A stretch of DNA of 64,000 nucleotides. Origin: Corallococcus soli. Lineage in GTDB: Bacteria > Myxococcota > Myxococcia > Myxococcales > Myxococcaceae. The stretch is from the NCBI RefSeq assembly GCF_014930455.1, contig NZ_JAAIYO010000011.1:248001-312000 (forward strand), given 5' to 3'. Below are positions 1 to 64,000 of the stretch, piece by piece. A model generated the notes under the pieces. That model was not told where the DNA came from. It was given only the letters and a program-made list of their open reading frames with translations, and made no database searches. Each line of letters starts with the position of its first letter. The stretch's first letter is position 1. A program made the translations under genes and the position numbers.

Positions 1-256
1 GCGGGCACGCGCTCGCGCGTGCATCCGCGCGAATCTGGCGATGCCGGAGGAGGATGGCCACGCCCGCCTGCCCGGCTGCCCTCCATGCGGGGACGCAATC
101 CGTACGGGGTGGGACGCGCGTGGACACCTCCAGCCGGCAAGCGTTGTTACCGCGCCGTGGGCGCCTCGCCCTATCCTCCCGCCGCTTTCATGACGCGGGC
201 CCGCCGGACGCCAGGGGCCGCGTCCCGCCGAACACCGAAAAGGGGAGGAGTGCCGC

Positions 257-2272
257 ATGCGGATCCACGGAGTGCTGGCCTGTGCCGTGATGCTGTCGCT
301 GGTGACGGGTTGCAAGGACGACCCGGCGCCCCGGCCCGACGCGGGGACCCCCGACGCCGGGAGCCCGGACGCGGGCGCGGAAGACGCGGGGAGTCCGGAC
401 GGTGGCGGCACCGCCGGGCCCACCCTCTCCGAGACGCCCCGCTGGGAGGTGGCCGGCGACGGCCTGAACCCGAAGGAGTGCTTCGGCCGCTCCGTGGCGC
501 TGGGGGACCTCAACGGCGATGGCCGCACGGACCTGCTGGTGCCCTATCCCGTCTGCAAGAGCCTGGCGACGGACCCGGGGCGCGTGGCCGTGTACGCGGG
601 CGAGGCGCGCTACTTCTCCAAGGTGCCCGTCACCACGACGATGACGTGGGAGCACCCCAGCCCGCGCACCTCGGGCTACCGGCTGGTGGCGGCCACGGGC
701 GACATCGACGGGGATGCCTACGCGGACGTGGTCCTGCAGGGCTACTACGGCGTCAGCGTCTTCAAGGGCGGGCCGGACCTGGCCCAGGTGCTGGCCCAGC
801 CCCTGTTCCGCGTGCCGGCGGACTCCGCCACGCGCTTCACCTCCGCGCGCCTGCTGGACCTGGATGGCGACGGGAAGGACGACCTCGTCGTCACCACCGC
901 CACCGGCGGCACGACCCTCTATCGCTCCACGCCCGACGTGGCGGAGCGCCCCTTCACCAACGTGCGCGTCTTCTCCGGTCACGTCACGCCCGCCGGAGAC
1001 ACCGACGGGGACGGGGCCCAGGACCTGCTGGTGACGCTCCTGGAGGGGCAGAACGCGGTGGGGTTGTTCCTGGGGTGCAAGGCGGACAGCGCGCGGGTGT
1101 GTGACGGCCCGCTGACGGTGGCGCCGGTGTGGAAGGGCTCGGCCGAAACGCTCCAGGCGCTGGGAGACCTCAACGGCGACGGCCGTCCGGAGCTGCTCGT
1201 GAGCCTGCGGGGCAGCCAGCGGCTGCACCTGTCCGACGCCGCGCTCCAGGGCTACTCGCCCACCGCCGCGTGGCAGATGATGGACGACGCGGCCTTCCCC
1301 CTCCTCGGGCAGAACGCCCTCTCCGTGGGGGACATGGTGGAGGGCGGCACGGGCCACGACTTCGTCATCTCCGCGCTGGGGCGCGCGTACCTCTTCCGCC
1401 CCACGGCGAATGTGTCCGGCCCGCTGGAGCCCGTGTGGGCGTGGCCTCGCACCAACCACCTGGATCCGCGCACGGCGCTGGGCTTCGTCCCCCCCATCCT
1501 GGCGAGCGCGGGCGACCTGGACGGGGACGGCCATGACGACCTGGTGGTGGGCCTGACGCCGGAGGCCGACGGCACGCGCTTCCCGGGCCGGGTGGTGGTG
1601 TTCGGCGGCGGCGCGGTGCCGGACTCGACCGGGCCCGCGCCCGCGCTGGCGCCCACGAAGACGTGCAACCTCCCGGTGGATCCGGTGAACGGCAAGCCGG
1701 ACCTGACGGTGGACCGGGACGTGCTCGCGCGCACGCTGTACGTGGAGCGCCGCACCTTCGCCCAGGACTCATGCGAGGTGCGCGAAGGCTGCGTGCCGCA
1801 GGGCGGCGAGCGGCGCCTGCTGCGCTTCAGCACCTCCATCATGAACATGGGCTCCGCGCCCGTGGTGGTGCCGTCGCCGCAGGAGCGGCCGGACCTCTTC
1901 GTCTACGACGAGTGCCACGGGCACGACCACCTGGTGAACTTCGCCGGCTACGCGCTGCGCGATGCCTCCGGGAAGGACGCCACGGTGGGCCGCAAGCAGG
2001 GCTTCTACCTCATCGACTTCACCCAGTACTGCGCGGACGGCAGCGCCTTCGCCTGGTTCGACCCGGGCACCGGCATCTCGCCCGGCTGGTCGGACGTCTA
2101 CACCGCCGACACCGCGTGCCAGTGGCTGGACGTCACCGACACGCCGGACGGCGAGTACACGGTGCGAGTGGGCGTGGATGAGAACCACATCATCGACGAG
2201 GCAGACACGCTGCCCAACGAGGTCACCGTCAAGGTGCGCCTCTCTGGCGACACGGTGACCGTGCTGCCCTGA
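257..2272 (+). CDS. Lipoprotein with FG-GAP repeats and a C-terminal lysyl oxidase-like domain
   Basis: 671 aa. A type II signal peptide ends in the lipobox LVTGC (Cys19), followed by an Asp-Ala-Gly-Pro linker typical of myxobacterial surface lipoproteins. Residues 80-460 hold about six FG-GAP/VCBS-type repeats with calcium-loop motifs such as DLNGDGRTDLLV and DLDGDGKDDLVV, which should fold as a beta-propeller. Residues 480-665 resemble lysyl oxidase: the copper 'talon' CHGHDH (His554, His556, His558), a Lys580 in VGRKQGFYL, and Tyr615 in a segment reading SPGWSDVYTADTACQWLDV. This matches the human LOX pattern of CHQHYH, the LTQ lysine and the LTQ tyrosine. A copper amine oxidase acting on peptidyl lysine at the cell surface is inferred. 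The start is backed by GGGAGGAG 7 nt upstream. No partner gene is evident. Confidence 0.85.
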   Translation: MRIHGVLACAVMLSLVTGCKDDPAPRPDAGTPDAGSPDAGAEDAGSPDGGGTAGPTLSETPRWEVAGDGLNPKECFGRSVALGDLNGDGRTDLLVPYPVCKSLATDPGRVAVYAGEARYFSKVPVTTTMTWEHPSPRTSGYRLVAATGDIDGDAYADVVLQGYYGVSVFKGGPDLAQVLAQPLFRVPADSATRFTSARLLDLDGDGKDDLVVTTATGGTTLYRSTPDVAERPFTNVRVFSGHVTPAGDTDGDGAQDLLVTLLEGQNAVGLFLGCKADSARVCDGPLTVAPVWKGSAETLQALGDLNGDGRPELLVSLRGSQRLHLSDAALQGYSPTAAWQMMDDAAFPLLGQNALSVGDMVEGGTGHDFVISALGRAYLFRPTANVSGPLEPVWAWPRTNHLDPRTALGFVPPILASAGDLDGDGHDDLVVGLTPEADGTRFPGRVVVFGGGAVPDSTGPAPALAPTKTCNLPVDPVNGKPDLTVDRDVLARTLYVERRTFAQDSCEVREGCVPQGGERRLLRFSTSIMNMGSAPVVVPSPQERPDLFVYDECHGHDHLVNFAGYALRDASGKDATVGRKQGFYLIDFTQYCADGSAFAWFDPGTGISPGWSDVYTADTACQWLDVTDTPDGEYTVRVGVDENHIIDEADTLPNEVTVKVRLSGDTVTVLP

Positions 2273-2431
2273 GGGGCAAACCCCGGGAAACCCGGGCGGG
2301 AGCCCCTTCCGTGAAGGCCGCGTGCAATGGGTGGCCCTCCCGGGCGTAGAGTGCCTGACGCGGCCCGCCCGCCGGGGTTTCCCGGTGCGGTGGGCCGCGC
2401 GGCCTCCAGCGTGCTCAAAGGGGTGGTTCAG

Positions 2432-3658
2432 GTGAATTTCCGGGTCGACGTGTGGGAGGGGGCGCGCATCGCGCTGTCCTCACTGCGTTCCAACCGGCTG
2501 CGCACGTTGCTCACCACGGTGGGCATTGGCGTGGGCGTGTGCACGCTGCTGGCCATCGTGGGCATCATCCAGGGGTTGAACAGCTCGTTCGCGGAGCAGC
2601 TGGGGAAGATTGGCTCCAACACCCTCCAGGTCTCCAAGTTCCCCTGGGTGATGAACGGGGACTGGTGGGAGTACCGCAACCGCAAGGACCTGTCGCTGGA
2701 CCTGGTGCCCGCCCTGCGGGGCGCGTCCGAGCATGTGGTGGCGGTGGCGCCCCTGTACTTCGAGAACGCGGAGGTGTCGTTCCAGGAGCGCAAGCTCGCG
2801 TCCGTGCAGACGCTGGGCACGAGCCCCGACTACGTGGTGACCTCCAACGTGGACATGGCCGCGGGGCGCTTCCTCACCGACGCGGACGTGGACAACCGCT
2901 CCGCGGTGGCGGTGATTGGCGCGGAGGTGGTGAAGGTGCTCTTCCCGGGCATCAACCCGGTGGGCCACCGCATCCTGGTGGACAAGCGGCCCTACCGCAT
3001 CGTCGGCACGCTGGTGGAGCGCGGCACGGTGCTGGGGCAGAACATGGACCTGGCGGTCATCCTCCCGTACCCCGCGTTCATGGGGCAGTTCGGCAGCAAG
3101 CGCTCCCCGCTGCTGGTGCTCGCGGTGGACGCGCAGGAGCGCATCCCCGTCGTGCAGGACCGGCTCACGGAGACGCTGCGCCGCGAGCGCAACACCAAGC
3201 CCGGCGCGCCGGACGACTTCGCCATCAACCGGCCGGATCAACTGGCCAGCATCTACAACCAGCTCACCGGCGCGCTCTACGGCGTGGCGACGGGTGTGGG
3301 GCTCATCACGCTCCTGGTGGGCGGCATCGGCATCATGAACATCATGCTGGTGTCGGTGCGCGAGCGGACGCGGGAGATTGGCGTCCGGCGGGCGCTGGGC
3401 GCGCGCAAGCACACCATCATCCTCCAGTTCCTGATGGAGGCGGCCAGCGTGTCCGCGGTGGGTGGCGCGCTGGGCACCGCGGTGGGCATGGGGCTCGCGT
3501 GGCTGGTGAACTACCTGACGCCCCTGGCGGCCCGGGTGGATCCGCTGACGGTGGCGGGCGGGGTGGGGTTTTCGGCGGTGGTGGGGCTGCTGTTCGGCAT
3601 CTGGCCGGCGGCGCGAGCGGCGAACCTGGATCCGGTGGAAGCCCTCCGCCACGACTGA
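2432..3658 (+). CDS. MacB/FtsX-type ABC transporter permease (first of a pair)
   Basis: 408 aa from the proposed GTG start. An N-terminal transmembrane helix (LRTLLTTVGIGVGVCTLLAIVGI) leads to a large extracytoplasmic MacB_PCD-like domain (residues ~50-250). A C-terminal FtsX domain with three helices follows, including the family signature IGIMNIMLVSVRERTREIGVRRALGA and the closing WPAARAANLDPVEALR. I prefer GTG 2432 because AAAGGGG lies about 8 nt upstream and the product then equals its neighbour in length (408 aa); the frame is open further upstream to 2327. It lies 21 nt before a second permease of the same family. No ATPase or periplasmic adaptor gene is adjacent, so the energising subunit must be elsewhere. 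Confidence 0.88.
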   Translation: MNFRVDVWEGARIALSSLRSNRLRTLLTTVGIGVGVCTLLAIVGIIQGLNSSFAEQLGKIGSNTLQVSKFPWVMNGDWWEYRNRKDLSLDLVPALRGASEHVVAVAPLYFENAEVSFQERKLASVQTLGTSPDYVVTSNVDMAAGRFLTDADVDNRSAVAVIGAEVVKVLFPGINPVGHRILVDKRPYRIVGTLVERGTVLGQNMDLAVILPYPAFMGQFGSKRSPLLVLAVDAQERIPVVQDRLTETLRRERNTKPGAPDDFAINRPDQLASIYNQLTGALYGVATGVGLITLLVGGIGIMNIMLVSVRERTREIGVRRALGARKHTIILQFLMEAASVSAVGGALGTAVGMGLAWLVNYLTPLAARVDPLTVAGGVGFSAVVGLLFGIWPAARAANLDPVEALRHD

Positions 3659-3679
3659 AGCAGCGAGGAGACACCGTCG

Positions 3680-4906
3680 ATGTGGATGGCATTCTGGGAC
3701 ACGGTGCGGCTGGCGTTCGGCACGTTCCGCTCCAACCCGCTGCGCTCGTTCCTGACGCTCCTGGGCATCGTCATCGGCGTCACCACGGTGGTGGCGATGA
3801 TGTCGCTCATCGAGGGCCTGAAGAACCAGGTGAACAACCAGCTGTCGGACCTGGGCGCCAACTGCTTCCAGGCGCAGCGGCTGCCCTTCGGCCAGGGAAA
3901 CCTGTCGGCGGCGCAGCTGGCGCGCCGGCCGCGCTTCACCTTCGCGGACCTGGACGCCATCCGGATGCAGCCGTCCGTTGGACTGGCGGCGGCGGAGGAC
4001 TCCAAGGGCGGCCAGAAGGCGTCCACCTCCGAGCGCGAGTCCCGGGCCAACGTGAACGTGTGGGCCGGCACGTCGGAGTACTTCCAGACGAACGCCATCA
4101 GCATCGCCACCGGGCGGCCCTTCACGGACGCGGAGACGGTGGATGGGCGGCGGGTGGCGGTGATTGGCGCGGACCTGGCGGACACGCTGTACCCGGGCAT
4201 GGACCCCCTGGGGCGCGAGTTCCGCATCCTGGGGCGCACCTTCCAGGTGGTGGGCACGCTCAAGCGCCGGGGCGGGTTCATGGGCGGCGGCAGCCAGGAC
4301 AACCAGGCCATGATTCCCATCACCACGTACGCGGGCATCTTCGGCATCCGGGACCTGCGCATCAGCATCCAGGCCCGCTCCGCGGAGGTGCTGTCGCGGG
4401 CGGAGGATGAGGTGACGCTGCTCATGCGCCGACGTCATGGGCTCAAGCCGGACCAGGCGGACGACTTCTTCATCTTCTCCAATGCGAGCACCACGGAGAT
4501 GTTCAACAACATGTCCGCGGCCATCTCCGCGGCCAGCTTCGGCGTGTGCCTGCTGTCGCTGCTGGTGGGCGGCATCGGCATCCTGAACATCATGCTGGTG
4601 GCCGTGACGGAGCGGACGCGGGAGATAGGCATCCGCAAGGCGCTGGGAGCCAAGCGCTACCGCATCCTCGCGCAGTTCGCGCTGGAGGCCGTGGTGCTGT
4701 CGCTGGTGGGCGGCGCGCTGGGCGTGGCGCTGGGCGTGGGCCTGTCGCTGCTGGCGCGGTGGATGATCCAACTGCCCACGGAGGTGCCGCTCTGGGCCGT
4801 GGCCGTGTCGCTGGCCATGAGCTGCGGGGTGGGGCTGGCGTTCGGCATCTACCCGGCGGCGCGCGCGGCGAAGCTGGACCCCGTGGAGGCGATGCGCTCC
4901 GAGTAG
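3680..4906 (+). CDS. MacB/FtsX-type ABC transporter permease (second of a pair)
   Basis: 408 aa with the same architecture as the preceding gene: N-terminal helix (FLTLLGIVIGVTTVVAMMSLIEG), MacB-like extracytoplasmic domain at about 45-260, and a three-helix FtsX domain with IGILNIMLVAVTERTREIGIRKALGA and YPAARAAKLDPVEAMRSE at the C-terminus. The conserved ERTREIG segment is the ATPase-coupling region in this family. Separated by 21 nt from the first permease, it probably forms a heterodimeric transporter with it. MacB relatives export peptides, lipids or lipoproteins, but the substrate cannot be read from sequence. A strong GC-rich hairpin follows the stop codon. Confidence 0.88.
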   Translation: MWMAFWDTVRLAFGTFRSNPLRSFLTLLGIVIGVTTVVAMMSLIEGLKNQVNNQLSDLGANCFQAQRLPFGQGNLSAAQLARRPRFTFADLDAIRMQPSVGLAAAEDSKGGQKASTSERESRANVNVWAGTSEYFQTNAISIATGRPFTDAETVDGRRVAVIGADLADTLYPGMDPLGREFRILGRTFQVVGTLKRRGGFMGGGSQDNQAMIPITTYAGIFGIRDLRISIQARSAEVLSRAEDEVTLLMRRRHGLKPDQADDFFIFSNASTTEMFNNMSAAISAASFGVCLLSLLVGGIGILNIMLVAVTERTREIGIRKALGAKRYRILAQFALEAVVLSLVGGALGVALGVGLSLLARWMIQLPTEVPLWAVAVSLAMSCGVGLAFGIYPAARAAKLDPVEAMRSE

Positions 4907-4922
4907 GCGCGGGCATGAAGAA

Positions 4923-4952
4923 GGCCCCGACCCGACATGCGCGGGTGGGGCC
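4923..4952 (+). terminator. GC-rich hairpin after the permease pair
   Basis: GGCCCC plus ACCCG on the left pairs with CGGGT plus GGGGCC on the right around a 5-7 nt loop, starting 17 nt after the second permease stop. There is no T-run. It also lies just beyond the stop of the convergent small gene on the minus strand, so it may serve both. Confidence 0.55.
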
Positions 4953-4982
4953 CTGACCTCTACGCGCGCTGCCCGCGAGGCG

Positions 4983-5156
4983 CTACGGGCAGGGGTACGT
5001 ACAGGTGATCTGCCCGGAGATGGGGTTCTTGAAACAGGTGGGCGTGCAGTCCCCCGCGGTGGCGGAGGCCGGCGCGACGGCGACGCCAATGCCCATCACG
5101 GTGGCGACGACAGCGGCGATGAAGGCGATGTGGCGGACGTGCTTGCGAGCCTGCAT
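4983..5156 (-). CDS. Small secreted Cys-rich peptide (57 aa)
   Basis: A 57-residue ORF not listed among standard long ORFs. It begins MQARKHVRHIAFIAAVVATV, a basic n-region then a hydrophobic core, with a likely signal peptidase I site after ASATA near residue 34. The mature peptide is only about 22 residues, with four cysteines in two Cys-x3-Cys pairs (C37, C41, C52, C56) and the ending TYPCP. AGGGAG lies about 8 nt upstream of the ATG on the minus strand, supporting the start. No family is recognised. It could be a secreted disulfide-bonded peptide or a small surface protein; similar short 'signal plus four Cys' proteins are frequent in myxobacteria, with no known role. Confidence 0.7.
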   Translation of the reverse strand: MQARKHVRHIAFIAAVVATVMGIGVAVAPASATAGDCTPTCFKNPISGQITCTYPCP

Positions 5157-5322
5157 GGTGTCTTCTCCCTGGGTCGTGTTCGTGCTGCGAGGCGAACTCT
5201 AGGGGCTCCGTCTGACAGCGCCACGGGGCATGTTTCATGCCCGTGCGCTGGTGTGGGGAGCAGGGCGCCGAGGCGCCGCACGCGGGAAGAAAAATGAAAC
5301 ATCGGTGCGGCGAAACAATGCG

Positions 5323-6243
5323 TCAACGCCGCTGCGTGGGGGTGCGGCTCCACTGGTAGCCCACCGTGGCGCCGGTGCCGATGAGGGAGAACGCGAGGTA
5401 GCGGCGCAAGGTGGCCAGCCGTTCGCTGTCGCCGGCCAGGTGCTTCAGCCCTTCGTGCGCGGCGATGCCGAGCAGCATCCCCGCGGTCGCTCCGCCAAGC
5501 GCGCCCAGGTACGCGTGGCCGCGGTTCTCGCTGTCACCGAACGCGACCTCGCCCATGCCCCAGGTGCCGAGCGCGGCGATGGGCGGCGTCACCACCATGG
5601 CGGCGCCGAACGCGCCCACCTCCAGCTCCTGCCACCGGCCCTGCGGATAGGAGGGGTGGACGAAGAGGAAGCGCCCGGGAATGGAGGCCGCCAGGGTGCC
5701 GGCGGCGGCCTCGGCGGCGGTGGCGCCCAGGCGGGAGTCGCCACCCACGCGCGTGGCGACCCAGACGGAGGCCAGCGGCAACAGCGTGACGCCTCCGTGC
5801 GCGGCGAGCGTCGCGCCGGACAGCCTCGCGTCCGTGTCGGGTTCTCCGTGCGGGATGAAGGGCCGCAGCACGCGAGGTGGCGCGGCGGGTGGTGGCGTCG
5901 CGGTGTCCAGGCGCGGCACATCCGAGGGGATGGACTCCAGCGGGGGGGGCTGCACCGTGGAGGCGGGGGACTCCATGGGCGACGCGGGGGGCCCCTCCTG
6001 AGTCGTGGGCGCTTCCGGCGAGCGGGGCTCGGACGTCGGTGGCCCTGCCGATGACCCGGCCTGTGTCGAAGGCGCTTCCGGCGGGTGGGGCGCGAACGTC
6101 GGTGGCCCCATGGAGGAGGCAGGTGTCTCCACCTGCGCGAGCCGCGCCTCCGCCGCGAGCGCCACGGGCGCCCCCAGCAGGCTCCCCAGCAGGAGTGCCC
6201 GGACGCTCCAGTCCCAGGCCGGCCGCTTCCCGCGTCGCTCCAT
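5323..6243 (-). CDS. Hypothetical exported membrane protein with Pro-rich linker
   Basis: 306 aa from ATG 6243; the frame remains open upstream but GGAGGA lies about 11 nt before this ATG, and it gives a good signal peptide (LLLGSLLGAPVALAAEA). Residues ~35-120 are a low-complexity Pro/Ser/Glu linker with repeats of PTSEPRSPEAP type. Residues ~150-300 are Gly/Ala-rich with several weakly hydrophobic segments (GGVTLLPLASVWVATRVGG, GAFGAAMVVTPPIAALGTWG, YLGALGGATAGMLLGIAAHEG), as in small glycine-zipper membrane proteins. No catalytic motif is visible. It is divergent from the downstream phospholipase D gene, with 198 nt between the two starts. Confidence 0.7.
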   Translation of the reverse strand: MERRGKRPAWDWSVRALLLGSLLGAPVALAAEARLAQVETPASSMGPPTFAPHPPEAPSTQAGSSAGPPTSEPRSPEAPTTQEGPPASPMESPASTVQPPPLESIPSDVPRLDTATPPPAAPPRVLRPFIPHGEPDTDARLSGATLAAHGGVTLLPLASVWVATRVGGDSRLGATAAEAAAGTLAASIPGRFLFVHPSYPQGRWQELEVGAFGAAMVVTPPIAALGTWGMGEVAFGDSENRGHAYLGALGGATAGMLLGIAAHEGLKHLAGDSERLATLRRYLAFSLIGTGATVGYQWSRTPTQRR

Positions 6244-6441
6244 GTCCGTGTCCGTCCTCCGCGTGCGGGCCGCTGTCCGATGCCGCTCCCAGCAGTGCGC
6301 ACGCGGCCCGCCCGGCACCACCCGCCTCGTGAGACACCCGGCGCAACCGTCCTCGGGTGGACGGTGTCCGGAGCCTTCCGGGGGCATCTTCCACTCCCGC
6401 GCACGCGGTGGGTGCGCAGGGGAGGGGGCTGCCCTAGCTTC

Positions 6442-7692
6442 GTGAACGTGCGGTTGGCCTGGCCCATCTTGATTGCCCTGCTCGCGGCGGGGTGCCCGTA
6501 CCCCAACCACCGGCAGGACCTGCGCCTGCGCTCACTGCCAGAGGCGCCAGCGGCGCGCTCCATCGCCATCACCCAGACGCTGGGGGTGCCGCTGGAGCCG
6601 GGCAACCGCGTGGAGCTGGTGCAGAACGGTCACATCTTCGACGCGATGGAGGAGGAGATCCGCGCGGCCCGCTCCAGCATCCACATCGCCAGCTACATCT
6701 GGCGTCCGGGCATCCCGTCGGACCGGCTGATCATCGCGCTGCGCGAGCGCAGGGCCGGCGTGCAGTGCCGCGTGCTCGTGGATCCGCTGGGCAGCGTGAA
6801 CTTCGAAAGCGTCGCCCCCGTGCTCACGGATGCGGGCTGTGACGTGCGCCTCTACCGCCCGATGCAGGGCACGGTGGCGTCACTGGACGCGGTGCGCATC
6901 CGTGCGCGCATGCACCGCAAGCTGGTGATTCGCGACGGCGAGGTCGCGCTGACGGGCGGCTTCGGCATCTGGCGCAGCTGGCTGGGCAACGGCGACGCGG
7001 CGGAGACCTGGCGCGACACCAACGTGCGCATGCGCGGGCCCGTCGTGCGCGGCGCGCAGCTGGCGTTCGCGGGGAACTGGCAGGAGTCCGGCGGGGACTT
7101 CCTGCCGCCGGAGTCCTTCCCGCCCCTGGCGCCAGCGGGGGACGCGCAGGCGTGCTTCGTCGCGAGCACCAGCCACCGCTTCCTGTCGGAGGCGTCGAAG
7201 ATGTGGGCCCTGTCCATCGCGTCGGCGAAGCGCCGGCTGTGGATCGCCAACTCGTACTTCATCCCGCCCGAAGCCTTGAGCGACATGCTCATCGAGAAGG
7301 CGCGCCAGGGCGTGGACGTGCGCGTGCTGGTGCCGGGCCGCCACCACGACGTGAAGCCCGTGCTCACGGCGCAGCGCGCGTCCTATGCGCGGCTCCTGGA
7401 GGCGGGCGTTCGCATCTGGGAGTACGAAATCTCCATGATGCACTCCAAGACGCTGCTCGCGGACGACGCGCTGGGCATCGTGGGCTCCACCAACATGGAT
7501 CCGCTGGCGCTCAACCACACGGAGGAGGGCTCCGTCATGGTGGAGGATCCGGCGCTGGCGAAGGCGCTGGAGGCCGCCTTCGAGCAGGACCTCACCCATT
7601 CCCGGGAGATCCACTGGAAGGGCTGGAAGCAGCGGGGCCTGCTTCAGAGGCTGGCCGAACAGCTCCCGAGCGTCATCGGCGATTTCCTGTGA
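6442..7692 (+). CDS. Phospholipase D / cardiolipin synthase-like lipoprotein
   Basis: 416 aa from GTG 6442 (GTG 6448 is an alternative; a GGAGGGG stretch is ~13 nt upstream of 6442). Signal peptide with lipobox LLAAGC (Cys18). Two HKD half-sites define the PLD superfamily: H158-x-K160-x4-D165 followed by TGGFG, and H334-x-K336-x4-D341 followed by VGSTNMDP, with the second a textbook match. The spacing and length fit the cardiolipin synthase / bacterial PLDc_2 group, which transfer or hydrolyse phosphatidyl groups via a phosphohistidine intermediate. Genuine Cls enzymes are usually inner-membrane proteins with N-terminal helices, so a lipid-anchored form facing the periplasm or outer membrane is notable. 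The last 20 nt overlap the convergent minus-strand gene. Confidence 0.88.
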   Translation: MNVRLAWPILIALLAAGCPYPNHRQDLRLRSLPEAPAARSIAITQTLGVPLEPGNRVELVQNGHIFDAMEEEIRAARSSIHIASYIWRPGIPSDRLIIALRERRAGVQCRVLVDPLGSVNFESVAPVLTDAGCDVRLYRPMQGTVASLDAVRIRARMHRKLVIRDGEVALTGGFGIWRSWLGNGDAAETWRDTNVRMRGPVVRGAQLAFAGNWQESGGDFLPPESFPPLAPAGDAQACFVASTSHRFLSEASKMWALSIASAKRRLWIANSYFIPPEALSDMLIEKARQGVDVRVLVPGRHHDVKPVLTAQRASYARLLEAGVRIWEYEISMMHSKTLLADDALGIVGSTNMDPLALNHTEEGSVMVEDPALAKALEAAFEQDLTHSREIHWKGWKQRGLLQRLAEQLPSVIGDFL

Positions 7693-8209
7693 GCCGCACG
7701 GTGCGGCGCGAACGCGCCCGCAGCCGCGCGCCCGGGGACAGCCGGGGCAGGGGCCCTGCTTCCAGCAGCCACGGTGGGGCCACGTCGCGCAGCGCGGACA
7801 GGTACGCGGGCGAGCGCATGGGCGGGCACACCAGCACCGCCTTCTGGAACTCCTCCGGCGGCCCGTACCCGTGCGCGTCCACCGCGTGCACCATCATCGA
7901 CGGGGCGATGTAGAGCCGGTCATACGCGGGGATGAAGAGGTTGCTGGTGCCCAGCTTCACGCGGGGCCCGCCCTCCAGCTCGAAGGTGCGCGGGCCCTCC
8001 GTGAACCGGCACAGGCCGCAGTCATGCCACCCGAGCGAGCGCCGGGGCTGCCACGGGTCCTCCAGCAGCTCCACCAGCCGCATCACGAAGCGCCGTGACG
8101 CGTGTCCGCGCGGATACGGGTGCAGGTGGTCGATCCACCCCACCGCGAGCACGGGCTTGCCGCCCTCGCCAGGGTCGGAGCAGGGCGTGAGGTCCTCGAA
8201 GAAGGCCAT
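7673..8209 (-). CDS. Hypothetical protein, MAFFEDLTP...HPYPRG family
   Basis: 178 aa from ATG 8209; no good ribosome site is seen and the frame is open further upstream, so the start is uncertain. The N-terminus MAFFEDLTPC, a VGWIDHLHPYPRG segment and a Cys pair in GWHDCGLCR look like a family of small uncharacterised actinobacterial and myxobacterial proteins that share those three blocks. The His/Cys cluster could bind a metal but the family has no known function. The last 12 residues are basic (ARSRRTVRLTGNRR). The 3' end overlaps the 3' end of the convergent phospholipase D gene by 20 nt. Confidence 0.7.
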   Translation of the reverse strand: MAFFEDLTPCSDPGEGGKPVLAVGWIDHLHPYPRGHASRRFVMRLVELLEDPWQPRRSLGWHDCGLCRFTEGPRTFELEGGPRVKLGTSNLFIPAYDRLYIAPSMMVHAVDAHGYGPPEEFQKAVLVCPPMRSPAYLSALRDVAPPWLLEAGPLPRLSPGARLRARSRRTVRLTGNRR

Positions 8210-8404
8210 GAGGCCGGGGAGCGTCGCACCGCGCCCGACGTGGGAGCAAGCCGCCGGCGAGGCCTCCTGTCCCCTCGGCATCGCCCCCGGACACGTCACC
8301 CCCACCCCCGCGCCGGAGCGTGAGCCGCTGCCCGCCTGCCCGCCCGGCTGACAGGAGCCCTTGGCCCGGGAAGCCCGCGAGGGCGTGCGTGCGTTTCTTG
8401 CCTC

Positions 8405-10381
8405 ATGCCTGCGATTCGACCGTTGCGCCTCGCCCTGCTGTCGCTGTCCGTGGCCCTGCCGGCCTTCGCGGCCGGTCCCTCCGTCTGGGGGGAGGGGCTG
8501 ATGGTGAAGGTGAGGCCGCAGACCGCGGCCCGGAGCGCCACCGAGGTGCGGCTCACCGCGGCGCGCAACGAGTTCGTCTCCTTCCAGGTGGCGCTGCACG
8601 GCGGGGACACGGGCCTCCAGGGCGTGCGCGCCCGCCTGCCCGCGCTGGAGGGGCCGGCGACGCTGACGGGGCGGAGCGTGACGCTGTACCGCCAGGCGCT
8701 GGTCACCACGAAGAAGGCGTCGGTGGCGGGGGAGCCGGTGGGCCGGTGGCCGGACGGCCTGGTGCCGGACACGGACGAGGTCGCCGGGGAGCAGCGCAAG
8801 GCCTTCCCCTTCGACGTGCCCGCGAAGGAGGCGCGCGCCATCTGGGTGGACGTGCTCGTGCCGGAGGACGCGCCGCCCGGCGAGTACACCGGCACAGTGA
8901 CGGTGGAGGCGGACGGGGGCTTCCAGCGACAGGTGACGGCGAGGCTGACGGTGGTGGACGCGGTGCTGCCGAGCACGTCCTCGCTGCCGTCGGCGTTCCT
9001 GCTGTGGCCGCCGCACGTCTGCCGCGCGCACACGGGCCGGGAGGACTGTACGCCGCAGGAGCTGGAGCCGCTGCTGGCGCGCTACCAGCGGATGGCGTTG
9101 GAGCACCGCTTCACGCTCTCCAGCCTCTTTCCGCGCAAGCCGTGGCCGCCCGCGTGGAGCGACTTCGACGCGACGTGGGGCCCGTACCTGGACGGCACCG
9201 CGCCCACGCGGCTGCCCGGCGCGCGGATGACGAGCCTGGAGTACGTGGGCCCGCTGGACGCGCGGAACCTGGAGGACTTCACCGCGCACATGCGACAGAA
9301 GGGCTGGCTGGACCGGGCCTACGTGCAACTGGGGGACGAGCCGCCCTACGGGACGAGCTTCGCGCAGGTGCAGGCGACGGGGGCGCTGGTGCGGGACGCG
9401 GCGCCCGGGCTGCGCACGATGTTGACGACGAACTCACACGAGATGGCCAACCACGACCTGGAGGGCCTGGTGGACGCGGTGGTGCCGCTGGTGAACCACC
9501 TGGACGGCACGGAGGGCGTGTACCGGGGCAGCCAGCGCGACACGTACACGGAGTTCCTGGAACGTCCCGGTACGGCGTTGTGGACGTATCAGAGTTGCAT
9601 GAGCCACGGCTGTGCGTATGGGACCAACGCCCCGGAGAACAAGCCGGGGGCAGGGTGGCCGTCGTACATGCTGGACCGCTCGGCGGCGAAGGCCCGCGCG
9701 ATGGAGTGGGTGACGTTCCTGGAGGGCGCGACGGGCGAGCTGTACTACCAGTCGGTGGGCATGCTCTCCACGGCGTGGGCGGACCAGTACCGCTTCAATG
9801 GCAACGGGGACGGGACGCTCTTCTACCCGGGCACGCCGGCGGAGATTGGCGGGGCGACGGACGTGCCGGTGGCGTCGCTGCGCCTGAAGCTCATCCGTCA
9901 GGGCATGCAGGACTACGAATGGCTCAAGGCGGTGAGTGACGCGGGCGACCCGGGCTTCGCGCGCAAGGTGGCGCGGGAGCTGATCCCGGCCGCGTCGCGC
10001 GTGCCGGACGACGGCGCCGCGTTCGACGCGGCACGGCTGCGGCTCATCCAGCGCCATCAGGAGCTGACCGCCGGTGAGGCGCCGGTCCCCGACGCGGGCA
10101 CGCCGCCAGGGTCACCGGACGCGGGTACGCCGCCAGGGTCTCCGGATGCAGGTACGCCGCCCGGGTCCCCGGGCCCAGGCACGCCGCCGGGAGGGGGCGC
10201 GGAGGGACCGGCGCAGGAGGCGCCCACGGCCAGGCCCGGCGTGGATCCGGAGGATGCGGGTGCGCCGACGGGCGGCTGCACCACGGGCGGAGGCGGCGCC
10301 GCAGCGGTGGCGGGGAGCCTGCTGTTCGCGGCCTGGGCGCTCAAGGGCGCGCGTCGGAAGCGGTGTGCCAGCGCTCCGTGA
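8405..10381 (+). CDS. DUF4091 glycosidase-like surface protein with MYXO-CTERM-like tail
   Basis: 658 aa. Signal peptide LALLSLSVALPAFA. Residues 30-190 form a beta-sandwich-like N-domain, including a typical PPGEYTGTVTVEADG segment. A TIM-barrel-like central region contains YVQLGDEPPYG. Residues ~430-545 match DUF4091: MEWVTFLEGATGELYY, LFYPGTP and SLRLKLIRQGMQDYEWLKAV. DUF4091 proteins are GH-like and predicted to act on polysaccharide. Residues ~560-600 are a DAGTPPGSP tandem-repeat linker. The tail has a Cys near GGCTTGG, a hydrophobic helix GSLLFAAWAL and the basic stretch ARRKR, resembling MYXO-CTERM sorting signals for surface anchoring. Sugar specificity cannot be told. Confidence 0.82.
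   Translation: MPAIRPLRLALLSLSVALPAFAAGPSVWGEGLMVKVRPQTAARSATEVRLTAARNEFVSFQVALHGGDTGLQGVRARLPALEGPATLTGRSVTLYRQALVTTKKASVAGEPVGRWPDGLVPDTDEVAGEQRKAFPFDVPAKEARAIWVDVLVPEDAPPGEYTGTVTVEADGGFQRQVTARLTVVDAVLPSTSSLPSAFLLWPPHVCRAHTGREDCTPQELEPLLARYQRMALEHRFTLSSLFPRKPWPPAWSDFDATWGPYLDGTAPTRLPGARMTSLEYVGPLDARNLEDFTAHMRQKGWLDRAYVQLGDEPPYGTSFAQVQATGALVRDAAPGLRTMLTTNSHEMANHDLEGLVDAVVPLVNHLDGTEGVYRGSQRDTYTEFLERPGTALWTYQSCMSHGCAYGTNAPENKPGAGWPSYMLDRSAAKARAMEWVTFLEGATGELYYQSVGMLSTAWADQYRFNGNGDGTLFYPGTPAEIGGATDVPVASLRLKLIRQGMQDYEWLKAVSDAGDPGFARKVARELIPAASRVPDDGAAFDAARLRLIQRHQELTAGEAPVPDAGTPPGSPDAGTPPGSPDAGTPPGSPGPGTPPGGGAEGPAQEAPTARPGVDPEDAGAPTGGCTTGGGGAAAVAGSLLFAAWALKGARRKRCASAP
10091..10195 (+). repeat. 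27-bp in-frame tandem repeat (3.9 copies)
   Basis: Units start at 10091, 10118, 10145 and 10172, each encoding (D/P)AGTPPGSP in the linker of the DUF4091 protein. Copies differ at a few third-codon positions, so this is an older, drifting repeat able to expand or contract in frame. Confidence 0.85.
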
Positions 10382-10605
10382 GGGCGGGCTGGCATGCGGC
10401 CGGGCGGCTCCCCGAACGCCCGGACGCACCCCTGGAAGCCTTTGGGAGGGATTGCCGGGCGGCACCGTGTCCTTGGAGAGGATTCATCACTTCGAGCGTG
10501 GGGAACGCGACGTCCGTCTGGCACGGAGGTCGTGAGTGATGCCACCAAGGTGGCAGCCGGGGGGCAGGATGGATGCGAACCCGCTCGCGGGTTGTATGAT
10601 GCTCC

Positions 10606-11991
10606 ATGAGCTCAACCCACGGAGGTACGGCGCAACGCCAGCATCCGTCGGGAGGCAACGACCACCGCGTCCAGTTCTACGAAGACCCCTCGTTCCTCTT
10701 CGACGTGGTGGCGAAGTTCCTGGCCGCTGGTTTCCAGGCCGGTGAATCCGCCGTCGTCATCGCGTCGGAAGATCACACGAAGGGCTGCACGGCGCGGTTG
10801 AAGGCCCTGGGCTTCGACGTGGAGCCAGCGCTGGAGGATGGACGGCTCGTCCTGCTCGATGCCCGGGCCACCCTCGCGAGGTTCATGGTCGACGGGCTGC
10901 CGGACTGGAGTCGCTTCCAGCAGGTCATCGGGGACGTGCTCGACAGGAGCCACCGTGCCGCTGGGGGGCGCGGCGTTCGTGCCTTCGGCGAGATGGTGGA
11001 CCTGCTGCTGAAGGATCAAAACCCCCAGGCCGCGCTGCTGCTGGAGGAGCAGTGGAACGCGCTGGGCAAGACGCATCCGTTTGGCCTGCTCTGCGCCTAT
11101 GCCTTGGGTGGCTTCCAGACGCAGGAGGATGCGCGGGTGTTCCACGCCGTCTGCGGCGCGCATGCCCACGTCATCCCCACCGAGGCCTATTCGCAGGTGC
11201 CGGCGGAGGAGCTGCGTCTGCGCGAGGTCGCCGCCCTTCAGCAACGCTCCAAGATGCTCGAAGCGGAGATTGAACACCGCAAGCGCGTCGAGAAGGAGCT
11301 CCTGGTGGCGGTGCGGCTGCGCGATGACTTCCTGTCCGTCGCCGGGCACGAGCTGCGCACGCCCCTCGCGACCCTCCAGCTCCAACTGCACACCCTCACG
11401 CGGCTGACGCGGGAGACGGGCGATGCGCGGGTGCAGGAGCGGCTGGAGCGGGTGCGGCAGCAGGCGCAGCGGCTGGGCACGCTCACGGAGGAGCTCCTGG
11501 ACGTCGTCCGCGTCGGCGAGGGGTACCTCGCGCTCCAGACAGAGACGTGTGACTTGGCGGCCATCGTGCTCGACGTGGTGGACCTCTCCTCGGAGGTGGT
11601 GGCCCGGTCGGGCTGCCAGCTCCGGGTGCTCGCCGAGCAGCCGATTTGGGGCGAGTGGGACCGCTCACGGCTGGAGCAGGTGGTGACGAACCTGCTCTCC
11701 AACGCGCTCAAGTACGGCGCGGGCAAGCCGGTGGAGGTGGTGGTGAAGGCGTCGCGGGACCGCGCGGAGCTCGTGGTCCAGGACCACGGCATCGGGATTC
11801 CGCTCGACGCCCAGGCCCGCATCTTCGACCGGTTCGAGCGTGCGGTGCCGACGAGCAGCTACGGGGGCCTGGGGCTGGGGCTCTGGATGGTCAGGCAGGT
11901 GGCCGAAGCCCACGGCGGCGGGGTCCGCGTCGAAAGCGAGCCCGGCGCGGGGGCCACCTTCACGGTCGAGCTGCCGTACACGAAGGGCTGA
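10606..11991 (+). CDS. MEDS-domain sensor histidine kinase
   Basis: 461 aa, cytosolic, with no membrane segment. Residues ~18-197 match the MEDS (DcmR-like) sensory domain: HRVQFYEDPSFLFDVVAKFLAAGF and later GKTHPFGLLCAYALGGF. A coiled linker (~200-240) leads to HisKA with phospho-acceptor His248 in SVAGHELRTPLATLQ. The HATPase domain follows, with N-box NLLSNALKYG, G1 DHGIGIPLDAQARIFDRF and G2 GGLGLGLWMVRQV. It autophosphorylates in response to a small ligand, inferred to be a C1 compound or similar by family. No response regulator is adjacent, so it is an orphan kinase like many in myxobacteria. No clear ribosome site is seen before the ATG. Confidence 0.9.
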   Translation: MSSTHGGTAQRQHPSGGNDHRVQFYEDPSFLFDVVAKFLAAGFQAGESAVVIASEDHTKGCTARLKALGFDVEPALEDGRLVLLDARATLARFMVDGLPDWSRFQQVIGDVLDRSHRAAGGRGVRAFGEMVDLLLKDQNPQAALLLEEQWNALGKTHPFGLLCAYALGGFQTQEDARVFHAVCGAHAHVIPTEAYSQVPAEELRLREVAALQQRSKMLEAEIEHRKRVEKELLVAVRLRDDFLSVAGHELRTPLATLQLQLHTLTRLTRETGDARVQERLERVRQQAQRLGTLTEELLDVVRVGEGYLALQTETCDLAAIVLDVVDLSSEVVARSGCQLRVLAEQPIWGEWDRSRLEQVVTNLLSNALKYGAGKPVEVVVKASRDRAELVVQDHGIGIPLDAQARIFDRFERAVPTSSYGGLGLGLWMVRQVAEAHGGGVRVESEPGAGATFTVELPYTKG

Positions 11992-12054
11992 GCCCCGGAG
12001 GGCTCGTGACGGCGCGCTGTCCTCCCTCCCGGCCCGCGTGATAGGGGGCGGCGC

Positions 12055-12576
12055 ATGAGCACGGACGTGGTGGCGCGGATCCTCATCCGCGAGGCTGGCC
12101 CCGCGGATGACGGGGCGATTGGCGAGCTGCTGGTGGAAGCCTTCATCACGCAGTACGCGAAGAAGCTGCCGGAGGTCGTCTACTCCGAGCAGCGCAAGGC
12201 GTTCCTGCGCGACGTGGCCTCGCGCCGGAAGGAGTGCACCATCCTGGTGGCGGACCTGGACGGAGAGGTCGTGGGCACGGTGGCCCTGTACCCGCCCGGC
12301 TCGCCCGGCTCCGAATCCTGGCTGCCGCGCACGGCGGACCTGCGGGCGCTGGCCACGTCGGTGCGCTTCCACGGGCAGGGGCTGGCGCAGCCGCTGCTGG
12401 CGGAGACGGAGGTCCTCGCGAGGCGCTGGGGCGTGGACGCCATCACCCTGCACGTGCGCCGGGGCGCGACGGGCGTGGCGCGCATGTATGAGCGCCGGGG
12501 CTACCAGCGCGTGCCGTCGGGCGACATCGACCGCCCGGAGGTGTACCTGGAAGCCTTCATGCTGCCCCTGAAGTGA
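12055..12576 (+). CDS. GNAT family N-acetyltransferase
   Basis: 173 aa. Starts with ILIREAGPADDGAIGELLVEAF, the usual GNAT beta1-alpha1 opening. ILVADLDGEVVGTVAL forms the central strands, and RALATSVRFHGQGLAQPLLAE is the acetyl-CoA pyrophosphate loop (a variant of R/Q-x-x-G-x-G/A with GQGLA). HVRRGATGVARMYERRGYQRV is the C-terminal signature. It transfers an acetyl group to an unknown amine. It starts 63 nt after the histidine kinase and could be cotranscribed with it. A cruciform-like hairpin follows, consistent with the end of the transcript. Confidence 0.88.
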   Translation: MSTDVVARILIREAGPADDGAIGELLVEAFITQYAKKLPEVVYSEQRKAFLRDVASRRKECTILVADLDGEVVGTVALYPPGSPGSESWLPRTADLRALATSVRFHGQGLAQPLLAETEVLARRWGVDAITLHVRRGATGVARMYERRGYQRVPSGDIDRPEVYLEAFMLPLK

Positions 12577-12604
12577 AGACCGGAAGCCGCATGGGTCCAC
12601 GACA

Positions 12605-12650
12605 CCGTCAGCCGTGGACACCGGCTGCGTGTCCGGCATCAGGCTGACGG
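12605..12650. terminator. Nested inverted repeat between convergent genes
   Basis: Outer arms CCGTCAGCC (12605-12613) and GGCTGACGG (12642-12650) pair perfectly. Inside them GGACAC (12616-12621) and GTGTCC (12629-12634) form a second hairpin. It lies between the GNAT gene and the convergent diiron-protein gene. There is no T-run, so it would be a Rho-assisted or bidirectional terminator. Confidence 0.6.
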
Positions 12651-12751
12651 CATTGAGATGCCCGGAGGGTGAGCGCATCTCCGTGCCCGCGCCGCGCGAG
12701 GACGGGACGTCACGCAAGCCGCCGCACCCGGCTCCGTGACGCCAGGCCGGT

Positions 12752-13495
12752 TCAGGCCGCCGCGGCGGAGATGCCACCGGCGCCCTGGGCCACGCGCATG
12801 CAGTCGTCCAGGAAGCGCAGGTAGCAGTCCAGGCCGCGCGTGCCGTACTCCGCCAGCCGCCGGCCTTCTTCCGGACGGGTGCGCAGCAGGCCCTCCATCA
12901 TCCGCTCGTTGAGCGCGGTGTGGCCCACGTCCACCTCCGCGTGCTCCCGGAGGAAGGTGAGCGTGTCCAACGTCTTCTGCCCGAGCACCGCGCGCACGTT
13001 CGCCAGGATGCGCGGCACCAGCACCACGGCCAGGTAGCCCACCTCGTACTCGATGGCCGCCTGACCCAGGGGCAGGTCGCCGGTGATGACCTCGTCGTGC
13101 ACCTGCCGGTACTGGCGCATGGCCTCCGTGGGGGCCTGCGCGACCAGCGTGTCCGCGTCCAGCACGTCCGCGTGGCGCGTGTTCCAGGTGGCCACCAGCA
13201 CGCGGGCATCCTGGAGGGTCATCAGGTGGTGCCCGGCCTCGTGCTTCGCGTGGGTGATGAGCTGCCGGCCGACCTTCTCATCGCCCAGCGCGATGCAGCG
13301 CTCGCCCGCGCCGCGGATCCACCCGTCCACCGGCTCGGTCATGTAGGCGCCCCGGGCGGACCACTCGATGAGGAAGCGCTCCATCACGCGCGGGGTGATG
13401 TCCAGGGACAGCAGCGTGCGCACCACGGCGTCCGTCTCCAGGCGGGCTCGGTGCTCCTGAACGTGCGGCAGGTAGTGCGTCTCAATCAGGCTCAT
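12752..13495 (-). CDS. Heme-oxygenase-like (TenA/HDO fold) iron-containing redox protein
   Basis: 247 aa from ATG 13495, with AAGGAG 5-6 nt upstream. It is all-helical with the motifs of the TenA/PqqC/HDO superfamily: THAKHEAGHHLMTLQDAR and FLREHAEVDVGHTALNERMM. The E-x2-H and H-x-E-x4-H elements are those that bind a diiron centre in heme-oxygenase-like diiron oxidases and N-oxygenases; AIEYEVGY adds another acidic residue. The chemistry (oxidative cleavage, N-oxygenation or oxidative decarboxylation) cannot be assigned. Its ATG overlaps the stop of the upstream PilZ-fusion gene (ATGA), so the two are translationally coupled and probably act together. Confidence 0.8.
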   Translation of the reverse strand: MSLIETHYLPHVQEHRARLETDAVVRTLLSLDITPRVMERFLIEWSARGAYMTEPVDGWIRGAGERCIALGDEKVGRQLITHAKHEAGHHLMTLQDARVLVATWNTRHADVLDADTLVAQAPTEAMRQYRQVHDEVITGDLPLGQAAIEYEVGYLAVVLVPRILANVRAVLGQKTLDTLTFLREHAEVDVGHTALNERMMEGLLRTRPEEGRRLAEYGTRGLDCYLRFLDDCMRVAQGAGGISAAAA

Positions 13496-15246
13496 GACAA
13501 CTCCTTGTCGGGGATGGGGAGCGGACGGCATGCCGTCTGCTCGTGGAGGTGCTCCAGGAACTCGGGCGCGAGGTCGGCGGGGATGAGCCAGAGGTACGGC
13601 TTCATCTCCGGGGCCTCGTCGTGCAGGCCCGCGGCTTCGACGTCCCCGGGCGCTTCGGCCAGGAAGGTGAAGCCGTCGCGGCCCCGGCTCGCGAACCAGC
13701 GGCGCGCTTCGTCCAGCAGCGCGGGGTAGGCGTCCCTCCCGCGAGCGGACAGCGGGAACAGGCGCGCGGAGTCCAACAGGCGGAAGGGGTTCGTTCCCGG
13801 AGGACCGACCTCCAGCACGGCCACCGCCAGGGGCGTCGTTCCCGCGCGCGCGACCAGCAGGTGCCGTTCGCGCTCCAGACCCCGGGCCCGCCAAGACCGC
13901 GCCGCGTCCGCCAGGTCCAGCGCCTCCAGCCGGAGGTCCAGGGCTTCGGCGTAGCAGGGGGGCCGGGTGAGGGCGAGCTCCTCCGCGAGCCGTCTGCGCT
14001 CGGCTTCCGTCGCTGGCCCCAGCTCCAGTTCGGAGTCCTGCCGTCCCTGGGGAGGCGCGCACTCGACGTCAATCATCCGCATGGGCAGCAGGCAGGTGCG
14101 CCCGGTGTGGGCCATCCGTTCGGCGAAGCCGACGTGCACGCGGTGCGTGAAGGGCACGGTCGATTCGATGTACGACGCGAGCCACCGGAAGCCGCTGTCC
14201 GCCTGGGCGTGCTCCACGGCGCGCACGTAGAGGTCGCGCAGCATCTGTCCCCTGGCGCGCTCGTACCGCGAAGCGTCCGGGTGCCGGGCCAGCTGGTGCA
14301 CCATCCACACGGAGCGGTAGGGCTTCATGACGGAGAGCGTCGCCTCCACGCCGCGCTCCGAAGGCCACACCACCTCGGAGAGGACCGCCTCCAGCCCCCG
14401 CGCCCGCTGTCCCAGCGCCACGAAGCTCGCCCGTCGCGCCTCGAACCACTCCGGGGACCGACCGGCCAGGTCGAAGTAGCCGGAGTCGCTGAACAGCCGC
14501 CAGTGCGCCTCCACCAACGCTCCATCGGCGCGCGTCGTCGGGTGGAGTGCCTGCTCCACCAGCGCCCGCCAGCGCTCCGCGTCATCGCGGGAGCAGGGCG
14601 TGACCTGAAGGCCGCAGTGGAGGGCCCCGTCGGCGCAGGGGGTGACGTGGCGCACCTCTCCCCGCAATGACAGCCGGGCTCCGTCCTCCGTGAGCAGCTC
14701 GATGGGCTCCAGCGACCGGCCCACGGAGAGGCGCTCGCCCGGGGCCAGCCGCAATGACAGTCCTCCCAGGGACAGGTCCACCGCCCCGCGCTCCCGGCCG
14801 AGCCACCCGGGCAGCGGCAATCGCACACACAGGTGCCTGGGGGAGGGGGCGCGTCGGTGAGCCCGGCGCCGCACCTGGACGATGCGCGAGGGCAGGGACG
14901 TCACCCACGCCCCCGCCGCGTGGGGGCCCTCCGCGACCTGCAACCGGTACACGCAGCCGTGACCCTGGAGTTCGACGTGGCAGGGACCGGCGTCCGGCGC
15001 CACGCACCTCCAATGCAGGCGCCCGGTGTCCCGCTCCAGCCGTTCAAGCCGCAGCGGTGAAGCCCTGTCTCCCCGGCGCAGCAGGGCGCGGGAGCCCAGG
15101 GCCACGGCGGTGGTGAGGATGGCGCGGATGCGCTCCGGGTCGGTGACGTCCTCCCGGACGATGACGGGCGGGGCGCCGACATCCCATTCCAGCTCCGGTG
15201 CCTCGGACGACGGGCGCGGCTGTGCCCGCGCGAACTGCGCTCCCAC
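13492..15246 (-). CDS. PilZ-domain protein fused to an acyltransferase-like C-terminal half
   Basis: 584 aa. Residues ~25-125 form a beta-rich module like the N-domain of YcgR-type proteins. Residues 126-235 are a PilZ domain with the c-di-GMP signature: an Arg-rich RRRAHRR (126-132) and DLSLGG (157-162, the D/N-x-S-x-x-G motif). Residues ~240-584 are a separate globular region with LEAVLSEVVWPSERGVEATLSVMKPYRSVWMVHQLARH and a GNAT-like closing stretch (PLAVAVLEVGPPGTNPFRLLDSARLFPL...RDGFTFLAEAP). I read it tentatively as an N-acyltransferase-like double domain; this is inference. The stop overlaps the start of the diiron-protein gene. Output is presumably gated by cyclic di-GMP. Confidence 0.8.
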   Translation of the reverse strand: MGAQFARAQPRPSSEAPELEWDVGAPPVIVREDVTDPERIRAILTTAVALGSRALLRRGDRASPLRLERLERDTGRLHWRCVAPDAGPCHVELQGHGCVYRLQVAEGPHAAGAWVTSLPSRIVQVRRRAHRRAPSPRHLCVRLPLPGWLGRERGAVDLSLGGLSLRLAPGERLSVGRSLEPIELLTEDGARLSLRGEVRHVTPCADGALHCGLQVTPCSRDDAERWRALVEQALHPTTRADGALVEAHWRLFSDSGYFDLAGRSPEWFEARRASFVALGQRARGLEAVLSEVVWPSERGVEATLSVMKPYRSVWMVHQLARHPDASRYERARGQMLRDLYVRAVEHAQADSGFRWLASYIESTVPFTHRVHVGFAERMAHTGRTCLLPMRMIDVECAPPQGRQDSELELGPATEAERRRLAEELALTRPPCYAEALDLRLEALDLADAARSWRARGLERERHLLVARAGTTPLAVAVLEVGPPGTNPFRLLDSARLFPLSARGRDAYPALLDEARRWFASRGRDGFTFLAEAPGDVEAAGLHDEAPEMKPYLWLIPADLAPEFLEHLHEQTACRPLPIPDKELS

Positions 15247-15458
15247 GGTGTCTCTCCCGGCTGATGGACGGCGGCACGCGCGTGAATCACCCGTGTTTCA
15301 CGGGGAGGCGTGCTTGAACTGGATACGGAGCCGGTCCGGAAGTCGGGTCGTTGAATCAGGAGGAATGCGGCGGCGCCACCCTGGAGGTGCGTTCAGCGGC
15401 TCAGCGTCCAGACGTCTGGAGGCGCCCGGACGTTGAAGGCCTCCCGCGTGCGTCCCGG

Positions 15459-16166
15459 TCAGTCGCCCGAAGGCGGTTGCTTCGGAGCGCCCTCGGGGAG
15501 CGTGTCGCCCGCGGTGCGGAAGATGCGGTGCGCGGAGAGGACGTACTTCTTCGGCGTCCCCTGGCCGCGCAGGGTCCAGGCCGCACGTCGGGGGGCGCTG
15601 TTGAGCACCCGTGCCAGCACGGTGCGGGCGGGCTCCTGGGTGGTGGCTTCCAACGTGATGGGGGTCTCCAGCCGGAGCCCGGTCGTGGACCCCAACTCGA
15701 CCGGCGTTCCGCCCTGCTTCGTGACCTCGGCGCAAAGGGCCCGGAGGACCTCGCCCAGCGGGCGCTCCTGGCGGGGCAGGGTGATGGGCGTGTCCAGGGG
15801 AGAGCCCTGCACGGGTGTGATGTGCCAGAGACCTCCGGCGCTCGTCAGGCGGAAGCGGGGCGAGGCCTGTCCCTCCTGCTGGGCGAGGAGTCGGGTCAGC
15901 ACCTGCTCCTGAAGCTTCGCGTCCTTTCGGGTCACCTCCGTGACGGTATAGGTCAGGTCGATGGCGCCGTCCGTCGCCGACGCGCTCAATGGCTCCTCAT
16001 AGGTGATGCCCCAACCCTCACGCGTCTCCAGACGCTTCACCGCGGTGGCGAGAGGTTGCGGCGTGTCCTTGACGGTCAGCCGCACCTCCTCACCCCAGGC
16101 GGCCCCTCCGACAAGCCAGGCACCCAGCAGGGCGGCGGCGCGAATCCCAGACTTCGTCGTCATCAT
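15459..16166 (-). CDS. Hypothetical exported protein, STN-like N-terminal region
   Basis: 235 aa from ATG 16166 (the first of two adjacent ATGs), with AAAGGAG 8 nt upstream. Signal peptide IRAAALLGAWLVGGAAWGEE. The next 70 residues (VRLTVKDTPQPLATAVKRLETREGWGITYEEPLS) have the look of an STN/secretin short domain: a beta strand, then a helix that 'handles' a peptide strand. A second similar unit occurs near RPLGEVLRALCAEVTKQGGTPVELG. No enzyme motif. It is divergent from the exported protein gene at 16455; the shared 288-nt gap holds a palindrome. Confidence 0.72.
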   Translation of the reverse strand: MMTTKSGIRAAALLGAWLVGGAAWGEEVRLTVKDTPQPLATAVKRLETREGWGITYEEPLSASATDGAIDLTYTVTEVTRKDAKLQEQVLTRLLAQQEGQASPRFRLTSAGGLWHITPVQGSPLDTPITLPRQERPLGEVLRALCAEVTKQGGTPVELGSTTGLRLETPITLEATTQEPARTVLARVLNSAPRRAAWTLRGQGTPKKYVLSAHRIFRTAGDTLPEGAPKQPPSGD

Positions 16167-16362
16167 GGCGTGGCTCCTTTGGGAGAGAGGAATCAGCAAT
16201 CCGCATGCCGGCCTCCAAGTCCGCGTGATTCCTTGCATGGGCCGGTCCGCGCGTCAGGGAACCGCGACAGTTTGTCAGGGGGCCTCCCGCGAAGTCTGTC
16301 ATGGCTGCCGCACCGCCCGCGAAAGGCCTTGCCCTTTCAATTACATTCCCATTCAAGAAGTC

Positions 16363-16379
16363 CAGGCAAAATTTGCCTG
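16363..16379. promoter_or_regulatory. 17-bp perfect palindrome in a divergent promoter region
   Basis: CAGGCAAA-A-TTTGCCTG lies 75 nt upstream of the 16455 ATG, inside an unusually AT-rich stretch (about 16337-16430) for this genome. Arms are perfect 8-mers with a single central base. It is a good candidate operator for one or both divergent genes. Confidence 0.6.
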
Positions 16380-16454
16380 ATTGGAATTCGCTTGAAATGC
16401 TTTGAGGCCATTTGGTAGTGGATTGCAATCACTGACAAGTGGAGGGGATTGCCA

Positions 16455-17117
16455 ATGAAGCGGATGCTGACTGCCGTTGCCTCGATGGGAATGCTGATGG
16501 GTTCCTCGCTCGCCCTGGCGGGGGAGGCCTTGCCGACTTCCCGGAGCGAGGCGACCGTGAGGCAGGAGGGGCTGGCGGCGCGGGCCAATGCGCTGCTCGC
16601 CCGGATTCATGATGAAGGCCTGGTGTCCGTCACCTTGAGGACCCAGGACCCGGTGGAGGTGGGGCTGCTGCGCCTGTTGTCCCAGTTCGACGGGACCTTC
16701 GCGGGCACGGCGGAGGCGCGGGCGTTGCTGGCGCTCCGGCCCGCGACGGCGCGTCCGCTGTCCATCCTCGCGGAGGGCCGGCCTGCTCCCGCGCCCGGTC
16801 CGATGCTGGACACCCTTTATACGGTGACGGTGCGCAACCTCACGTCGGCGGACTGGTTCGACATCGTCGTCTTCTACAAGCGGGTCGGCCTGTCAGGGGT
16901 CGTCTACCTGGAGGCCTTCGACGTCCAGCCGAACGCGGCGCCGGTGTTCCAGATGGGGGTCTGCTCCCAGATGGAGAGCTACGTGGTGGGCTTCTTCATC
17001 GGGGATGACCTGGTGGCGCAGATCCCCTCGTCGGGCAACATGACGCCCACGCTGGCGAGCATCTACAACCCGTCGGACATCGAGCCCTGCGCGGACTCGT
17101 GGTCCATCGCGGACTGA
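16455..17117 (+). CDS. Hypothetical secreted protein
   Basis: 220 aa from ATG 16455, chosen because GGAGGGG sits 7 nt upstream; a TTG two codons earlier is less likely. Signal peptide MKRMLTAVASMGMLMGSSLALAGEA. Residues 20-110 are helical and charged (RQEGLAARANALLARIHDEGLVSVTLRTQ). Residues 115-220 are a compact domain beginning LDTLYTVTVRNLTSADWFDIVVFYKRVG and ending in DPIEPCADSW-like text, with two Cys (MGVCSQME, EPCADS) that may form a disulfide. No known family. Its upstream region is AT-rich and contains the palindrome at 16363, suggesting regulated expression. Confidence 0.75.
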   Translation: MKRMLTAVASMGMLMGSSLALAGEALPTSRSEATVRQEGLAARANALLARIHDEGLVSVTLRTQDPVEVGLLRLLSQFDGTFAGTAEARALLALRPATARPLSILAEGRPAPAPGPMLDTLYTVTVRNLTSADWFDIVVFYKRVGLSGVVYLEAFDVQPNAAPVFQMGVCSQMESYVVGFFIGDDLVAQIPSSGNMTPTLASIYNPSDIEPCADSWSIAD

Positions 17118-17285
17118 GCCGGCCGGTCCTGGGGAGGCGGCACGCGGAGGGCGCGCCGCCTCCCGGCGTCTGACCGCCGGTCAGCCGCTGAAAACAAGAA
17201 ACCCCCTGGGTTACATGCAACGGGGCCGGTTGTTATCGGTGGGAAAGGTGCGTGCTCCGCAGGACGCGCTTAGCCTCCCGAGCCC

Positions 17286-17726
17286 ATGTCCCTCCGCAAG
17301 GACTTCATCGAGCGGGCCGTCGAGCAGTTCGTCGCGGCCATCGCCAGCATCCTCCGGGCCCGGCAGGAGAAGCGGTACGGGGACGCGCGCGCCCTCGTCC
17401 GTGAGACGTCCCTGTCCGTGCTGGGGATGGAGTACGGCACGCTCATCCTGGCGGACGCCGAGTCCACCTCGCGGTTGCTCGGCACCTGGGCCCGCGTGCG
17501 GATGCTCGCGAAGCTGGTGCGCGAGGACGGCGAGCTGATGCGCGAGCAGGGGGACCCCCTCACCGCCGACTCCCGCTTCCTCCTGTCGCTGGAGCTGTAC
17601 CTGGAGGCCATGTCGCTGGGCCTCAACCCGGACACCGAGGACGCCACCGCCATCGCGGAGCTGCGCGGCAGCATCGACACGGCCAGCCTCTCCGAACGCC
17701 ACCAGCGGATGCTCGCCCAGGCCTGA
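17286..17726 (+). CDS. Hypothetical helical protein, DUF6483-like
   Basis: 146 aa, all alpha-helical. The opening DFIERAVEQFVAAIASILRARQEKRYGDARALV and the phrase LGMEYGTLILADAESTSRLLG resemble small helical proteins of the DUF6483 type found in Firmicutes and myxobacteria, which look like short tetratricopeptide proteins. No function is known. The gene stands alone between a secreted-protein gene and the uracil-breakdown operon; no strong terminator or promoter is visible on either side. Confidence 0.68.
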   Translation: MSLRKDFIERAVEQFVAAIASILRARQEKRYGDARALVRETSLSVLGMEYGTLILADAESTSRLLGTWARVRMLAKLVREDGELMREQGDPLTADSRFLLSLELYLEAMSLGLNPDTEDATAIAELRGSIDTASLSERHQRMLAQA

Positions 17727-17929
17727 CGAGGCGCGGCGCGCACGTAGGCCCACCCGCCAGCGTTGAACACCCCGTCCGGGCATCGGTCGGGTTTGCGACA
17801 CACCAACATTCGGAGATCCATCGCTTCCGATCAGGCGAGGACACCGTCGCATCCCGCCGGCTTGCCGCGCGTCGTGGACTTGCGTCTACCATTGCCGCCA
17901 ATTCGTCACGCAACACCGGGGGGGTGCGC

Positions 17930-19414
17930 GTGTCCTTGGTTCGGTTTCCCGAGAGCGTTGTCTCTTGCCGTAACCTCGTGGGCGGGGAGTGGCTGTCGCC
18001 CACGGAGGCGCAGTCACAGGACGTCCGCAGTCCCTACACGGGGGCGATCATCGGCCAGGTGCCGCTGACGACCGCGTCCGGGGTCGCCCAGGCGGTGGAG
18101 GCCGCGAGGATCGCGGCGCACGACTGGGGGCTGACGCCGCTGCGCGAGCGCACCCAGTGCCTCCAGGCCTTCCGGGGCCTGCTGGAGCGCCACCTGGAGC
18201 GGCTGGCGCACCTGGCCGCGAGCGAGTCCGGCAAGACGGTGGCGGAGGGGCGCGCGGGCCTGCTCAAGGGCCTGGAGGTCTGTGACTTCGCCCTGTCGCT
18301 ACAGCAGATGGACAGCGGCGCGCACCTGGAGGTGAGCCGGGGCGTCACCTGCGAGTACCGCCGCGAGCCGCTGGGCGTCGTCGCCGGCATCACGCCCTTC
18401 AACTTCCCCGCGATGGTGCCCCTGTGGCTGTTCCCCATCGCCGTGACGCTGGGCAACGCCTTCATCCTCAAGCCTTCGGAGAAGGTGCCGCTCACCGCGT
18501 GCGCGCTGGGGGAGCTGATGGTGGCGGCGGGCTACCCACCGGGGGTCTTCTCCATCGTGCACGGCGCGAAGGCGACGGTGGACGCGCTCGTGGAGCACCC
18601 GGACGTGAAGGCGCTGGCCTTCGTGGGCTCCACCCCGGTGGCGCGGCGCCTGTACGTGGAGGGCAGCCGCCACGGCAAGCGCGTGCTGGCGCTGGGCGGC
18701 GCGAAGAACCACCTCATCGTCGTGCCGGACGCGGATCCGGACCTGACGCCGCAGGCGGTGGTGGACTCTTTCACCGGGTGCGCCGGCCAGCGCTGCATGG
18801 CGGCCAGCGTGATGCTCGCGGTGGGCAACGTGCAGCCGCTGGTGGAGGACATCGTCAAGCGCGCGGCGCGGCTGGAGCCCGGCCCGGGCATGGGCGCGCT
18901 CATCGACCGGGGGGCGGTGGACCGGCTGGAGACGGCCATCGCGAAGGCGAAGGCGGACGGGGCGCTGCTGCTGCTGGATGGACGCGGCCGGCGCCCCTCG
19001 GGCGAGCTGTACGCGAACGGCCACTGGCTGGGCCCCACGGTGCTGGATGGCGTGCGGCCGGACATGGAGGCCGCGCGGCTGGAGCTGTTCGGCCCGGTGC
19101 TGTCCATCGTGCGGGTGACCACGCTGTCGGCGGCGCTCGCGGTGGAGAACGCGTCCCCGTATGGCAACGCGGCCTCCATCTTCACCACCAACGGCGCGGT
19201 GGCGCAGACGGTGGTGGAAGGCGCCAAGGCCGGCATGGTGGGCGTCAACGTGGGCGTGCCGGTGCCGCGCGAGCCCTTCTCCTTCGGCGGCACGGGCGAG
19301 TCGAAGTTCGGCCACGGCGACATCACCGGCCCGTCCAGCCTCGACTTCTGGAGTCACCGCAAGAAGGTGACGCGCAAGTGGTCCGCGCGCACCGACGGCT
19401 CGTGGATGAGCTGA
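17930..19414 (+). CDS. mmsA: CoA-acylating (methyl)malonate-semialdehyde dehydrogenase
   Basis: About 494 aa. The GTG at 17930 is preferred (GGGGG 5-6 nt upstream); GTG 17924 is possible. It shows aldehyde dehydrogenase motifs of the methylmalonate-semialdehyde dehydrogenase branch: GVVAGITPFNFPAMVPLW, ILKPSEKVPLTA for cofactor binding, LAFVGSTPVARRLY, LALGGAKNH and the active-site segment FTGCAGQRCMA with catalytic Cys near residue 290. MmsA enzymes use NAD and CoA to turn (methyl)malonate semialdehyde into propionyl- or acetyl-CoA plus CO2. Its place directly upstream of URC1-URC4-upp suggests it removes the malonate semialdehyde released by uracil breakdown; that role is inference. Confidence 0.9.
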   Translation: MSLVRFPESVVSCRNLVGGEWLSPTEAQSQDVRSPYTGAIIGQVPLTTASGVAQAVEAARIAAHDWGLTPLRERTQCLQAFRGLLERHLERLAHLAASESGKTVAEGRAGLLKGLEVCDFALSLQQMDSGAHLEVSRGVTCEYRREPLGVVAGITPFNFPAMVPLWLFPIAVTLGNAFILKPSEKVPLTACALGELMVAAGYPPGVFSIVHGAKATVDALVEHPDVKALAFVGSTPVARRLYVEGSRHGKRVLALGGAKNHLIVVPDADPDLTPQAVVDSFTGCAGQRCMAASVMLAVGNVQPLVEDIVKRAARLEPGPGMGALIDRGAVDRLETAIAKAKADGALLLLDGRGRRPSGELYANGHWLGPTVLDGVRPDMEAARLELFGPVLSIVRVTTLSAALAVENASPYGNAASIFTTNGAVAQTVVEGAKAGMVGVNVGVPVPREPFSFGGTGESKFGHGDITGPSSLDFWSHRKKVTRKWSARTDGSWMS

Positions 19415-19477
19415 CCCCCTTTCGCCTCCTTCAAGACCTTTCAGGACTGCTCCCGCGCCCGACAGGAGGGCGCCCTC

Positions 19478-20731
19478 ATGGCTGACAAGAAGCCCGTCAA
19501 TCACATCCGTCTCACGTCGCACCCGGACCTCCAGGTGCCAGGGGTGCCCCTGCGCTGGGGTGAACCGGAGCCCCTGCGTCGCGGCCCCGTGGTGGCCACC
19601 ATGTCCGACGCCGGGAACCGCAACGTCATCGGCACGCACTCGGGCGCGTATGCCATCTACCGCGCGCTGGCGGTGTCCGCGGGCAAGCTGCCGCAGGACC
19701 ACAAGGCGGACCTGACCAACACGTCCCCCGCGGCGCAGGTGGGGCCGTACCCGTCGTGGAGCGACTCCAAGCGCATCGTGTCGCTGGACCCCTGGGGCGC
19801 GGTGGCGTCGCAGGTGTTCCGCGCGTACGCCGAGCAGGGCGTGGACTACCGGCCCACCATCGCCGTCACCCGGGCCCACATCAACATGCCGGAGGTGCGC
19901 GACGCGATGCTGGCCGGGCGCCTCAAGGTGGACGGCGACCTGGTCGCGGCCAACGGCGACATCAAGGTCGTGAAGGCCGCCGTGGAGCCCGTCTGGTACC
20001 TGCCGGGCATCGCGGAGCGCTTCGGCCTCACGGAGGGCGCGCTGCGCCGGGGCCTCTTCGAGCACACCGGCGGCATGTACCCGGAGCTCATCACCCGCCC
20101 GGACCTGCACGTCTTCCTGCCGCCCATCGGGGGGCTGTCGCTGTATGTGTTTGGCGACATCGCGAAGCTGGCGGACCGGGACGTCCCGCTGGCGGCGCGC
20201 GTGCACGACGAGTGCAACGGCTCCGACGTGTTCGGCAGCGACATCTGCACCTGCCGCCCGTACCTGGTGCATGGGATTGAGGAGTGCGTGCGGATGGCGC
20301 AGCAGGGCGGGGTGGGGCTCATCGTGTATCATCGCAAGGAGGGCCGGGCGCTGGGGGAGGTCACCAAGTTCCTGGTCTACAACGCGCGCAAGCGGCAGGA
20401 GGGCGGCGACTCCGCGGCCACGTACTTCCACCGCACCGAGTGCGTGGCGGGCGTGCAGGACATGCGCTTCCAGGAGCTGATGCCGGACGTGCTGCACTGG
20501 CTGGGCATCACGCGCATCCACCGCTTCGTGTCCATGAGCGACATGAAGCACGACGCCATCGTGCGCTCGGGGATTGAAATCCAGGAGCGGGTGCCCATCC
20601 CGGACGGGCTGATTCCAGCGGATGCGCGGGTGGAGATGGAGGCGAAGAAGGCGGCGGGCTACTTCACGCGCGGGCCGGTGGCGGACGCGGGGGCGCTGGC
20701 GCAGGTGAAGGGACGGGACCTCGATGCTTGA
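19478..20731 (+). CDS. URC1: GTP cyclohydrolase II-like enzyme of uracil catabolism
   Basis: 417 aa, longer than RibA (~200 aa). The C-terminal half is GTP cyclohydrolase II-like: VHDECNGSDVFGSDICTC gives Cys246, Cys257 and Cys259, with the exact spacing of the RibA zinc cysteines, and YHRKEGRALGEVTKF replaces RibA's YLRQEGRGIG. The N-terminal ~220 residues (MSDAGNRNVIGTHSGAYAIYRALA, RAHINMPEVRDAML) are characteristic of the URC1 branch. In the yeast URC pathway this protein acts on the uracil-derived ribosylated intermediate rather than on GTP. The 3' end overlaps the URC4 gene by 8 nt. The neighbouring upp and URC4 genes favour uracil breakdown over riboflavin synthesis. Confidence 0.9.
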   Translation: MADKKPVNHIRLTSHPDLQVPGVPLRWGEPEPLRRGPVVATMSDAGNRNVIGTHSGAYAIYRALAVSAGKLPQDHKADLTNTSPAAQVGPYPSWSDSKRIVSLDPWGAVASQVFRAYAEQGVDYRPTIAVTRAHINMPEVRDAMLAGRLKVDGDLVAANGDIKVVKAAVEPVWYLPGIAERFGLTEGALRRGLFEHTGGMYPELITRPDLHVFLPPIGGLSLYVFGDIAKLADRDVPLAARVHDECNGSDVFGSDICTCRPYLVHGIEECVRMAQQGGVGLIVYHRKEGRALGEVTKFLVYNARKRQEGGDSAATYFHRTECVAGVQDMRFQELMPDVLHWLGITRIHRFVSMSDMKHDAIVRSGIEIQERVPIPDGLIPADARVEMEAKKAAGYFTRGPVADAGALAQVKGRDLDA

Positions 20732-21932
20732 CGCGATCCGGGTGCAGGAGGTGTCCCCCACGGTGGCGTGGCTGCGCAGCCCGGCGGCCATCCGCGAGCG
20801 GTGTCACCAGGTGCTGGACCTGGGGCTGGCCGGGAGGCTGGAGTACTTCCGGGTGGAGCCCTCGCGGCTGCCGACGGTGGTGGACCGGGTGCTGGCGGTG
20901 ACGCATGAGGCGTACCCCCGGCTGGACATCCCGGTGCACAGCCGCTGGCGGCACTTCGACGCGGGCGGGGTGCCCCGGCTCGCGCAGCTGCAGGCGAAGC
21001 TGGCGCCGCTGCCGCCGGAGGAGCGCGCCCGGGCGAAGGTGGACCTGGGGGTGGTGAGCGTGCTGCTCGACGCGGGCAGTGGCCCCGCGTGGCGCTACCA
21101 GGAGCCCGGGGGCGCGACGTACGTGCGCTCGGAGGGGCTGGCGGTGGCGTCGCTCCGGATGTTCATGGCGGGGGGCTTCTCCTCGGATCCGGACCGGCCG
21201 CTGCGCGCGGACGCGGAGGCGCTGGGGCGCATGACGCGCGAGTCGCTGGAGCGCGGCTTCCAGGTGTCCGCGTCCAATCCGTTGCTCGGGGTGGAGGGCC
21301 GGCTGCATTTGATGAAGGAGCTGTCGCGCGTGCTGCCCCGGCCCGGGTCGCTGTTCGACATGCTGGCGGCGCACCGCCGGAGCGTGCGGGCCGCGGAGGT
21401 GCTGGGCACGGTGCTGGACGTGCTGGGTCCCATCTGGCCGGGCCGCACGACGGTGGACGGCGTCAACCTGGGCGACGTGTGGGCGCACCCGGCGCTGGGG
21501 CCCACCGACAGCGCGGACTCGCTGGTGCCCTTCCACAAGTTGTCCCAATGGCTGGCATACTCGCTGGTGGAGCCGCTGGCGGAGGCCGGCGTGGTGGTGA
21601 CGGAGCTGGACGCGCTCACCGGCCTGCCGGAGTACCGCAACGGCGGGCTCTTCGTGGACCTGGGCGTGCTGGTGCCGCAGGACCCCAGGCTGTTGACGGA
21701 GGTGTATGACCCTGGCGACGCGCCCATCGTGGAGTGGCGCGCGCTGACGGTGGCGCTGCTGGACCGGGTGGCGGCGCTGGTGCGCGGCCGGCTGGAGTTG
21801 AGCGCGGAGGAGCTGCCCCTGGCGAAGGTGCTCCAGGGCGGGACGTGGACGGCGGGCCGCCGCGTGGCGGGGGAGCTGCGCGCCGGGGGCGTGCCGCCCA
21901 TCCGCGTGCGCAGCGACGGCACGGTGTTCTGA
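20724..21932 (+). CDS. URC4: DUF1688 protein of uracil catabolism
   Basis: 402 aa. It matches the DUF1688/URC4 family: [31 protein letters not shown] near the start, [39 protein letters not shown], and [14 protein letters not shown] followed by [19 protein letters not shown]. The protein is required for uracil use in yeasts that have this pathway; its reaction is not fully settled. The ATG lies inside the URC1 stop region (8-nt overlap), so translation is coupled. The downstream upp gene starts 76 nt further on. Confidence 0.88.
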
Positions 21933-22008
21933 AGCTGCTGGGGACATGAAGCGCTTTGAGCAGGCCCACAGGCCGCCCGGGACGCCCCGGACGGCGCGAG
22001 GAGAACCC

Positions 22009-22644
22009 ATGGACTTCCCGAACTGCACGGTGGTGGATCACCCGCTGGTGAAGCACAAGCTGACGGTGATGCGCAAAACGGACACGAGCACGGCGTCCTT
22101 CCGGGCGCTGCTGGAGGAGATCTCCCTCCTGCTCGGCTACGAGGCGATGCGCGACCTGAAGCTGCGCGAGGAGGAGATCCAGACGCCCATGGCGCGCACC
22201 ACCGGCTGGGCGCTGGACGGCAAGAAGCTGGTGCTGGTGCCCATCCTCCGCGCGGGGCAGGGCATCCTGGACGGGCTGCTGCAACTGGTGCCGTCCGCGC
22301 GCGTGGGCCACATCGGGCTGTACCGCGACCCGGAGTCGCTGGGCGCGGTGGAGTACTACTACCGCGTGCCCGCCGACCTGGAGGACCGGGACGTCATCGT
22401 CTGCGACCCGATGCTCGCCACGGGCAACTCCGCGGTGGCCGCGCTCCAGCGCGTGAAGCGCAGCCGCCCCGGGAGCCTGCGCTTCGTGTGTCTGCTGGCC
22501 TGTCCGGAGGGGCTGATGAACCTGCGCGAGCACCACCCGGACGTGCATGTCTTCACCGCCGCCATCGACGAGAAGTTGGACGCGCACGGCTACATCCTGC
22601 CGGGCCTGGGCGACGCGGGAGACCGGCTGTTCGGTACGAAGTAG
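22009..22644 (+). CDS. upp: Uracil phosphoribosyltransferase
   Basis: 211 aa from ATG 22009 (GAGGAGA 6 nt upstream), matching the usual ~208-aa length. An in-frame ATG at 21946 would add 21 residues not seen in the family. It shows [35 protein letters not shown], the YYYRVP region and the PRPP loop [14 protein letters not shown]. It converts uracil and PRPP to UMP and diphosphate. Salvage is its usual role. In the URC pathway the same activity is the entry step, so its position as last gene of this operon fits both. It may be the only upp gene or a dedicated copy. Confidence 0.95.
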
Positions 22645-22697
22645 GCCGCCACGGGCCGCGGCATCCCGAAGAGAGCCTTTCGACTATCCTCCGGGAC

Positions 22698-23042
22698 ATG
22701 CGAATGATTGCCCCGTTGCTCCTGGCCCTGTCCGCGGGGTGCACCTCCCCATCCGCCCGCCCGGAGCCCCAGCCGGCTCCGGTCGCGGAGGCTCCGGCGC
22801 AGGTGCCGTCCACCCCCGCGCCCGCGGACCGGGCGGACCCGGAGGCCGCCGCGTACACCGCCTGTGGCTGCGGCTGCTGCCCGGGCGTCGAGGCGAACGG
22901 CGTCAAATGCGTGGGGCGCGAGGAGCTCCAGCAGCTCATCGCCAAGGACCAGGCCGACGCGAAGTCGCCGGACTGCGCCATGGCGGGCTGCACCCTCCCG
23001 GCGAAGTACCAGGTCTGCGACCCGAACCCCGCAACGCCGTGA
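22698..23042 (+). CDS. Small Cys-rich lipoprotein
   Basis: 114 aa. A short signal peptide ends in the lipobox LSAGC (Cys15). A Pro/Ala linker follows, then a compact Cys-rich domain with AYTACGCGCCPGVE, VKCVGREELQQLIAKD, DCAMAGCTLPAKYQVC. The eight or so Cys after residue 50 suggest disulfides or metal binding. No family is recognised. It starts 53 nt after upp but its content does not fit pyrimidine metabolism, so cotranscription may be coincidental. Confidence 0.75.
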   Translation: MRMIAPLLLALSAGCTSPSARPEPQPAPVAEAPAQVPSTPAPADRADPEAAAYTACGCGCCPGVEANGVKCVGREELQQLIAKDQADAKSPDCAMAGCTLPAKYQVCDPNPATP

Positions 23043-23088
23043 TGCAGTGGGTCAGGAGGCCCCGACGCACACTTTCACTTCGCGGCTC

Positions 23089-23128
23089 TTGAGAACCGGG
23101 AAAGACGGATTTTAAAATCTATCCGTCT
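23089..23128 (+). promoter_or_regulatory. Sigma-70-like promoter overlapped by a nested palindrome
   Basis: TTGAGA (23089-23094) and TAAAAT (23113-23118) are separated by 18 bp, with predicted transcription start ~23125 and a leader of ~35 nt to the 23161 ATG. The -10 sits inside GATTTTAAAATC, a 12-bp perfect palindrome, itself flanked by AGACGGAT (23103-23110) and ATCCGTCT (23121-23128). This is a rare AT-rich island here and looks like a promoter-operator. Confidence 0.65.
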
Positions 23129-23160
23129 AAACGTTCTTTGCCCTTCCCGGGAGTCCAGGC

Positions 23161-24606
23161 ATGCGCGCGTCGTGGCGGTCCACCCTGATGACGGTGATGT
23201 TGGGCGCGGTGTTCACGGAGGGGCTCGCGGTGGCCGCTCCGGCCGAGCCCTCGGCTCCGGATGGCCAGCGGGCGCAAGAAGGCGCCCAGCGTTGGACGGA
23301 GGCGCTGTCCACGGGCGAGGGCACGGGCGAGCTGGTGAGCACGCGGGACGGGCTGTTGTACGAACCCAACGCGGTGATGCGCCGGCCTGAGGGGGCCAGC
23401 CGGTTGACGGGCCTCTTCACGTTCCCGGCGCGCACGCTGGCGCAGCCGGTGGACACGTTCCGTCCGCGCATCCAGGCGACGCAGGCCCCGGGCATGGGCG
23501 TGGAGGTGGACGTGCGCGTGCGCGTCCCGGGCGGCGCCTGGAGCGAGTGGCGCACGGCCAGCGCGGGCGAGGCCGTGAGGTTGCCCCGCTCCGGCACGGA
23601 GGTGCAGGTGCGGCTGGCGCTGGTGGCGGACGAGCGCGGCCGGGGCCCCGCCGTGCAGGAGGTGGCGCTGGAGGGCTGGCGCGAGGGGACGGACGCGGAG
23701 GAGGGGCTCCAGGCGCTGGCGCCGCTGAGCTACCGCGTCTTCGCCACCCGTGAGGGATTGGTGGGCGGCACGACGGCGAACGGGCACGTCATCCGGACGA
23801 ATGACCGGTTCGCGGCGCTGCCGTCGCGGCGGGGGCTCGCGTCCAAGGGCGGCTCCGAATACCAGGTGCGTGTCTGTTATTCGAAGACGGCGAAGTGCAC
23901 GACGACGTCTGTCTGGGACGTGGGGCCCTGGAACACGAAGGACGACTACTGGAACCCCTCCAGCGTGCGCGAGATGTGGAAGAACCTGCCGCAGGGCAAG
24001 CCGGAGGCGCAGGCGGCGTACCAGGACGGCTACAACGGCGGGTTGGATCAATTCGGGCGCCGGCCGGCGAACCCCGCGGGCATCGACCTGGCGGACGGGA
24101 CGTTCTGGCTGGACCTGGGGATGACGAACAACGACTGGGTGGACGTCACGTACCTGTGGACGTCGGGCGGGGGCACGCCCACGGGCCTGGTGGTGGACAG
24201 CAACAACGCGAACAACGACCAGGCGAAGGGCTACATCCAGCTTTCGGGTTCAAGCTGGGCATCGTCCACGAACGTGGCGGGCTACTACGGCAGCAGCTAC
24301 CTGGTGTCCCCGGGCGCGGCGGTGTCGGAGCCGGCGACGTTCTGGTTCTACCTGCCCACGGCGGGCACGAAGACGGTGGATGCGTGGTGGACGGCGGCGA
24401 CGGACCGCTCCACGGCCGCGCCCTTCATCGTCGTGAACGCGGCGGGCACGCAGTTGGCGAACGTGAAGGTGAACCAGCAGCTCAACGGCGCCCGGTGGAA
24501 CACGCTGGGCTCGTGGAGCTTCCCGGCGGGCTGGAACAAGGTCCAGTTGAGCCGTTGGGTCACGGCCGGCACCTACGTCGTCGCGGACGCCATCCAGGTC
24601 CGTTAG
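23161..24606 (+). CDS. Secreted protein with golvesin-like C-terminal domain
   Basis: 481 aa with signal peptide (LMTVMLGAVFTEGLAVAAPAE). Residues ~75-185 form a beta-domain (GLFTFPARTLAQPVDTFRPRIQATQAPG...VDVRVRVPGGAWSEWR) similar to the N-terminal region found before peptidoglycan amidases. Residues ~225-330 have EYQVRVCYSKTAKCTTTSVWDVGPWNTKDDYWN, a family seen in secreted actinobacterial and myxobacterial proteins. Residues ~350-481 match golvesin/xanthan-lyase C-terminal domains: VVDSNNANN, SSTNVAGYYGSSYL, ATFWFYLPTAGTKTVDAWWTAATDRS and VVADAIQV. Carbohydrate or cell-wall binding is likely; no catalytic triad is evident. GGGAG precedes the ATG. Confidence 0.82.
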   Translation: MRASWRSTLMTVMLGAVFTEGLAVAAPAEPSAPDGQRAQEGAQRWTEALSTGEGTGELVSTRDGLLYEPNAVMRRPEGASRLTGLFTFPARTLAQPVDTFRPRIQATQAPGMGVEVDVRVRVPGGAWSEWRTASAGEAVRLPRSGTEVQVRLALVADERGRGPAVQEVALEGWREGTDAEEGLQALAPLSYRVFATREGLVGGTTANGHVIRTNDRFAALPSRRGLASKGGSEYQVRVCYSKTAKCTTTSVWDVGPWNTKDDYWNPSSVREMWKNLPQGKPEAQAAYQDGYNGGLDQFGRRPANPAGIDLADGTFWLDLGMTNNDWVDVTYLWTSGGGTPTGLVVDSNNANNDQAKGYIQLSGSSWASSTNVAGYYGSSYLVSPGAAVSEPATFWFYLPTAGTKTVDAWWTAATDRSTAAPFIVVNAAGTQLANVKVNQQLNGARWNTLGSWSFPAGWNKVQLSRWVTAGTYVVADAIQVR

Positions 24607-24670
24607 CCGTCATGGACGTCCCCGTCACGCGAGCGGTAGAACGCTGGACCGTCCCCGAGGAAGAACCTCC

Positions 24671-25438
24671 ATGGCCTTGCGCACCGTGATTCCTCCTCCG
24701 CTGGAGGAGCCCCAGCTCTACACCGACCTCGCGTCCTGGTGGCCCATGTTCTCCCCGCCGGAGGAGTACGTGGAGGAGGCGGAGGACCTGCTGGACATCC
24801 TGCGCACGGCGGCGCCAGGGCCTGCGACCACGATGCTGGAGCTGGGCGCGGGCGGTGGGAGCCTGGCCTTCCACCTGAAGTCGCACTTCACGCTGACGCT
24901 GACGGACCGCGCGCCGGAGATGGTCGCGGTCAGCCGGGCCGTCAATCCCGAGTGCGAGCACCGGGTGGGGGACATGACGTCCCTGCGGCTGGGGCGCACG
25001 TTCGACCGGGTGATGGTGCACGACGCCATCATGTACGCGGCGGATCGGGACTCGGCGCGGGCGACGGTCCAGACGGCGGTGGCGCACTGCCGGCCGGGTG
25101 GCGCGGTGGTGCTGCTGCCGGACTTCGTGCGGGAGACCTTCGAGCCCACCACGGAGTCAGGGGGGCATGACTCGCCGGACGGGCGGGGGATGCGCTACCT
25201 GATGTGGACGTGGGATCCGGACCCGGAGGATGAGACCTTCGAGACGGCGTTCGCCTACCTGCTGCGCGAAGCGGATGGCACGGTGAGCATGTCGCAGGAG
25301 CGCCACTGCTTCGGCCTGTTCCGGCGCGAGGACTGGCTCACCTGGATGCGGGAGGCGGGCTGCTCGGCGACGACCCGGCGCGACCCGTGGAACCGCGAGG
25401 TCATCATCGGGGTGCGGGAGTCCGGTGACGGCGGGTAG
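24671..25438 (+). CDS. SAM-dependent class I methyltransferase
   Basis: 255 aa. After LYTDLASWWPMFSPPEEYVEEAE the SAM-binding motif I is TMLELGAGGGSLAFHL, with DR (motif II) in LTLTDRAPEMVAVSRA. GDMTSLRLGRTFDRVMVHDAIMYA and HCRPGGAVVLLPDFVRETFEP are the later motifs. The fold and YTDLA opening fit small-molecule methyltransferases. The substrate is unknown. The gene overlaps the start of the CapA-like gene by 14 nt, so the two are probably cotranscribed. Confidence 0.85.
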   Translation: MALRTVIPPPLEEPQLYTDLASWWPMFSPPEEYVEEAEDLLDILRTAAPGPATTMLELGAGGGSLAFHLKSHFTLTLTDRAPEMVAVSRAVNPECEHRVGDMTSLRLGRTFDRVMVHDAIMYAADRDSARATVQTAVAHCRPGGAVVLLPDFVRETFEPTTESGGHDSPDGRGMRYLMWTWDPDPEDETFETAFAYLLREADGTVSMSQERHCFGLFRREDWLTWMREAGCSATTRRDPWNREVIIGVRESGDGG

Positions 25439-26762
25439 GCCGCGCGCGGGCTGTGTGTTCGCGCTCGTGGGGTGGCTGGTGCCGGCGCTGGTGGCCGCCG
25501 CGCCCGCGCGCGTGGAGCTTGTCTTTGGCGGGGACGTGATTCCGCACGGCGAGGTGAAGTCGGTGGCGAGGGCGCATGCGCGCTCCGGGGCGGTGCCGCC
25601 GGGCGGAGGCGCGGCGCCCTCGCTCAATTACGAGGGCTGGGGTCACGTCTTCGGGCCGCTGTCGGACGTGCTGCGCACGGCGGACGTGGGCGTGGTGAAC
25701 CTGGAGACGCCCGTCACCGACGAGCGCAAGGCCGTCACCCAGGAGCTCATCTTCAACGCGCCGCCGGCGATGGCGCGGGCGCTGGTGGGCGCGGGCGTGA
25801 AGGTGGTGTCCACGGGCAACAACCACGCGCGCGACCAGCACCCGGAGGGGATGGTGGAGACGCTGCGCCACCTGGACGCGGTGGGGCTGCGGCACGCGGG
25901 CACCGGGGCCACGCGGGACGCGGCCTGGACGCCGGTGTTCATGGAGGTGCGCGGGGTGCGGCTGGGCTTCCTGTCCTTCACGCGGAGCCTGAATGGCTTC
26001 AGCAACCCGAAGGACGCCAACGCGCCGCACGCGGCCCTGGTGCCCTATCCGGAGCACGCCTCGCGGCGGGGCGTGAGTGAGAAGGAGGCGGTGGAGCGGG
26101 TGCGCGTCGCGGCGGCGCGGTGTGATGCGCTGTTCGTGCTGGTGCACTGGGGGCGCGAGTACGCGGAGGCGCCGCACCCGCTGGACCGCGCGCTGGGGCA
26201 GGCCCTGCTGGAGGCGGGGGCGTTCGCGGTCATCGGACACCATCCGCATGTGCTCCAGCCGCTGGAGGCGTACACGACGAAGTCCGGCCGGAGGGGGCTC
26301 ATCGCGTACTCGCTGGGCAACCTGGTGGCGAACCAGGGGCGGTTCTACAAGCACCGGGCGGGAGGGGCGGGGACGGAGGGGGACAAGCGGGACTCGCTGC
26401 TGCTGCGCGTGGGGGTGACGCGCGCGGAGGCGGGTGCGCCGGTGGCCCTGGCGGAGGTGGCGGTGCTGCCGGTGTGGATCGAGAACAACGCCACCGGGCG
26501 CAAGGCCCGCGCGAAGCGGAACATCCAGCCGGTGCTCATCGACCGCGAGGTGGAGGAGGTGTCCCGGAGGCTGGCCTCGCTGGCCCTGCGCACGGGGACG
26601 CCGGACAAGGAGACCCGGGCGGAGAAGGTGGCCCTGGAGCAACGGCTGGCGAGCGCCCGGTACCGCCGCGAGCGCATCCTGCGGATGCTGCCCGCGGAGT
26701 TCCGAGTGGCCTCCCCGGAGCTGCGGCGGCGCGAGGACGCGACGGCGCGGGTGGTTCCGTAG
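25425..26762 (+). CDS. CapA-family metallophosphoesterase-like exported protein
   Basis: 445 aa, GTG start within the 3' end of the methyltransferase gene. Signal peptide VFALVGWLVPALVAAAPA. Calcineurin-like phosphoesterase motifs of the PGA_cap/CapA family are present: ELVFGGDVIPHG, VGVVNLETPVTDE, VVSTGNNHARDQ and VHWGREYAEAPHPLDRALG followed by FAVIGHHPHVLQPLE. In Bacilli, CapA takes part in polyglutamate capsule anchoring. In myxobacteria such proteins occur singly and the substrate is unknown. The C-terminal ~100 residues (EVEEVSRRLASLALRTGTPDKE) are helical and charged, an extension beyond the core domain. Confidence 0.88.
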   Translation: MTAGRPRAGCVFALVGWLVPALVAAAPARVELVFGGDVIPHGEVKSVARAHARSGAVPPGGGAAPSLNYEGWGHVFGPLSDVLRTADVGVVNLETPVTDERKAVTQELIFNAPPAMARALVGAGVKVVSTGNNHARDQHPEGMVETLRHLDAVGLRHAGTGATRDAAWTPVFMEVRGVRLGFLSFTRSLNGFSNPKDANAPHAALVPYPEHASRRGVSEKEAVERVRVAAARCDALFVLVHWGREYAEAPHPLDRALGQALLEAGAFAVIGHHPHVLQPLEAYTTKSGRRGLIAYSLGNLVANQGRFYKHRAGGAGTEGDKRDSLLLRVGVTRAEAGAPVALAEVAVLPVWIENNATGRKARAKRNIQPVLIDREVEEVSRRLASLALRTGTPDKETRAEKVALEQRLASARYRRERILRMLPAEFRVASPELRRREDATARVVP

Positions 26763-26765
26763 GCG

Positions 26766-28076
26766 TCAGCTCACGGGCGCGCGGGCGATGAGTTCCGCGA
26801 GCTGATTGCGGCAGGCGGCGCAGCGTTGACGGAAGTCTTCACTGATGTCCGGAGATGCGACGAGCGTGTCCCAGTACGCCAGCGCATGGCGTGCGGCGTC
26901 CGCCCAGACGTCCAGGTTGTTGGCGTTCGGTGGAGCGGGCTTGAACTCACGCTCGACCAGGTGCGCGCCATCCGGTGCGAACACCATGGGCAGCATGTCG
27001 TAGATGGGCGCGAGCTGGAACCGCCCCGGCGACTGCACGAAGCAGGAGACATTGCCAAGGTGCCGGTCGGTGTTCCCGATGAGCTGACCGAAGGTGTCGA
27101 GCCAGCGGATCCTCCGGACGTCTTCCTGGGAGAGCCGGCGTTCGGCAAGCAGACGCAGGGCAACGTCGGTCCAGGTGCCTCCCGAACCGACGTACTCATT
27201 GTCGATGGCGCGCAATGACAGCAGGGCGCGCCTCCCCCGAAGTCCAATCCGATCAAACCGCTCGACCTCCAGGAATCGGTGACTTTCCAGGTCGAATCTG
27301 TGGGCCTTCGCCGCATCGAGCCCTGCCACACGCACGGACTCCAACGCGAGGTGTTCGCTCGCGAGGAGGTCCCTCCAGCGTTGTCCCGCACTGCCCGCGC
27401 TCGCATCCGCGAACTTCACGAGCACGTGACGGCCTTCGGTGTAGACGGCGAACTTCGGCTGCTCACCCCCAGCGGACGAGCCCGAGCCATCCGCCAGGAA
27501 CGTCCGGGCCCGCTGGGGGTAGCTGTCCCGGCGGACCTCCTGGACCCACATGGCCAGGTAGCGGTTCAGGGACTCCTCACCCAGGATGAGGTCTCCCGTG
27601 CAGTCCTCTCCGCGTCGCGCCAGGGCGATGAGCACCTGATCTTCGTTCCAGTCCGTCGTGCGGGGAGGGAGCGCGAGGTCTGGATGACGCTCGCGGAAGC
27701 CCCGGCCCATGTATCCCTGGGGGCTCATCTCCTCCGCGAAGGGCGGGAGTCCTTCGAAGCGTTGCCCGAGGCCCCTGGCAGCCTCCTGCCAGGTTCCGCC
27801 CGAGGACAGGAAATGGAGCGCACCCTCACGATGAAGCTGGCCTGCCTCATCCACCCGATGGAGGGGAGCTTGGGTTCCCAGTCCCGCCACCCTGCGCGTC
27901 CGGGCATATAAAGCGCCCCGGGTCCGTCCCATCCGGCAGGCCGCATCCCCCGCGGCCTTGAGCCACCGCGACAGGGTCTGCTGCGAGACGCCGAAGTGCT
28001 GCTGAAGCGCCTCGGCCGACACCGGTTGCAGGCGCTGGACGACGTCCAGGAGTTGGAGGATGGAGGGGGGAGGCAT
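26766..28076 (-). CDS. HTH-fused HipA-family kinase (YjjJ-like)
   Basis: 436 aa from ATG 28076. Residues ~3-40 form a helix-turn-helix (LLDVVQRLQPVSAEALQQHFGVSQQTLSRWLK). The rest is HipA-like: GGEQPKFAVYTEGRHVLVKFA (ATP-binding), LLASEHLALESV, a catalytic loop IGNTDRHLGNVSCF and a downstream PIYDMLPM acidic motif. The HTH-HipA fusion matches E. coli YjjJ, a HipA homologue whose overproduction is toxic. No separate HipB antitoxin gene is present; the fused HTH and a palindrome 28 nt upstream suggest self-repression. It has a Ser/Thr-kinase role on an unknown target. No ribosome site precedes the ATG, so a near-leaderless mRNA is possible. Confidence 0.88.
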   Translation of the reverse strand: MPPPSILQLLDVVQRLQPVSAEALQQHFGVSQQTLSRWLKAAGDAACRMGRTRGALYARTRRVAGLGTQAPLHRVDEAGQLHREGALHFLSSGGTWQEAARGLGQRFEGLPPFAEEMSPQGYMGRGFRERHPDLALPPRTTDWNEDQVLIALARRGEDCTGDLILGEESLNRYLAMWVQEVRRDSYPQRARTFLADGSGSSAGGEQPKFAVYTEGRHVLVKFADASAGSAGQRWRDLLASEHLALESVRVAGLDAAKAHRFDLESHRFLEVERFDRIGLRGRRALLSLRAIDNEYVGSGGTWTDVALRLLAERRLSQEDVRRIRWLDTFGQLIGNTDRHLGNVSCFVQSPGRFQLAPIYDMLPMVFAPDGAHLVEREFKPAPPNANNLDVWADAARHALAYWDTLVASPDISEDFRQRCAACRNQLAELIARAPVS

Positions 28077-28103
28077 GAGTAGATATGTGGGTAGATAGCG
28101 GCA

Positions 28104-28119
28104 TGCACTAATTAGTGCA
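28104..28119 (-). promoter_or_regulatory. Perfect palindrome operator of the HTH-HipA gene
   Basis: TGCACTAATTAGTGCA is a perfect 16-bp palindrome 28 nt upstream of the start codon. On the minus strand it lies between a possible -35 (TTTGCA) and -10 (TATCTA), ideal for repression. Direct repeats GTAGATA flank the start region. Confidence 0.68.
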
Positions 28120-28333
28120 AACCCTCGTCTTCTTTGTGTAGCGCGTTCCAAAGCGCCTCTGAAGTGAGTGAATCCGCCTTCGTAACCAGGGGCTTTGGGG
28201 CGTTTGATCGAGTGCTCTCTTGCCCGCCCACAACCTGGGACACCTTCATCACGCGCTCGACACCGGACACGTGGAGTTCTGGCACACGGAAGGGCTCACC
28301 CCCGCCAAGGCTCCCGTCACCACCCCCGACAAG

Positions 28334-28356
28334 CCCTGACGCTCGAGCCGTCAGGG
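28334..28356 (-). terminator. Hairpin embracing the CLC stop codon
   Basis: CCCTGACG (28334-28341) pairs with CGTCAGGG (28349-28356) around a 7-nt loop, with the stop codon inside the stem. No T-run follows on the minus strand. Positions 28120-28333 between this and the HipA promoter contain no gene I can support. Confidence 0.6.
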
Positions 28357-29622
28357 TTTCCGGGACGCCCCGTGCAACTCCCGCAGGGACACGATGCGGT
28401 CCAGCAGCGGCCCGCCCAGCTTCCTCCGGGCGATGCGCTGTGACGGATAGATGCCCCGGTGCCCGGTGAGCAGGTACGCCACCGTGGCGACGATGGCCAC
28501 GTGGGGCAGCACCGCGCTGCCCACCAGCTCCACCGCCATCAGTGACAGTGCCAGGGGGGTGTTCGCCGCCGCCGCGAACAGCGCCGCCATGCCCACCGCC
28601 GCGCCCAGGTCCACCGGCAAGCCCAGCAGCCGCGCGAGCACGTTGCCCAGCGCCGCGCCAATGAAGAACAGCGGCGTCACCTCTCCCCCCAGGAACCCCG
28701 CGCCCAGCGTCACCGCCGTGAAGACGAGCTTCCAGGCGAACGCGTCCCCCGGCAGCGACACGTCCTGGAACGCGCGCAGGATGCCGGGCACGCCCAGGCC
28801 CAGGTAGTCGTCCGTCCCCGACAGCTTCCACAGCCCCACCACGCCCAGGCCGCCCAGCGCCATGCGCAGGGGCAGCCACGGCACGTACCGCTCCAGCAGC
28901 TTCTTCAGCCCGTGCGTGCCTTCGATGAAGGCCACCGCCACCGCCGCCACCGCCACCGCGAACACCAGCCACTTGCCCAGCACCGGCAGCGTCAACGCCA
29001 GCGCCTGGGGCGAGGGATACACGGTGTGGTGGATGCCCAGGCCCCGCGTCACCAGGTCCCCCACCACCGAAGCGGTGAGCGCGGGCAGGAGCGCCTCGTA
29101 GCCGAGCCGCCCCACGCACACGACCTCCAGCCCGAACACCGTCCCCGCCAGCGGCGTGCCGAACACCGAACCGAAGCCGCCCGCGATGCCCGCCGCCAGC
29201 AAGTCGCGCCGGGTGTCCGGCGCCACGCGGAAGCGGTGGGCGATCTGGTCCGCCAGGCTCGCGCCCATCTGCACCGCGGTGCCCTCGCGCCCCGCGCTCC
29301 CGCCGAACAGGTGCGTGAGCACCGTGCCCACGAGCACCATGGGCGCCATGCGCAGGGGAATCACCGCGTCCCCCTCATGCACCGTGTCCAGCACCAGGTT
29401 GTTGCCGCCCCGGATGGACGCGCCCCACCGGCCGTACACCGCGCCCAGCACCAGCCCCGCCACCGGCAGCGCGTACACCAGCGCCCCATGCTCCAGCCGG
29501 ACCTCCGTGACCCACTCCAGGAGCGCGAGGAACACCGCGGACGCCACGCCGCACACGCCGCCCACCGTGCCGCCCAGCAGCAGCCACTGTCCCAGCGCTC
29601 GGGTACCCCGGGGAACGTTCAC
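28351..29622 (-). CDS. CLC-family ion channel, apparent fluoride (CLC-F) subtype
   Basis: 423 aa from a GTG at 29622 (VNVPRGTRALGQWLLLGG); in-frame starts occur up to 29769 and the true one is uncertain. Ten or more hydrophobic segments. CLC motifs include the gating glutamate in GGSAGREGTAVQMG, FGSVFGTPLAGTVFGLEV and YLGLGVPGI. The first ion-binding motif, GSGIP in chloride CLCs, is replaced by RGGNNLVLD with IPLRMAPMVLVGTVLTHLF following. This pattern belongs to the EriC-F/CLC-F branch, which exports fluoride against protons. That subtype call comes from recalled family patterns; no fluoride riboswitch motif was found upstream. The stop codon lies within a hairpin. Confidence 0.85.
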   Translation of the reverse strand: MNVPRGTRALGQWLLLGGTVGGVCGVASAVFLALLEWVTEVRLEHGALVYALPVAGLVLGAVYGRWGASIRGGNNLVLDTVHEGDAVIPLRMAPMVLVGTVLTHLFGGSAGREGTAVQMGASLADQIAHRFRVAPDTRRDLLAAGIAGGFGSVFGTPLAGTVFGLEVVCVGRLGYEALLPALTASVVGDLVTRGLGIHHTVYPSPQALALTLPVLGKWLVFAVAVAAVAVAFIEGTHGLKKLLERYVPWLPLRMALGGLGVVGLWKLSGTDDYLGLGVPGILRAFQDVSLPGDAFAWKLVFTAVTLGAGFLGGEVTPLFFIGAALGNVLARLLGLPVDLGAAVGMAALFAAAANTPLALSLMAVELVGSAVLPHVAIVATVAYLLTGHRGIYPSQRIARRKLGGPLLDRIVSLRELHGASRKP

Positions 29623-29944
29623 GACCGCGCAGTCTAGGCGCGGCGCGGCAGCCCCGGCGGGGAAGTTCTCCCCTCGCGCAAACACAGACAGCGGATTCTT
29701 CCAGTCAGACAGGCTTCGCGGCCCCTGAAACATGATGAAACAACGCGTCAACCTGGGGCGTCGCGTCATCCGTCAAAGCAGACACCCCCAGCTCTGACGC
29801 GCCATGGCGGAATTCATGCTCAACCGGCAATGCAAGGTGTGAGGCTATTTCGGGTCTGGGAGGTGATTCCTCAATCAAACCCGTGTACCTTGCGCCGCCT
29901 CTCCCCTTGCTGGGGAGAGACCCCCTACCTCCTCAGGAGCCGGT
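29623..29944. other. Divergent intergenic region with 5'-UTR hairpin
   Basis: This 322-nt gap separates the CLC gene from the SGNH hydrolase gene. It contains no supported ORF. A perfect hairpin CTCTCCCC (29899-29906) / GGGGAGAG (29912-29919) sits in the leader of the hydrolase gene, 26 nt before its ATG and just upstream of the CAGGAG ribosome site. The region around 29840-29885 is less GC-rich and may hold promoters. Confidence 0.5.
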
Positions 29945-31030
29945 ATGTCCGTTCGTCGCAGCGGGCTGTCCCTCGCCGCCGTCCTCGCCGCCACCACGTT
30001 GGGTGGAAGCGCGATGGCCAGCACCATCAACCAGAACACGTCGTGGACCATCAACCGTTCGGCGTCTCAGACGTACCGGGTGGTGGCGTACGGCGATTCC
30101 ATCTTCGCCGGCTACAACGGTGGCATCAGCGCCGTGGCGCGCCGTGGCGCTCCCGTGGTGGAAGGTGAGTACGCGGCGAAGAAGTGGGGCACGAACGTGG
30201 AGGTCATCCGCCGCACGAAGTCCGGTGCGAAGGCGGACGACATCTACAACAACAAGATCGTCAACGAGCGCTCGTACATGCAGTCCGCCAACACGCGCGT
30301 CGTGATGTTCGAGATGTGCGGCAACGACTACCTGCAGGCGCGCAGCGCGTTCTCCGACCAGACGGGGACGTGCAACTACAGCGGCCTGCAGTCGGCGCTG
30401 GCGGCGTGCACCACGTACATGGAACGCAGCATGCAGACCATCAACCAGTACGCGACCAGCGCCAAGGTCAAGGTCATCGCGAACATCTACTACCCCGGCT
30501 TTGACGCGGACAACGTGCTGACGGCCTGCACGGACTCCGTGACGAAGCAGAAGGTGAACAAGCAGACCTACTTCCTGCCGCTGCTGGCGCGCAGCAACTG
30601 GCGCGCCTGCAACCTGGCGTCGCGGTACGGCTTCAAGTGCGCGGACTCCTTCGCGGAGATGATGGCGGCGGACTACGACCGCAACGGCGACGGCCAGGTG
30701 GACTCGGCCGCGATCGCCTACATCCCCGGTGAGTCCGAGGACGCCTACGTGCAGCGCATCAGCGTCACCCTGCGCAGCACGCTGCGCGACGCGAACCTGC
30801 ACCTGGCGAACGCGAGCACCAGCTACGACTACATCCAGTCCGACAACACGCACCCGACGTACTCGGGCCCGACCATCGGCGTGAACATCTTCTCCGGCTC
30901 CGGCTCCGGTTCGGCCGCGCCGACCTACACGGACGCGCAGATCGTCAACGGCAAGAACCCGATCTGGAACCAGTTCGGCCACGAGCGCATGGGCTGGTCG
31001 ATCTCCACCTTCGACCCCGCGACGCCGTAA
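29945..31030 (+). CDS. Secreted SGNH/GDSL hydrolase
   Basis: 361 aa. Signal peptide LSLAAVLAATTLGGSAMA. SGNH blocks: VVAYGDSIFAGYNGG with nucleophile Ser (block I), VVMFEMCGNDYL (block III Asn), and SDNTHPTYSGP with the Asp/His pair (block V). An EF-hand-like DRNGDGQVD lies near residue 242. Several Cys suggest disulfides. It is a secreted esterase or lipase acting on lipid or acylated polysaccharide; specificity unknown. CAGGAG lies 5-6 nt upstream of the start. It ends 26 nt before the repeated block that begins the toxin cassettes. Confidence 0.88.
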   Translation: MSVRRSGLSLAAVLAATTLGGSAMASTINQNTSWTINRSASQTYRVVAYGDSIFAGYNGGISAVARRGAPVVEGEYAAKKWGTNVEVIRRTKSGAKADDIYNNKIVNERSYMQSANTRVVMFEMCGNDYLQARSAFSDQTGTCNYSGLQSALAACTTYMERSMQTINQYATSAKVKVIANIYYPGFDADNVLTACTDSVTKQKVNKQTYFLPLLARSNWRACNLASRYGFKCADSFAEMMAADYDRNGDGQVDSAAIAYIPGESEDAYVQRISVTLRSTLRDANLHLANASTSYDYIQSDNTHPTYSGPTIGVNIFSGSGSGSAAPTYTDAQIVNGKNPIWNQFGHERMGWSISTFDPATP

Positions 31031-32122
31031 GCTGAAGCCGCATCCGTAGTGCCCAGGGCCTCCGACCTGTCATTGGGTCGGGGGCCTTGTCATGTCCGGA
31101 GGTTTCATGAAGGCCTGTTGGCTCGTTGCCTTGCTGCTCACGGTGGGGTGCGCGACGTCGCGTGGGGTGACGCTGGAGACGGGGCAGGGGAGGTTCATCG
31201 TGTACACGCCCACGTCGCCCGCGCCCGTGGAAGTCGACGACGAGGCCTTCCGGGAGGCGGTCACGCGGCTCGTGCTCGACACGCGGCTGGACCTGTCGTT
31301 CGGGCTGTCGGGACGGCGCGTGTTGCTGGCTTCGGCTGGGGGCGTGGTGGACGGCGATGGGAGCGCGCTGTCCGCGCGGATTTGTGAGGGGTTGGAGGCG
31401 CGGGAGGCCTGCCTGGGCCTCTTGGGGCGCGGGTTCATGTCCGGCGCGATGGAGCGGGGGATGATGGCGCTCTTTTTTGCATTCGACACGGTGTGGGAGG
31501 GCGTCGCGGGCGTCATCCAGGAGCTGATGGATCCCGCCGCGCTGCGCACGATTGTCACGGCGACGGTAGGCAGCGCGCTGTTGCTGCTGGTCATGCCCGA
31601 GCCCATCACGAAGCTCGTCGCGCTGGCGCTGACCGCGTCGTTGATTGCGTACCTGGGCACGGGGCCGGTGTGGAACCTGGGCCGGGCCTTCCTGCGGTTG
31701 ATGGAGGAGTCCGAAGCCGCCCGGAGCCCCGAGGAACTGAAGGAGGTGGGGCACCGGTTCGGAAGGGTGCTGGGGAGCGACGGAGCGCGGGTGCTGGTCA
31801 TCGTCGCGTTGACGGCGATGGGTGGGAAGAACGCCCTGGCCGCGCAGGGGCCGAGGATGCCGGGCTTCGCGCAGGCGGCGGTGCGAGCGGAGGCTGAGGG
31901 CGGGTTCCGGCTGGCGGGGGCCTTCACGGGAGAGGTGCGGTCCCTGTCCATGCCGGCGGCCGGGGTGCTGAACATCGCGCTCGCGCCGACGGCGGTGGCT
32001 GCGGTCGCGATGGGGCCCGGGGGGGGATCCAGGGGGACCCGGAGGGGGACGTGCATCACATCTGCACGGACAAGAACGAGGTGTCCGGCAGCTCAGGTGG
32101 GCCGTGGACACCGCAGTTCGAG
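31024..32122 (+). repeat. Long direct repeat, copy 1 (toxin cassette)
   Basis: From GCCGTAAGCTGAAGCCGC onward this block is near-identical to positions ~33086-34184, offset about 2.06 kb. It covers a hairpin, the start and delivery domain of the toxin lipoprotein, and fades within the nuclease domain. Confidence 0.85.
31057..31086 (+). terminator. Hairpin just before the first toxin gene
   Basis: Eleven-base arms GGCCTCCGACC (31057-31067) and GGTCGGGGGCC (31076-31086) pair with one G-T wobble and an 8-nt loop, ending 20 nt before the ATG. It could terminate the hydrolase transcript or attenuate toxin expression. Confidence 0.55.
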
Positions 32123-32368
32123 AAGATTTTTGATCGGGCCCGAATGAAGCTGAGCGACCTGGCCAATCAGGTCCGGCTCGATGGGCACAAGGGGCCTCAC
32201 CCACGTGAGTATCATGAAGAGGTGCTCAGACGGATTGATGTGGCCACGAAGAGATGCCGAGGCGCCGAGCAGTGCCGATCCGCGCTGATGGATGAACTCG
32301 CGAGCATCGCGAGAGACCTCATGACGAAGGGCTCGAAGCTGCGGACGCTCGTCACGAAGCAGCCCTAG
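31107..32368 (+). pseudogene. SitA-like toxin lipoprotein, frameshifted (TIGR02269-like N-part, AHH-like nuclease C-part)
   Basis: The intact part begins MKACWLVALLLTVGCAT, a lipoprotein signal with Cys15, and has the helical region of the myxobacterial TIGR02269 lipoproteins (FAFDTVWEGVAGVIQELMDP, PEPITKLVALALTASLIAYLG). At 32019-32026 a run of eight G replaces the nine bases GGGGGCGGG of the second copy, shifting the frame. Read straight on it stops at 32147 after 346 residues and without a toxin domain. The shifted frame (to 32368) continues as HHICTDKNEVSGSSGGPWTP...HPREYHEEVLRRI, the HNH/AHH-like nuclease. SitA lipoproteins of Myxococcus are toxins passed by TraAB outer-membrane exchange; this assignment is by resemblance. 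GGAGG lies 4 nt upstream of ATG. Confidence 0.82.
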
Positions 32369-32377
32369 GGACGAACC

Positions 32378-32950
32378 ATGGCGCGGCGTTTTTTTGACCT
32401 GAAGATCGACGTGGAGGTCCCAGGCCGCTGGTACCTCGCGGACCCCACCGAACTTTCAGGAGAGGAGATCGACGACATCTGGCGGTTCACGGACGGCCGT
32501 CCGGTGGAAGTCCGCGAACGGATGCGGTTCCCCCTCTTCAAACCGGGCAGTCCGACGGACATCGAGTTCGCAGGAGCGGGGCAGACCCCCGTTGTCAGCG
32601 CGCGTGTTGCCTCTGTGTTTCGAGAGATGGCGCCAGATGACGTTCAACTCTTCCAGGTTGAAGTCGAGGGCGAGGCTGAGCCCTACTTCGTGCTCAATGT
32701 CATGCAGACGCGACGCTGCATCGACGATGCCGCCTGCGAGGAAGCACGGCTGTGGACGCCAGAGGATGGCCGTCCCGAACTGGTTGGCGGATACCACGTG
32801 GTGTCCGGGCTGCGCATCGACACCTCAAAGGTCGGTGACGCGCGCGTGTTCCGGCTCTGGGGCTGGCATCCTCCCATCATCGTTGACGAGGAGATCAAGT
32901 CAGCGCTGGAGCGAGTCGGCATCGTGGGTGGGCGTTTCGACGCGGTTTGA
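32378..32950 (+). CDS. Imm11/DUF1629-like immunity protein (partner of the frameshifted toxin)
   Basis: 190 aa, cytosolic, starting 9 nt after the remnant toxin frame. MARRFFDLKIDVEVPGRWYLADP opens an alpha/beta protein. FREMAPDDVQLFQVEVEG and ARVFRLWGWHPPIIVDEEIKSALE match the Imm11 (DUF1629) style of immunity proteins found beside nuclease toxins. It is intact even though its toxin frame is broken, so it would still protect against that toxin from siblings. Its last ~138 nt are very like those of the second immunity gene while the first ~400 nt have diverged. Function is inferred from context. Confidence 0.78.
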   Translation: MARRFFDLKIDVEVPGRWYLADPTELSGEEIDDIWRFTDGRPVEVRERMRFPLFKPGSPTDIEFAGAGQTPVVSARVASVFREMAPDDVQLFQVEVEGEAEPYFVLNVMQTRRCIDDAACEEARLWTPEDGRPELVGGYHVVSGLRIDTSKVGDARVFRLWGWHPPIIVDEEIKSALERVGIVGGRFDAV

Positions 32951-33085
32951 GCAGGACTGATGTGGTGCGCAACGCGTGGTGGACGAGGCGGATGTCTCGA
33001 AAGGACAGGATTCGCGCGGGGCCGAGAACCTGCTTCAAGGCCAGCCGCATCTGTGCCGCGCACCGGCTTGCTTCGAGCCCTCCAA

Positions 33086-34184
33086 TGCCGTGAGCTGACG
33101 CCGCATCCGTAGTGCCCAGGGCCTCCGACCTGTCACAGGTCGGAGCCTTGTCATGTCCGGAGGTTTCATGAAGGCCTGTTGGCTCGTTGCCTTGCTGCTC
33201 ACGGTGGGGTGCGCGACGCAGCGTAGGGTGTACCTGGACACGGGACGTGAACACCCCATCGCGTACACGCCCACGTCGCCCGCTCCCGTGGAAGTCGACG
33301 ACGAGGCCCTCCGGGAGGCAGTCGTGCAACTGGTGCTCGACACGCGGCTGGACCTGTCGTTCGGGCTGTCGGGACGGCGCGTGTTGCTGGCTTCGGCTGG
33401 GGGCATGGTGGACGGCGATGGGAGCGCGCTGTCCGCGCGGATTTGTGAGGGGTTGGAGGCGCGGGAGGCCTGCCTGGGCCTCTTGGGGCGCGGGTTCATG
33501 TCCGGCGCGATGCAGCGGGGGATGATGGCGCTCTTTTTCGCATTCGACACGGTGTGGGAGGGCGTCGCGGGTGTCATCCAGGAGCTGATGGAGCCCGCCG
33601 CGCTGCGCACGATGGTCACGGCGACGGTAGGCAGCGCGCTGTTGCTGCTGGTCATGCCCGAGCCCATCACGAAGCTCGTCGCGCTGGCGCTGACCGCGTC
33701 GTTGATTGCGTACCTGGGCACGGGGCCGGTGTGGAACCTGGGCCGGGCCTTCCTGCGGTTGATGGAGGAGTCCGAAGCCGCCCGGAGCCCCGAGGAACTG
33801 AAGGAGGTGGGGCACCGGTTCGGAAGGGTGCTGGGGGGCAACGGGGCGCGGGTGCTGGTCGTCGTCGCGTTGACGGCGATGGGTGGGAAGAACGCCCTGG
33901 CCTCGCAGGGGTCCAGGATGCCGGGCTTCGCGCAGGCGGCGGCGCGAGCGGAGGCCGAGGGCGGGTTCCGGCTGGCGAGTGCCTTCTCGGGAGAGGTGCG
34001 GTCCCTGTCCATGCCGGCGGCCGGGGTGCTGAACATCGCGCTCGCGCCGACGGCGGTGGCGGCGGTCGCGATGGGGCCCGGGGGCGGGATCCAGGGGGAC
34101 CCGGAGGGGGACGTGCATCACATCTGCACGGACAAGAACGAGGTGTCCGATGCGTCAGGCGGGCCGTGGACGCCACAGTTCGAG
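33086..34184 (+). repeat. Long direct repeat, copy 2 (toxin cassette)
   Basis: Second copy of the block at 31024. The stretch 32951-33085 between cassettes is unrelated to the region upstream of copy 1 and holds no gene I can support. Confidence 0.85.
33123..33145 (+). terminator. Hairpin just before the second toxin gene
   Basis: CTCCGACCTGT and ACAGGTCGGAG (33123-33133, 33135-33145) are perfect complementary 11-mers. It is the counterpart of the hairpin at 31057 but stronger, 22 nt before the toxin ATG, and probably ends the upstream immunity transcript. Confidence 0.55.
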
Positions 34185-34448
34185 CGATACTTCAGAAGAG
34201 CTCAGATGGATCTCAATGACCTTGCGAACAAAGTGCGCATTGATGGACACAGGGGGCCTCATCCTCGCGAGTATCATCAGGCGGTGCTGGACCGGATCGC
34301 TAAAGCCATGAGCAGCTGCAAGGGTGCTGACCAATGTCGGGCTGCGTTGGTGGGCGAGCTTGCGAAGATTGCGAAAGACTTGGTCACCGCAGGCACGGAA
34401 ATGCGGAAGTTGATTACAAAGACAAAGACTCCTGGACTTGAGCGATGA
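33168..34448 (+). CDS. SitA-like polymorphic toxin lipoprotein with AHH-like nuclease domain
   Basis: 426 aa from ATG 33168 (GGAGG 4 nt upstream); the in-frame ATG at 33153 is less likely because it puts five residues before the signal. Lipoprotein signal MKACWLVALLLTVGC (Cys15). Residues ~90-300 are the helical TIGR02269-like region with two hydrophobic hairpins. Residues ~320-426 form the toxin: VHHICTDKNEV, GGPWTPQFERYFRRA, DGHRGPHPREYHQAVLDRI, which fits HNH/ENDO VII-type AHH nucleases (paired His near the start, HP-x2-YH later). The stop overlaps the immunity start (ATGA). A contact-dependent toxin delivered to kin by outer-membrane exchange is inferred from SitA in Myxococcus. Confidence 0.85.
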   Translation: MKACWLVALLLTVGCATQRRVYLDTGREHPIAYTPTSPAPVEVDDEALREAVVQLVLDTRLDLSFGLSGRRVLLASAGGMVDGDGSALSARICEGLEAREACLGLLGRGFMSGAMQRGMMALFFAFDTVWEGVAGVIQELMEPAALRTMVTATVGSALLLLVMPEPITKLVALALTASLIAYLGTGPVWNLGRAFLRLMEESEAARSPEELKEVGHRFGRVLGGNGARVLVVVALTAMGGKNALASQGSRMPGFAQAAARAEAEGGFRLASAFSGEVRSLSMPAAGVLNIALAPTAVAAVAMGPGGGIQGDPEGDVHHICTDKNEVSDASGGPWTPQFERYFRRAQMDLNDLANKVRIDGHRGPHPREYHQAVLDRIAKAMSSCKGADQCRAALVGELAKIAKDLVTAGTEMRKLITKTKTPGLER

Positions 34449-35017
34449 CTCGACGGTTTTTCCGACTGGCGATTGATGTGTACGTCAAGGGGCGCTGGTA
34501 CCTGGGAGAGCCGACGACTCTTGATGGCGCGGAACTCGAGGACGTTTGGGTGTTCGGCTACGGCCACCCCATGGAATTCAACGAACGGCTGCGCATCTCG
34601 TTGGATCGACCTGGGAGGCCACTGGACTTCGATACAGCCGGAGTTGGTCAGGCTCCCGTCGTCAATGCTCGGGTTGCGGACGTTTTCCGAGCGCTCGCAC
34701 CGCATGATGTACAGCTCTTCCCAGCTGAGGTCGAGGGGCAGACCGAGCCCTACTGGCTGATGAATGTGGTGCGAACAGTCCGCTGCATCGACGACAAGGC
34801 GAGCGCGGAGGTGCAGTTCTATACGCCAGAAGACGGCCGACCAGACAGGGTGGGCGAATATCGCTCTGTCATCGGGCTGCGCATCGACACCTCGAAGGTC
34901 GGTGACGCGCGCGTGTTCCGCCTCTGGGGCTGGCATCCCCCCATCATCGTTGACGAAGAGATCAAATCCGCGCTGGAGCGCGTCGGCATCGTGGGGGGAC
35001 TGTTCGACGCGGTTTGA
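34445..35017 (+). CDS. Imm11/DUF1629-like immunity protein (partner of the intact toxin)
   Basis: 190 aa, translationally coupled to the toxin gene by a 4-nt overlap. MTRRFFRLAIDVYVKGRWYLGEP resembles the start of the first immunity protein, but the N-terminal 140 residues are clearly diverged while RIDTSKVGDARVFRLWGWHP to the end is almost the same. It keeps DVQLFPAEVEGQTEPYWLMNVVRTVRCIDDKAS, typical of Imm11-like proteins. It should neutralise the cognate nuclease in the producing cell. AHH nuclease plus Imm11-type partner is a known pairing in myxobacterial polymorphic toxins; specificity between the two sets is not shown. Confidence 0.8.
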   Translation: MTRRFFRLAIDVYVKGRWYLGEPTTLDGAELEDVWVFGYGHPMEFNERLRISLDRPGRPLDFDTAGVGQAPVVNARVADVFRALAPHDVQLFPAEVEGQTEPYWLMNVVRTVRCIDDKASAEVQFYTPEDGRPDRVGEYRSVIGLRIDTSKVGDARVFRLWGWHPPIIVDEEIKSALERVGIVGGLFDAV

Positions 35018-35080
35018 GTGGCGGGCTACGTCCCGGTGAAACCCTTGATGGAGGACGAGCGACGCAGATGATCCCGGCGC

Positions 35081-35938
35081 TCAGCCCAACAGGCGCACCG
35101 CGAGGAACACCGGCAGCGCGACGTAATACAGGGCCCGGCAGGTCCACTCCGCGCCGGTGCGCACGCGGCGCGCCCACTGGGGGCCCAGCCACGCCGCTCC
35201 GAAACACAGCGCTTCCGCGAGCGCCCTCCAGAAACAACCAAACAGCAGCAGGGCCAGGAACACCGGCAACCACGTCCGGACGAACGTGAGCAGATACGCC
35301 TTGAGGCCGTACATCTGCCACTCGCCGAAGGGCCCACCGAAGGAGATGTATTGGTGCGCCCGGAAGAAGATGGCCGCCAGCACCCCCGGCACCAGCCCGT
35401 ACTTCAACAGCCAGTCGTACCAACGCCTGCGCCACTTCGCGCTCCGCGCCTGCGCGTAGCGCACCAGCGGATGGTCGCGCGCCTCACCCAACGCCCCCAT
35501 CGCCGTCAGCAGGGGTGCCGGGTCCTGTGACTCCAGGCCGTACGCGAACGCCCGACCCGTGCGCAGCTTCAACGTGAGCCCGGGGCCCGGAACGGGCAAC
35601 CACCACGGATGGACCGACGCCAGGGCCTCGAAGGGAATCTCGAAGTGCGCGCCCCCGGACTGGGTGAGCACCAGGCCCTCGGGACGCACCGTCACCGTGG
35701 CCCGCGTCCCCAGCCTCAACAGGCGCAGCGCGATGAGCGGCAGCAGCCCTCCGACCGCCAACCCCGTCGCCAGCGGCCCGGGCTGCACGTCCTGCGTCCC
35801 CGCGAGCACGTCCCCGAACAGCAACGCCGTGAAGTAGCCGAGCGTGCCAAGGACGATGGCATGCAGGAGCGCACCCAGCGCTCGCAGCCTCGGCGTGAGG
35901 GCGTGGACGGGGAAGGGGCCTGACGCGTCGAAGGTCAT
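35081..35938 (-). CDS. Hypothetical membrane protein
   Basis: 285 aa from ATG 35938; ATG 35956 (MRTPPP) is an alternative, and neither has a clear ribosome site. Two N-terminal helices (LGALLHAIVLGTLGYFTALLFG, PLATGLAVGGLLPLIALRLLRLG) precede a cytosolic PH-like beta region (TVTVRPEGLVLTQSGGAHFEIPFEALASVHPWW). Two or three more helices follow (YGLVPGVLAAIFFR, LPVFLALLLFGCFWRALAEAL, ALYYVALPVFLAVRLL). The layout recalls bPH2/YdbT-type membrane proteins of unknown function. Divergent from the 36012 gene with 73 nt between starts. Confidence 0.72.
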   Translation of the reverse strand: MTFDASGPFPVHALTPRLRALGALLHAIVLGTLGYFTALLFGDVLAGTQDVQPGPLATGLAVGGLLPLIALRLLRLGTRATVTVRPEGLVLTQSGGAHFEIPFEALASVHPWWLPVPGPGLTLKLRTGRAFAYGLESQDPAPLLTAMGALGEARDHPLVRYAQARSAKWRRRWYDWLLKYGLVPGVLAAIFFRAHQYISFGGPFGEWQMYGLKAYLLTFVRTWLPVFLALLLFGCFWRALAEALCFGAAWLGPQWARRVRTGAEWTCRALYYVALPVFLAVRLLG

Positions 35939-36011
35939 GGGTGGCGGCGTGCGCATTGCTTCGGAGCGAGCGGCTTCCGTAGCATACGCCTCCCGGAGGC
36001 TCCCCGAGAAC

Positions 36012-36635
36012 ATGCGTTCCCCGCAGTCTGGCCCTGAGCGTCGCACGGATTCCGATGGCGTGACGCGGGTGACGCCCTCGCGAGAGTCCCGCGGCGCGGG
36101 CACATGGCTCATCGGCGGCGCGGTCGCCCTCACCACCCTGTGCCTGGGGCTCTGCGCCTGGTGGCTCTCCCGGCCCGTGACCGTGGAGGAAGGGCCGCCC
36201 CAGGTGGTCGAAGTGGCGTCCAAGCCCGCTCCGCGAGAGCCTCCGCCGCCCCCGCGCACGCGTCCCTCCACCCCCGTCGCGGCGCCCCCGCCCGTCGAGG
36301 AGCCCGCCCCCGTGCCTGTCGATGATCCGCCCCCCGAAGGCAAGAGCGGCACGGCGCTGTACCAGCGCGGCACAAAGCCGCTGAAGCGCGGACTCGTCGT
36401 GCCCGAGGGCTTTGAACTGCCCCCCGGCTACCTGCGCCACTATCAGGCCACCGACCACGGTCAGGCCGTGCCCGCCATCCTGATGTTTGATCCGGACTTC
36501 ACGCCGAAGGACGCCAACGGGCAGCCCATCCCCATCCCCGAGAACCGCGTCGTGCCCGAGGAGCTGGCGCCCCCCGGCATGCCCCGCCAGATGCTGGAGC
36601 TCCCCGCCGAACCCGAGGACGGGGACGCGCCGTGA
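36012..36635 (+). CDS. Hypothetical single-pass membrane protein with Pro-rich linker
   Basis: 207 aa from ATG 36012. A positively charged N-terminus is followed by one helix (GTWLIGGAVALTTLCLGLCAWWL). A Pro/Ala/Val linker (~60-110) comes next, and then a short conserved-looking tail with GLVVPEGFELPPGYLRHYQATDHGQAVPAILMFDPDF and VVPEELAPPGMP. No family. Its stop overlaps the GTG of the apolipoprotein N-acyltransferase gene (4 nt), so the two are translationally coupled; the extracytoplasmic tail may act with that enzyme in the inner membrane. Confidence 0.75.
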   Translation: MRSPQSGPERRTDSDGVTRVTPSRESRGAGTWLIGGAVALTTLCLGLCAWWLSRPVTVEEGPPQVVEVASKPAPREPPPPPRTRPSTPVAAPPPVEEPAPVPVDDPPPEGKSGTALYQRGTKPLKRGLVVPEGFELPPGYLRHYQATDHGQAVPAILMFDPDFTPKDANGQPIPIPENRVVPEELAPPGMPRQMLELPAEPEDGDAP

Positions 36636-38224
36636 CGGGATGGCGAGGGTGGGCCGGGGCGCTCCTGGGCGTCGCGGCGACCACCGTGTTGTTCGCCCGC
36701 TTCGGTGAGCTGCGGCCGGGCTTCGTCTGGCTGGGCGCGGTGGCGATGGCGCCGTGGCTCGCGGCGCTGGACCGGGCCCCGTCGGCGCGCGCCGCGCTGG
36801 CCCTGGGCACGCTCCTGTCGGTGACGTTCTCCGCGCTTGTCTTTGGTTGGTTCCCGGGCGCCATCGCCGCGTATTCGCACGCGCCGCCGTGGCTGTGCTG
36901 GGGCGTGTTCCTGCTCGTCGCCCCCGTGCTGGAGCTCCAGTTCCTCACCGCGGCGTGGGCCCGGTGGTACGCGCGGCGCAAGGTGGGGGCTGAGCCTCGG
37001 CTCGCGTGGGTGCCTCCCGTGCTCACCGCGCTCGTGTACGTGGGCACCGAGGCGCTCACCCCCAAGTTGTTCGCGGAGACATTGGGCCACGGCCTCTACG
37101 CGTCGGAGGTCCTGCGTCAGGGCGCGGACGTGGCGGGCGCACCGGGCCTCACGCTGGGCCTGCTGCTCGTCAATGAAGGCGTCGTCGCGGTGGGGCAGGG
37201 GCTTTCAGCCCGGCGGGGACTCCGGCCCGTGCCCCTGGTGCTGGCGCTCGCGCTGGGGCTGGTGGGCTTCGGCTACGGAGCGCTGCGGTTGGGCCAGGTG
37301 CGCGCGGCGGTGCGCTCCTCACCCGCGCTGGTGGTGGGCGCGGTGCAGGCGAACATCACGAACATCGAAAAGCGGGCGGCGGAGGAGGGCACCTACACGG
37401 TGGTGCGCGACATCCTGGACACGCACTACGCGATGTCGGACGCGCTGCTGCGCTCGGGGCCGCTGGACCTGCTGGTGTGGCCGGAGACGGTGTACCCGAC
37501 GACGTTCGGCACGCCGAAGAGCGAGGACGGCGGGGCGTTGGATGAGGAGATCCGCGCGTGGGTCGCGGAGCGCGGGGTGCCGCTGGTGTTCGGCACGTAT
37601 GACCTGGACGGCGAACGCGAGTTCAACGCGGCCATGTTCCTGGGCCCTTCCGCGACGGGCGAGCTGGCGCAGGCCGCGTACCGCAAGACGATGCTGTTCC
37701 CGCTGACGGAGTGGGTGCCGGACGCGGTGGACTCGCCCACCCTGCGGGCGTGGATGCCGTGGACCGGCCGCTGGAAGCGCGGGCCCGGGCCCCGCATGGT
37801 GGACTTCCGGTTGAACGGCGGGCGCGTGCTCAGGGTCGCGCCGCTCATCTGCTACGAGGCGCTCTTTCCCAACTACATCGCGGAGGAGGTGCGCCAGGGC
37901 GCGGAGCTGATCCTCACGCTGTCCAATGACTCGTGGTTCTCCGGCACCCCCGCGCCCCGGCTGCACCTGATGCACGCGGCCTTCCGCAGCATCGAGACGC
38001 GCACCCCGCAGGTGCGGGTGACCAACTCCGGCATCTCCGCCTTCATCGACCCCGCGGGCACCTGGACCTCCGAGATGGAGGACAACCAGCGCTCCAGCGT
38101 GGTGATGCGCGTGCCGGCGGCGGAGCGGCTGCACTCGCTCGCGGGCGCGTGGGGCGACTGGCTGGGCCCCCTGGCGCTGGTGCTGTCCGCCGGGCTGATG
38201 CTGTGGCTCTCGCGGAGGGCGTGA
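36632..38224 (+). CDS. lnt: Apolipoprotein N-acyltransferase
   Basis: 530 aa, GTG start overlapping the previous stop. About six N-terminal membrane helices (residues 8-225) precede the nitrilase domain (~230-495). The catalytic triad is in place: Glu285 in LLVWPETVYP, Lys352 in YRKTMLFPLTEWVP, and Cys407 in LICYEALFP; SNDSWF and QVRVTNSGISAFIDP complete the family pattern. A final helix (GDWLGPLALVLSAGLMLWL) ends the chain. The enzyme adds the third acyl chain to lipoprotein N-terminal Cys. Length matches E. coli Lnt (512 aa). Spacing and coupling to the 36012 gene suggest a functional pair. Whether it is the sole lnt in the genome is unknown. Confidence 0.93.
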   Translation: MTGWRGWAGALLGVAATTVLFARFGELRPGFVWLGAVAMAPWLAALDRAPSARAALALGTLLSVTFSALVFGWFPGAIAAYSHAPPWLCWGVFLLVAPVLELQFLTAAWARWYARRKVGAEPRLAWVPPVLTALVYVGTEALTPKLFAETLGHGLYASEVLRQGADVAGAPGLTLGLLLVNEGVVAVGQGLSARRGLRPVPLVLALALGLVGFGYGALRLGQVRAAVRSSPALVVGAVQANITNIEKRAAEEGTYTVVRDILDTHYAMSDALLRSGPLDLLVWPETVYPTTFGTPKSEDGGALDEEIRAWVAERGVPLVFGTYDLDGEREFNAAMFLGPSATGELAQAAYRKTMLFPLTEWVPDAVDSPTLRAWMPWTGRWKRGPGPRMVDFRLNGGRVLRVAPLICYEALFPNYIAEEVRQGAELILTLSNDSWFSGTPAPRLHLMHAAFRSIETRTPQVRVTNSGISAFIDPAGTWTSEMEDNQRSSVVMRVPAAERLHSLAGAWGDWLGPLALVLSAGLMLWLSRRA

Positions 38225-38318
38225 GCACGGCGGCGCTTCAGGTGGAGCGGGAAGCAGCGCTGGCGGAGCGGGCACGGCGGCGCTTCAGGTGGAGTGGGAA
38301 GCGGCGCTGGCAGGGGCG
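38225..38318. repeat. 47-bp tandem duplication
   Basis: Two head-to-tail copies (38225-38271, 38272-38318) begin GCACGGCGGCGCTTCAGG and differ at a few positions. They lie immediately after lnt and before the convergent methyltransferase; no coding role is seen. Confidence 0.8.
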
Positions 38319-38369
38319 CACGGCGTCCCTCCACGCGGAGCCGGTGGGGCTCCGCGGACGGGTCCGCGC

Positions 38370-39278
38370 TCAGGCGGCTTCGGCGTTCGAGGCGGGGAGC
38401 TGCGCGTCCGCGAGCGGCTTCCGGGCGATGACCTGGATCTCCCGGCGCAGGTGCGTCACGCGGCACACCTGCACCCAGGCCCACAGCAGGGCGAAGCGCG
38501 CGTATTCGTATGGCGCCCGGATGCCCTTCGCCAGCCTCCGGCGCAGGATGGCCTTGCCCGCCTTCACCGGCGCCAGGTCGGCCCGCGCGCACGCGTCCGC
38601 CAGGTTGTGCTCGTAGAAGTAGACGTGGTGCTGCCAGCCCCGCCGGTCCGGGCGGAACGAGCGGCCCTTCCGGGGCATCACGATGATCTTGTAGTACGCC
38701 GCGTCCGGCACGATGACGAATGCCACCCCACCCGGACGCAGCACGCGGTGGATCTCCCGCAGGCCGTCCATGGGCGGATCCACGTGCTCCAGCGTGTGCT
38801 TGAGCGTGACGATGTCGAAGGACGCATCCGGGAACGGCATCTTCGCCATCGAGCCGTACTCGGCCGCGTAGCCCCGCTCGCGGCAGAGGTTCACGGAGAA
38901 CTGCGAGTAGTCCAACCCCGTGGGGTTCAATCCCGCGCGCCGCGCCGCCTCCAGCACGTAGCCCGCCGAGCAACCCACATCCAGCAGGTCCTTCGCGTGG
39001 GGCGCGTACTCCAGACACACCTGCACCTGGCGCAAGCACTTGCGCACCCGGTGGTCCCAGCGGCTCATGTACTTCGCGCGGTTGTGCTTGAAGAAGTCCT
39101 CTTCGTAGCCCGAGCCCAGGCCGGGCACCTGCTCACGCTTGTAGATGAGCCCACAGCCCGCGCAGCGGCCGTAGCTCAATTCCTTGAAGGCCACCACCGG
39201 ACGGGACCCGGTGGCTTTGCAGATAGGACAGGCGGAGAAGAAGGGAGCGAGCATCGCGGGCGCACTATCCATGCTCAT
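38370..39278 (-). CDS. Class I SAM methyltransferase with N-terminal zinc ribbon
   Basis: 302 aa from ATG 39278 (MSMDSAP); GTG 39299 and ATG 39272 are alternatives. Residues ~15-50 hold two Cys pairs (CPICK, CAGCG) forming a rubredoxin-like zinc ribbon, common at the front of sugar or polyketide methyltransferases. SAM motifs: LLDVGCSAGYVLEAARRAG, GLDYSQFSVNLC, MPFPDASFDIVTLKHTLEHV and LREIHRVLRPGGVAFV, matching Methyltransf_11/23. The C-terminal ~80 residues are basic and helical. No glycosyl or surface-polysaccharide gene is adjacent, so the substrate is unknown. Confidence 0.85.
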   Translation of the reverse strand: MSMDSAPAMLAPFFSACPICKATGSRPVVAFKELSYGRCAGCGLIYKREQVPGLGSGYEEDFFKHNRAKYMSRWDHRVRKCLRQVQVCLEYAPHAKDLLDVGCSAGYVLEAARRAGLNPTGLDYSQFSVNLCRERGYAAEYGSMAKMPFPDASFDIVTLKHTLEHVDPPMDGLREIHRVLRPGGVAFVIVPDAAYYKIIVMPRKGRSFRPDRRGWQHHVYFYEHNLADACARADLAPVKAGKAILRRRLAKGIRAPYEYARFALLWAWVQVCRVTHLRREIQVIARKPLADAQLPASNAEAA

Positions 39279-39374
39279 GACCTGGAGCGTCAAACCCACC
39301 CCTGCTGCGTGAAAGGGAAAGCCTGCCTGGTTTCGGAGCCTGGAAGCCCGGGGACCCCGCGCGGCAGCCTGCGC

Positions 39375-39833
39375 CTAACCCGCCTCCACGAGGGCCGCGA
39401 GCTTCTCCAGGGACATCCGCCAGCCGGCCTCGTTGTCGGCGGGGGACACGCCGCTCGGGAGTCCTTCGTGCACGGCGATGACGTCCGTGCCGCCGTCCGC
39501 GTCCACGAGCGTGAGCGTGACCGTCATCTCGCCGCGCAGCGTGGGGTCCTCCGTCTCGAACTCCGTCACCTCGACCACCTGCGTGTCCTTCACGAGCTTC
39601 GCGAAGTGACCGTGGTACGTGTCCGTGTGCGCGGTCGTCTTGCCCGCCCCGGTGGGCGCTTCGTACGTGAGCGAGACGCGGAACGCGCCCCCTTCGCGCG
39701 GGTCGAACGCATGGACGTGGGCCGTCATGCCTTGCGGCACCTTCCACGTCGCGATGGCTCGCGCGTCCAGGAGTGCGCGATAGACGCTCGCGCGGGGCGC
39801 TTTCACATGCTGGCGGATGCGGGTGGGCTCCAT
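39375..39833 (-). CDS. AHSA1/SRPBCC-domain protein
   Basis: 152 aa. It opens RIRQHVKAPRASVYRALLDARAIATWKVPQGM and includes DPREGGAFRVSLTYEAPTG, EVTEFETEDP and TVTLTLVDADGGTDVIAVHEGLPSGVSPADNEAGWRMSLEKLAALVE. This is the standard AHSA1-like START domain pattern: a helix-grip fold for a hydrophobic ligand. Such proteins in bacteria often act as ligand-binding or stress proteins. The exact ligand is unknown. It ends 75 nt past the methyltransferase start on the same strand and may be cotranscribed. Confidence 0.88.
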   Translation of the reverse strand: MEPTRIRQHVKAPRASVYRALLDARAIATWKVPQGMTAHVHAFDPREGGAFRVSLTYEAPTGAGKTTAHTDTYHGHFAKLVKDTQVVEVTEFETEDPTLRGEMTVTLTLVDADGGTDVIAVHEGLPSGVSPADNEAGWRMSLEKLAALVEAG

Positions 39834-39886
39834 GCCCGGACCCTATCCAATCCGGCGGGACTGGCGCCGTGTCCCGAACCGAAGTG

Positions 39887-41134
39887 TCAGGGTCTCGTCG
39901 GCGCGGGTGATTCGACCGCGGGCGTGCCTTCCTTCGGGGGCGGCGCCGCGCGGCGCGCGAGGACGAGCGCCCCCAGCGCGAGCAGCGCGGTGGTGGCCAC
40001 GCCCAGGGCCATGGGCCTCGCGGTGCCGTCGTGGCTGGCGCTCACCGCCGCCGACGCTCCGGCCGCGAGCATGAACTGGAGCGCGCCCAGCACCGCCGAC
40101 GCGATGCCCGCCTGCTTCGCCTGATGCTCCATCGCCAGCGCGGTCGCGTTGGGCGTGATGGCGCCCAGGCTGGAGACGAACACGAACAGCGCCACCGCGA
40201 TGCCCCACAGCCCGCCCAGGCCCGTCACCACCACGCCCACCAGCGCCAGCCCCGCGAGGGCGGCCACCCGGAGCGACCAGCGCAGCACCTGCTCCGGCGA
40301 GGAGCCCGCCAGCAGCCGGTGGTTGAGCTGCGACACGAGCACCAGCCCCGCCGCGTTCGCTCCGAAGAACCACCCGAAGTTCCCCGGCGTCACGCCGTGC
40401 AGCGTGATGAACACGAAGGGCGACCCGCCGATGTACGCGAACATCCCCGCCTGCGAGAGCGCCACCGCCAGCGCGTACCCCAGGAAGTCCGGCTGCCGCA
40501 CGATGCGGACCATGGAGCGGAAGGGCTGGGACGGCCCGCTCCTGGGCGGCGCCGTCTCCGGGAGGATGGCGAACACCGCGCCCAGCGCGATGACGCCGAT
40601 GACCGCGTGGCTCCAGAAGATGGCGCGCCACCCGGACTGGTCCAGCACCCAGCCGCCCAGCAGCGGCGCCAGGATGGGCGCGAGCCCCATCACCAACACC
40701 AGCCGCGACATCATCCGCGCCGCCGCCGCGCCGGAGTGCAGGTCCCGCACGATGGCCCGCGAGGACACCATGCCCACCGAACCGCCCAGCGCCTGCGCGA
40801 ACCGGCACGCCGCCAGCACCCCCGCCGAGGGCGAGAGCGCGCACCCGATGGAGCCCAGCACATAGAGCGACAGCCCCACGTACAGCGGCTTCGTGCGCCC
40901 GAACCGGTCGCTCACCGGGCCGGAGAAGAGCTGTCCCAGCGCCAGCCCCGCGAAGAACGTGGCCAGCGTGCGCTCCACCTCGCCCGCGCTCGCGTGCAGC
41001 GACTGCGCGATGGAGGGGAACGCCGGCAGGTACATGTCGATGGACAGCGGCCCGAAGCCGATGAGCGCGCCCAGCAGGATGACCAGCCCGGGGCCCTCCG
41101 TGGAGCGGGCGGCCTTGGGGGTGGCGGTCGTCAT
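39887..41134 (-). CDS. Bcr/CflA-family MFS drug efflux transporter
   Basis: 415 aa from ATG 41134 (GAGGAGA 6 nt upstream). Twelve membrane helices. Family signatures: LIGFGPLSIDMYLPAFPSIAQSL in helix 1, LGQLFSGPVSDRFGRTKPLYVG (MFS motif A variant), RFAQALGGSVGMVSSRAIVRDL (helix 4) and RLVLVMGLAPILAPLLGGW (motif C). These define the drug:H+ antiporter Bcr/CflA group. Its start overlaps the stop of an upstream TetR gene (ATGA), and a palindrome lies before that gene, so the pump is probably controlled by the TetR protein. Its substrate is unknown. Confidence 0.92.
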   Translation of the reverse strand: MTTATPKAARSTEGPGLVILLGALIGFGPLSIDMYLPAFPSIAQSLHASAGEVERTLATFFAGLALGQLFSGPVSDRFGRTKPLYVGLSLYVLGSIGCALSPSAGVLAACRFAQALGGSVGMVSSRAIVRDLHSGAAAARMMSRLVLVMGLAPILAPLLGGWVLDQSGWRAIFWSHAVIGVIALGAVFAILPETAPPRSGPSQPFRSMVRIVRQPDFLGYALAVALSQAGMFAYIGGSPFVFITLHGVTPGNFGWFFGANAAGLVLVSQLNHRLLAGSSPEQVLRWSLRVAALAGLALVGVVVTGLGGLWGIAVALFVFVSSLGAITPNATALAMEHQAKQAGIASAVLGALQFMLAAGASAAVSASHDGTARPMALGVATTALLALGALVLARRAAPPPKEGTPAVESPAPTRP

Positions 41135-41760
41135 CGGGATCTCCTCTTCGGCGGCGGTCTGACGGCGCGGCGGGGCCGGGGCTCCGCCGGGACGACGAGC
41201 ACGCGGATGAGCTGGCGCAGGACGGTCGCGTCCTCGCCCGGGGCATAGGTGGCGCCGCCCACGTGGGCGTTGAAGCAGCGGGCCTCCAGCGCGCCGCACA
41301 GGGCCTCGGCCACGACCTTCGGCGCCGCCACCTCCGCCAGCCCCGCGCGCTTCACGCGGGACAGCCAGGTGGTCAGCGCCTCACGCAGCGCCACGGGAGG
41401 AGGCGTGTCCGTCTGCGTCGCCCGCGCGCCGCCCAGCATGGAGTAGTGCAGCACGAACAGGCACGGCACCAACTGGCGCAGGAAGTCCCGGTGGTGCAGC
41501 AGCGCCTCCAGGAGCTGGTCCTCCACGGACGCGTCTTCGCGGGTGCCCGGCGCCAGCAGCGCCACGGCGGAGGGCGGCACCGGCCGGAGCGCTCGGAGCA
41601 TCAGCGCATCCTTGGTGCCCACCCGGTGCAGCAGGGCCGCCTGGGAGATGCCCAGCCGCTTCGCGATGTCGTGCAGCGGCGCCGCCGGGCCCTGCTCCAG
41701 GAACACGGCGCGGGCGGCTTCATCAATCTGCGAATCGAGGACGCGCTGGGGACGGGACAT
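41131..41760 (-). CDS. TetR-family repressor of the efflux operon
   Basis: 209 aa. The N-terminal HTH is SQIDEAARAVFLEQGPAAPLHDIAKRLGISQAALLHRVGTKDALMLRAL, the usual TetR_N shape with the HTH turn in LGISQAALLHR. The C-terminal part is helical with a ligand-pocket region and a basic tail (PRPRRAVRPPPKRRSR). It is coupled to the efflux gene by a 4-nt overlap. A 26-bp imperfect palindrome lies 13-38 nt before its ATG, consistent with autoregulation and drug-induced release. Confidence 0.9.
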   Translation of the reverse strand: MSRPQRVLDSQIDEAARAVFLEQGPAAPLHDIAKRLGISQAALLHRVGTKDALMLRALRPVPPSAVALLAPGTREDASVEDQLLEALLHHRDFLRQLVPCLFVLHYSMLGGARATQTDTPPPVALREALTTWLSRVKRAGLAEVAAPKVVAEALCGALEARCFNAHVGGATYAPGEDATVLRQLIRVLVVPAEPRPRRAVRPPPKRRSR

Positions 41761-41772
41761 GGCGGCGGACAG

Positions 41773-41798
41773 TTAGTTACTGACTGGTGGGTAACCAA
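41773..41798 (-). promoter_or_regulatory. TetR-type operator
   Basis: A 26-bp imperfect palindrome: left half TTAGTTAC, right half GTAACCAA, which is the complement of the left half with one change, around TGACTGGTGG. It is 13 nt upstream of the TetR ATG and is presumably bound by that repressor. Confidence 0.7.
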
Positions 41799-41849
41799 TC
41801 CGCGCGGACGACGCAAGGGCCCGTTTCCGGGCCCACTGCCAGACAGGTG

Positions 41850-43373
41850 TTAGAGGCGGCCGGCCTTGAGCTCGCCCACCAGGTGGGCGCAGGCCCGCAC
41901 GGTGAGCGCCATCATCGTCAGGGTGGGGTTCTGCGGGCCCTGGGAGGGGAAGCAGGCGCCGTCCGTGACGAAGAGGTTGGGGACGTCCCAGCTCTGGTTG
42001 AAGGGGTTGAGCACGGACGTCTTCGGGTCCTTGCCCATCCGCGCGGTGCCCACCTCGTGGATGGCCATGCCCGGCTGGGACAGCGTCCGGTTGACCTGCT
42101 CCACCGTGCAGCCGGACGCCTCCAGCATCTCCAGGGCGGAGGTGACCGCGTCCTCCGTCATCTTCAGCTCGTTGGCGGAGTGCCGGCACTCGATGTGCGC
42201 CGCGGGGATGCCCCAGCGGTCCTTCACCGTGCCGCTCAGCGTGACGCGGTTCTCCGCGCGCGGGAGCATTTCGCCGAAGGGCACCATGTGCACCTGGTCG
42301 TCGAAGGTGAAGACCTGGATGCCATAGCCCCGCGCGAAGTCCGGGTGGCGCTCGGAGACGTTGCGGAACTGGGGGATGTACGCCCAGCCGTGCGCCTTCT
42401 GCTGGAGGTGCGCGGGCAGGTTCATCCGCGCCTCGATGCCGCGCAGGTAGATGTGGTCCATCAGGTGGCGGCCCAGCAGCCCGGAGCTGTTCGCCAGCCC
42501 GTCCGGGAACGCCCGGTTGCGCGAGTGCAACAGCAACCGCGTGGATTCAATGGTGCCCGCCGCCACCACCACCACCTTCGCGTGCACCTCCTCCGACGTG
42601 CCGGTGTTCGCGTCGATGAAGGACACGCCCGTCGCCTTGCCGGTGGTGGGGTCGTGCATCACGTGGCTGGCGATGGCGTTCGAGCGCAGCGTCATCCGCC
42701 CCGTCTTCTGCGCCGCCGGCAGCGTCACCGGGGCGTTGGAGGTCCGCCGGGCGACGACGTGACGGTCGGGCCAGCGCTCCTTCACCTTCTCGCGCAGCCG
42801 GACCTCACCGGGCGACAGCGGCGCGGGCCCCGCGAAGACGGAGTCCGGCAGCGTGTCCACGCCGTCCGAGTTGCCGTACAAACCCATCCACCGCTCGACG
42901 ACTTCATACGAGGGCGCCAGGTCCGCGAGCGACAGCGGCCAGTCCGGGCTGAGCCCGTCCAGGCTGCCCGCGTGGAAGTTGAAGTCAGACAGCCGGTAGA
43001 ACTGGCGGCCGTGGCTCCTCACGCCGGTCCGCCCGCCCACCTGCCGCGCGCGGATCCACGCGAACGGCGCGTCGTCCGGCGTGGTGTAGGGATTGTCCAC
43101 GTCGTCCACGAAGGCGTGCGGGTGGAAGGGCCAGGCGAAGCTCGTCGCCTGGATGGACTGGCGCCCCTTGCGGTTCGCGTCCGTCTCCACGCGGTAGCCC
43201 AGCTTCTGCCGCAGCCGGTGCACCACGTGCATCACCTTGTCTGCCTGCGCGCTCCGGCCCGCTTCGAGCACCAGCACCCGAAGGCCCGCCTCCGTGAGCT
43301 GCTTGGCGGCCCAGCCTCCACAGGCTCCCGAACCCACCACCACCGCGTCGTAGACCGTCTTTGACACCTTCAT
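41850..43373 (-). CDS. GMC-family FAD oxidoreductase
   Basis: 507 aa from ATG 43373 (MKVSKTVYD). N-terminal FAD motif VVVGSGACGGWAAKQLTEAG (G-x-G-x2-G) and LEAG. AKVVVVAAGTIESTRLLLHS and the C-terminal GMC_oxred_C block follow: HEVGTARMG with the active-site His, and DGACFPSQGPQNPTLTMMALTVRACAHL. The short form and lack of a sugar-binding insertion fit the bacterial gluconate/cholesterol oxidase-like branch. It oxidises an alcohol; the substrate is unknown. No gluconate dehydrogenase subunit-3-like gene is adjacent. Confidence 0.9.
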   Translation of the reverse strand: MKVSKTVYDAVVVGSGACGGWAAKQLTEAGLRVLVLEAGRSAQADKVMHVVHRLRQKLGYRVETDANRKGRQSIQATSFAWPFHPHAFVDDVDNPYTTPDDAPFAWIRARQVGGRTGVRSHGRQFYRLSDFNFHAGSLDGLSPDWPLSLADLAPSYEVVERWMGLYGNSDGVDTLPDSVFAGPAPLSPGEVRLREKVKERWPDRHVVARRTSNAPVTLPAAQKTGRMTLRSNAIASHVMHDPTTGKATGVSFIDANTGTSEEVHAKVVVVAAGTIESTRLLLHSRNRAFPDGLANSSGLLGRHLMDHIYLRGIEARMNLPAHLQQKAHGWAYIPQFRNVSERHPDFARGYGIQVFTFDDQVHMVPFGEMLPRAENRVTLSGTVKDRWGIPAAHIECRHSANELKMTEDAVTSALEMLEASGCTVEQVNRTLSQPGMAIHEVGTARMGKDPKTSVLNPFNQSWDVPNLFVTDGACFPSQGPQNPTLTMMALTVRACAHLVGELKAGRL

Positions 43374-43414
43374 TGCCGCTCTCACCTGGACGGTCTTTCT
43401 GCCGCCGTTGCTCA

Positions 43415-43428
43415 AGTTTGTCTAAACT
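43415..43428. promoter_or_regulatory. Short inverted repeat in AT-rich divergent promoter
   Basis: AGTTT-GTCT-AAACT lies 42 nt upstream of the GMC ATG, in a low-GC patch (43409-43434). It is a candidate operator or promoter element for the divergent GMC and hydrolase genes. Confidence 0.45.
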
Positions 43429-43541
43429 GTAAACCAGGAGCTCGTTGGAGCCTATCGGGTGCACAGCGTCGGGTCGGTTCCAACAGCCCTCCGGGGGCGG
43501 GACTTCCCCTGGCGAGGGGGCGCTGTCGGAGAGGGTCGGAC

Positions 43542-44549
43542 ATGGAGGGTGTGCTGAAGCGGATTCGGTGGGGGCGGCTGCTGGGCGTGCTGGTGGTGCT
43601 GCCGTGCCTGCTGGTGGCGCTTGCCCTCTTCGGCCGGGCGGCGTGGCGCTCCGAGCAGTACTTCCACTACCCGAAGCCGGCGGCGGTGCTGCCCGCGGAC
43701 TTCCCCACCGCGCGGGACGTGACGCTGCGCACGGAGGACGGGGTGGCGCTGCGCGGCTGGTACGTGCCGTCGCGCAACAAGGCGGCGTGGGTGCTGGCCC
43801 ATGGCCTTTCCCAGACGCGCGTGGACATGTTGCCGGAGGCGCGGGTGCTGCGCGACGCGGGCCATGGCGTGCTGCTGTTGGACCTGCGCGCGCACGGGCA
43901 GAGCGGGGGCGAGACGTCCACCTGGGGCGACCAGGAGCGCATGGATGTGCGCGCGGCGCTGGAGTTCGTGCGGACGCAGCCGGACGTGGACCCGGCCCGG
44001 GTGGGGGTGCTGGGGTTCTCCATCGGCTCCGCGGCGGTGGCGGAGGTGGCGGCGAAGGACCCCCAGGTCGCGGCGGTGGTGCTGCTGTCGCCCTTCAACA
44101 CGCTGTGGCTGGCGGCGGCGTATGACTTCCGCCGCTTCGGCGTGGTGACGCAGACGGGGGCGCTGCTTCCCTTCTGGCGGCGGGGCATCCGGCTGGAGGA
44201 GGTGCGGACGATGGATGCGGTGGAGCGCATCCAGCCCCGGCCCCTGCTCATCGTCGCGGGGACGGAGGAGTCCGGGCAGCCGCTGCTGGATGAGCTGTTC
44301 GCGCGCGTGGCGCCGTATGCCCAGACGTGGCGCATCCCTGGCGCGTCGCATGGAGACTTCACCGCGACGGCCCCCCAGGAGTATCCGCGACGGCTGCGGG
44401 CGTTCGCGGACGCGGCGCTGAAGGTCGGGCCTGTCGCGGAGGAGGCGGCGGCCGTGGAGGCGCCGCCCCCGGTGAAGGCGCCAGCGAAGACGAAGGCTCC
44501 CGCGAAGAAGCCCCCGCGCCGGACGAAGGCGGGGGCAGGGGAGCGCTGA
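43542..44549 (+). CDS. Alpha/beta hydrolase with basic C-terminal tail
   Basis: 335 aa. One N-terminal helix (LLGVLVVLPCLLVALALFG) anchors the chain. The hydrolase core shows the oxyanion segment WVLAHGLSQTR, LLLDLRAHGQSGGE, nucleophile elbow VLGFSIGSAA and, near the C-terminus, LIVAGTEE and GASHGDFT for the acid and His. This is the DUF/BAAT-like 'alpha/beta hydrolase fold-5' family of surface hydrolases. Residues ~305-335 form an Ala/Pro/Lys/Arg tail (KAPAKTKAPAKKPPRRTK) like histone H1 tails. GGAGA precedes the ATG by 8-9 nt. Substrate unknown. Confidence 0.85.
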   Translation: MEGVLKRIRWGRLLGVLVVLPCLLVALALFGRAAWRSEQYFHYPKPAAVLPADFPTARDVTLRTEDGVALRGWYVPSRNKAAWVLAHGLSQTRVDMLPEARVLRDAGHGVLLLDLRAHGQSGGETSTWGDQERMDVRAALEFVRTQPDVDPARVGVLGFSIGSAAVAEVAAKDPQVAAVVLLSPFNTLWLAAAYDFRRFGVVTQTGALLPFWRRGIRLEEVRTMDAVERIQPRPLLIVAGTEESGQPLLDELFARVAPYAQTWRIPGASHGDFTATAPQEYPRRLRAFADAALKVGPVAEEAAAVEAPPPVKAPAKTKAPAKKPPRRTKAGAGER

Positions 44550-44553
44550 AGGC

Positions 44554-44592
44554 GGCCCCCGTTTCGGGGCCCGCTCGACGACGCGGGCCCGC
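44554..44592. terminator. Double hairpin between convergent hydrolase and reverse transcriptase
   Basis: GGCCCC/GGGGCC (44554-44559, 44566-44571) with a CGTTTC loop is followed by GGGCCCG/CGGGCCC (44567-44573, 44584-44590), so the two compete for the same bases. It serves the end of both convergent transcripts. Confidence 0.6.
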
Positions 44593-44601
44593 TTGTGACG
44601 G

Positions 44602-46056
44602 CTACGCTTCGGCCGGGGGCGCGGCGGCTTCCAGCTTCGCGAGCTGGTCCAGGTACGCGCGGCCCTTCGCCGGATCCGTCATGTAGAGGAACGCGGCCAT
44701 GCCCTTGAGCTGCTCCAGCGACTCGCCCTCGCGGCCCGGCTTGCCCTTCTGACGGTTGTGGATGGCCGCGCGCAGGCGGCGCACCACGTCGCGGGGGACT
44801 CGCGCGGCCGGGGTGCCGTCCTTCGCCTCGTTCACCACGAGCCCCGTGACCCGCTGACGGCTGCCCTTGCGGGCCACGCGCGTCTTGTTCGGGTGCACCG
44901 TGAAGCCCTCCGCCTCCACCACGTCCTTCACCCGCGCGAGCAGCACCGCCACCGGCGCGCCCTGGGCCCGGCGCGCCTTGGCGGCCTTCGCCTTCGTCCA
45001 GGAGAACGTCAGGTCGTCCGCGTAGCGCGTGTACGTGAAGCCCAGCTTGCGCGACAGCGCCGACAGCCGCTTGTCCATCCGCAGGCACAGCGCGTTGGTG
45101 ATGCCCGGCGACGTGGGCGCGCCCTGCGGCAGCGCCCGGGGGCCCTTGGCGACGTGCAGCGTCTTGCCCCGGAAGGACAAGAGCTCGCGCGGGGCCTCGG
45201 TGGACATCAGCGCCAGCAGCGTGGACGTGCCCTCCGGCAGGCCGCCCTTGCGCAGCAGGCCCTTCACCCGGCGCCACGTCACCGTGGGGAAGAAGTCCTT
45301 CAGGTCCACCTTCACCACCACGTCCGCGCCCTGGTGCGCCAGCGCGTTGGTGAGGATGGAGCGCCCCGCCACGAAGCCGTGCGCCGCGCCGTGCACCGGC
45401 AGCCGCTCCACGACGTTGGAGAGCACCCAGCGCTGCGCCTGCTTCAGCTCCGGCTTGGGCGACGTGATGGTCCGCTCGCTGCCGTCCCGCTTGGGGATGC
45501 GCCAGCTCACGTAGTTGGAGCCCGTGTCCACGTCGCGGTGGAACGCGAAGCCGCGCAGCTTGGACACGCTGACGTCCAGCGCCTTGGCCAGCGCCTCCGC
45601 GTCGTCCAGCGCGGGCAGGCCGTTGACGCGCGCGCGCTCCTCGCGGTGCTCCAGGTCGAAGCGGTCCGGGAGCGAAGTCTCACTCCAGTGGATGCCCACG
45701 CCCAGGTGGTTGATGTGCGTGGCCTTCCACGCCTCGTGGGCCTGGCGCCCGAGCGCGCGGCGCTCCACGGCCTCCGCCTTCTTCTTCTCCTTCCAGGCGG
45801 TCTTCTCCTTCTCCTTGAGGGAGGAGAAGTCCACCTCGTCCGCGAGCGCGCCCTTCGCGACGAGCTGCGCCTGCACCCACTCCTCGGTGCCGCCGGCTTC
45901 GGTGATGGCCTTCCAGCGCGCGAGCAGCACGTCGTGCGCGGCGCGGCGGGCCTCGCGCTTGGAGGCGGTGGCGGTGTTGGACGCGGCGGCCGGCGGGACT
46001 TCGGGCACGGCCTGCGGCGGGGCGGCGGGGACGAACGACTCCAGCTTGGCGGTCAT
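44602..46056 (-). CDS. Retron reverse transcriptase (Mx162 class)
   Basis: 484 aa, the same size as the myxobacterial Mx162 RT (485 aa as I recall). Residues 1-150 are a charged N-terminal extension. The RT core spans ~165-420: VSWRIPKRDGSERTI, N237-A-L-A-H241 (retron NAxxH), Asp251 in KVDLKDFFP, LPQGAPTSP (311-318), Tyr345-Ala-Asp-Asp348 and the retron VTG motif at 403-405. The last ~70 residues bind the RNA in known retron RTs. It makes branched RNA-DNA (msDNA) from the adjacent msr-msd RNA, whose a2 repeat ends 52 nt upstream of the ATG. It is the last gene of the minus-strand accessory gene cluster. Confidence 0.95.
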   Translation of the reverse strand: MTAKLESFVPAAPPQAVPEVPPAAASNTATASKREARRAAHDVLLARWKAITEAGGTEEWVQAQLVAKGALADEVDFSSLKEKEKTAWKEKKKAEAVERRALGRQAHEAWKATHINHLGVGIHWSETSLPDRFDLEHREERARVNGLPALDDAEALAKALDVSVSKLRGFAFHRDVDTGSNYVSWRIPKRDGSERTITSPKPELKQAQRWVLSNVVERLPVHGAAHGFVAGRSILTNALAHQGADVVVKVDLKDFFPTVTWRRVKGLLRKGGLPEGTSTLLALMSTEAPRELLSFRGKTLHVAKGPRALPQGAPTSPGITNALCLRMDKRLSALSRKLGFTYTRYADDLTFSWTKAKAAKARRAQGAPVAVLLARVKDVVEAEGFTVHPNKTRVARKGSRQRVTGLVVNEAKDGTPAARVPRDVVRRLRAAIHNRQKGKPGREGESLEQLKGMAAFLYMTDPAKGRAYLDQLAKLEAAAPPAEA

Positions 46057-46108
46057 CGAGGCACCTTCGACGGGCGCGGCGGCTTCAGGAGGGGCGACGG
46101 ACGAATCC

Positions 46109-46381
46109 GAGCGGTCGAGGGAGGCCAGGAAGGCACCACCAGCTCACCTGGGGCACGGTAGCCTCACCGGCTCTCCCCTCCGGTGCACTAGGGCCCGGGT
46201 GGGAAAACGGCGGCTGCGTCGTTGGTTCCGCTTCCCGCCCGGGCCCTAGTGCACCGGAGGGAGAGAGCCAAGAACAGGCTACCTTGCGAAGAGTGTCCAG
46301 CATTCCAACCAGAGCGGCGCAACGCCGCTCCCGCGCTCGAGGCGCTAAGGCTGATGCGGTCCAGACCTCTCTCGACCACTC
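46109..46381 (-). ncRNA. Retron msr-msd RNA, Mx162-like
   Basis: The a1 repeat (46364-46381) and a2 repeat (46109-46126) are 18-nt complements with 15 Watson-Crick pairs, 2 wobbles and 1 mismatch. After a1 the msr carries CCTTAGCG, identical to the branch-site context of Ec86, giving branching G at 46345. A perfect 8-bp hairpin GAGCGGCG/CGCCGCTC lies at 46312-46330. The msd is one long hairpin: outer 46157-46164/46276-46283, then 46169-46204 with 46233-46269 (36 bp, one bulged A, one wobble) and a 28-nt apical loop. cDNA from the a2 edge to about 46288 would be ~162 nt, fitting Mx162. Confidence 0.92.
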
Positions 46382-46453
46382 GTGATTCGTGTTTCGTCCG
46401 TCGCACCCATCCTTCCAGCCACCCCGTCGGCGGCCGGGCCGTTGGTTGAGGGT

Positions 46454-48313
46454 TTACACCAGAGTCGAGGCCGCGTCGATGTAGCCGTCCGCGGTCAATT
46501 TCTCCAGGCGGCTGAAGTACGCCGTCCGGGCTTCCGTGTCCGAGTCGAACCACAGGCGCTGATGGCGTGAGTCGCCCAAGCGGGGACCCCAGGCGAGGAC
46601 CACCACCTTGCCGTCCAGCGAGACGCGATACACCTGCTCCAGGCCCGTCGCCGGGTCGCGGCGCACGTACGAGCGCGTCTCCGCGCGGATGAGCTTGCGG
46701 CCCTCCGGCGTCTGGCGCAGCGCCTCCTCCTCCGTGCGGCGGCGCGCGTACGCCAGGCGCAGCGCGAGCATGTGCTCGCACGGGCCTTCGCGCATCCCGG
46801 AGCGACGGAAGTGCGGGCAGCCGCAGCCCGCGTCCTTCACGCGGCCCTCCAGGTCCAGCGTGAAGCTGGGGAAGAAGCTGCGCACGGCCTCGCGGTCCAC
46901 CACCTCGCCTTGGATGCGCGTGCCCTCACCCACGAGGTCGTGCACCTGGGTGAGCTTCACTTCGCCCGCGCCGGGGCCGCCGTCGCCCAGCAGGCGGTGG
47001 GCGCGCGCCTCGCGCTCGTTGCCGTAGCGCAGCGCGGCCTCGTCCACCGGGGTGGGCATCAGCTCGCGGGGGCGGTAGGCGCCGCGCGCCACGTCGAAGA
47101 GGACGCGGCCGCGCAGGCACTCCAGCTGGAGCGCGGCGCGCACCTGGTCCTTGGGCGCGCCCGCGTCCTTCGCCAGCACGTCGAAGGTGAGCGGGCCGTC
47201 CGCGCGCAGGCGCTGGCGCAGCTTCTCCGCGAGGGGCTCCGGCACGTCGCGCGGCATCAGCGCGTCGAAGGCCGCGGCGCTGGACCAGCCGCTCTCCGTC
47301 CAGCCCGTGAGCCCCAGCGTCAGCGTGGCCTGCCCCAGGTCGATGACCCAGAACACCGGCAGGCCCGGACCCAGCAACTGGACGTGCACGCTCTTCGCGT
47401 GGGGCAAGAGGCGCGCGAGCGCGGTGAGGCGGTTGCGGCCGAAGGTGCGCACCACCGCGGGGGCGCTGCCCTGGTACGGGCCGCCGTGGCACTCCAGCAC
47501 CTGCTCCCACGGCTCCAGCACCAGCCGGGGCGCGGCGCCGGGGACCAGCTCGAAGCGCAGCGCGCGGGGCGCCTTCTTCGAGCGGCGGGTGCGCAGCGCG
47601 AAGAGCAGGTTGTACAGGTCGATGGGCGCGATGGAGCAGGTGGTGGCCGGCAGCGTCGCGGCCGACTGCACCTGGAGGAAGCCGCGCAGCCACGCGTGCG
47701 GCACCTCCACGTTGCGCGGGGCGCGGGGCTCACCCGGCGCGGGGGCCTTCGCGGACGGGGCGACGTGGGCCTCCAGCGTCACCGGGGCGTAGGCGCGCAG
47801 GCGGTCCAGGCGGGCGGGCAGGTCCGCGGGCACGTCCAGGAAGGTGGAGCCGTGCGCGGCCTCGCGGTGGTCGAAGAGGCTGTTGTCGAAGGCCAGCCGC
47901 GCGTAGGCGCTCTCGTCGCGGGAGAAGACCTCCAGTGACACCTGATCCGGATCCACCGTGAGGACGGGGTCCAGCACCGCGTCCTGCTTCTCCTCGCCTT
48001 CGAGCGAGCTGTCGAGGAACGCCTTCTGGGCCTCCCAGATCTGCGCGCTGGCGCGCTTGCCCTGCTTCATCAGGTACGCCAGGTACGCGGTGCGGTCGCG
48101 GCCCCGGTAGCGCAGGTCGCTGGAGAGCACGGCGAAGGCGGCGGCCAGCGCGTCGCGGAAGAGGGTGGGGTCCTTCACGGTGCCGCTGACGCCCACGGTG
48201 CCGCGCGAGCCCTCCAGGGCCAGCTGCACGCGCGAGGCGTCCGGGGTGACGACCACGTCGCTCGCGGCGGCGTAGTTCAGCGCGACGGGATGACGTGCGG
48301 TTGCGGTGCTCAC
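46454..48313 (-). CDS. Winged-helix / SWIM zinc finger / WGR protein (retron accessory)
   Basis: 619 aa, GTG start in a GTGA overlap with the upstream gene's stop. Residues 1-340 are an unassigned alpha/beta region. A winged helix spans ~358-420 (GPLTFDVLAKDAGAPKDQVRAALQ, then a wing). The SWIM motif is C497-x-C499 and C512-x-H514 in GCGCPHF and GPCEHMLAL. Residues ~545-615 resemble a WGR domain (VYRVSLDGKVVVLAWGPRLG and FSRLEKLTADGY). SWIM and WGR modules bind DNA or broken ends in other proteins. It is directly upstream of the retron RNA, only 72 nt from a1, so it is probably part of the retron system. Its biochemical role is unknown. Confidence 0.85.
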   Translation of the reverse strand: MSTATARHPVALNYAAASDVVVTPDASRVQLALEGSRGTVGVSGTVKDPTLFRDALAAAFAVLSSDLRYRGRDRTAYLAYLMKQGKRASAQIWEAQKAFLDSSLEGEEKQDAVLDPVLTVDPDQVSLEVFSRDESAYARLAFDNSLFDHREAAHGSTFLDVPADLPARLDRLRAYAPVTLEAHVAPSAKAPAPGEPRAPRNVEVPHAWLRGFLQVQSAATLPATTCSIAPIDLYNLLFALRTRRSKKAPRALRFELVPGAAPRLVLEPWEQVLECHGGPYQGSAPAVVRTFGRNRLTALARLLPHAKSVHVQLLGPGLPVFWVIDLGQATLTLGLTGWTESGWSSAAAFDALMPRDVPEPLAEKLRQRLRADGPLTFDVLAKDAGAPKDQVRAALQLECLRGRVLFDVARGAYRPRELMPTPVDEAALRYGNEREARAHRLLGDGGPGAGEVKLTQVHDLVGEGTRIQGEVVDREAVRSFFPSFTLDLEGRVKDAGCGCPHFRRSGMREGPCEHMLALRLAYARRRTEEEALRQTPEGRKLIRAETRSYVRRDPATGLEQVYRVSLDGKVVVLAWGPRLGDSRHQRLWFDSDTEARTAYFSRLEKLTADGYIDAASTLV

Positions 48314-51300
48314 GACGGTTGACCTTCCTTGCGGGCGCGCTCGGCGGCCCGGCGTGCACGTTTGTGGGCGCGGTAGGCCGCCTTGCGCAGCTCCACCGAC
48401 TGCGATTTGTCGAAGGCCGCGGTCTTCAGCAGCGCCGCCGCCTCGTCACCGCCCAGGCGCCCCAGCGCGGCCCACGCGTCCTGCCGCACCTCCGGCTTCG
48501 CGTCGGACGCCACGGACTTGAGCGGCCCCAGGTCCTTCTTCGCCAGCAGCGCCGGCACCGCGAGCCTGCGCGGCTCGCTGGCCGTGAGCAGGCCCGGCGC
48601 CACCTTCGCGCCCGTGGGGCCCATGGCCACCGGGTCGAAGGGCTTCACCTCCAGCGCCCAGGCGGAGGCCTGGTCCGGCACCAGCGCGGCCAGCACCGAC
48701 GCGGCGGCGGAGCGCACCGGGGCGTCCGGGTCCGCCAGCGCGGTGCGCAGGGCCTGCGCCTCGTTCGTCGCCTTCAGCCGTCCCAGCACGCGCGCGGCTT
48801 CCTGCCGCACGCCCGCGGGGGCCTGGGTTTCACCCTTGCGCAGCACGTCGGCGGACGTCGCGACCAGCTCCTTCGCGCCCAGCCGCGAGCCCGTCCACAG
48901 GAGGCGCTCCCAGGCGCTGGCCAGCGGCGCGCGCTTCGGGGGCGACGTGGCGGCCCAGGCGGCGGCGGTGCGCCGTTCGGCGGCGACGACCGCGCGGGTC
49001 AGGCTGGCGGTGTCGGTGGCGCTCAGCTCGCGCGCATCGCCCGTCCAGGTGCCCACCAGCCGCGCGGCCTCTTCGCGGGCCTCCGGCTTGTCGTGGCCCA
49101 GGAGCGCGATGACCTCCGGCAGCGGCAGCGCGCCCCGACGGGCGAGCCCCCGACGCAGCCTCAAGCGCAGCTCCGCGTTCTCCAGCGTGGCCAGCCGGGG
49201 CACGAGCTGCGCCGGGTCGCCTTCGCTGGCGAGGTAGGTGGCGGCGGGCTCGGAGATGTCCTCCTGGGTGCTGGCCACGGCGAGGAACTCCACGCGCGTG
49301 CGGTCCTTCGGGAAGAGGGCGTCCAGCGCCTTGCGCGCGGCCTCGCGCAGGTCGTCGTCGTCCTCGTCCAGCGCGGCGGCCAGGGCCTTCTCCGCCTCCG
49401 GGTCACCGAGCTTGCCCAGCTCCTTCGCCACGGTGATGCGCACCTCGTCGTCCGTGTCGCTGTCGGCGAGCAGCGCCTCCAGCTTCACCCGGGCGCGCTC
49501 CCCACCGATGGCGCGCAGGCCGCGCACGCCGGCTTCCTGGTGCTCGGAGGAGGTGCCCTCCATCGCGGCGACCTCCACCTTCTCCTCGATGCGGCGGCGC
49601 TCCTCGCCCTCGGGCATCCGGCTGGCGAGCCGGCCCAGGGCCTCGATGGCGGCCAGCACCATGTCCTGTTCGGCGGGCGCGTCCGCGGTGCCGCCACCGG
49701 CCACCGTCTCCAGCTCGGAGAGGGCCCGGGCGTCGCCCAGGGTGCCCAGCGCGAGCAGGGCCCGGCCGCGCTCCTCGCCTTCACCGGCGCGCGAATACAG
49801 CAGCAGGGGCCTCAGGGCGCTGGCCCGGCGCAGGTGCGCCACGCCCTCGGCCGCGGGCAGCATCAGCTCCCGGGCTCCGGCGCGCAGCACCTCCTCCAGC
49901 GGCTCCACCGCCGCGCCCTGCTCCACCACGCGCTTCGAGTAGCGCGCCACCGCTTCGGCACGCACCGTGACGTCGCGGTCGGTGAAGAGCGAGACGAGCA
50001 GCGCGTCCTGGCCCTCGTTCTTGCCGTGCTCCAGCTCCGTGGCGGCGGCCTTGCGGACCTCCACGTCGTTGCTGCGCACGGCCACCTTCAGGAAGCGCAC
50101 GGCGAGCGCCGCGTCGCGCTTCTTCAGGTCGCGCTCGCGCTCCTTCAGCTTCTCCTGCTCCGGCGGCCAGGTGAGCTGCATCGCGGCCGTCACGGTGGCG
50201 AGGCGCACGGTGGCGTTCTCGTCCTCCACGCTCTGGCGCGCGAGCACGTCCAGCGCTTCCGGACGGCGGGTGCGGCCCAGCGCGGCCACCAGCTTCGTGC
50301 GCTCCGGAATCTCTGGCGCCACGGACAGTCGCGCGGCGAGCGCGGCCACGGCGGCGGACGTGCCCAGGCGCGCCAGGGCCTCCTGCGCGCGGCGCACCAC
50401 CAGCGGCACTTCGGAGCGCAGGAAGGCGCCCAGCACCTCCACCGCCCGGTCATCCCCGCGCCACGCGAGCAGCTCCGCGGCGCGCAGCCGCAGGTCCTCA
50501 TGTTCGCTGCCGGCCGCGCGGCCCAGGGCCTCGGTGACGCGCGGGTCGTTGGCGCCCGCCAGCCGCTCGATGACGCCCACGCGCAGGTCGGCGTGCTCGC
50601 TGCCCAGCGCGGCCAGCAGCGGCTCCAGGCTGCCCGCCGGGCTCAGCTTCTCCAGCAGCTCGAAGGCGGACTTGCGCACCTCCGGCAGCGGCGAGTTGAG
50701 CGCCGCCGTCACGCGCGGACGGGCCGCGTCGCCGCGCTCCGCCAGCTCCTCCAGCGCGGCGCGGGCCACGTCCGGAGACAGCGAGGCCAGGGCCAGCGCC
50801 AGCGGCTCGTCGCTGCCGGCGGGGTACAGCTCCTTGAGGCCCGCGAGCGCCGCGCGTCGCACCAACTGGTGCGGATCCTCCAGCGCGCGCAGCAGGGCGG
50901 CCACGGCGGCGGACGTGCCCGCGTAGCCCTCCAGGGTGAGCTTCACCACGCGGTCCACGGCGTCGCGGCGGACGCGGTGGCCCTCCTCGTCGCCCGCGGA
51001 CACCTGCCGCAGCAGGCCCACATAGGCGCCGAACGCCAGCCGGCGCAGGTGCTGGCGCTCCGCCTGGGTCGCCGTCTGCGGCGTCGCGGTGCTTCCCTCC
51101 GGCGGCTTCACCGCGGAGAAGAGGCGGCGCAGCCAGCTCTTGCCCGTGGCGGACGCCGTGCCCTGCTTCTCCAGCGTGGACGCCTGCACCACGTGCGCCG
51201 CACCCTCGGCCGTCTCCGGCTTCCAGGGCGCCTCCAGCGTGCGGGGCCGCGCGACCTTCTGCGCCTCGCGGAAGTAGTCCAGGGGCTTGTTGCGCAGCAG

Positions 51301-54300
51301 CAGCACCTGGGCCGCCGCGTAGCGCTGCTCCGGCTGGGCGCTGGAGAGCGCCTCCGCCAGGCCCACCACGCGCTTGGCCCGGTCCTCTTCGGCGGGCCAG
51401 TCCTTCATGTCGCCGGCCTTCTCCGGGCGCGGCGGCAACAGCACCTCCACCAGGTGCGCGCGGTACGCGTCCGGCTCCGTGCGCAGCTCCAGCGCGCGCG
51501 CCGCCGCGTAGCGCACTTCCGGGCGTCCGCTGGACAGCGCGCTGGTCAGCAGGTCCGGCGGCTCGCCGTCGCGGCTGGCGCGCAGGTCGCGGGCGAGCAC
51601 GATGGCGAACACCATCTCCTGCACCTCGCGCGCGGCGTCCTCCAGGCCGTGCAGCAGGCCGCCGTCGCCCTCCGGGCCCAGGGCCGCGAAGGCGAGGATG
51701 GCGCCCAGCCGGATGGGCAGGTGCTCATGGCGCAGGTTGCCGGTGAGCACCGGCAGCGCGCGCACGTCACCCAGGCGCGACAGGCCGTCCGCCGCCCACG
51801 AGCGGGCCGCGACCAGCGAGTGCCCCAGGGCGTCCAGCAGCGCGCCCTCATCCCCCCGGCGACTGGCGGTGGCGAGTCCGCGCGCGCCCTGCTCCTGGAG
51901 GTCCGACAGCTCGTGCGGCAGGAGCACCGTGGCGTAGAAGCCCAGCAGGCGGCGCGAGCCCAGCGTGGCCAGCGCGCGCGCCGCGCGGATGCGCAGGGGG
52001 ACCAGGAAGCCCGACGGGTAGAGCCGCTCCAGGTCCTTGTCGGTGATGAGCCCGCGCAGGGGCTCGATGATGTCCTCCGCGCCGCGCGGGGCGAGCAGCT
52101 CCGCGGCCCGCACGCGCACCGGCAGCGCCGACGCCGCGATGCCCGCGAGCAGGGGGCCGTTCTCACCGGGGATGAGCTTGTCGAGCGCCTCCAGCGCCGC
52201 GACGGCCACGTCCAGGTGTTCGTCCTGCACGCGCTTGAGGAGCGCGGAGCGCAGGGGCTCCGCGGGCGCGTGGACGGCGCCCTTCGCGGCCTTCTCGCGC
52301 AGCGCCGGGTGCGTGGAGGCGAGCGCGGCCAGGTGCGGCTCCGGCTTCTCCTTGCCCGCGAGCTTCACCCACGCCTCGTACGCGGCGGTGGCCACGGCCA
52401 CGTCGCGGTCCTCCACGGACTTCTTCAGCCGGTTGAGCGCCCAGTCTTCCGTGCCGCGCTGGGCGAGCACCTCCACCGCGCGGTTGCGCAGGTCCGGGAA
52501 GCGGCCCGTCAGCGCGCGGTCCACCGCCTTCTCCGGCTCCTTCTCGTTCCACGCCCACAGCGTGCGGAACGCCTCGCCGCGCACCTTGCCGGACTCGTCC
52601 TCCAGCGCGTTGCCCAGCAGCGGCTCCGCGCCGGCCGCCTTCGCGCCCAGCTTCACCAGCCGGTCCAGGCCGCGCACGCGCACGTCCTCGTGCCCGGAGC
52701 GCAGCGCGGCCTCCGCGGCGGACAGGGGCGCGTCCACGTCCAGCGCCACCACCGCCTCCAGCGCCGTGGCGCGCACGTCCGCGTCCGCGTCGTCCAGCAT
52801 CCACACCAGCCGCTCGCGGGCGCGCGGGTCCTGCAGTGCCTGGAGCGAGGCCGCCGCCTGACGCCGGATGGCGGACTCGTCCTCGCGCGACAGCTGCAAC
52901 AGCGCCCCCAGCGCCCGGCCGTCCCCCAGCTGCGCCAGGCCGCGAGCGCCCCGCACCGCCGTGTCCGGCATGCGGCACGCCATGGCCGCGAGCAGCGGCT
53001 CCAGGTCGGCCTCCGCCAGCGCCGCGCCCGCCGTGGCCTGGGCGAAGAGCTTCTCGCGCGAGGCGGCCAGCTCCGCGTCGGTGGCGGACTTCGCCTCCGC
53101 CTCCCCGGCCGCGCGCTTCGCCTGGAGCGTCAGCATGCGCGCCACTTCACGCACCGACCGGGCGAACTCCTCGTCCTGCTTCTCCAGCGTGAGCGCCAGG
53201 GAGCGGCGCTCCAGCACGCGCACGGCGAAGGCCACGCGGCGCACGTCCCGGTCCGCGTCGTCCAGCGCGCGCGCCACCAGCGGTTGCAGGCGCGGGTCCC
53301 CCAGCAGGCCCGCCACGGAGGCGCGCAGCAGCACCTCCACCTTGAGGGCGGCGGGGCCCCGCTCGAAGGCGAGCTTCAGGGGCTCCGTGCTGCCGGACGG
53401 GGAGACGGCGACCAGCGCGTCCAGCGCGGCCTCGCCCACGGGGGCCTTGTCGTCCGCGAGCTTGCCGGAGATGAGCCCCGGCACCAGCGGCGACGTGCCG
53501 CCCAGCTTCGAGAGCCGGCGCAGCGCCAGCACGCGCGTGTCGGAGAAGCGCGAGTCGAGCGCCGCGCGCGGGGCGGCCAGCGGCGACTCCGTCTCCAGCT
53601 TCGTCAGCGCGTCCAGCGCGGCGGTGCGCACGCCCACCACGTCGTCGTTGAGCCGCTCGCGCAGCTTCGCCCGCGCGGCGGTGCGGCCGTGCGTGCCCAG
53701 CTCCATGGCGGCGAGCTTGCGCACCTCCGCGTCCGGATCCGTGCCCAGCAGGGCCAGCGCGAACTCCAGCGCCTCCGGCTCCTGGAGCGCGGCGGCTTCG
53801 CGCACGGCGGCCTCGCGGCGCGGACGGCCCGCCTTGCGCGCCTCCTGCAACACGTCGAAGCCGTGCGTGTACGTCACCTGCTCGTCCGTGGGCTTGCCGT
53901 CCGTGCCCAGCGTGAGGCGCGTGACGGTGCGCTCATCCCCGGCCGCGAACACGAAGCCCAGCAGCTGCTTCGCCTGACGGGGGTTGGCCGGCGGCCCGAA
54001 GGCCACCGCGTGCACGGCCCTGGTGCCCAGCTCGAACGTGCGCGGCTTGCGGCGCTCGTCCAGCCGCCAGACCTTCAGCTTGCCGTCGCCGCCCACCGAC
54101 GCGATGCGCTCCGCCGGCTCCTGGCCCGCCTCCGCCACGGGCGTGGGCGGGAACACCAGCCCCAGCACCGGGCCCGCGTGGCCGCTGTCCTTCTCGCCGC
54201 GGACCTCGAACTCCACCGCGCCCACCAGGTACCAGATGCGCAGCTTCCCATCGTCGCCCGCGGAGACCAGTCGCCCGTCGCGCGGCGTGAAGGCCAGCGC

Positions 54301-54840
54301 GCGCACCGCGCCCTCATGGCCCGCCATGTCCCGCCGGGCGCCGGAGGCCACCGTGAACGAGCGCACCACGCCGTCATCACCCGCGCAGGCGACGTACGTG
54401 TGCGAGGGGTCCACCGCCACCGCGCGCAGCGGCTGCGCGGACGCGCTCCACTCCGTCAGCTTGCGCGTGCTCTCCCAGTCCCACGCGCGCACGAAGCCGT
54501 CCATGCCCGCCGTGTAGAGCACCTTGCCGTCCGGGCTCGCGGCCACCGCCGTGCACCCGCCCGGGTGCGCGCCCTGGAGCTGGAACTGCACCGCGCCGTC
54601 GGTGAGCGACCCGAAGCGCACCGTGCCGTCCGCGCCCGCCGCGGCGTAGCGCTCGCCGGACAGCGCGAGCCCCAGCACGTGGGCCGGCAGCGACGCCGTC
54701 CACAGGACCTTGTTGGTGCCGGGCTCGTACGCGGTGAGGCGGCTGTCCGGGGCGGCACGCGTGCCCCCCACGAGCAGCAGGCGGGCATTGGCCGCGAGCG
54801 CACGGACCTTCTCGATGTTGCCGATGGAGAGGTTGGCCAT
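48310..54840 (-). CDS. Giant WD40-HEAT repeat protein (2,176 aa)
   Basis: Residues 1-330 form a WD40-like beta-propeller: ERYAAAGADGTVRFGSLTDG, GKVLYTAGMDGFVRAWDW, DGRLVSAGDDGKLRIW, GGDGKLKVWRL. From ~345 to the end there are dozens of HEAT/PBS-type repeats (typical unit: 'DPDAEVRKLAAMELGTHG'; later 'DTDDEVRITVAKELGKLGDPEAEKAL'), giving a long solenoid. No nuclease or protease motif is visible. It is 12 nt downstream of the 908-aa gene and overlaps the SWIM gene by 4 nt, so the three form one operon. It is a scaffold, likely sensing or holding a DNA-protein complex; this is inference. Confidence 0.88.
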   Translation of the reverse strand: MANLSIGNIEKVRALAANARLLLVGGTRAAPDSRLTAYEPGTNKVLWTASLPAHVLGLALSGERYAAAGADGTVRFGSLTDGAVQFQLQGAHPGGCTAVAASPDGKVLYTAGMDGFVRAWDWESTRKLTEWSASAQPLRAVAVDPSHTYVACAGDDGVVRSFTVASGARRDMAGHEGAVRALAFTPRDGRLVSAGDDGKLRIWYLVGAVEFEVRGEKDSGHAGPVLGLVFPPTPVAEAGQEPAERIASVGGDGKLKVWRLDERRKPRTFELGTRAVHAVAFGPPANPRQAKQLLGFVFAAGDERTVTRLTLGTDGKPTDEQVTYTHGFDVLQEARKAGRPRREAAVREAAALQEPEALEFALALLGTDPDAEVRKLAAMELGTHGRTAARAKLRERLNDDVVGVRTAALDALTKLETESPLAAPRAALDSRFSDTRVLALRRLSKLGGTSPLVPGLISGKLADDKAPVGEAALDALVAVSPSGSTEPLKLAFERGPAALKVEVLLRASVAGLLGDPRLQPLVARALDDADRDVRRVAFAVRVLERRSLALTLEKQDEEFARSVREVARMLTLQAKRAAGEAEAKSATDAELAASREKLFAQATAGAALAEADLEPLLAAMACRMPDTAVRGARGLAQLGDGRALGALLQLSREDESAIRRQAAASLQALQDPRARERLVWMLDDADADVRATALEAVVALDVDAPLSAAEAALRSGHEDVRVRGLDRLVKLGAKAAGAEPLLGNALEDESGKVRGEAFRTLWAWNEKEPEKAVDRALTGRFPDLRNRAVEVLAQRGTEDWALNRLKKSVEDRDVAVATAAYEAWVKLAGKEKPEPHLAALASTHPALREKAAKGAVHAPAEPLRSALLKRVQDEHLDVAVAALEALDKLIPGENGPLLAGIAASALPVRVRAAELLAPRGAEDIIEPLRGLITDKDLERLYPSGFLVPLRIRAARALATLGSRRLLGFYATVLLPHELSDLQEQGARGLATASRRGDEGALLDALGHSLVAARSWAADGLSRLGDVRALPVLTGNLRHEHLPIRLGAILAFAALGPEGDGGLLHGLEDAAREVQEMVFAIVLARDLRASRDGEPPDLLTSALSSGRPEVRYAAARALELRTEPDAYRAHLVEVLLPPRPEKAGDMKDWPAEEDRAKRVVGLAEALSSAQPEQRYAAAQVLLLRNKPLDYFREAQKVARPRTLEAPWKPETAEGAAHVVQASTLEKQGTASATGKSWLRRLFSAVKPPEGSTATPQTATQAERQHLRRLAFGAYVGLLRQVSAGDEEGHRVRRDAVDRVVKLTLEGYAGTSAAVAALLRALEDPHQLVRRAALAGLKELYPAGSDEPLALALASLSPDVARAALEELAERGDAARPRVTAALNSPLPEVRKSAFELLEKLSPAGSLEPLLAALGSEHADLRVGVIERLAGANDPRVTEALGRAAGSEHEDLRLRAAELLAWRGDDRAVEVLGAFLRSEVPLVVRRAQEALARLGTSAAVAALAARLSVAPEIPERTKLVAALGRTRRPEALDVLARQSVEDENATVRLATVTAAMQLTWPPEQEKLKERERDLKKRDAALAVRFLKVAVRSNDVEVRKAAATELEHGKNEGQDALLVSLFTDRDVTVRAEAVARYSKRVVEQGAAVEPLEEVLRAGARELMLPAAEGVAHLRRASALRPLLLYSRAGEGEERGRALLALGTLGDARALSELETVAGGGTADAPAEQDMVLAAIEALGRLASRMPEGEERRRIEEKVEVAAMEGTSSEHQEAGVRGLRAIGGERARVKLEALLADSDTDDEVRITVAKELGKLGDPEAEKALAAALDEDDDDLREAARKALDALFPKDRTRVEFLAVASTQEDISEPAATYLASEGDPAQLVPRLATLENAELRLRLRRGLARRGALPLPEVIALLGHDKPEAREEAARLVGTWTGDARELSATDTASLTRAVVAAERRTAAAWAATSPPKRAPLASAWERLLWTGSRLGAKELVATSADVLRKGETQAPAGVRQEAARVLGRLKATNEAQALRTALADPDAPVRSAAASVLAALVPDQASAWALEVKPFDPVAMGPTGAKVAPGLLTASEPRRLAVPALLAKKDLGPLKSVASDAKPEVRQDAWAALGRLGGDEAAALLKTAAFDKSQSVELRKAAYRAHKRARRAAERARKEGQPS

Positions 54841-54852
54841 GGTGTCGTTGTC

Positions 54853-57579
54853 CTAGATGCCGCCGAGCTGCACGCCCGGGTGAGCCGCACGCAGTTGCAC
54901 CAGCGAGGCCAGACAGCTCTGCCACTCGCCCTTCGCCACGGAGCCGGTGAATTCGCCCAGCACGGGCGCCACCACGCGGGCGAAGCTCTCGTCTTCCAGG
55001 CCCAGGTCCCGCACCAGCTCCACCACGCGGCGCTTGGCCACGCTCGCGGACAGCCGGCGCTGCACGTCGCCCTCGCGCGCTTCCTTCGCGCGCCCGGGCG
55101 GCAGGCCGAACAGCATGCGCCGCAGGAACGTGCGCAGCGCCTCCACGTCGGAGAAGCGCGTCGTGCCACCGGCCTCGCGCGCGTCCTTGCCGCCGCCCGC
55201 CGGCTTCCAGTCCTCCGGCAGGTGCAGCGGACGGTGCTTCTCCCAGAGCAGCCGCACCGCGAACAGGCCCACCTCGCGGTCCGCGCTCTGCATCAGGCCG
55301 GACAGCCGCTCCGCCCCGCCCAGCCGCGCGTAGTGCCGGCGGATGAGCTCCACCGCCACCTCCCGCGTGCTGCGCTTGGTGGACTCCGTGAGCGCGAACA
55401 CCTTGCCCGCGTCCAGCTCCTCCGGCTGCAGCGTGTGGCGCGCATCCGCCCCCGGCTCGCCCGCGTTGAGCAGGGCGTCATAGGCCAGGTTGCGGATCTC
55501 CTTCGCGTCCGAGTCCGCCAGCTCGTACACCCGCGTCTGGTAGCCCCACGCGCGCAACTCCGAGCGGGCGATGGTCAGCGCGAAGCGGCGCACGTCGTCG
55601 CGCGCGTCCAGCAGCGCGGGCCACAGCTTCTCCGGCGTGTACGCCTTGCGAGGCGCCCGGGGCTTGATGTCGTAGGACTTCGACTCCGGCTGCTCCGGCC
55701 CGATGCCCGGGTGGTGGCAGCGCAGGTACGTCTGCGCGAACGTGCGCACCGGCGGCGGCTGCTTCGCGCCCAGCGCCAGGTCGAACAGGCGCTCCAGGCC
55801 CTGCGCCGCGTCGCCCGTGTCGCTGAAGTCCGCGGGCACCACGTTCTCCAGCAGGTAGCGGTGCCCGAAGTCGTGCAGCGTGGGGTCCGCCCGGCGCGCC
55901 AGCGCCAGCAGCCAGGGCACCGTGAGCTGCCGCGCGGTGAAAAGCTTGCGGTTGCCCAGCAGCGCCAGCGCCGTCTCGCGGTGCTTCGCGCTGAACACCA
56001 GCGCCTTCACCCGCTCCACGTCCAGGCCCGGCAGGCTGTCCGCGCGCGTGAGCCACTGCGCCGCCTGACGTCCCAAACGCGGGTTCGACACCAGGTCCAG
56101 CAGCCACTCCGGCCCGATGTCCGCCGGCTTGTACGCGCCCAGCGCCTTCATCGCCGCGTCCTCCACGACGCGCGGGCGCGACGAGCGCTTCGCCTCCGTC
56201 AGCGTCTGCTTCCAGAACGCCGCGGGCATCTCCCCGGCGGCGTACTTGGACGCGATGTAGCCGGTGGCCCACTTGAGCTGCTCCTGCTTGCCGAAGAGCT
56301 GCTCGCGCAGGAAGTCCTGGGTGAGCTCCGCCCGGTCGAAGGACTGCTCCAGCACCTTCGCCGCGAAGCCCGCCGTGGCCTTCGTGACGAGCAGCCGGCC
56401 CAGCAGCTCCAGCCCCAGCTCGCGCGGCTTGCGCTTCTCCAGCGTGGCGGCGGCGAACGCCACCACGTCGTCCTCGCCGCCCTCCACCAGCTCCGCCAGC
56501 CGGTCCGCGGACATGTCCTGCGCGTGGCCGCGCGCGTACTCGATGGCGTACGCCCGGGCCTTGTCGCTGGGGGACTCCAGCAGCGCGAGCACCGCGTCGT
56601 GCAGCCCGACGGCGCGCAGCTTGCCCTGGTGGAACTCCGGCGAGCCCTGGAGCGTCTCCACCAGGAAGTCGTGCGCGGTGCCCAGGGGCCGGCGCGCCAG
56701 CCGGTCCAGCCACGCGGGCGTCACCTTGCGCAGCGCCTCCGGGAAGTCCTTGCGCAGGCCCTGGATGGCGAACTTCGCGGCCGGGTCCGAACCGCAGGTG
56801 TCCAACAGGCGCATCAGCGCGTCCGGCGAGCGCTTCCACGCGTCCGGGTACATGCGCTGCTTCACCATGTCCCCGGGCGGCTGGATGGAGAAGCGCGTCG
56901 CGGAGTAGTTGCGGCCGTTGTGCGCCCAGACGTGGTGCGCCACCCAGCAGGAGGACCAGGACGTGTCCGGCTGGTAGTGCCGCAGCACCTCCACCGCGAA
57001 CTGCGGGTAGAGCTCCGGCACGGCCGCGCCCAGGTGGCGCAGGAAGCGCCACGCGCGGCGCTGGAGGTAGGTGAGGGTGCCGCTGCCCACCTCGCGCGAG
57101 CGGTGGCTGCCGCGCTCGGTGTCGAATCGCCACGCCAGCACGCCGAACATCTCCGCGTCGTGGCGCGCTTCGGACAGCTTGTAGATGCGCTTGAGGCCCG
57201 CCCAGAGGCCGAACTTCAGCGGCGCTTCCTTCACCAGCGTGAAGAGCGCGGCGCGCGCGGGCTCGCTGTTCTTCTCGTACAGGGACACCAGCAGGTCCGC
57301 GAGCGCGAACCGCGCGGGCAGGGGCACGTCCTTCTGCGCGAGGAAGCGCTGCCACGCTTCATGCGAGCCCTTGCGACGGCCGGCCTTCTCACCCTGCGCC
57401 TGCGCCTGCGCGAGCAGCGCCCTCAGCGCGTCGAAGTCGAGCGCGCCCTGCGGCAGCGGGGTGTCCGACGTCTTGTCCGGCTGGTCCAGGAACGCCAGCA
57501 CGGCCTCGGCGAGGTCCGGTGCCTCCGCCCTGGCCAGACGTTCAAGGTCCGTTGCGCTCAGCGCGTCGCTCGGGGTCAT
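54853..57579 (-). CDS. Large ARM/HEAT-like helical-repeat protein (908 aa, retron cluster)
   Basis: All-helical, Leu/Ala/Arg-rich. The N-terminal 240 residues contain a conserved-looking core (WRFDTERGSHRSREVGSGTLTYLQRRAWRFLRHLG, then SSCWVAHHVWAHNGRNY). Residues 250-908 have degenerate ARM/HEAT-like repeats (e.g. DARDDVRRFALTIARSELRAWG, STREVAVELIRRHYARLGG). There is no enzymatic motif. It is the first gene of the three-gene cluster preceding the retron; 12 nt separate it from the giant WD40-HEAT gene. Upstream lies the 57634-60990 gene with a 54-nt gap, so the operon may start with either. ATG chosen; no good ribosome site is seen. Confidence 0.85.
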   Translation of the reverse strand: MTPSDALSATDLERLARAEAPDLAEAVLAFLDQPDKTSDTPLPQGALDFDALRALLAQAQAQGEKAGRRKGSHEAWQRFLAQKDVPLPARFALADLLVSLYEKNSEPARAALFTLVKEAPLKFGLWAGLKRIYKLSEARHDAEMFGVLAWRFDTERGSHRSREVGSGTLTYLQRRAWRFLRHLGAAVPELYPQFAVEVLRHYQPDTSWSSCWVAHHVWAHNGRNYSATRFSIQPPGDMVKQRMYPDAWKRSPDALMRLLDTCGSDPAAKFAIQGLRKDFPEALRKVTPAWLDRLARRPLGTAHDFLVETLQGSPEFHQGKLRAVGLHDAVLALLESPSDKARAYAIEYARGHAQDMSADRLAELVEGGEDDVVAFAAATLEKRKPRELGLELLGRLLVTKATAGFAAKVLEQSFDRAELTQDFLREQLFGKQEQLKWATGYIASKYAAGEMPAAFWKQTLTEAKRSSRPRVVEDAAMKALGAYKPADIGPEWLLDLVSNPRLGRQAAQWLTRADSLPGLDVERVKALVFSAKHRETALALLGNRKLFTARQLTVPWLLALARRADPTLHDFGHRYLLENVVPADFSDTGDAAQGLERLFDLALGAKQPPPVRTFAQTYLRCHHPGIGPEQPESKSYDIKPRAPRKAYTPEKLWPALLDARDDVRRFALTIARSELRAWGYQTRVYELADSDAKEIRNLAYDALLNAGEPGADARHTLQPEELDAGKVFALTESTKRSTREVAVELIRRHYARLGGAERLSGLMQSADREVGLFAVRLLWEKHRPLHLPEDWKPAGGGKDAREAGGTTRFSDVEALRTFLRRMLFGLPPGRAKEAREGDVQRRLSASVAKRRVVELVRDLGLEDESFARVVAPVLGEFTGSVAKGEWQSCLASLVQLRAAHPGVQLGGI

Positions 57580-57633
57580 GGGTCGGGGGGTTTAACACAC
57601 CTCACCGTCCTCCAAGGGCCCGATGGGCCGACT

Positions 57634-60600
57634 TCACCAGGTGAGGGTGGGCACCTGCACCTCCTGCGCGGCGGTGGTCCCCACCGCCACGTCCTGCCGG
57701 TACGTCAGCCACCTGCCCTGGCCCCGGTGGTGCAGCACCAGCAGCGTGTAGGGCCCGGGGGGCACGTGCTCCCAGGTCTCGTTGCCGGAGGAGGTGCGCA
57801 GGCCCTTCTGGCGCAGCTGTCCCGCCGCGTCGTCCGACGCTGGCAGCGGCACCGTGCCCGGGAAGAGGAGCGCGATCCCCTGGGCCCCGCGCTCGCCCCA
57901 GCGCAGCGTCACCGTGGTGCCCGGCGAGGTCGCGAGCAGCTCCACCCGGGTGATGCGATGCGGCTGGACCTGCACCTTCTTGTAGGGCGCCACGTACGGG
58001 CCGCTCCCGGCGCGCAGGCCCACCAGGTAGGCGCCGGGCTCCAGCTCACGGAAGACGGTCTTCGCTTCATCGTCGGGCAGGAGGCTGATGACCTCCAGGT
58101 CCCGCTCCGCCCAGGCCGACACCATGGCGGGGTAGGGCTTGCCCTGCGCGTCCTTCACCGACACCTCCAGGCGGGTGTCGCCCTGGAGGCGCAGCTCGAG
58201 CGTGTCCTCGGTGGGGCCCAGCGCGCGCTCCAGCGTCGCGTAGTCCGCCTTGGCGTGCATCGCGGTGAGCCGGTACGGCCGGGACTCCACGGAGGGCAGC
58301 GTGAAGGTGCCATCCCGGGCGGTGGTGGTGTCCAGGAAGCCGCCGTGGACGTCGTAGATGTCGTACTTCTCCCCGGACTCCTCCTCCGCCGCGGCCTTCA
58401 GCTCCGCGAGCGGAAGGGACAGGGAGATGTCCACGCCCTCCAGCGGTTCGCCCGTCGCGTCGTCCACCACGCGGCCCCGGACGGTGTGCCCCGCTTCGAT
58501 GCGCACCTCGCCCAGGTCCACGTCGCGTCCGGCGGGGACCCGCACCTCGCGCTGGGTGAGGGCGTGGCCCGAAGCCTGGAAGGTCAGGTGCTGGAGGCCG
58601 GGCTTGTCCACGAAGACGGTGAAGGCCCCGCGCGGGTCGCGCACGGGCTCCTCGTTCAGCTCGAAGCGCGTGAGGGGCGCCCCGTTCGGCTTCACCAGCC
58701 GTCCGGTGATGCGGCTCTGGGCGGTCAGCACGACGCGCACGGCCAGGTTGCCCGCGCGGGCGATCACCCTGGGCTCCTCGTCGTCCGGCACCCACCGGCC
58801 CAGCTTCAACCCTCCGAGCAGCTCATCGGAACCCTCGTCGTCCTCGTCGTCCTCGGGCTCGGGTTCGGGCTTCGCGGGGGGGCGGGGCATCGCGTAGCCG
58901 GGCTTCGTCGCCGTCAGCTCGTAGTCCCAGTCCCGGGCCAGCGGCTCCAGGGCGAAGCGGCCGTCGGGCCCCGTCACGGCCTCCAGGGGGGAATAGGAGC
59001 GGCCCTCGCTGGCCTCGTCCTCCCTGGCCACGGCCGTCACGGTGACGCCCGCCAGGGGCTGGCCCCGGGCATCCACCACCACGCCGGCCATCCGCCCATC
59101 CAGGTCCAGCCGCAGCGCCAGCTCCACGGTCTCCGAGCCCCGCACGTCCACGCGCTGGGGCAGCAGGCGCTGGTAGCCGCCCGCGGTCGCCGCCAACCAG
59201 ACGGCGTAGCTGCCCGGTTCCACGCCCCGGATGACGAACGTCCCGTCCTCCTCCGTGGAGCCCGCGAAGTCGACGCGCCCGTGGTCCTCCGGGTCGTCCT
59301 CGTCCACGCCGCCCTTGCTCAGGGTGACGTCCACTCCGTTGACGGGGGCGCCGCTGGAGCTCGTCACGGAGCCCTGCACCGTGGCGCCGGACTCCAGGGT
59401 CACCTGGATGCCGGAGGAGGGCGCCTGGGCCTGGATTTCGCGCCGCAGGAAGCCCTCCGCCTCGACGATGAGGGGGCCCGCCATGGCCTTGTCCACCTTG
59501 ATGATGAAGTGGCCTGTGTCGTCGGTCGTGGCCTCGAAGGTGCGGATGCGCATGTGCCTGTGGTGCATGAAGAGCCGTGGCTTCCCGGGGGTCGTCTCCG
59601 CGGGTTGGGGGCGCAGCGACAGGGAGGCCTCCTTCACCGGCTGGCCCTGGGCATCCAGGACCCGGCCCTCCACGAGGATCGCGGGGGACAGGACGAACTC
59701 CAGGGGTGGGGTGTCGCGGCCCACGGCCCGCTCCTGGGTGAGGTCCTGCATCCGCTCCGCCACCACCTGGAACTGATAGGTGCGCGCCATCAGCGGGCCC
59801 AGGCGCGCGTGGCCTTCCGCGTTGGTCTGCCGGGTCTTGTCCACGCCCTCGCCCACCTCGCCCAGGTCGAAGGCGTCCCTGTCGGCGCCGATGGCGACCA
59901 CCACGGCGTCGCGCACGGGACGGCCCGCCGTATCTCGCACGGTGACGTCGACGAAGAATGCGGTGCCCAGGCTGAGCGTCACCTCGGCGTCGGATGGGTG
60001 CTCCGTCAATTCCACCTGGGCCCACGCCCGCTGGCCGTCGTGTTCCGCGGTCATGACGTAGGCGGAGGGCAGCAGGTTGTCGAAGCGGAAGCGCCCGTCG
60101 GCGTCGGAGACGGCGATGCGCCCACCGGCCTTCTCCACCACGGAGACGCCGGGGACGGGCCGCTCACCATTGAGCACCTGGCCCACGATGCGCCGGGGCG
60201 GGTGCAGCACCAGGTCCTCCTCCAGGGGCACCGGGCTCAGGTCCTGGAGCCAGGTGGAGAGCTTGCCCGGGTGGGCGGCGGCCAGGGTGTAGATGGCCAT
60301 GGGGAGGGGGCCCACGGCGAAGCGGCCCTCGGCGTCCGCGGTCGCTTCAAAGTAGCGCGCGTTCCCGGTGTGCAGCACCGTCAGCCGGGTGCCGGGGAGC
60401 GGGGCGCCGTCCTCGTCCACCACGCGGCCGGAGAGCTTCTGGGCGGGGGCGAGCACCAGCTTCACGTCCTGGGCGCCGGTGGCGACGTCCTCCTCCAGGG
60501 CGGCGCCGTCCGGGCCCAGCGCCCACACGGCCACGGTGCCCTGGGGCAGCCCCTCCAGCGTGAAGGTGCCGTCCTGGGCGGAGGCGGTGCGCGTGAGCAC

Positions 60601-60990
60601 GAAGGCCGAGCCCCGGTGGGAGGCCACCATCTCCAGCGCCCAGTCCCAGGCGGAGGCGGTGGTGCAGTCCCCGTCCGCCAGCGAGACGTCCGGGTCCGTG
60701 TCGCAGGGCAGCTCCGACAGGGTCTCTCCGGGCAGGGGCACCGTGGCGGAGACCTCCACGCCGGCGACGGGCTGGCCCCGGAGGTCCAGGACGCGGCCCC
60801 GCACCTGGAGCGCGCCCCGGGGCGGCGGGGGCGGGGCCTCCGACAGCGGCCGGCGCACGGGGCGGGACGGGGTGACGCTCGGGCCCTCCGGGGACGGCGA
60901 GGGGGCGCGCAGCCACCACCAGGAGATCCCCGCTCCGACGAGGAGCAGCAACAGCACCCCTCCGATGACCACCGCCGACGGCTTTCGCAT
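57634..60990 (-). CDS. Membrane-anchored protein with many carboxypeptidase regulatory-like domains
   Basis: 1,118 aa. One N-terminal helix (VVIGGVLLLLLVGAGISWWWL) anchors it. A Pro-rich linker follows, then about ten transthyretin-like (CarboxypepD_reg) beta-domains recurring as VxGRVLDxxGQPVAGVEV...DGTFTLEGLPQGTV. Units start near residues 62, 180, 265, 345, 445, 530, 635, 760, 855 and 960. An Asp/Glu-rich stretch (EPEPEDDEDDEGSDE) near 735 may bind cations. Such proteins are typically periplasmic or surface adhesion/structural proteins. It lies 54 nt upstream of the helical-repeat gene, but its content suggests it is not part of the retron system. Confidence 0.85.
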   Translation of the reverse strand: MRKPSAVVIGGVLLLLLVGAGISWWWLRAPSPSPEGPSVTPSRPVRRPLSEAPPPPPRGALQVRGRVLDLRGQPVAGVEVSATVPLPGETLSELPCDTDPDVSLADGDCTTASAWDWALEMVASHRGSAFVLTRTASAQDGTFTLEGLPQGTVAVWALGPDGAALEEDVATGAQDVKLVLAPAQKLSGRVVDEDGAPLPGTRLTVLHTGNARYFEATADAEGRFAVGPLPMAIYTLAAAHPGKLSTWLQDLSPVPLEEDLVLHPPRRIVGQVLNGERPVPGVSVVEKAGGRIAVSDADGRFRFDNLLPSAYVMTAEHDGQRAWAQVELTEHPSDAEVTLSLGTAFFVDVTVRDTAGRPVRDAVVVAIGADRDAFDLGEVGEGVDKTRQTNAEGHARLGPLMARTYQFQVVAERMQDLTQERAVGRDTPPLEFVLSPAILVEGRVLDAQGQPVKEASLSLRPQPAETTPGKPRLFMHHRHMRIRTFEATTDDTGHFIIKVDKAMAGPLIVEAEGFLRREIQAQAPSSGIQVTLESGATVQGSVTSSSGAPVNGVDVTLSKGGVDEDDPEDHGRVDFAGSTEEDGTFVIRGVEPGSYAVWLAATAGGYQRLLPQRVDVRGSETVELALRLDLDGRMAGVVVDARGQPLAGVTVTAVAREDEASEGRSYSPLEAVTGPDGRFALEPLARDWDYELTATKPGYAMPRPPAKPEPEPEDDEDDEGSDELLGGLKLGRWVPDDEEPRVIARAGNLAVRVVLTAQSRITGRLVKPNGAPLTRFELNEEPVRDPRGAFTVFVDKPGLQHLTFQASGHALTQREVRVPAGRDVDLGEVRIEAGHTVRGRVVDDATGEPLEGVDISLSLPLAELKAAAEEESGEKYDIYDVHGGFLDTTTARDGTFTLPSVESRPYRLTAMHAKADYATLERALGPTEDTLELRLQGDTRLEVSVKDAQGKPYPAMVSAWAERDLEVISLLPDDEAKTVFRELEPGAYLVGLRAGSGPYVAPYKKVQVQPHRITRVELLATSPGTTVTLRWGERGAQGIALLFPGTVPLPASDDAAGQLRQKGLRTSSGNETWEHVPPGPYTLLVLHHRGQGRWLTYRQDVAVGTTAAQEVQVPTLTW

Positions 60991-61406
60991 GGCGCCCCTC
61001 CAGGGTGGGCGACTGTAGCAGCAGGGCCGACGTGGACCGCGAGAGGGCGGGGCGGACGAAAAAAGGGGGTCAAACCAAGGATTTCAGCGGCCGACGTATT
61101 TGGAGATGAGGTGGGAGCGGCGGGGGCAGAGCCTCCGTTGCTCAAGGGCTCCGGGCGCAGAGCGTCCAGGGCGGCGGGGGGAAGGGTTCTGGGGGTCGAT
61201 CTTCCGGAACTCCTCAAGGTTTTTCGCGGTCGCCGTCTCCAAGGCACAAGCAGGACGGAAGCGGGCCTTTGGGGGCCGTTTCCGATGAGGGGGACTCCTC
61301 GGGGGAGGAGTTGAGTCACTGGGAGCGCGTCGAGGGGGCGCGCTCCCAGTGTTTTTTCCGGGGTCGGCCTGGATCCGCGCGGGGGCGCAGGGTCGGCCGG
61401 CCCGTT
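60991..61406. other. Intergenic region with possible small RNA
   Basis: 416 nt with no protein I can support. On the minus strand a frame ending SHLISKYVGR at 61084 lacks a convincing start. A plus-strand pair of hairpins, the second followed by six T, ends the region (61294-61357), and so may terminate a plus-strand small RNA starting somewhere in 61020-61290. A minus-strand oligo-T (61058-61063) has no hairpin. Confidence 0.5.
61317..61357 (+). terminator. Perfect intrinsic terminator on the plus strand
   Basis: CACTGGGAGCGCG (61317-61329) and CGCGCTCCCAGTG (61339-61351) form a 13-bp stem with a 9-nt loop, followed by TTTTTT (61352-61357). A 7-bp hairpin (61294-61300/61305-61311, GGGG loop) precedes it. 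No plus-strand gene is known upstream. Confidence 0.9.
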
Positions 61407-61835
61407 TCATTTCTGGATGGAGAGGATGACCCAGCGCCGGGTGTCCACGGCGTAGACGGTGGGGACATCCGCGATGGCGGGGCCTGCGAGGTCACGGCAT
61501 GCCGTGGGATTGACGGAGAAGCGGACGAACATCACCCCGTCCCTTCCAGGGACGCTGGTGACGTCATACGCCTCGCGCTGGTGCACGCAGACCTCGGTGG
61601 GACTGGCGTTCCGGTCGGGCTTCGAGCCCAGGGGGAGGAAGTCCTCCATCGCCAGTGCGACCGACGCCGCCATCGTACCGGACAGGAACTGCTGATCCTC
61701 TTCGGGCAGCGCGATGGGGAACGCGAAGTGGGCTGCCTGCTCCGGGGGGGCGTGGACGGGGCGTGCCGGGGGCCGGAAGAGGGCACAGGCGGAAAGCAGC
61801 AGGAGGGGGAGCAGCCTCCACGGTCGGGTTCCCAT
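61407..61835 (-). CDS. Hypothetical lipoprotein
   Basis: 142 aa. Signal peptide LLPLLLLSAC with Cys17. A short Pro-rich linker leads to a globular part (AAHFAFPIALPEEDQQFLSGTMAASVALAMEDFLPLG; EVCVHQREAYDVTSVPGRDGVMFVRFSVNPTACRDL; TVYAVDTRRWVILSIQK) with two Cys. It resembles small myxobacterial lipoproteins of unknown function. It starts 13 nt downstream of the YhaN-like gene on the same strand, so they are probably cotranscribed. No terminator with a T-run follows on the minus strand. Confidence 0.75.
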   Translation of the reverse strand: MGTRPWRLLPLLLLSACALFRPPARPVHAPPEQAAHFAFPIALPEEDQQFLSGTMAASVALAMEDFLPLGSKPDRNASPTEVCVHQREAYDVTSVPGRDGVMFVRFSVNPTACRDLAGPAIADVPTVYAVDTRRWVILSIQK

Positions 61836-61848
61836 CGGGGTGTTCAGT

Positions 61849-64000
61849 CTACCCCCCGGAGACCACCCGCAGCGGCTGGGTGCCTTCGCGCAGGGGCTTG
61901 GTGGCCCCGGCCAGCTCCAGGACGTGCGCGCCTTCGGCCTCGAAGTGCGCGCGCAGCCAGGGGTGGCAGGTGAAGGCGATGACCTGGTGGTGTTCGGCCA
62001 TGCGCGCGAAGAGGCGCACCGCGCCGCGGGCCCGCTCTGGATCGAAGTTCACCAGCACGTCGTCCGCGATGAGCGGGAGCGCGCCGCGCGTCTCCCCGAA
62101 GTAGCGGATGACGGCCAGCCGGAACGCCAGGAAGAGCTGCTCGCGCGTGCCCCGGGACAACTGCTCCGCGCTCCAGTCCCTCGCCCCGTCGCTCACCCGC
62201 AGCTCCCGCGCATCCCCCGCCGGGATGAAGACGCGGCGGTAGCGCCCCCCCGTCATCTCCAGGAAGGACTCGCTCGCGAGCTGGATGACGCGCGGCTGCT
62301 GCTCCTCCTCGAAGCGCCGCCGCGCCCGCCCCAGCAGCGCCAGCGTCAGCCGGTCCGCCGCGTAGCGCGTCGCCAGCTCCGCCGCCCTCGCCCGCAGCGT
62401 CTCCTCCTGGATGCGCAGCCGGAACACCCGGTCGTCGTTCTCCCACTGCGACAGCTGCGTCTTCAGGCTGCCCTGCTCGGTGAGCACCGCCTTCAGCCGC
62501 TCGCCCTCGGCGCGGTAGCGCTCGCGCAGCCCGGCCAGCTGCCCCTTCAAGCCCGCCTCTGCGCCCGCCGCGTGCACCTCCGCGCGCGCCACGTCCTCCT
62601 TCAGGCCCGTGAGCGCCTGCACCCGCTGGCCGTGCTCGCGCACCCGGAGCATCAGCTCCGCGTACCTCCGCGCCTGCACCGCGCGGCGGCGGAACGTCGC
62701 CTCGTCCTGGCAGCCTCCCTCCGCGAGCAGCGCCTGGAGCGTCTGGTCCTCGTCCAGCGCCAGTTGATCCAGCCGCGCCTTCTCCGCCAGCAGCTCTCCG
62801 CGCTGCCCATCCAGGTGCCGTTGATCCGCCGCCCTCGCGCGCACCTCCTCCAGCGCCAGGGACACGCGCGCGGCCACCGTCTCCGCCGGCCCCGGAGGCA
62901 GCCCCGCCGCCTGCGCCTCCGCCAGCAGCCGCGCCGTCGTCGCGCCACAGGCGGCCTCCGCCACCGTGAACTCCTCCTCGTCCGTGCGCAGGTCCAGCAG
63001 CCGCTGCCGCAGCGCCGCGGCGTCCCGCCACGACGTCAGCGCCGACGCCGGGGACAGGGCCTGCGGGAAGCGCCGTGCACCGAGGAACGCCGCCCACTCC
63101 GCGTGCAGCCCCTCCGCGCGCTGCTCCGCGCGCAGCCGGGCCTCCTCCACGCGCTGCTCCTCGCGCACCGCCCCGTCCCAGGCCGCGCGCTGCGTGTCCT
63201 CCTCGCGCAGGAGCAGCTCGCGCCGCTCGGCTTGCGGCAGCCGCTCCGCCAGCAGCGCTTCCTGCGCGGCCAGGTCCGCCAGCGACGCGCCCGGGGACAG
63301 GCCCGCCGCGCCGGACGTTTGCAGCAGCTCCCGCTGGAGCAGCTCCTCGCGCGCGCACAGCGTCGCCTGCACCGCGCGGAAGCGCTCCTCCTCCTGCTGC
63401 CGCCAGCGGTGCCGCGCCGCCTGCGCGTCCAGGCTGGCGTGCCGCGCCTTCTCCACCCGGTGGCGCACGAACAGCAACAACCCCACGAGCAGCGCGCCGC
63501 CCACCGCGCACAGCACGCCCACCGCGACCCCCGCCAGCACCGCCGCGAGCACCGCGAAGCCCAGCGCCACGCCCCCCGCCACCACCACCCACGACAGCGG
63601 CAGCAGCGAATGCACCGGCACCGCGTCCGTGGGTGCCCGCACCCCGTCCATCTGCCGGCGCTGCTCCAGGCGCTGCTCGGCCAGCCGCTCCAGGTCTCCG
63701 CGCACCGCGCGCATCCGGCCCAAAGCCACCAGCCGCTGGCGCACCTGCGCGGGCCGCTCGTCGGGCAGCGACTCCACCTCTTGCTGGAGCCGCGTCAGGG
63801 AGGACTCCAGCCGCGTCCGCTCCTCGCGCGCGCGCGCCTGCTCCGCCTCCACCGCGCCCACCGCCGCGTCCGCCGCCTCCAACCGCCCCGCCAGCGCCTC
63901 CAGCTCCCCTCGGGCCCGGGCCCCCAGGTCCAGCGCGAGCAGCCCGCCCGCGTCCACCGCGAGCCCCAGCTCTCCCAGCGCCTGCTCCAACTGCCGCCGC
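61849..64000 (-). CDS. YhaN/SbcC-like coiled-coil ATPase, 3' part (5' end beyond the window)
   Basis: The frame stays open to the window edge, so the N-terminus with Walker A is outside. The visible ~716 residues hold coiled coils (LEALAGRLEAADAAVGAVEAEQARAREERTRLESSLTRLQQEVE), two membrane helices (LLPLSWVVVAGGVALGFAVLAAVLAG, VLCAVGGALLVGLLLFV) typical of YhaN, and long charged coils. The C-terminal ATPase half carries a signature-like WSAEQLSRGTREQLFLAFRLAVI, Walker B LIADDVLVNFDPERA and HHQVIAFTCH. YhaN-type proteins pair with an SbcD/YhaO-like nuclease in DNA repair or defence. Any partner would be upstream, outside the window. The gene leads to the lipoprotein gene 13 nt further on. Confidence 0.85.
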   Translation of the reverse strand, partial: RRQLEQALGELGLAVDAGGLLALDLGARARGELEALAGRLEAADAAVGAVEAEQARAREERTRLESSLTRLQQEVESLPDERPAQVRQRLVALGRMRAVRGDLERLAEQRLEQRRQMDGVRAPTDAVPVHSLLPLSWVVVAGGVALGFAVLAAVLAGVAVGVLCAVGGALLVGLLLFVRHRVEKARHASLDAQAARHRWRQQEEERFRAVQATLCAREELLQRELLQTSGAAGLSPGASLADLAAQEALLAERLPQAERRELLLREEDTQRAAWDGAVREEQRVEEARLRAEQRAEGLHAEWAAFLGARRFPQALSPASALTSWRDAAALRQRLLDLRTDEEEFTVAEAACGATTARLLAEAQAAGLPPGPAETVAARVSLALEEVRARAADQRHLDGQRGELLAEKARLDQLALDEDQTLQALLAEGGCQDEATFRRRAVQARRYAELMLRVREHGQRVQALTGLKEDVARAEVHAAGAEAGLKGQLAGLRERYRAEGERLKAVLTEQGSLKTQLSQWENDDRVFRLRIQEETLRARAAELATRYAADRLTLALLGRARRRFEEEQQPRVIQLASESFLEMTGGRYRRVFIPAGDARELRVSDGARDWSAEQLSRGTREQLFLAFRLAVIRYFGETRGALPLIADDVLVNFDPERARGAVRLFARMAEHHQVIAFTCHPWLRAHFEAEGAHVLELAGATKPLREGTQPLRVVSGG

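Follow-up and report, generated by a model that had tools for sequence, protein, structure and literature searches.

The retrons closest to the locus analysed here are Mx162 (Retron-Mxa1) from Myxococcus xanthus and Sa163 (Retron-Sau1) from Stigmatella aurantiaca, which represent a long-known myxobacterial retron family, now type XIII. According to the review PMC6868368, 27 of 28 myxobacteria tested carry msDNA, and vertical inheritance of this retron in myxobacteria is the published view. For Mx162, the same review gives a 241-nt transcript from which 16 nt are removed, a 71-nt RNA and a 162-nt DNA, with an overlap of 8. The branch motif of both Mx162 and Sa163 is CAGC (PMC6868368), while TAGC is the commonest branch motif across retrons generally (PMC6868368). 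The locus described below is an intact, ordinary example of this family.

We analysed a 64,000-nucleotide stretch of DNA from Corallococcus soli (the window), in which a complete msr-msd occupies positions 46382-46108 of the minus strand, between a retron reverse transcriptase (RT) gene and a SWIM-domain gene. We are highly confident in identifying it as the msr-msd of a type XIII retron of the Mx162/Sa163 family that is chromosomal and inherited vertically, with an anatomy that we correct here and a partner system. Downstream of the msr-msd lies the RT gene (44602..46056, minus strand, 484 aa), whose best PADLOC family is RT_XIII (PDLC02956; 499 bits, 2.9e-150, versus 287 bits for the runner-up). 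Upstream, on the same strand, PADLOC finds three adjoining genes: a SWIM_XIII partner (46454..48313, 619 aa); a HEAT-ARM_XIII partner with a WD40 propeller and HEAT repeats (48310..54840, 2176 aa); and a second HEAT-ARM_XIII partner (54853..57579, 908 aa), which also matches WGR_XIII. With RT_XIII as the top match and SWIM and HEAT/ARM genes all present and adjacent, nothing breaks the type, and the locus is, judged by its sequence, a type XIII retron orthologous to Mx162. The RT, which is the only one in the whole genome (Pfam RVT_1), retains all the retron motifs intact, i.e., NAxxH in region X (N237-H241), YADD (345-348) and VTG in region Y (403-405), and its PDB sequence matches are solved retron RTs. 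Its closest relatives are in Corallococcus spp. (up to 98% identity), followed by Myxococcus, Pyxidicoccus, Citreicoccus, Hyalangium and Archangium, and in the comparison with Mx162 it is 79% identical to the M. xanthus AM003 copy. Further upstream of the HEAT genes, 57634-60990 (minus strand) encodes a large protein with repeated carboxypeptidase-regulatory-like domains, which is probably unrelated to the retron.

The genes of this locus travel together. The Mx162-like RT and the SWIM gene are both present in 65 of the 96 family genomes, and no genome has one alone, a count that takes in related genomes and does not amount to 65 independent events. The order GMC oxidoreductase, hydrolase, RT, SWIM and HEAT is common to Corallococcus, Myxococcus, Pyxidicoccus and Citreicoccus, which agrees with the vertical inheritance proposed in the literature. 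In Archangium (L084, L085 and L042), the RT-msr unit is 3.4-5.1 kb away from SWIM, and in one Archangium genome it is ~60 kb away (G003:C1:127243 versus 189029), both being retained in each case. Beside the msr of L084 there is a short remnant resembling the SWIM C terminus. Several draft assemblies (L088, L089, L002 and L055) are interrupted at or close to the msr-msd, for which its strong hairpin may be the reason. More distant loci in Nannocystis, Polyangia and a planctomycete (L027-L040) have a similar composition, with RTs ~50-54% and SWIM proteins ~37-43% identical to those of C. soli and HEAT upstream, but differ in that their SWIM and RT genes almost touch, leaving no space for an msr-msd. 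In Nannocystis and Polyangia, the sequence downstream of the RT has no clear msr-msd candidate either. If these loci have an msr-msd, it must lie elsewhere than in the SWIM-RT gap.

What might this system do? The RT and its msDNA would act as one system with the SWIM/clamp-like protein and the two HEAT/WD40 proteins, and the role of that system would most likely be anti-phage defence, as for other retrons, although both the defence role and the task of each partner are assigned by analogy only. An alternative that rivals only the defence part of this reading is that the same retron has a mainly housekeeping or regulatory role in myxobacteria. A stable position and vertical inheritance across the family (also in PMC6868368), unlike what is seen for mobile defence islands, would fit such a role, as would partner proteins among which domain searches found no recognisable toxin enzyme. 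We nevertheless consider it rather unlikely, because PADLOC lists type XIII among candidate defence systems and PMC12548924 describes retrons as immune systems by which infected hosts are killed.

Our analysis defines the anatomy of the msr-msd at base level. As expected for a retron, inverted repeats enclose the msr and the msd, and the inner end of a1 carries a branch G. The a1 (46352..46382) and a2 (46108..46138) repeats, both given on the minus strand and supported by a consensus structure, are present as the initial annotation had proposed. A second helix in that structure, GCATCA/TGGTGC, lengthens their duplex to 46352:46138, and the template would therefore begin at ~46139. Between the repeats are a 9-bp msr hairpin (46311..46331, minus strand), paired in 26 of 26 relatives, and an msd hairpin (46157..46283, minus strand), which is found in RNA folds, DNA folds and the alignment. 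The latter bears out the 44-bp msd stem noted initially, in that 44 of its 46 stem pairs are Watson-Crick. The fold goes far beyond that of shuffled sequences, with z -12.5 for the region as RNA and z -10.2 for the predicted cDNA folded as DNA, and in each case no shuffle was equally good. In Rfam, the msr-msd is without a match at the gathering score, and at E<=1 it matches just microRNA and sRNA families of kinds that match long hairpins.

One correction concerns the branch site. The CAGC motif at 46350..46353 (minus strand), with G46351, is present in every relative covering that position: CATCAGC is kept in 26 Myxococcaceae, and at least CAGC in more divergent relatives. Since CAGC is also the published motif of Mx162 and Sa163, branching is predicted at G46351. 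The TTAGC site (46348-46344) that had previously been proposed instead varies among relatives, reading TTAGC, TCAGC, TCAAC, TGAGC, TTCGC, TCGGC and others, and was rejected as the branch motif. Aligned from a1 to a2 with M. xanthus, the C. soli sequence shows zero gaps, a comparison made against an M. xanthus genome (L018). The homologous cDNA would therefore be 162 nt in both, as published for Mx162. We place this predicted cDNA on the plus strand at 46139..46300, with a 5' end at ~46139 (+/-2) set by the inner end of the duplex and collinearity with M. xanthus, and the predicted 71-nt mature msdRNA on the minus strand at 46293..46363, with an 8-nt overlap with the 3' end of the cDNA, all of these end points being projections from the Mx162 figures of PMC6868368 that are accurate to 1-2 nt at best. 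The same projection would put the transcript start near 46379. Among 48 distinct relatives, the predicted cDNA is 162 nt in 41 and 163 nt in 7. The longer predictions all come from genera g7/g8, on the Hyalangium side, which fits Sa163, whose msd is likewise one base longer than that of C. soli and which shares the family and the CAGC motif, as judged from its published description only.

The following model would account for these features, with branching, ends and processing that we infer from Mx162 biochemistry. The minus-strand transcript would fold so that a1 (46382-46352) pairs with a2 (46108-46138), placing G46351 beside the template. The RT would prime on the 2'-OH of G46351 and copy the msd from ~46139 to ~46300. 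The product would be a 162-nt single-stranded DNA that contains a 44-46 bp hairpin and is joined by a 2',5' linkage to a ~71-nt RNA. The initial annotation had instead started the cDNA at 46127, taken as the inner edge of a2, and ended it at 46288. Its length of ~162 nt, which is expected from collinearity, stands, while its placement is 12 nt off. That the cDNA runs from 46127 to 46288 and branches at TTAGC (G46345) is very improbable, even though TAGC is the branch motif seen most often in retrons at large (PMC6868368) and this interval likewise spans 162 nt. A start at 46127 falls within a2, inside the conserved a1/a2 duplex, which continues to 46138; G46345 is 6 nt past the conserved branch G, on the side facing away from the duplex end; and it is CAGC, not the letters of TTAGC, that is invariant among relatives.

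Covariation supports the fold of the msr-msd. In a consensus structure of 103 pairs, 98.6% of cells are paired, a percentage biased towards a structure that was derived from the same sequences. The count of pairs changed on both sides is safer: there are 29, whereas shuffles give 11.7 +/-2.0 and slid controls 9-13. Most of the 29, namely 25, fall in the msd stem. Along the msd hairpin, the base hardly varies (mean identity 0.99-1.00), and the middle of the stem varies freely (0.69-0.72) yet remains paired. The same is true of the comparison with Mx162, from which the middle of the C. soli stem differs in sequence, with pairing preserved by compensatory changes. The apex (46205..46232, minus strand), in an alignment of 48 relatives, is more conserved (0.88) than the middle of the stem, and the apical stem shows compensatory change in a group whose RT is ~55% identical. 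Because base and apex are conserved, and a whole-genome search for possible targets found no second copy of either the base motif or the apex at <=3 mismatches, with the apex having one genomic site at that threshold, we think that the pattern suggests recognition of both hairpin ends by protein and not base pairing with a target in the genome.

The RT is under purifying selection, with dN/dS values of 0.12-0.25 within Corallococcus and 0.40-0.48 in comparisons with other genera, and no stops. The initial annotation had taken the 162-nt length as a sign that the RNA is functional rather than a relic, and had named an RT mutated relative to active homologues as evidence to the contrary. No such mutation is seen in NAxxH, YADD or VTG. 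That the RNA is probably functional is supported on other grounds: covariation, the intact motifs of the RT and purifying selection are stronger indications than cDNA length, which alone is weak evidence because it follows from collinearity. That the locus is a decayed relic that has kept its shape and no longer makes msDNA is scarcely credible, given compensatory changes all along the msd stem, an RT with intact motifs and low dN/dS, partner genes that are intact and invariably retained together, and msDNA detected in almost all the myxobacteria tested (PMC6868368).

The sequence upstream of the msr may also be functional. A leader hairpin (46415..46437, minus strand) precedes a1, and TGGTGTAAA (46453..46461, minus strand), which overlaps the SWIM stop codon, is proposed to be an extended -10 element. 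The TGGTGTAAA site is conserved as TG[GA]TGTA[AG]A, including in Archangium, where no SWIM gene adjoins it. Because the leader hairpin and the TGGTGTAGAAA motif, which elsewhere overlaps the SWIM stop codon, stay with the msr in Archangium apart from the relocated SWIM gene, the arrangement points to msr-RT having a promoter of its own. A sigma-70 consensus promoter scan gave no match, and an intrinsic terminator scan found none.

The surprising part of this study is the predicted structure of the SWIM partner. Residues 41-339 are predicted to adopt a two-domain PCNA-like sliding-clamp fold, followed by a helical segment and a SWIM zinc finger (C497, C499, C512 and H514). The AlphaFold2 model (pLDDT 80.6, pTM 0.83) resembles PCNA along the entire clamp subunit: all of the best 50 Foldseek matches listed are PCNA (best E 5.6e-7), and VIA-align superposes model residues 42-339 on PCNA with Z 14.5 and 2.6 Å over 212 residues. 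The planctomycete homologue L038 is 43% identical over its first 360 residues, which, folded alone, give a Foldseek E of 1.2e-9 and Z 17.2, 2.8 Å over 215 residues, although the two models are not fully independent since the alignments behind them share members. Matches in a viral structure library are also PCNAs, together with beta clamps. Despite this likeness in fold to PCNA and 9-1-1 clamps, SWIM_XIII differs from them in its extra helices, its SWIM zinc finger and an identity of only ~10%. A profile search of PDB sequences gave nothing up to E 1, no sequence repeat was detected between the two halves of the clamp-like region, and the sole match of the protein in Pfam and NCBIfam was to SWIM, below threshold. 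Because sequence homology to clamps is thus undetected, we call the SWIM partner clamp-like in fold and not a PCNA, and a shared fold by itself shows no function. The libraries and papers that we searched make no mention of this fold in the SWIM partner. Our literature search, in a corpus that did not include the paper defining the retron types (Mestre et al. 2020) or Rice and Lampson 1995, found no paper linking a sliding clamp/PCNA or SWIM with a retron, and an earlier notice of the fold is possible.

Tentatively, type XIII retrons might couple msDNA to a dedicated PCNA-like clamp. The SWIM protein could encircle or grip the 44-46 bp hairpin, or monitor the host or phage replication clamp, and loss of this state under phage attack would trigger the HEAT/WD40 proteins. 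We put this forward as a doubtful but concrete proposal, and the clamp-like SWIM partner as a lead worth testing.

In conclusion, the C. soli msr-msd provides a well-resolved orthologue for the oldest known retron family, with the corrected base-level anatomy that any experiment requires. The clamp-like fold, the strict co-occurrence of RT and SWIM and the conserved apex are concrete handles on the function of Mx162 msDNA. If the clamp reading is true, a clamp-fold protein would stand at the centre of this retron, and Mx162, which was among the first msDNAs discovered, would gain a testable mode of action.
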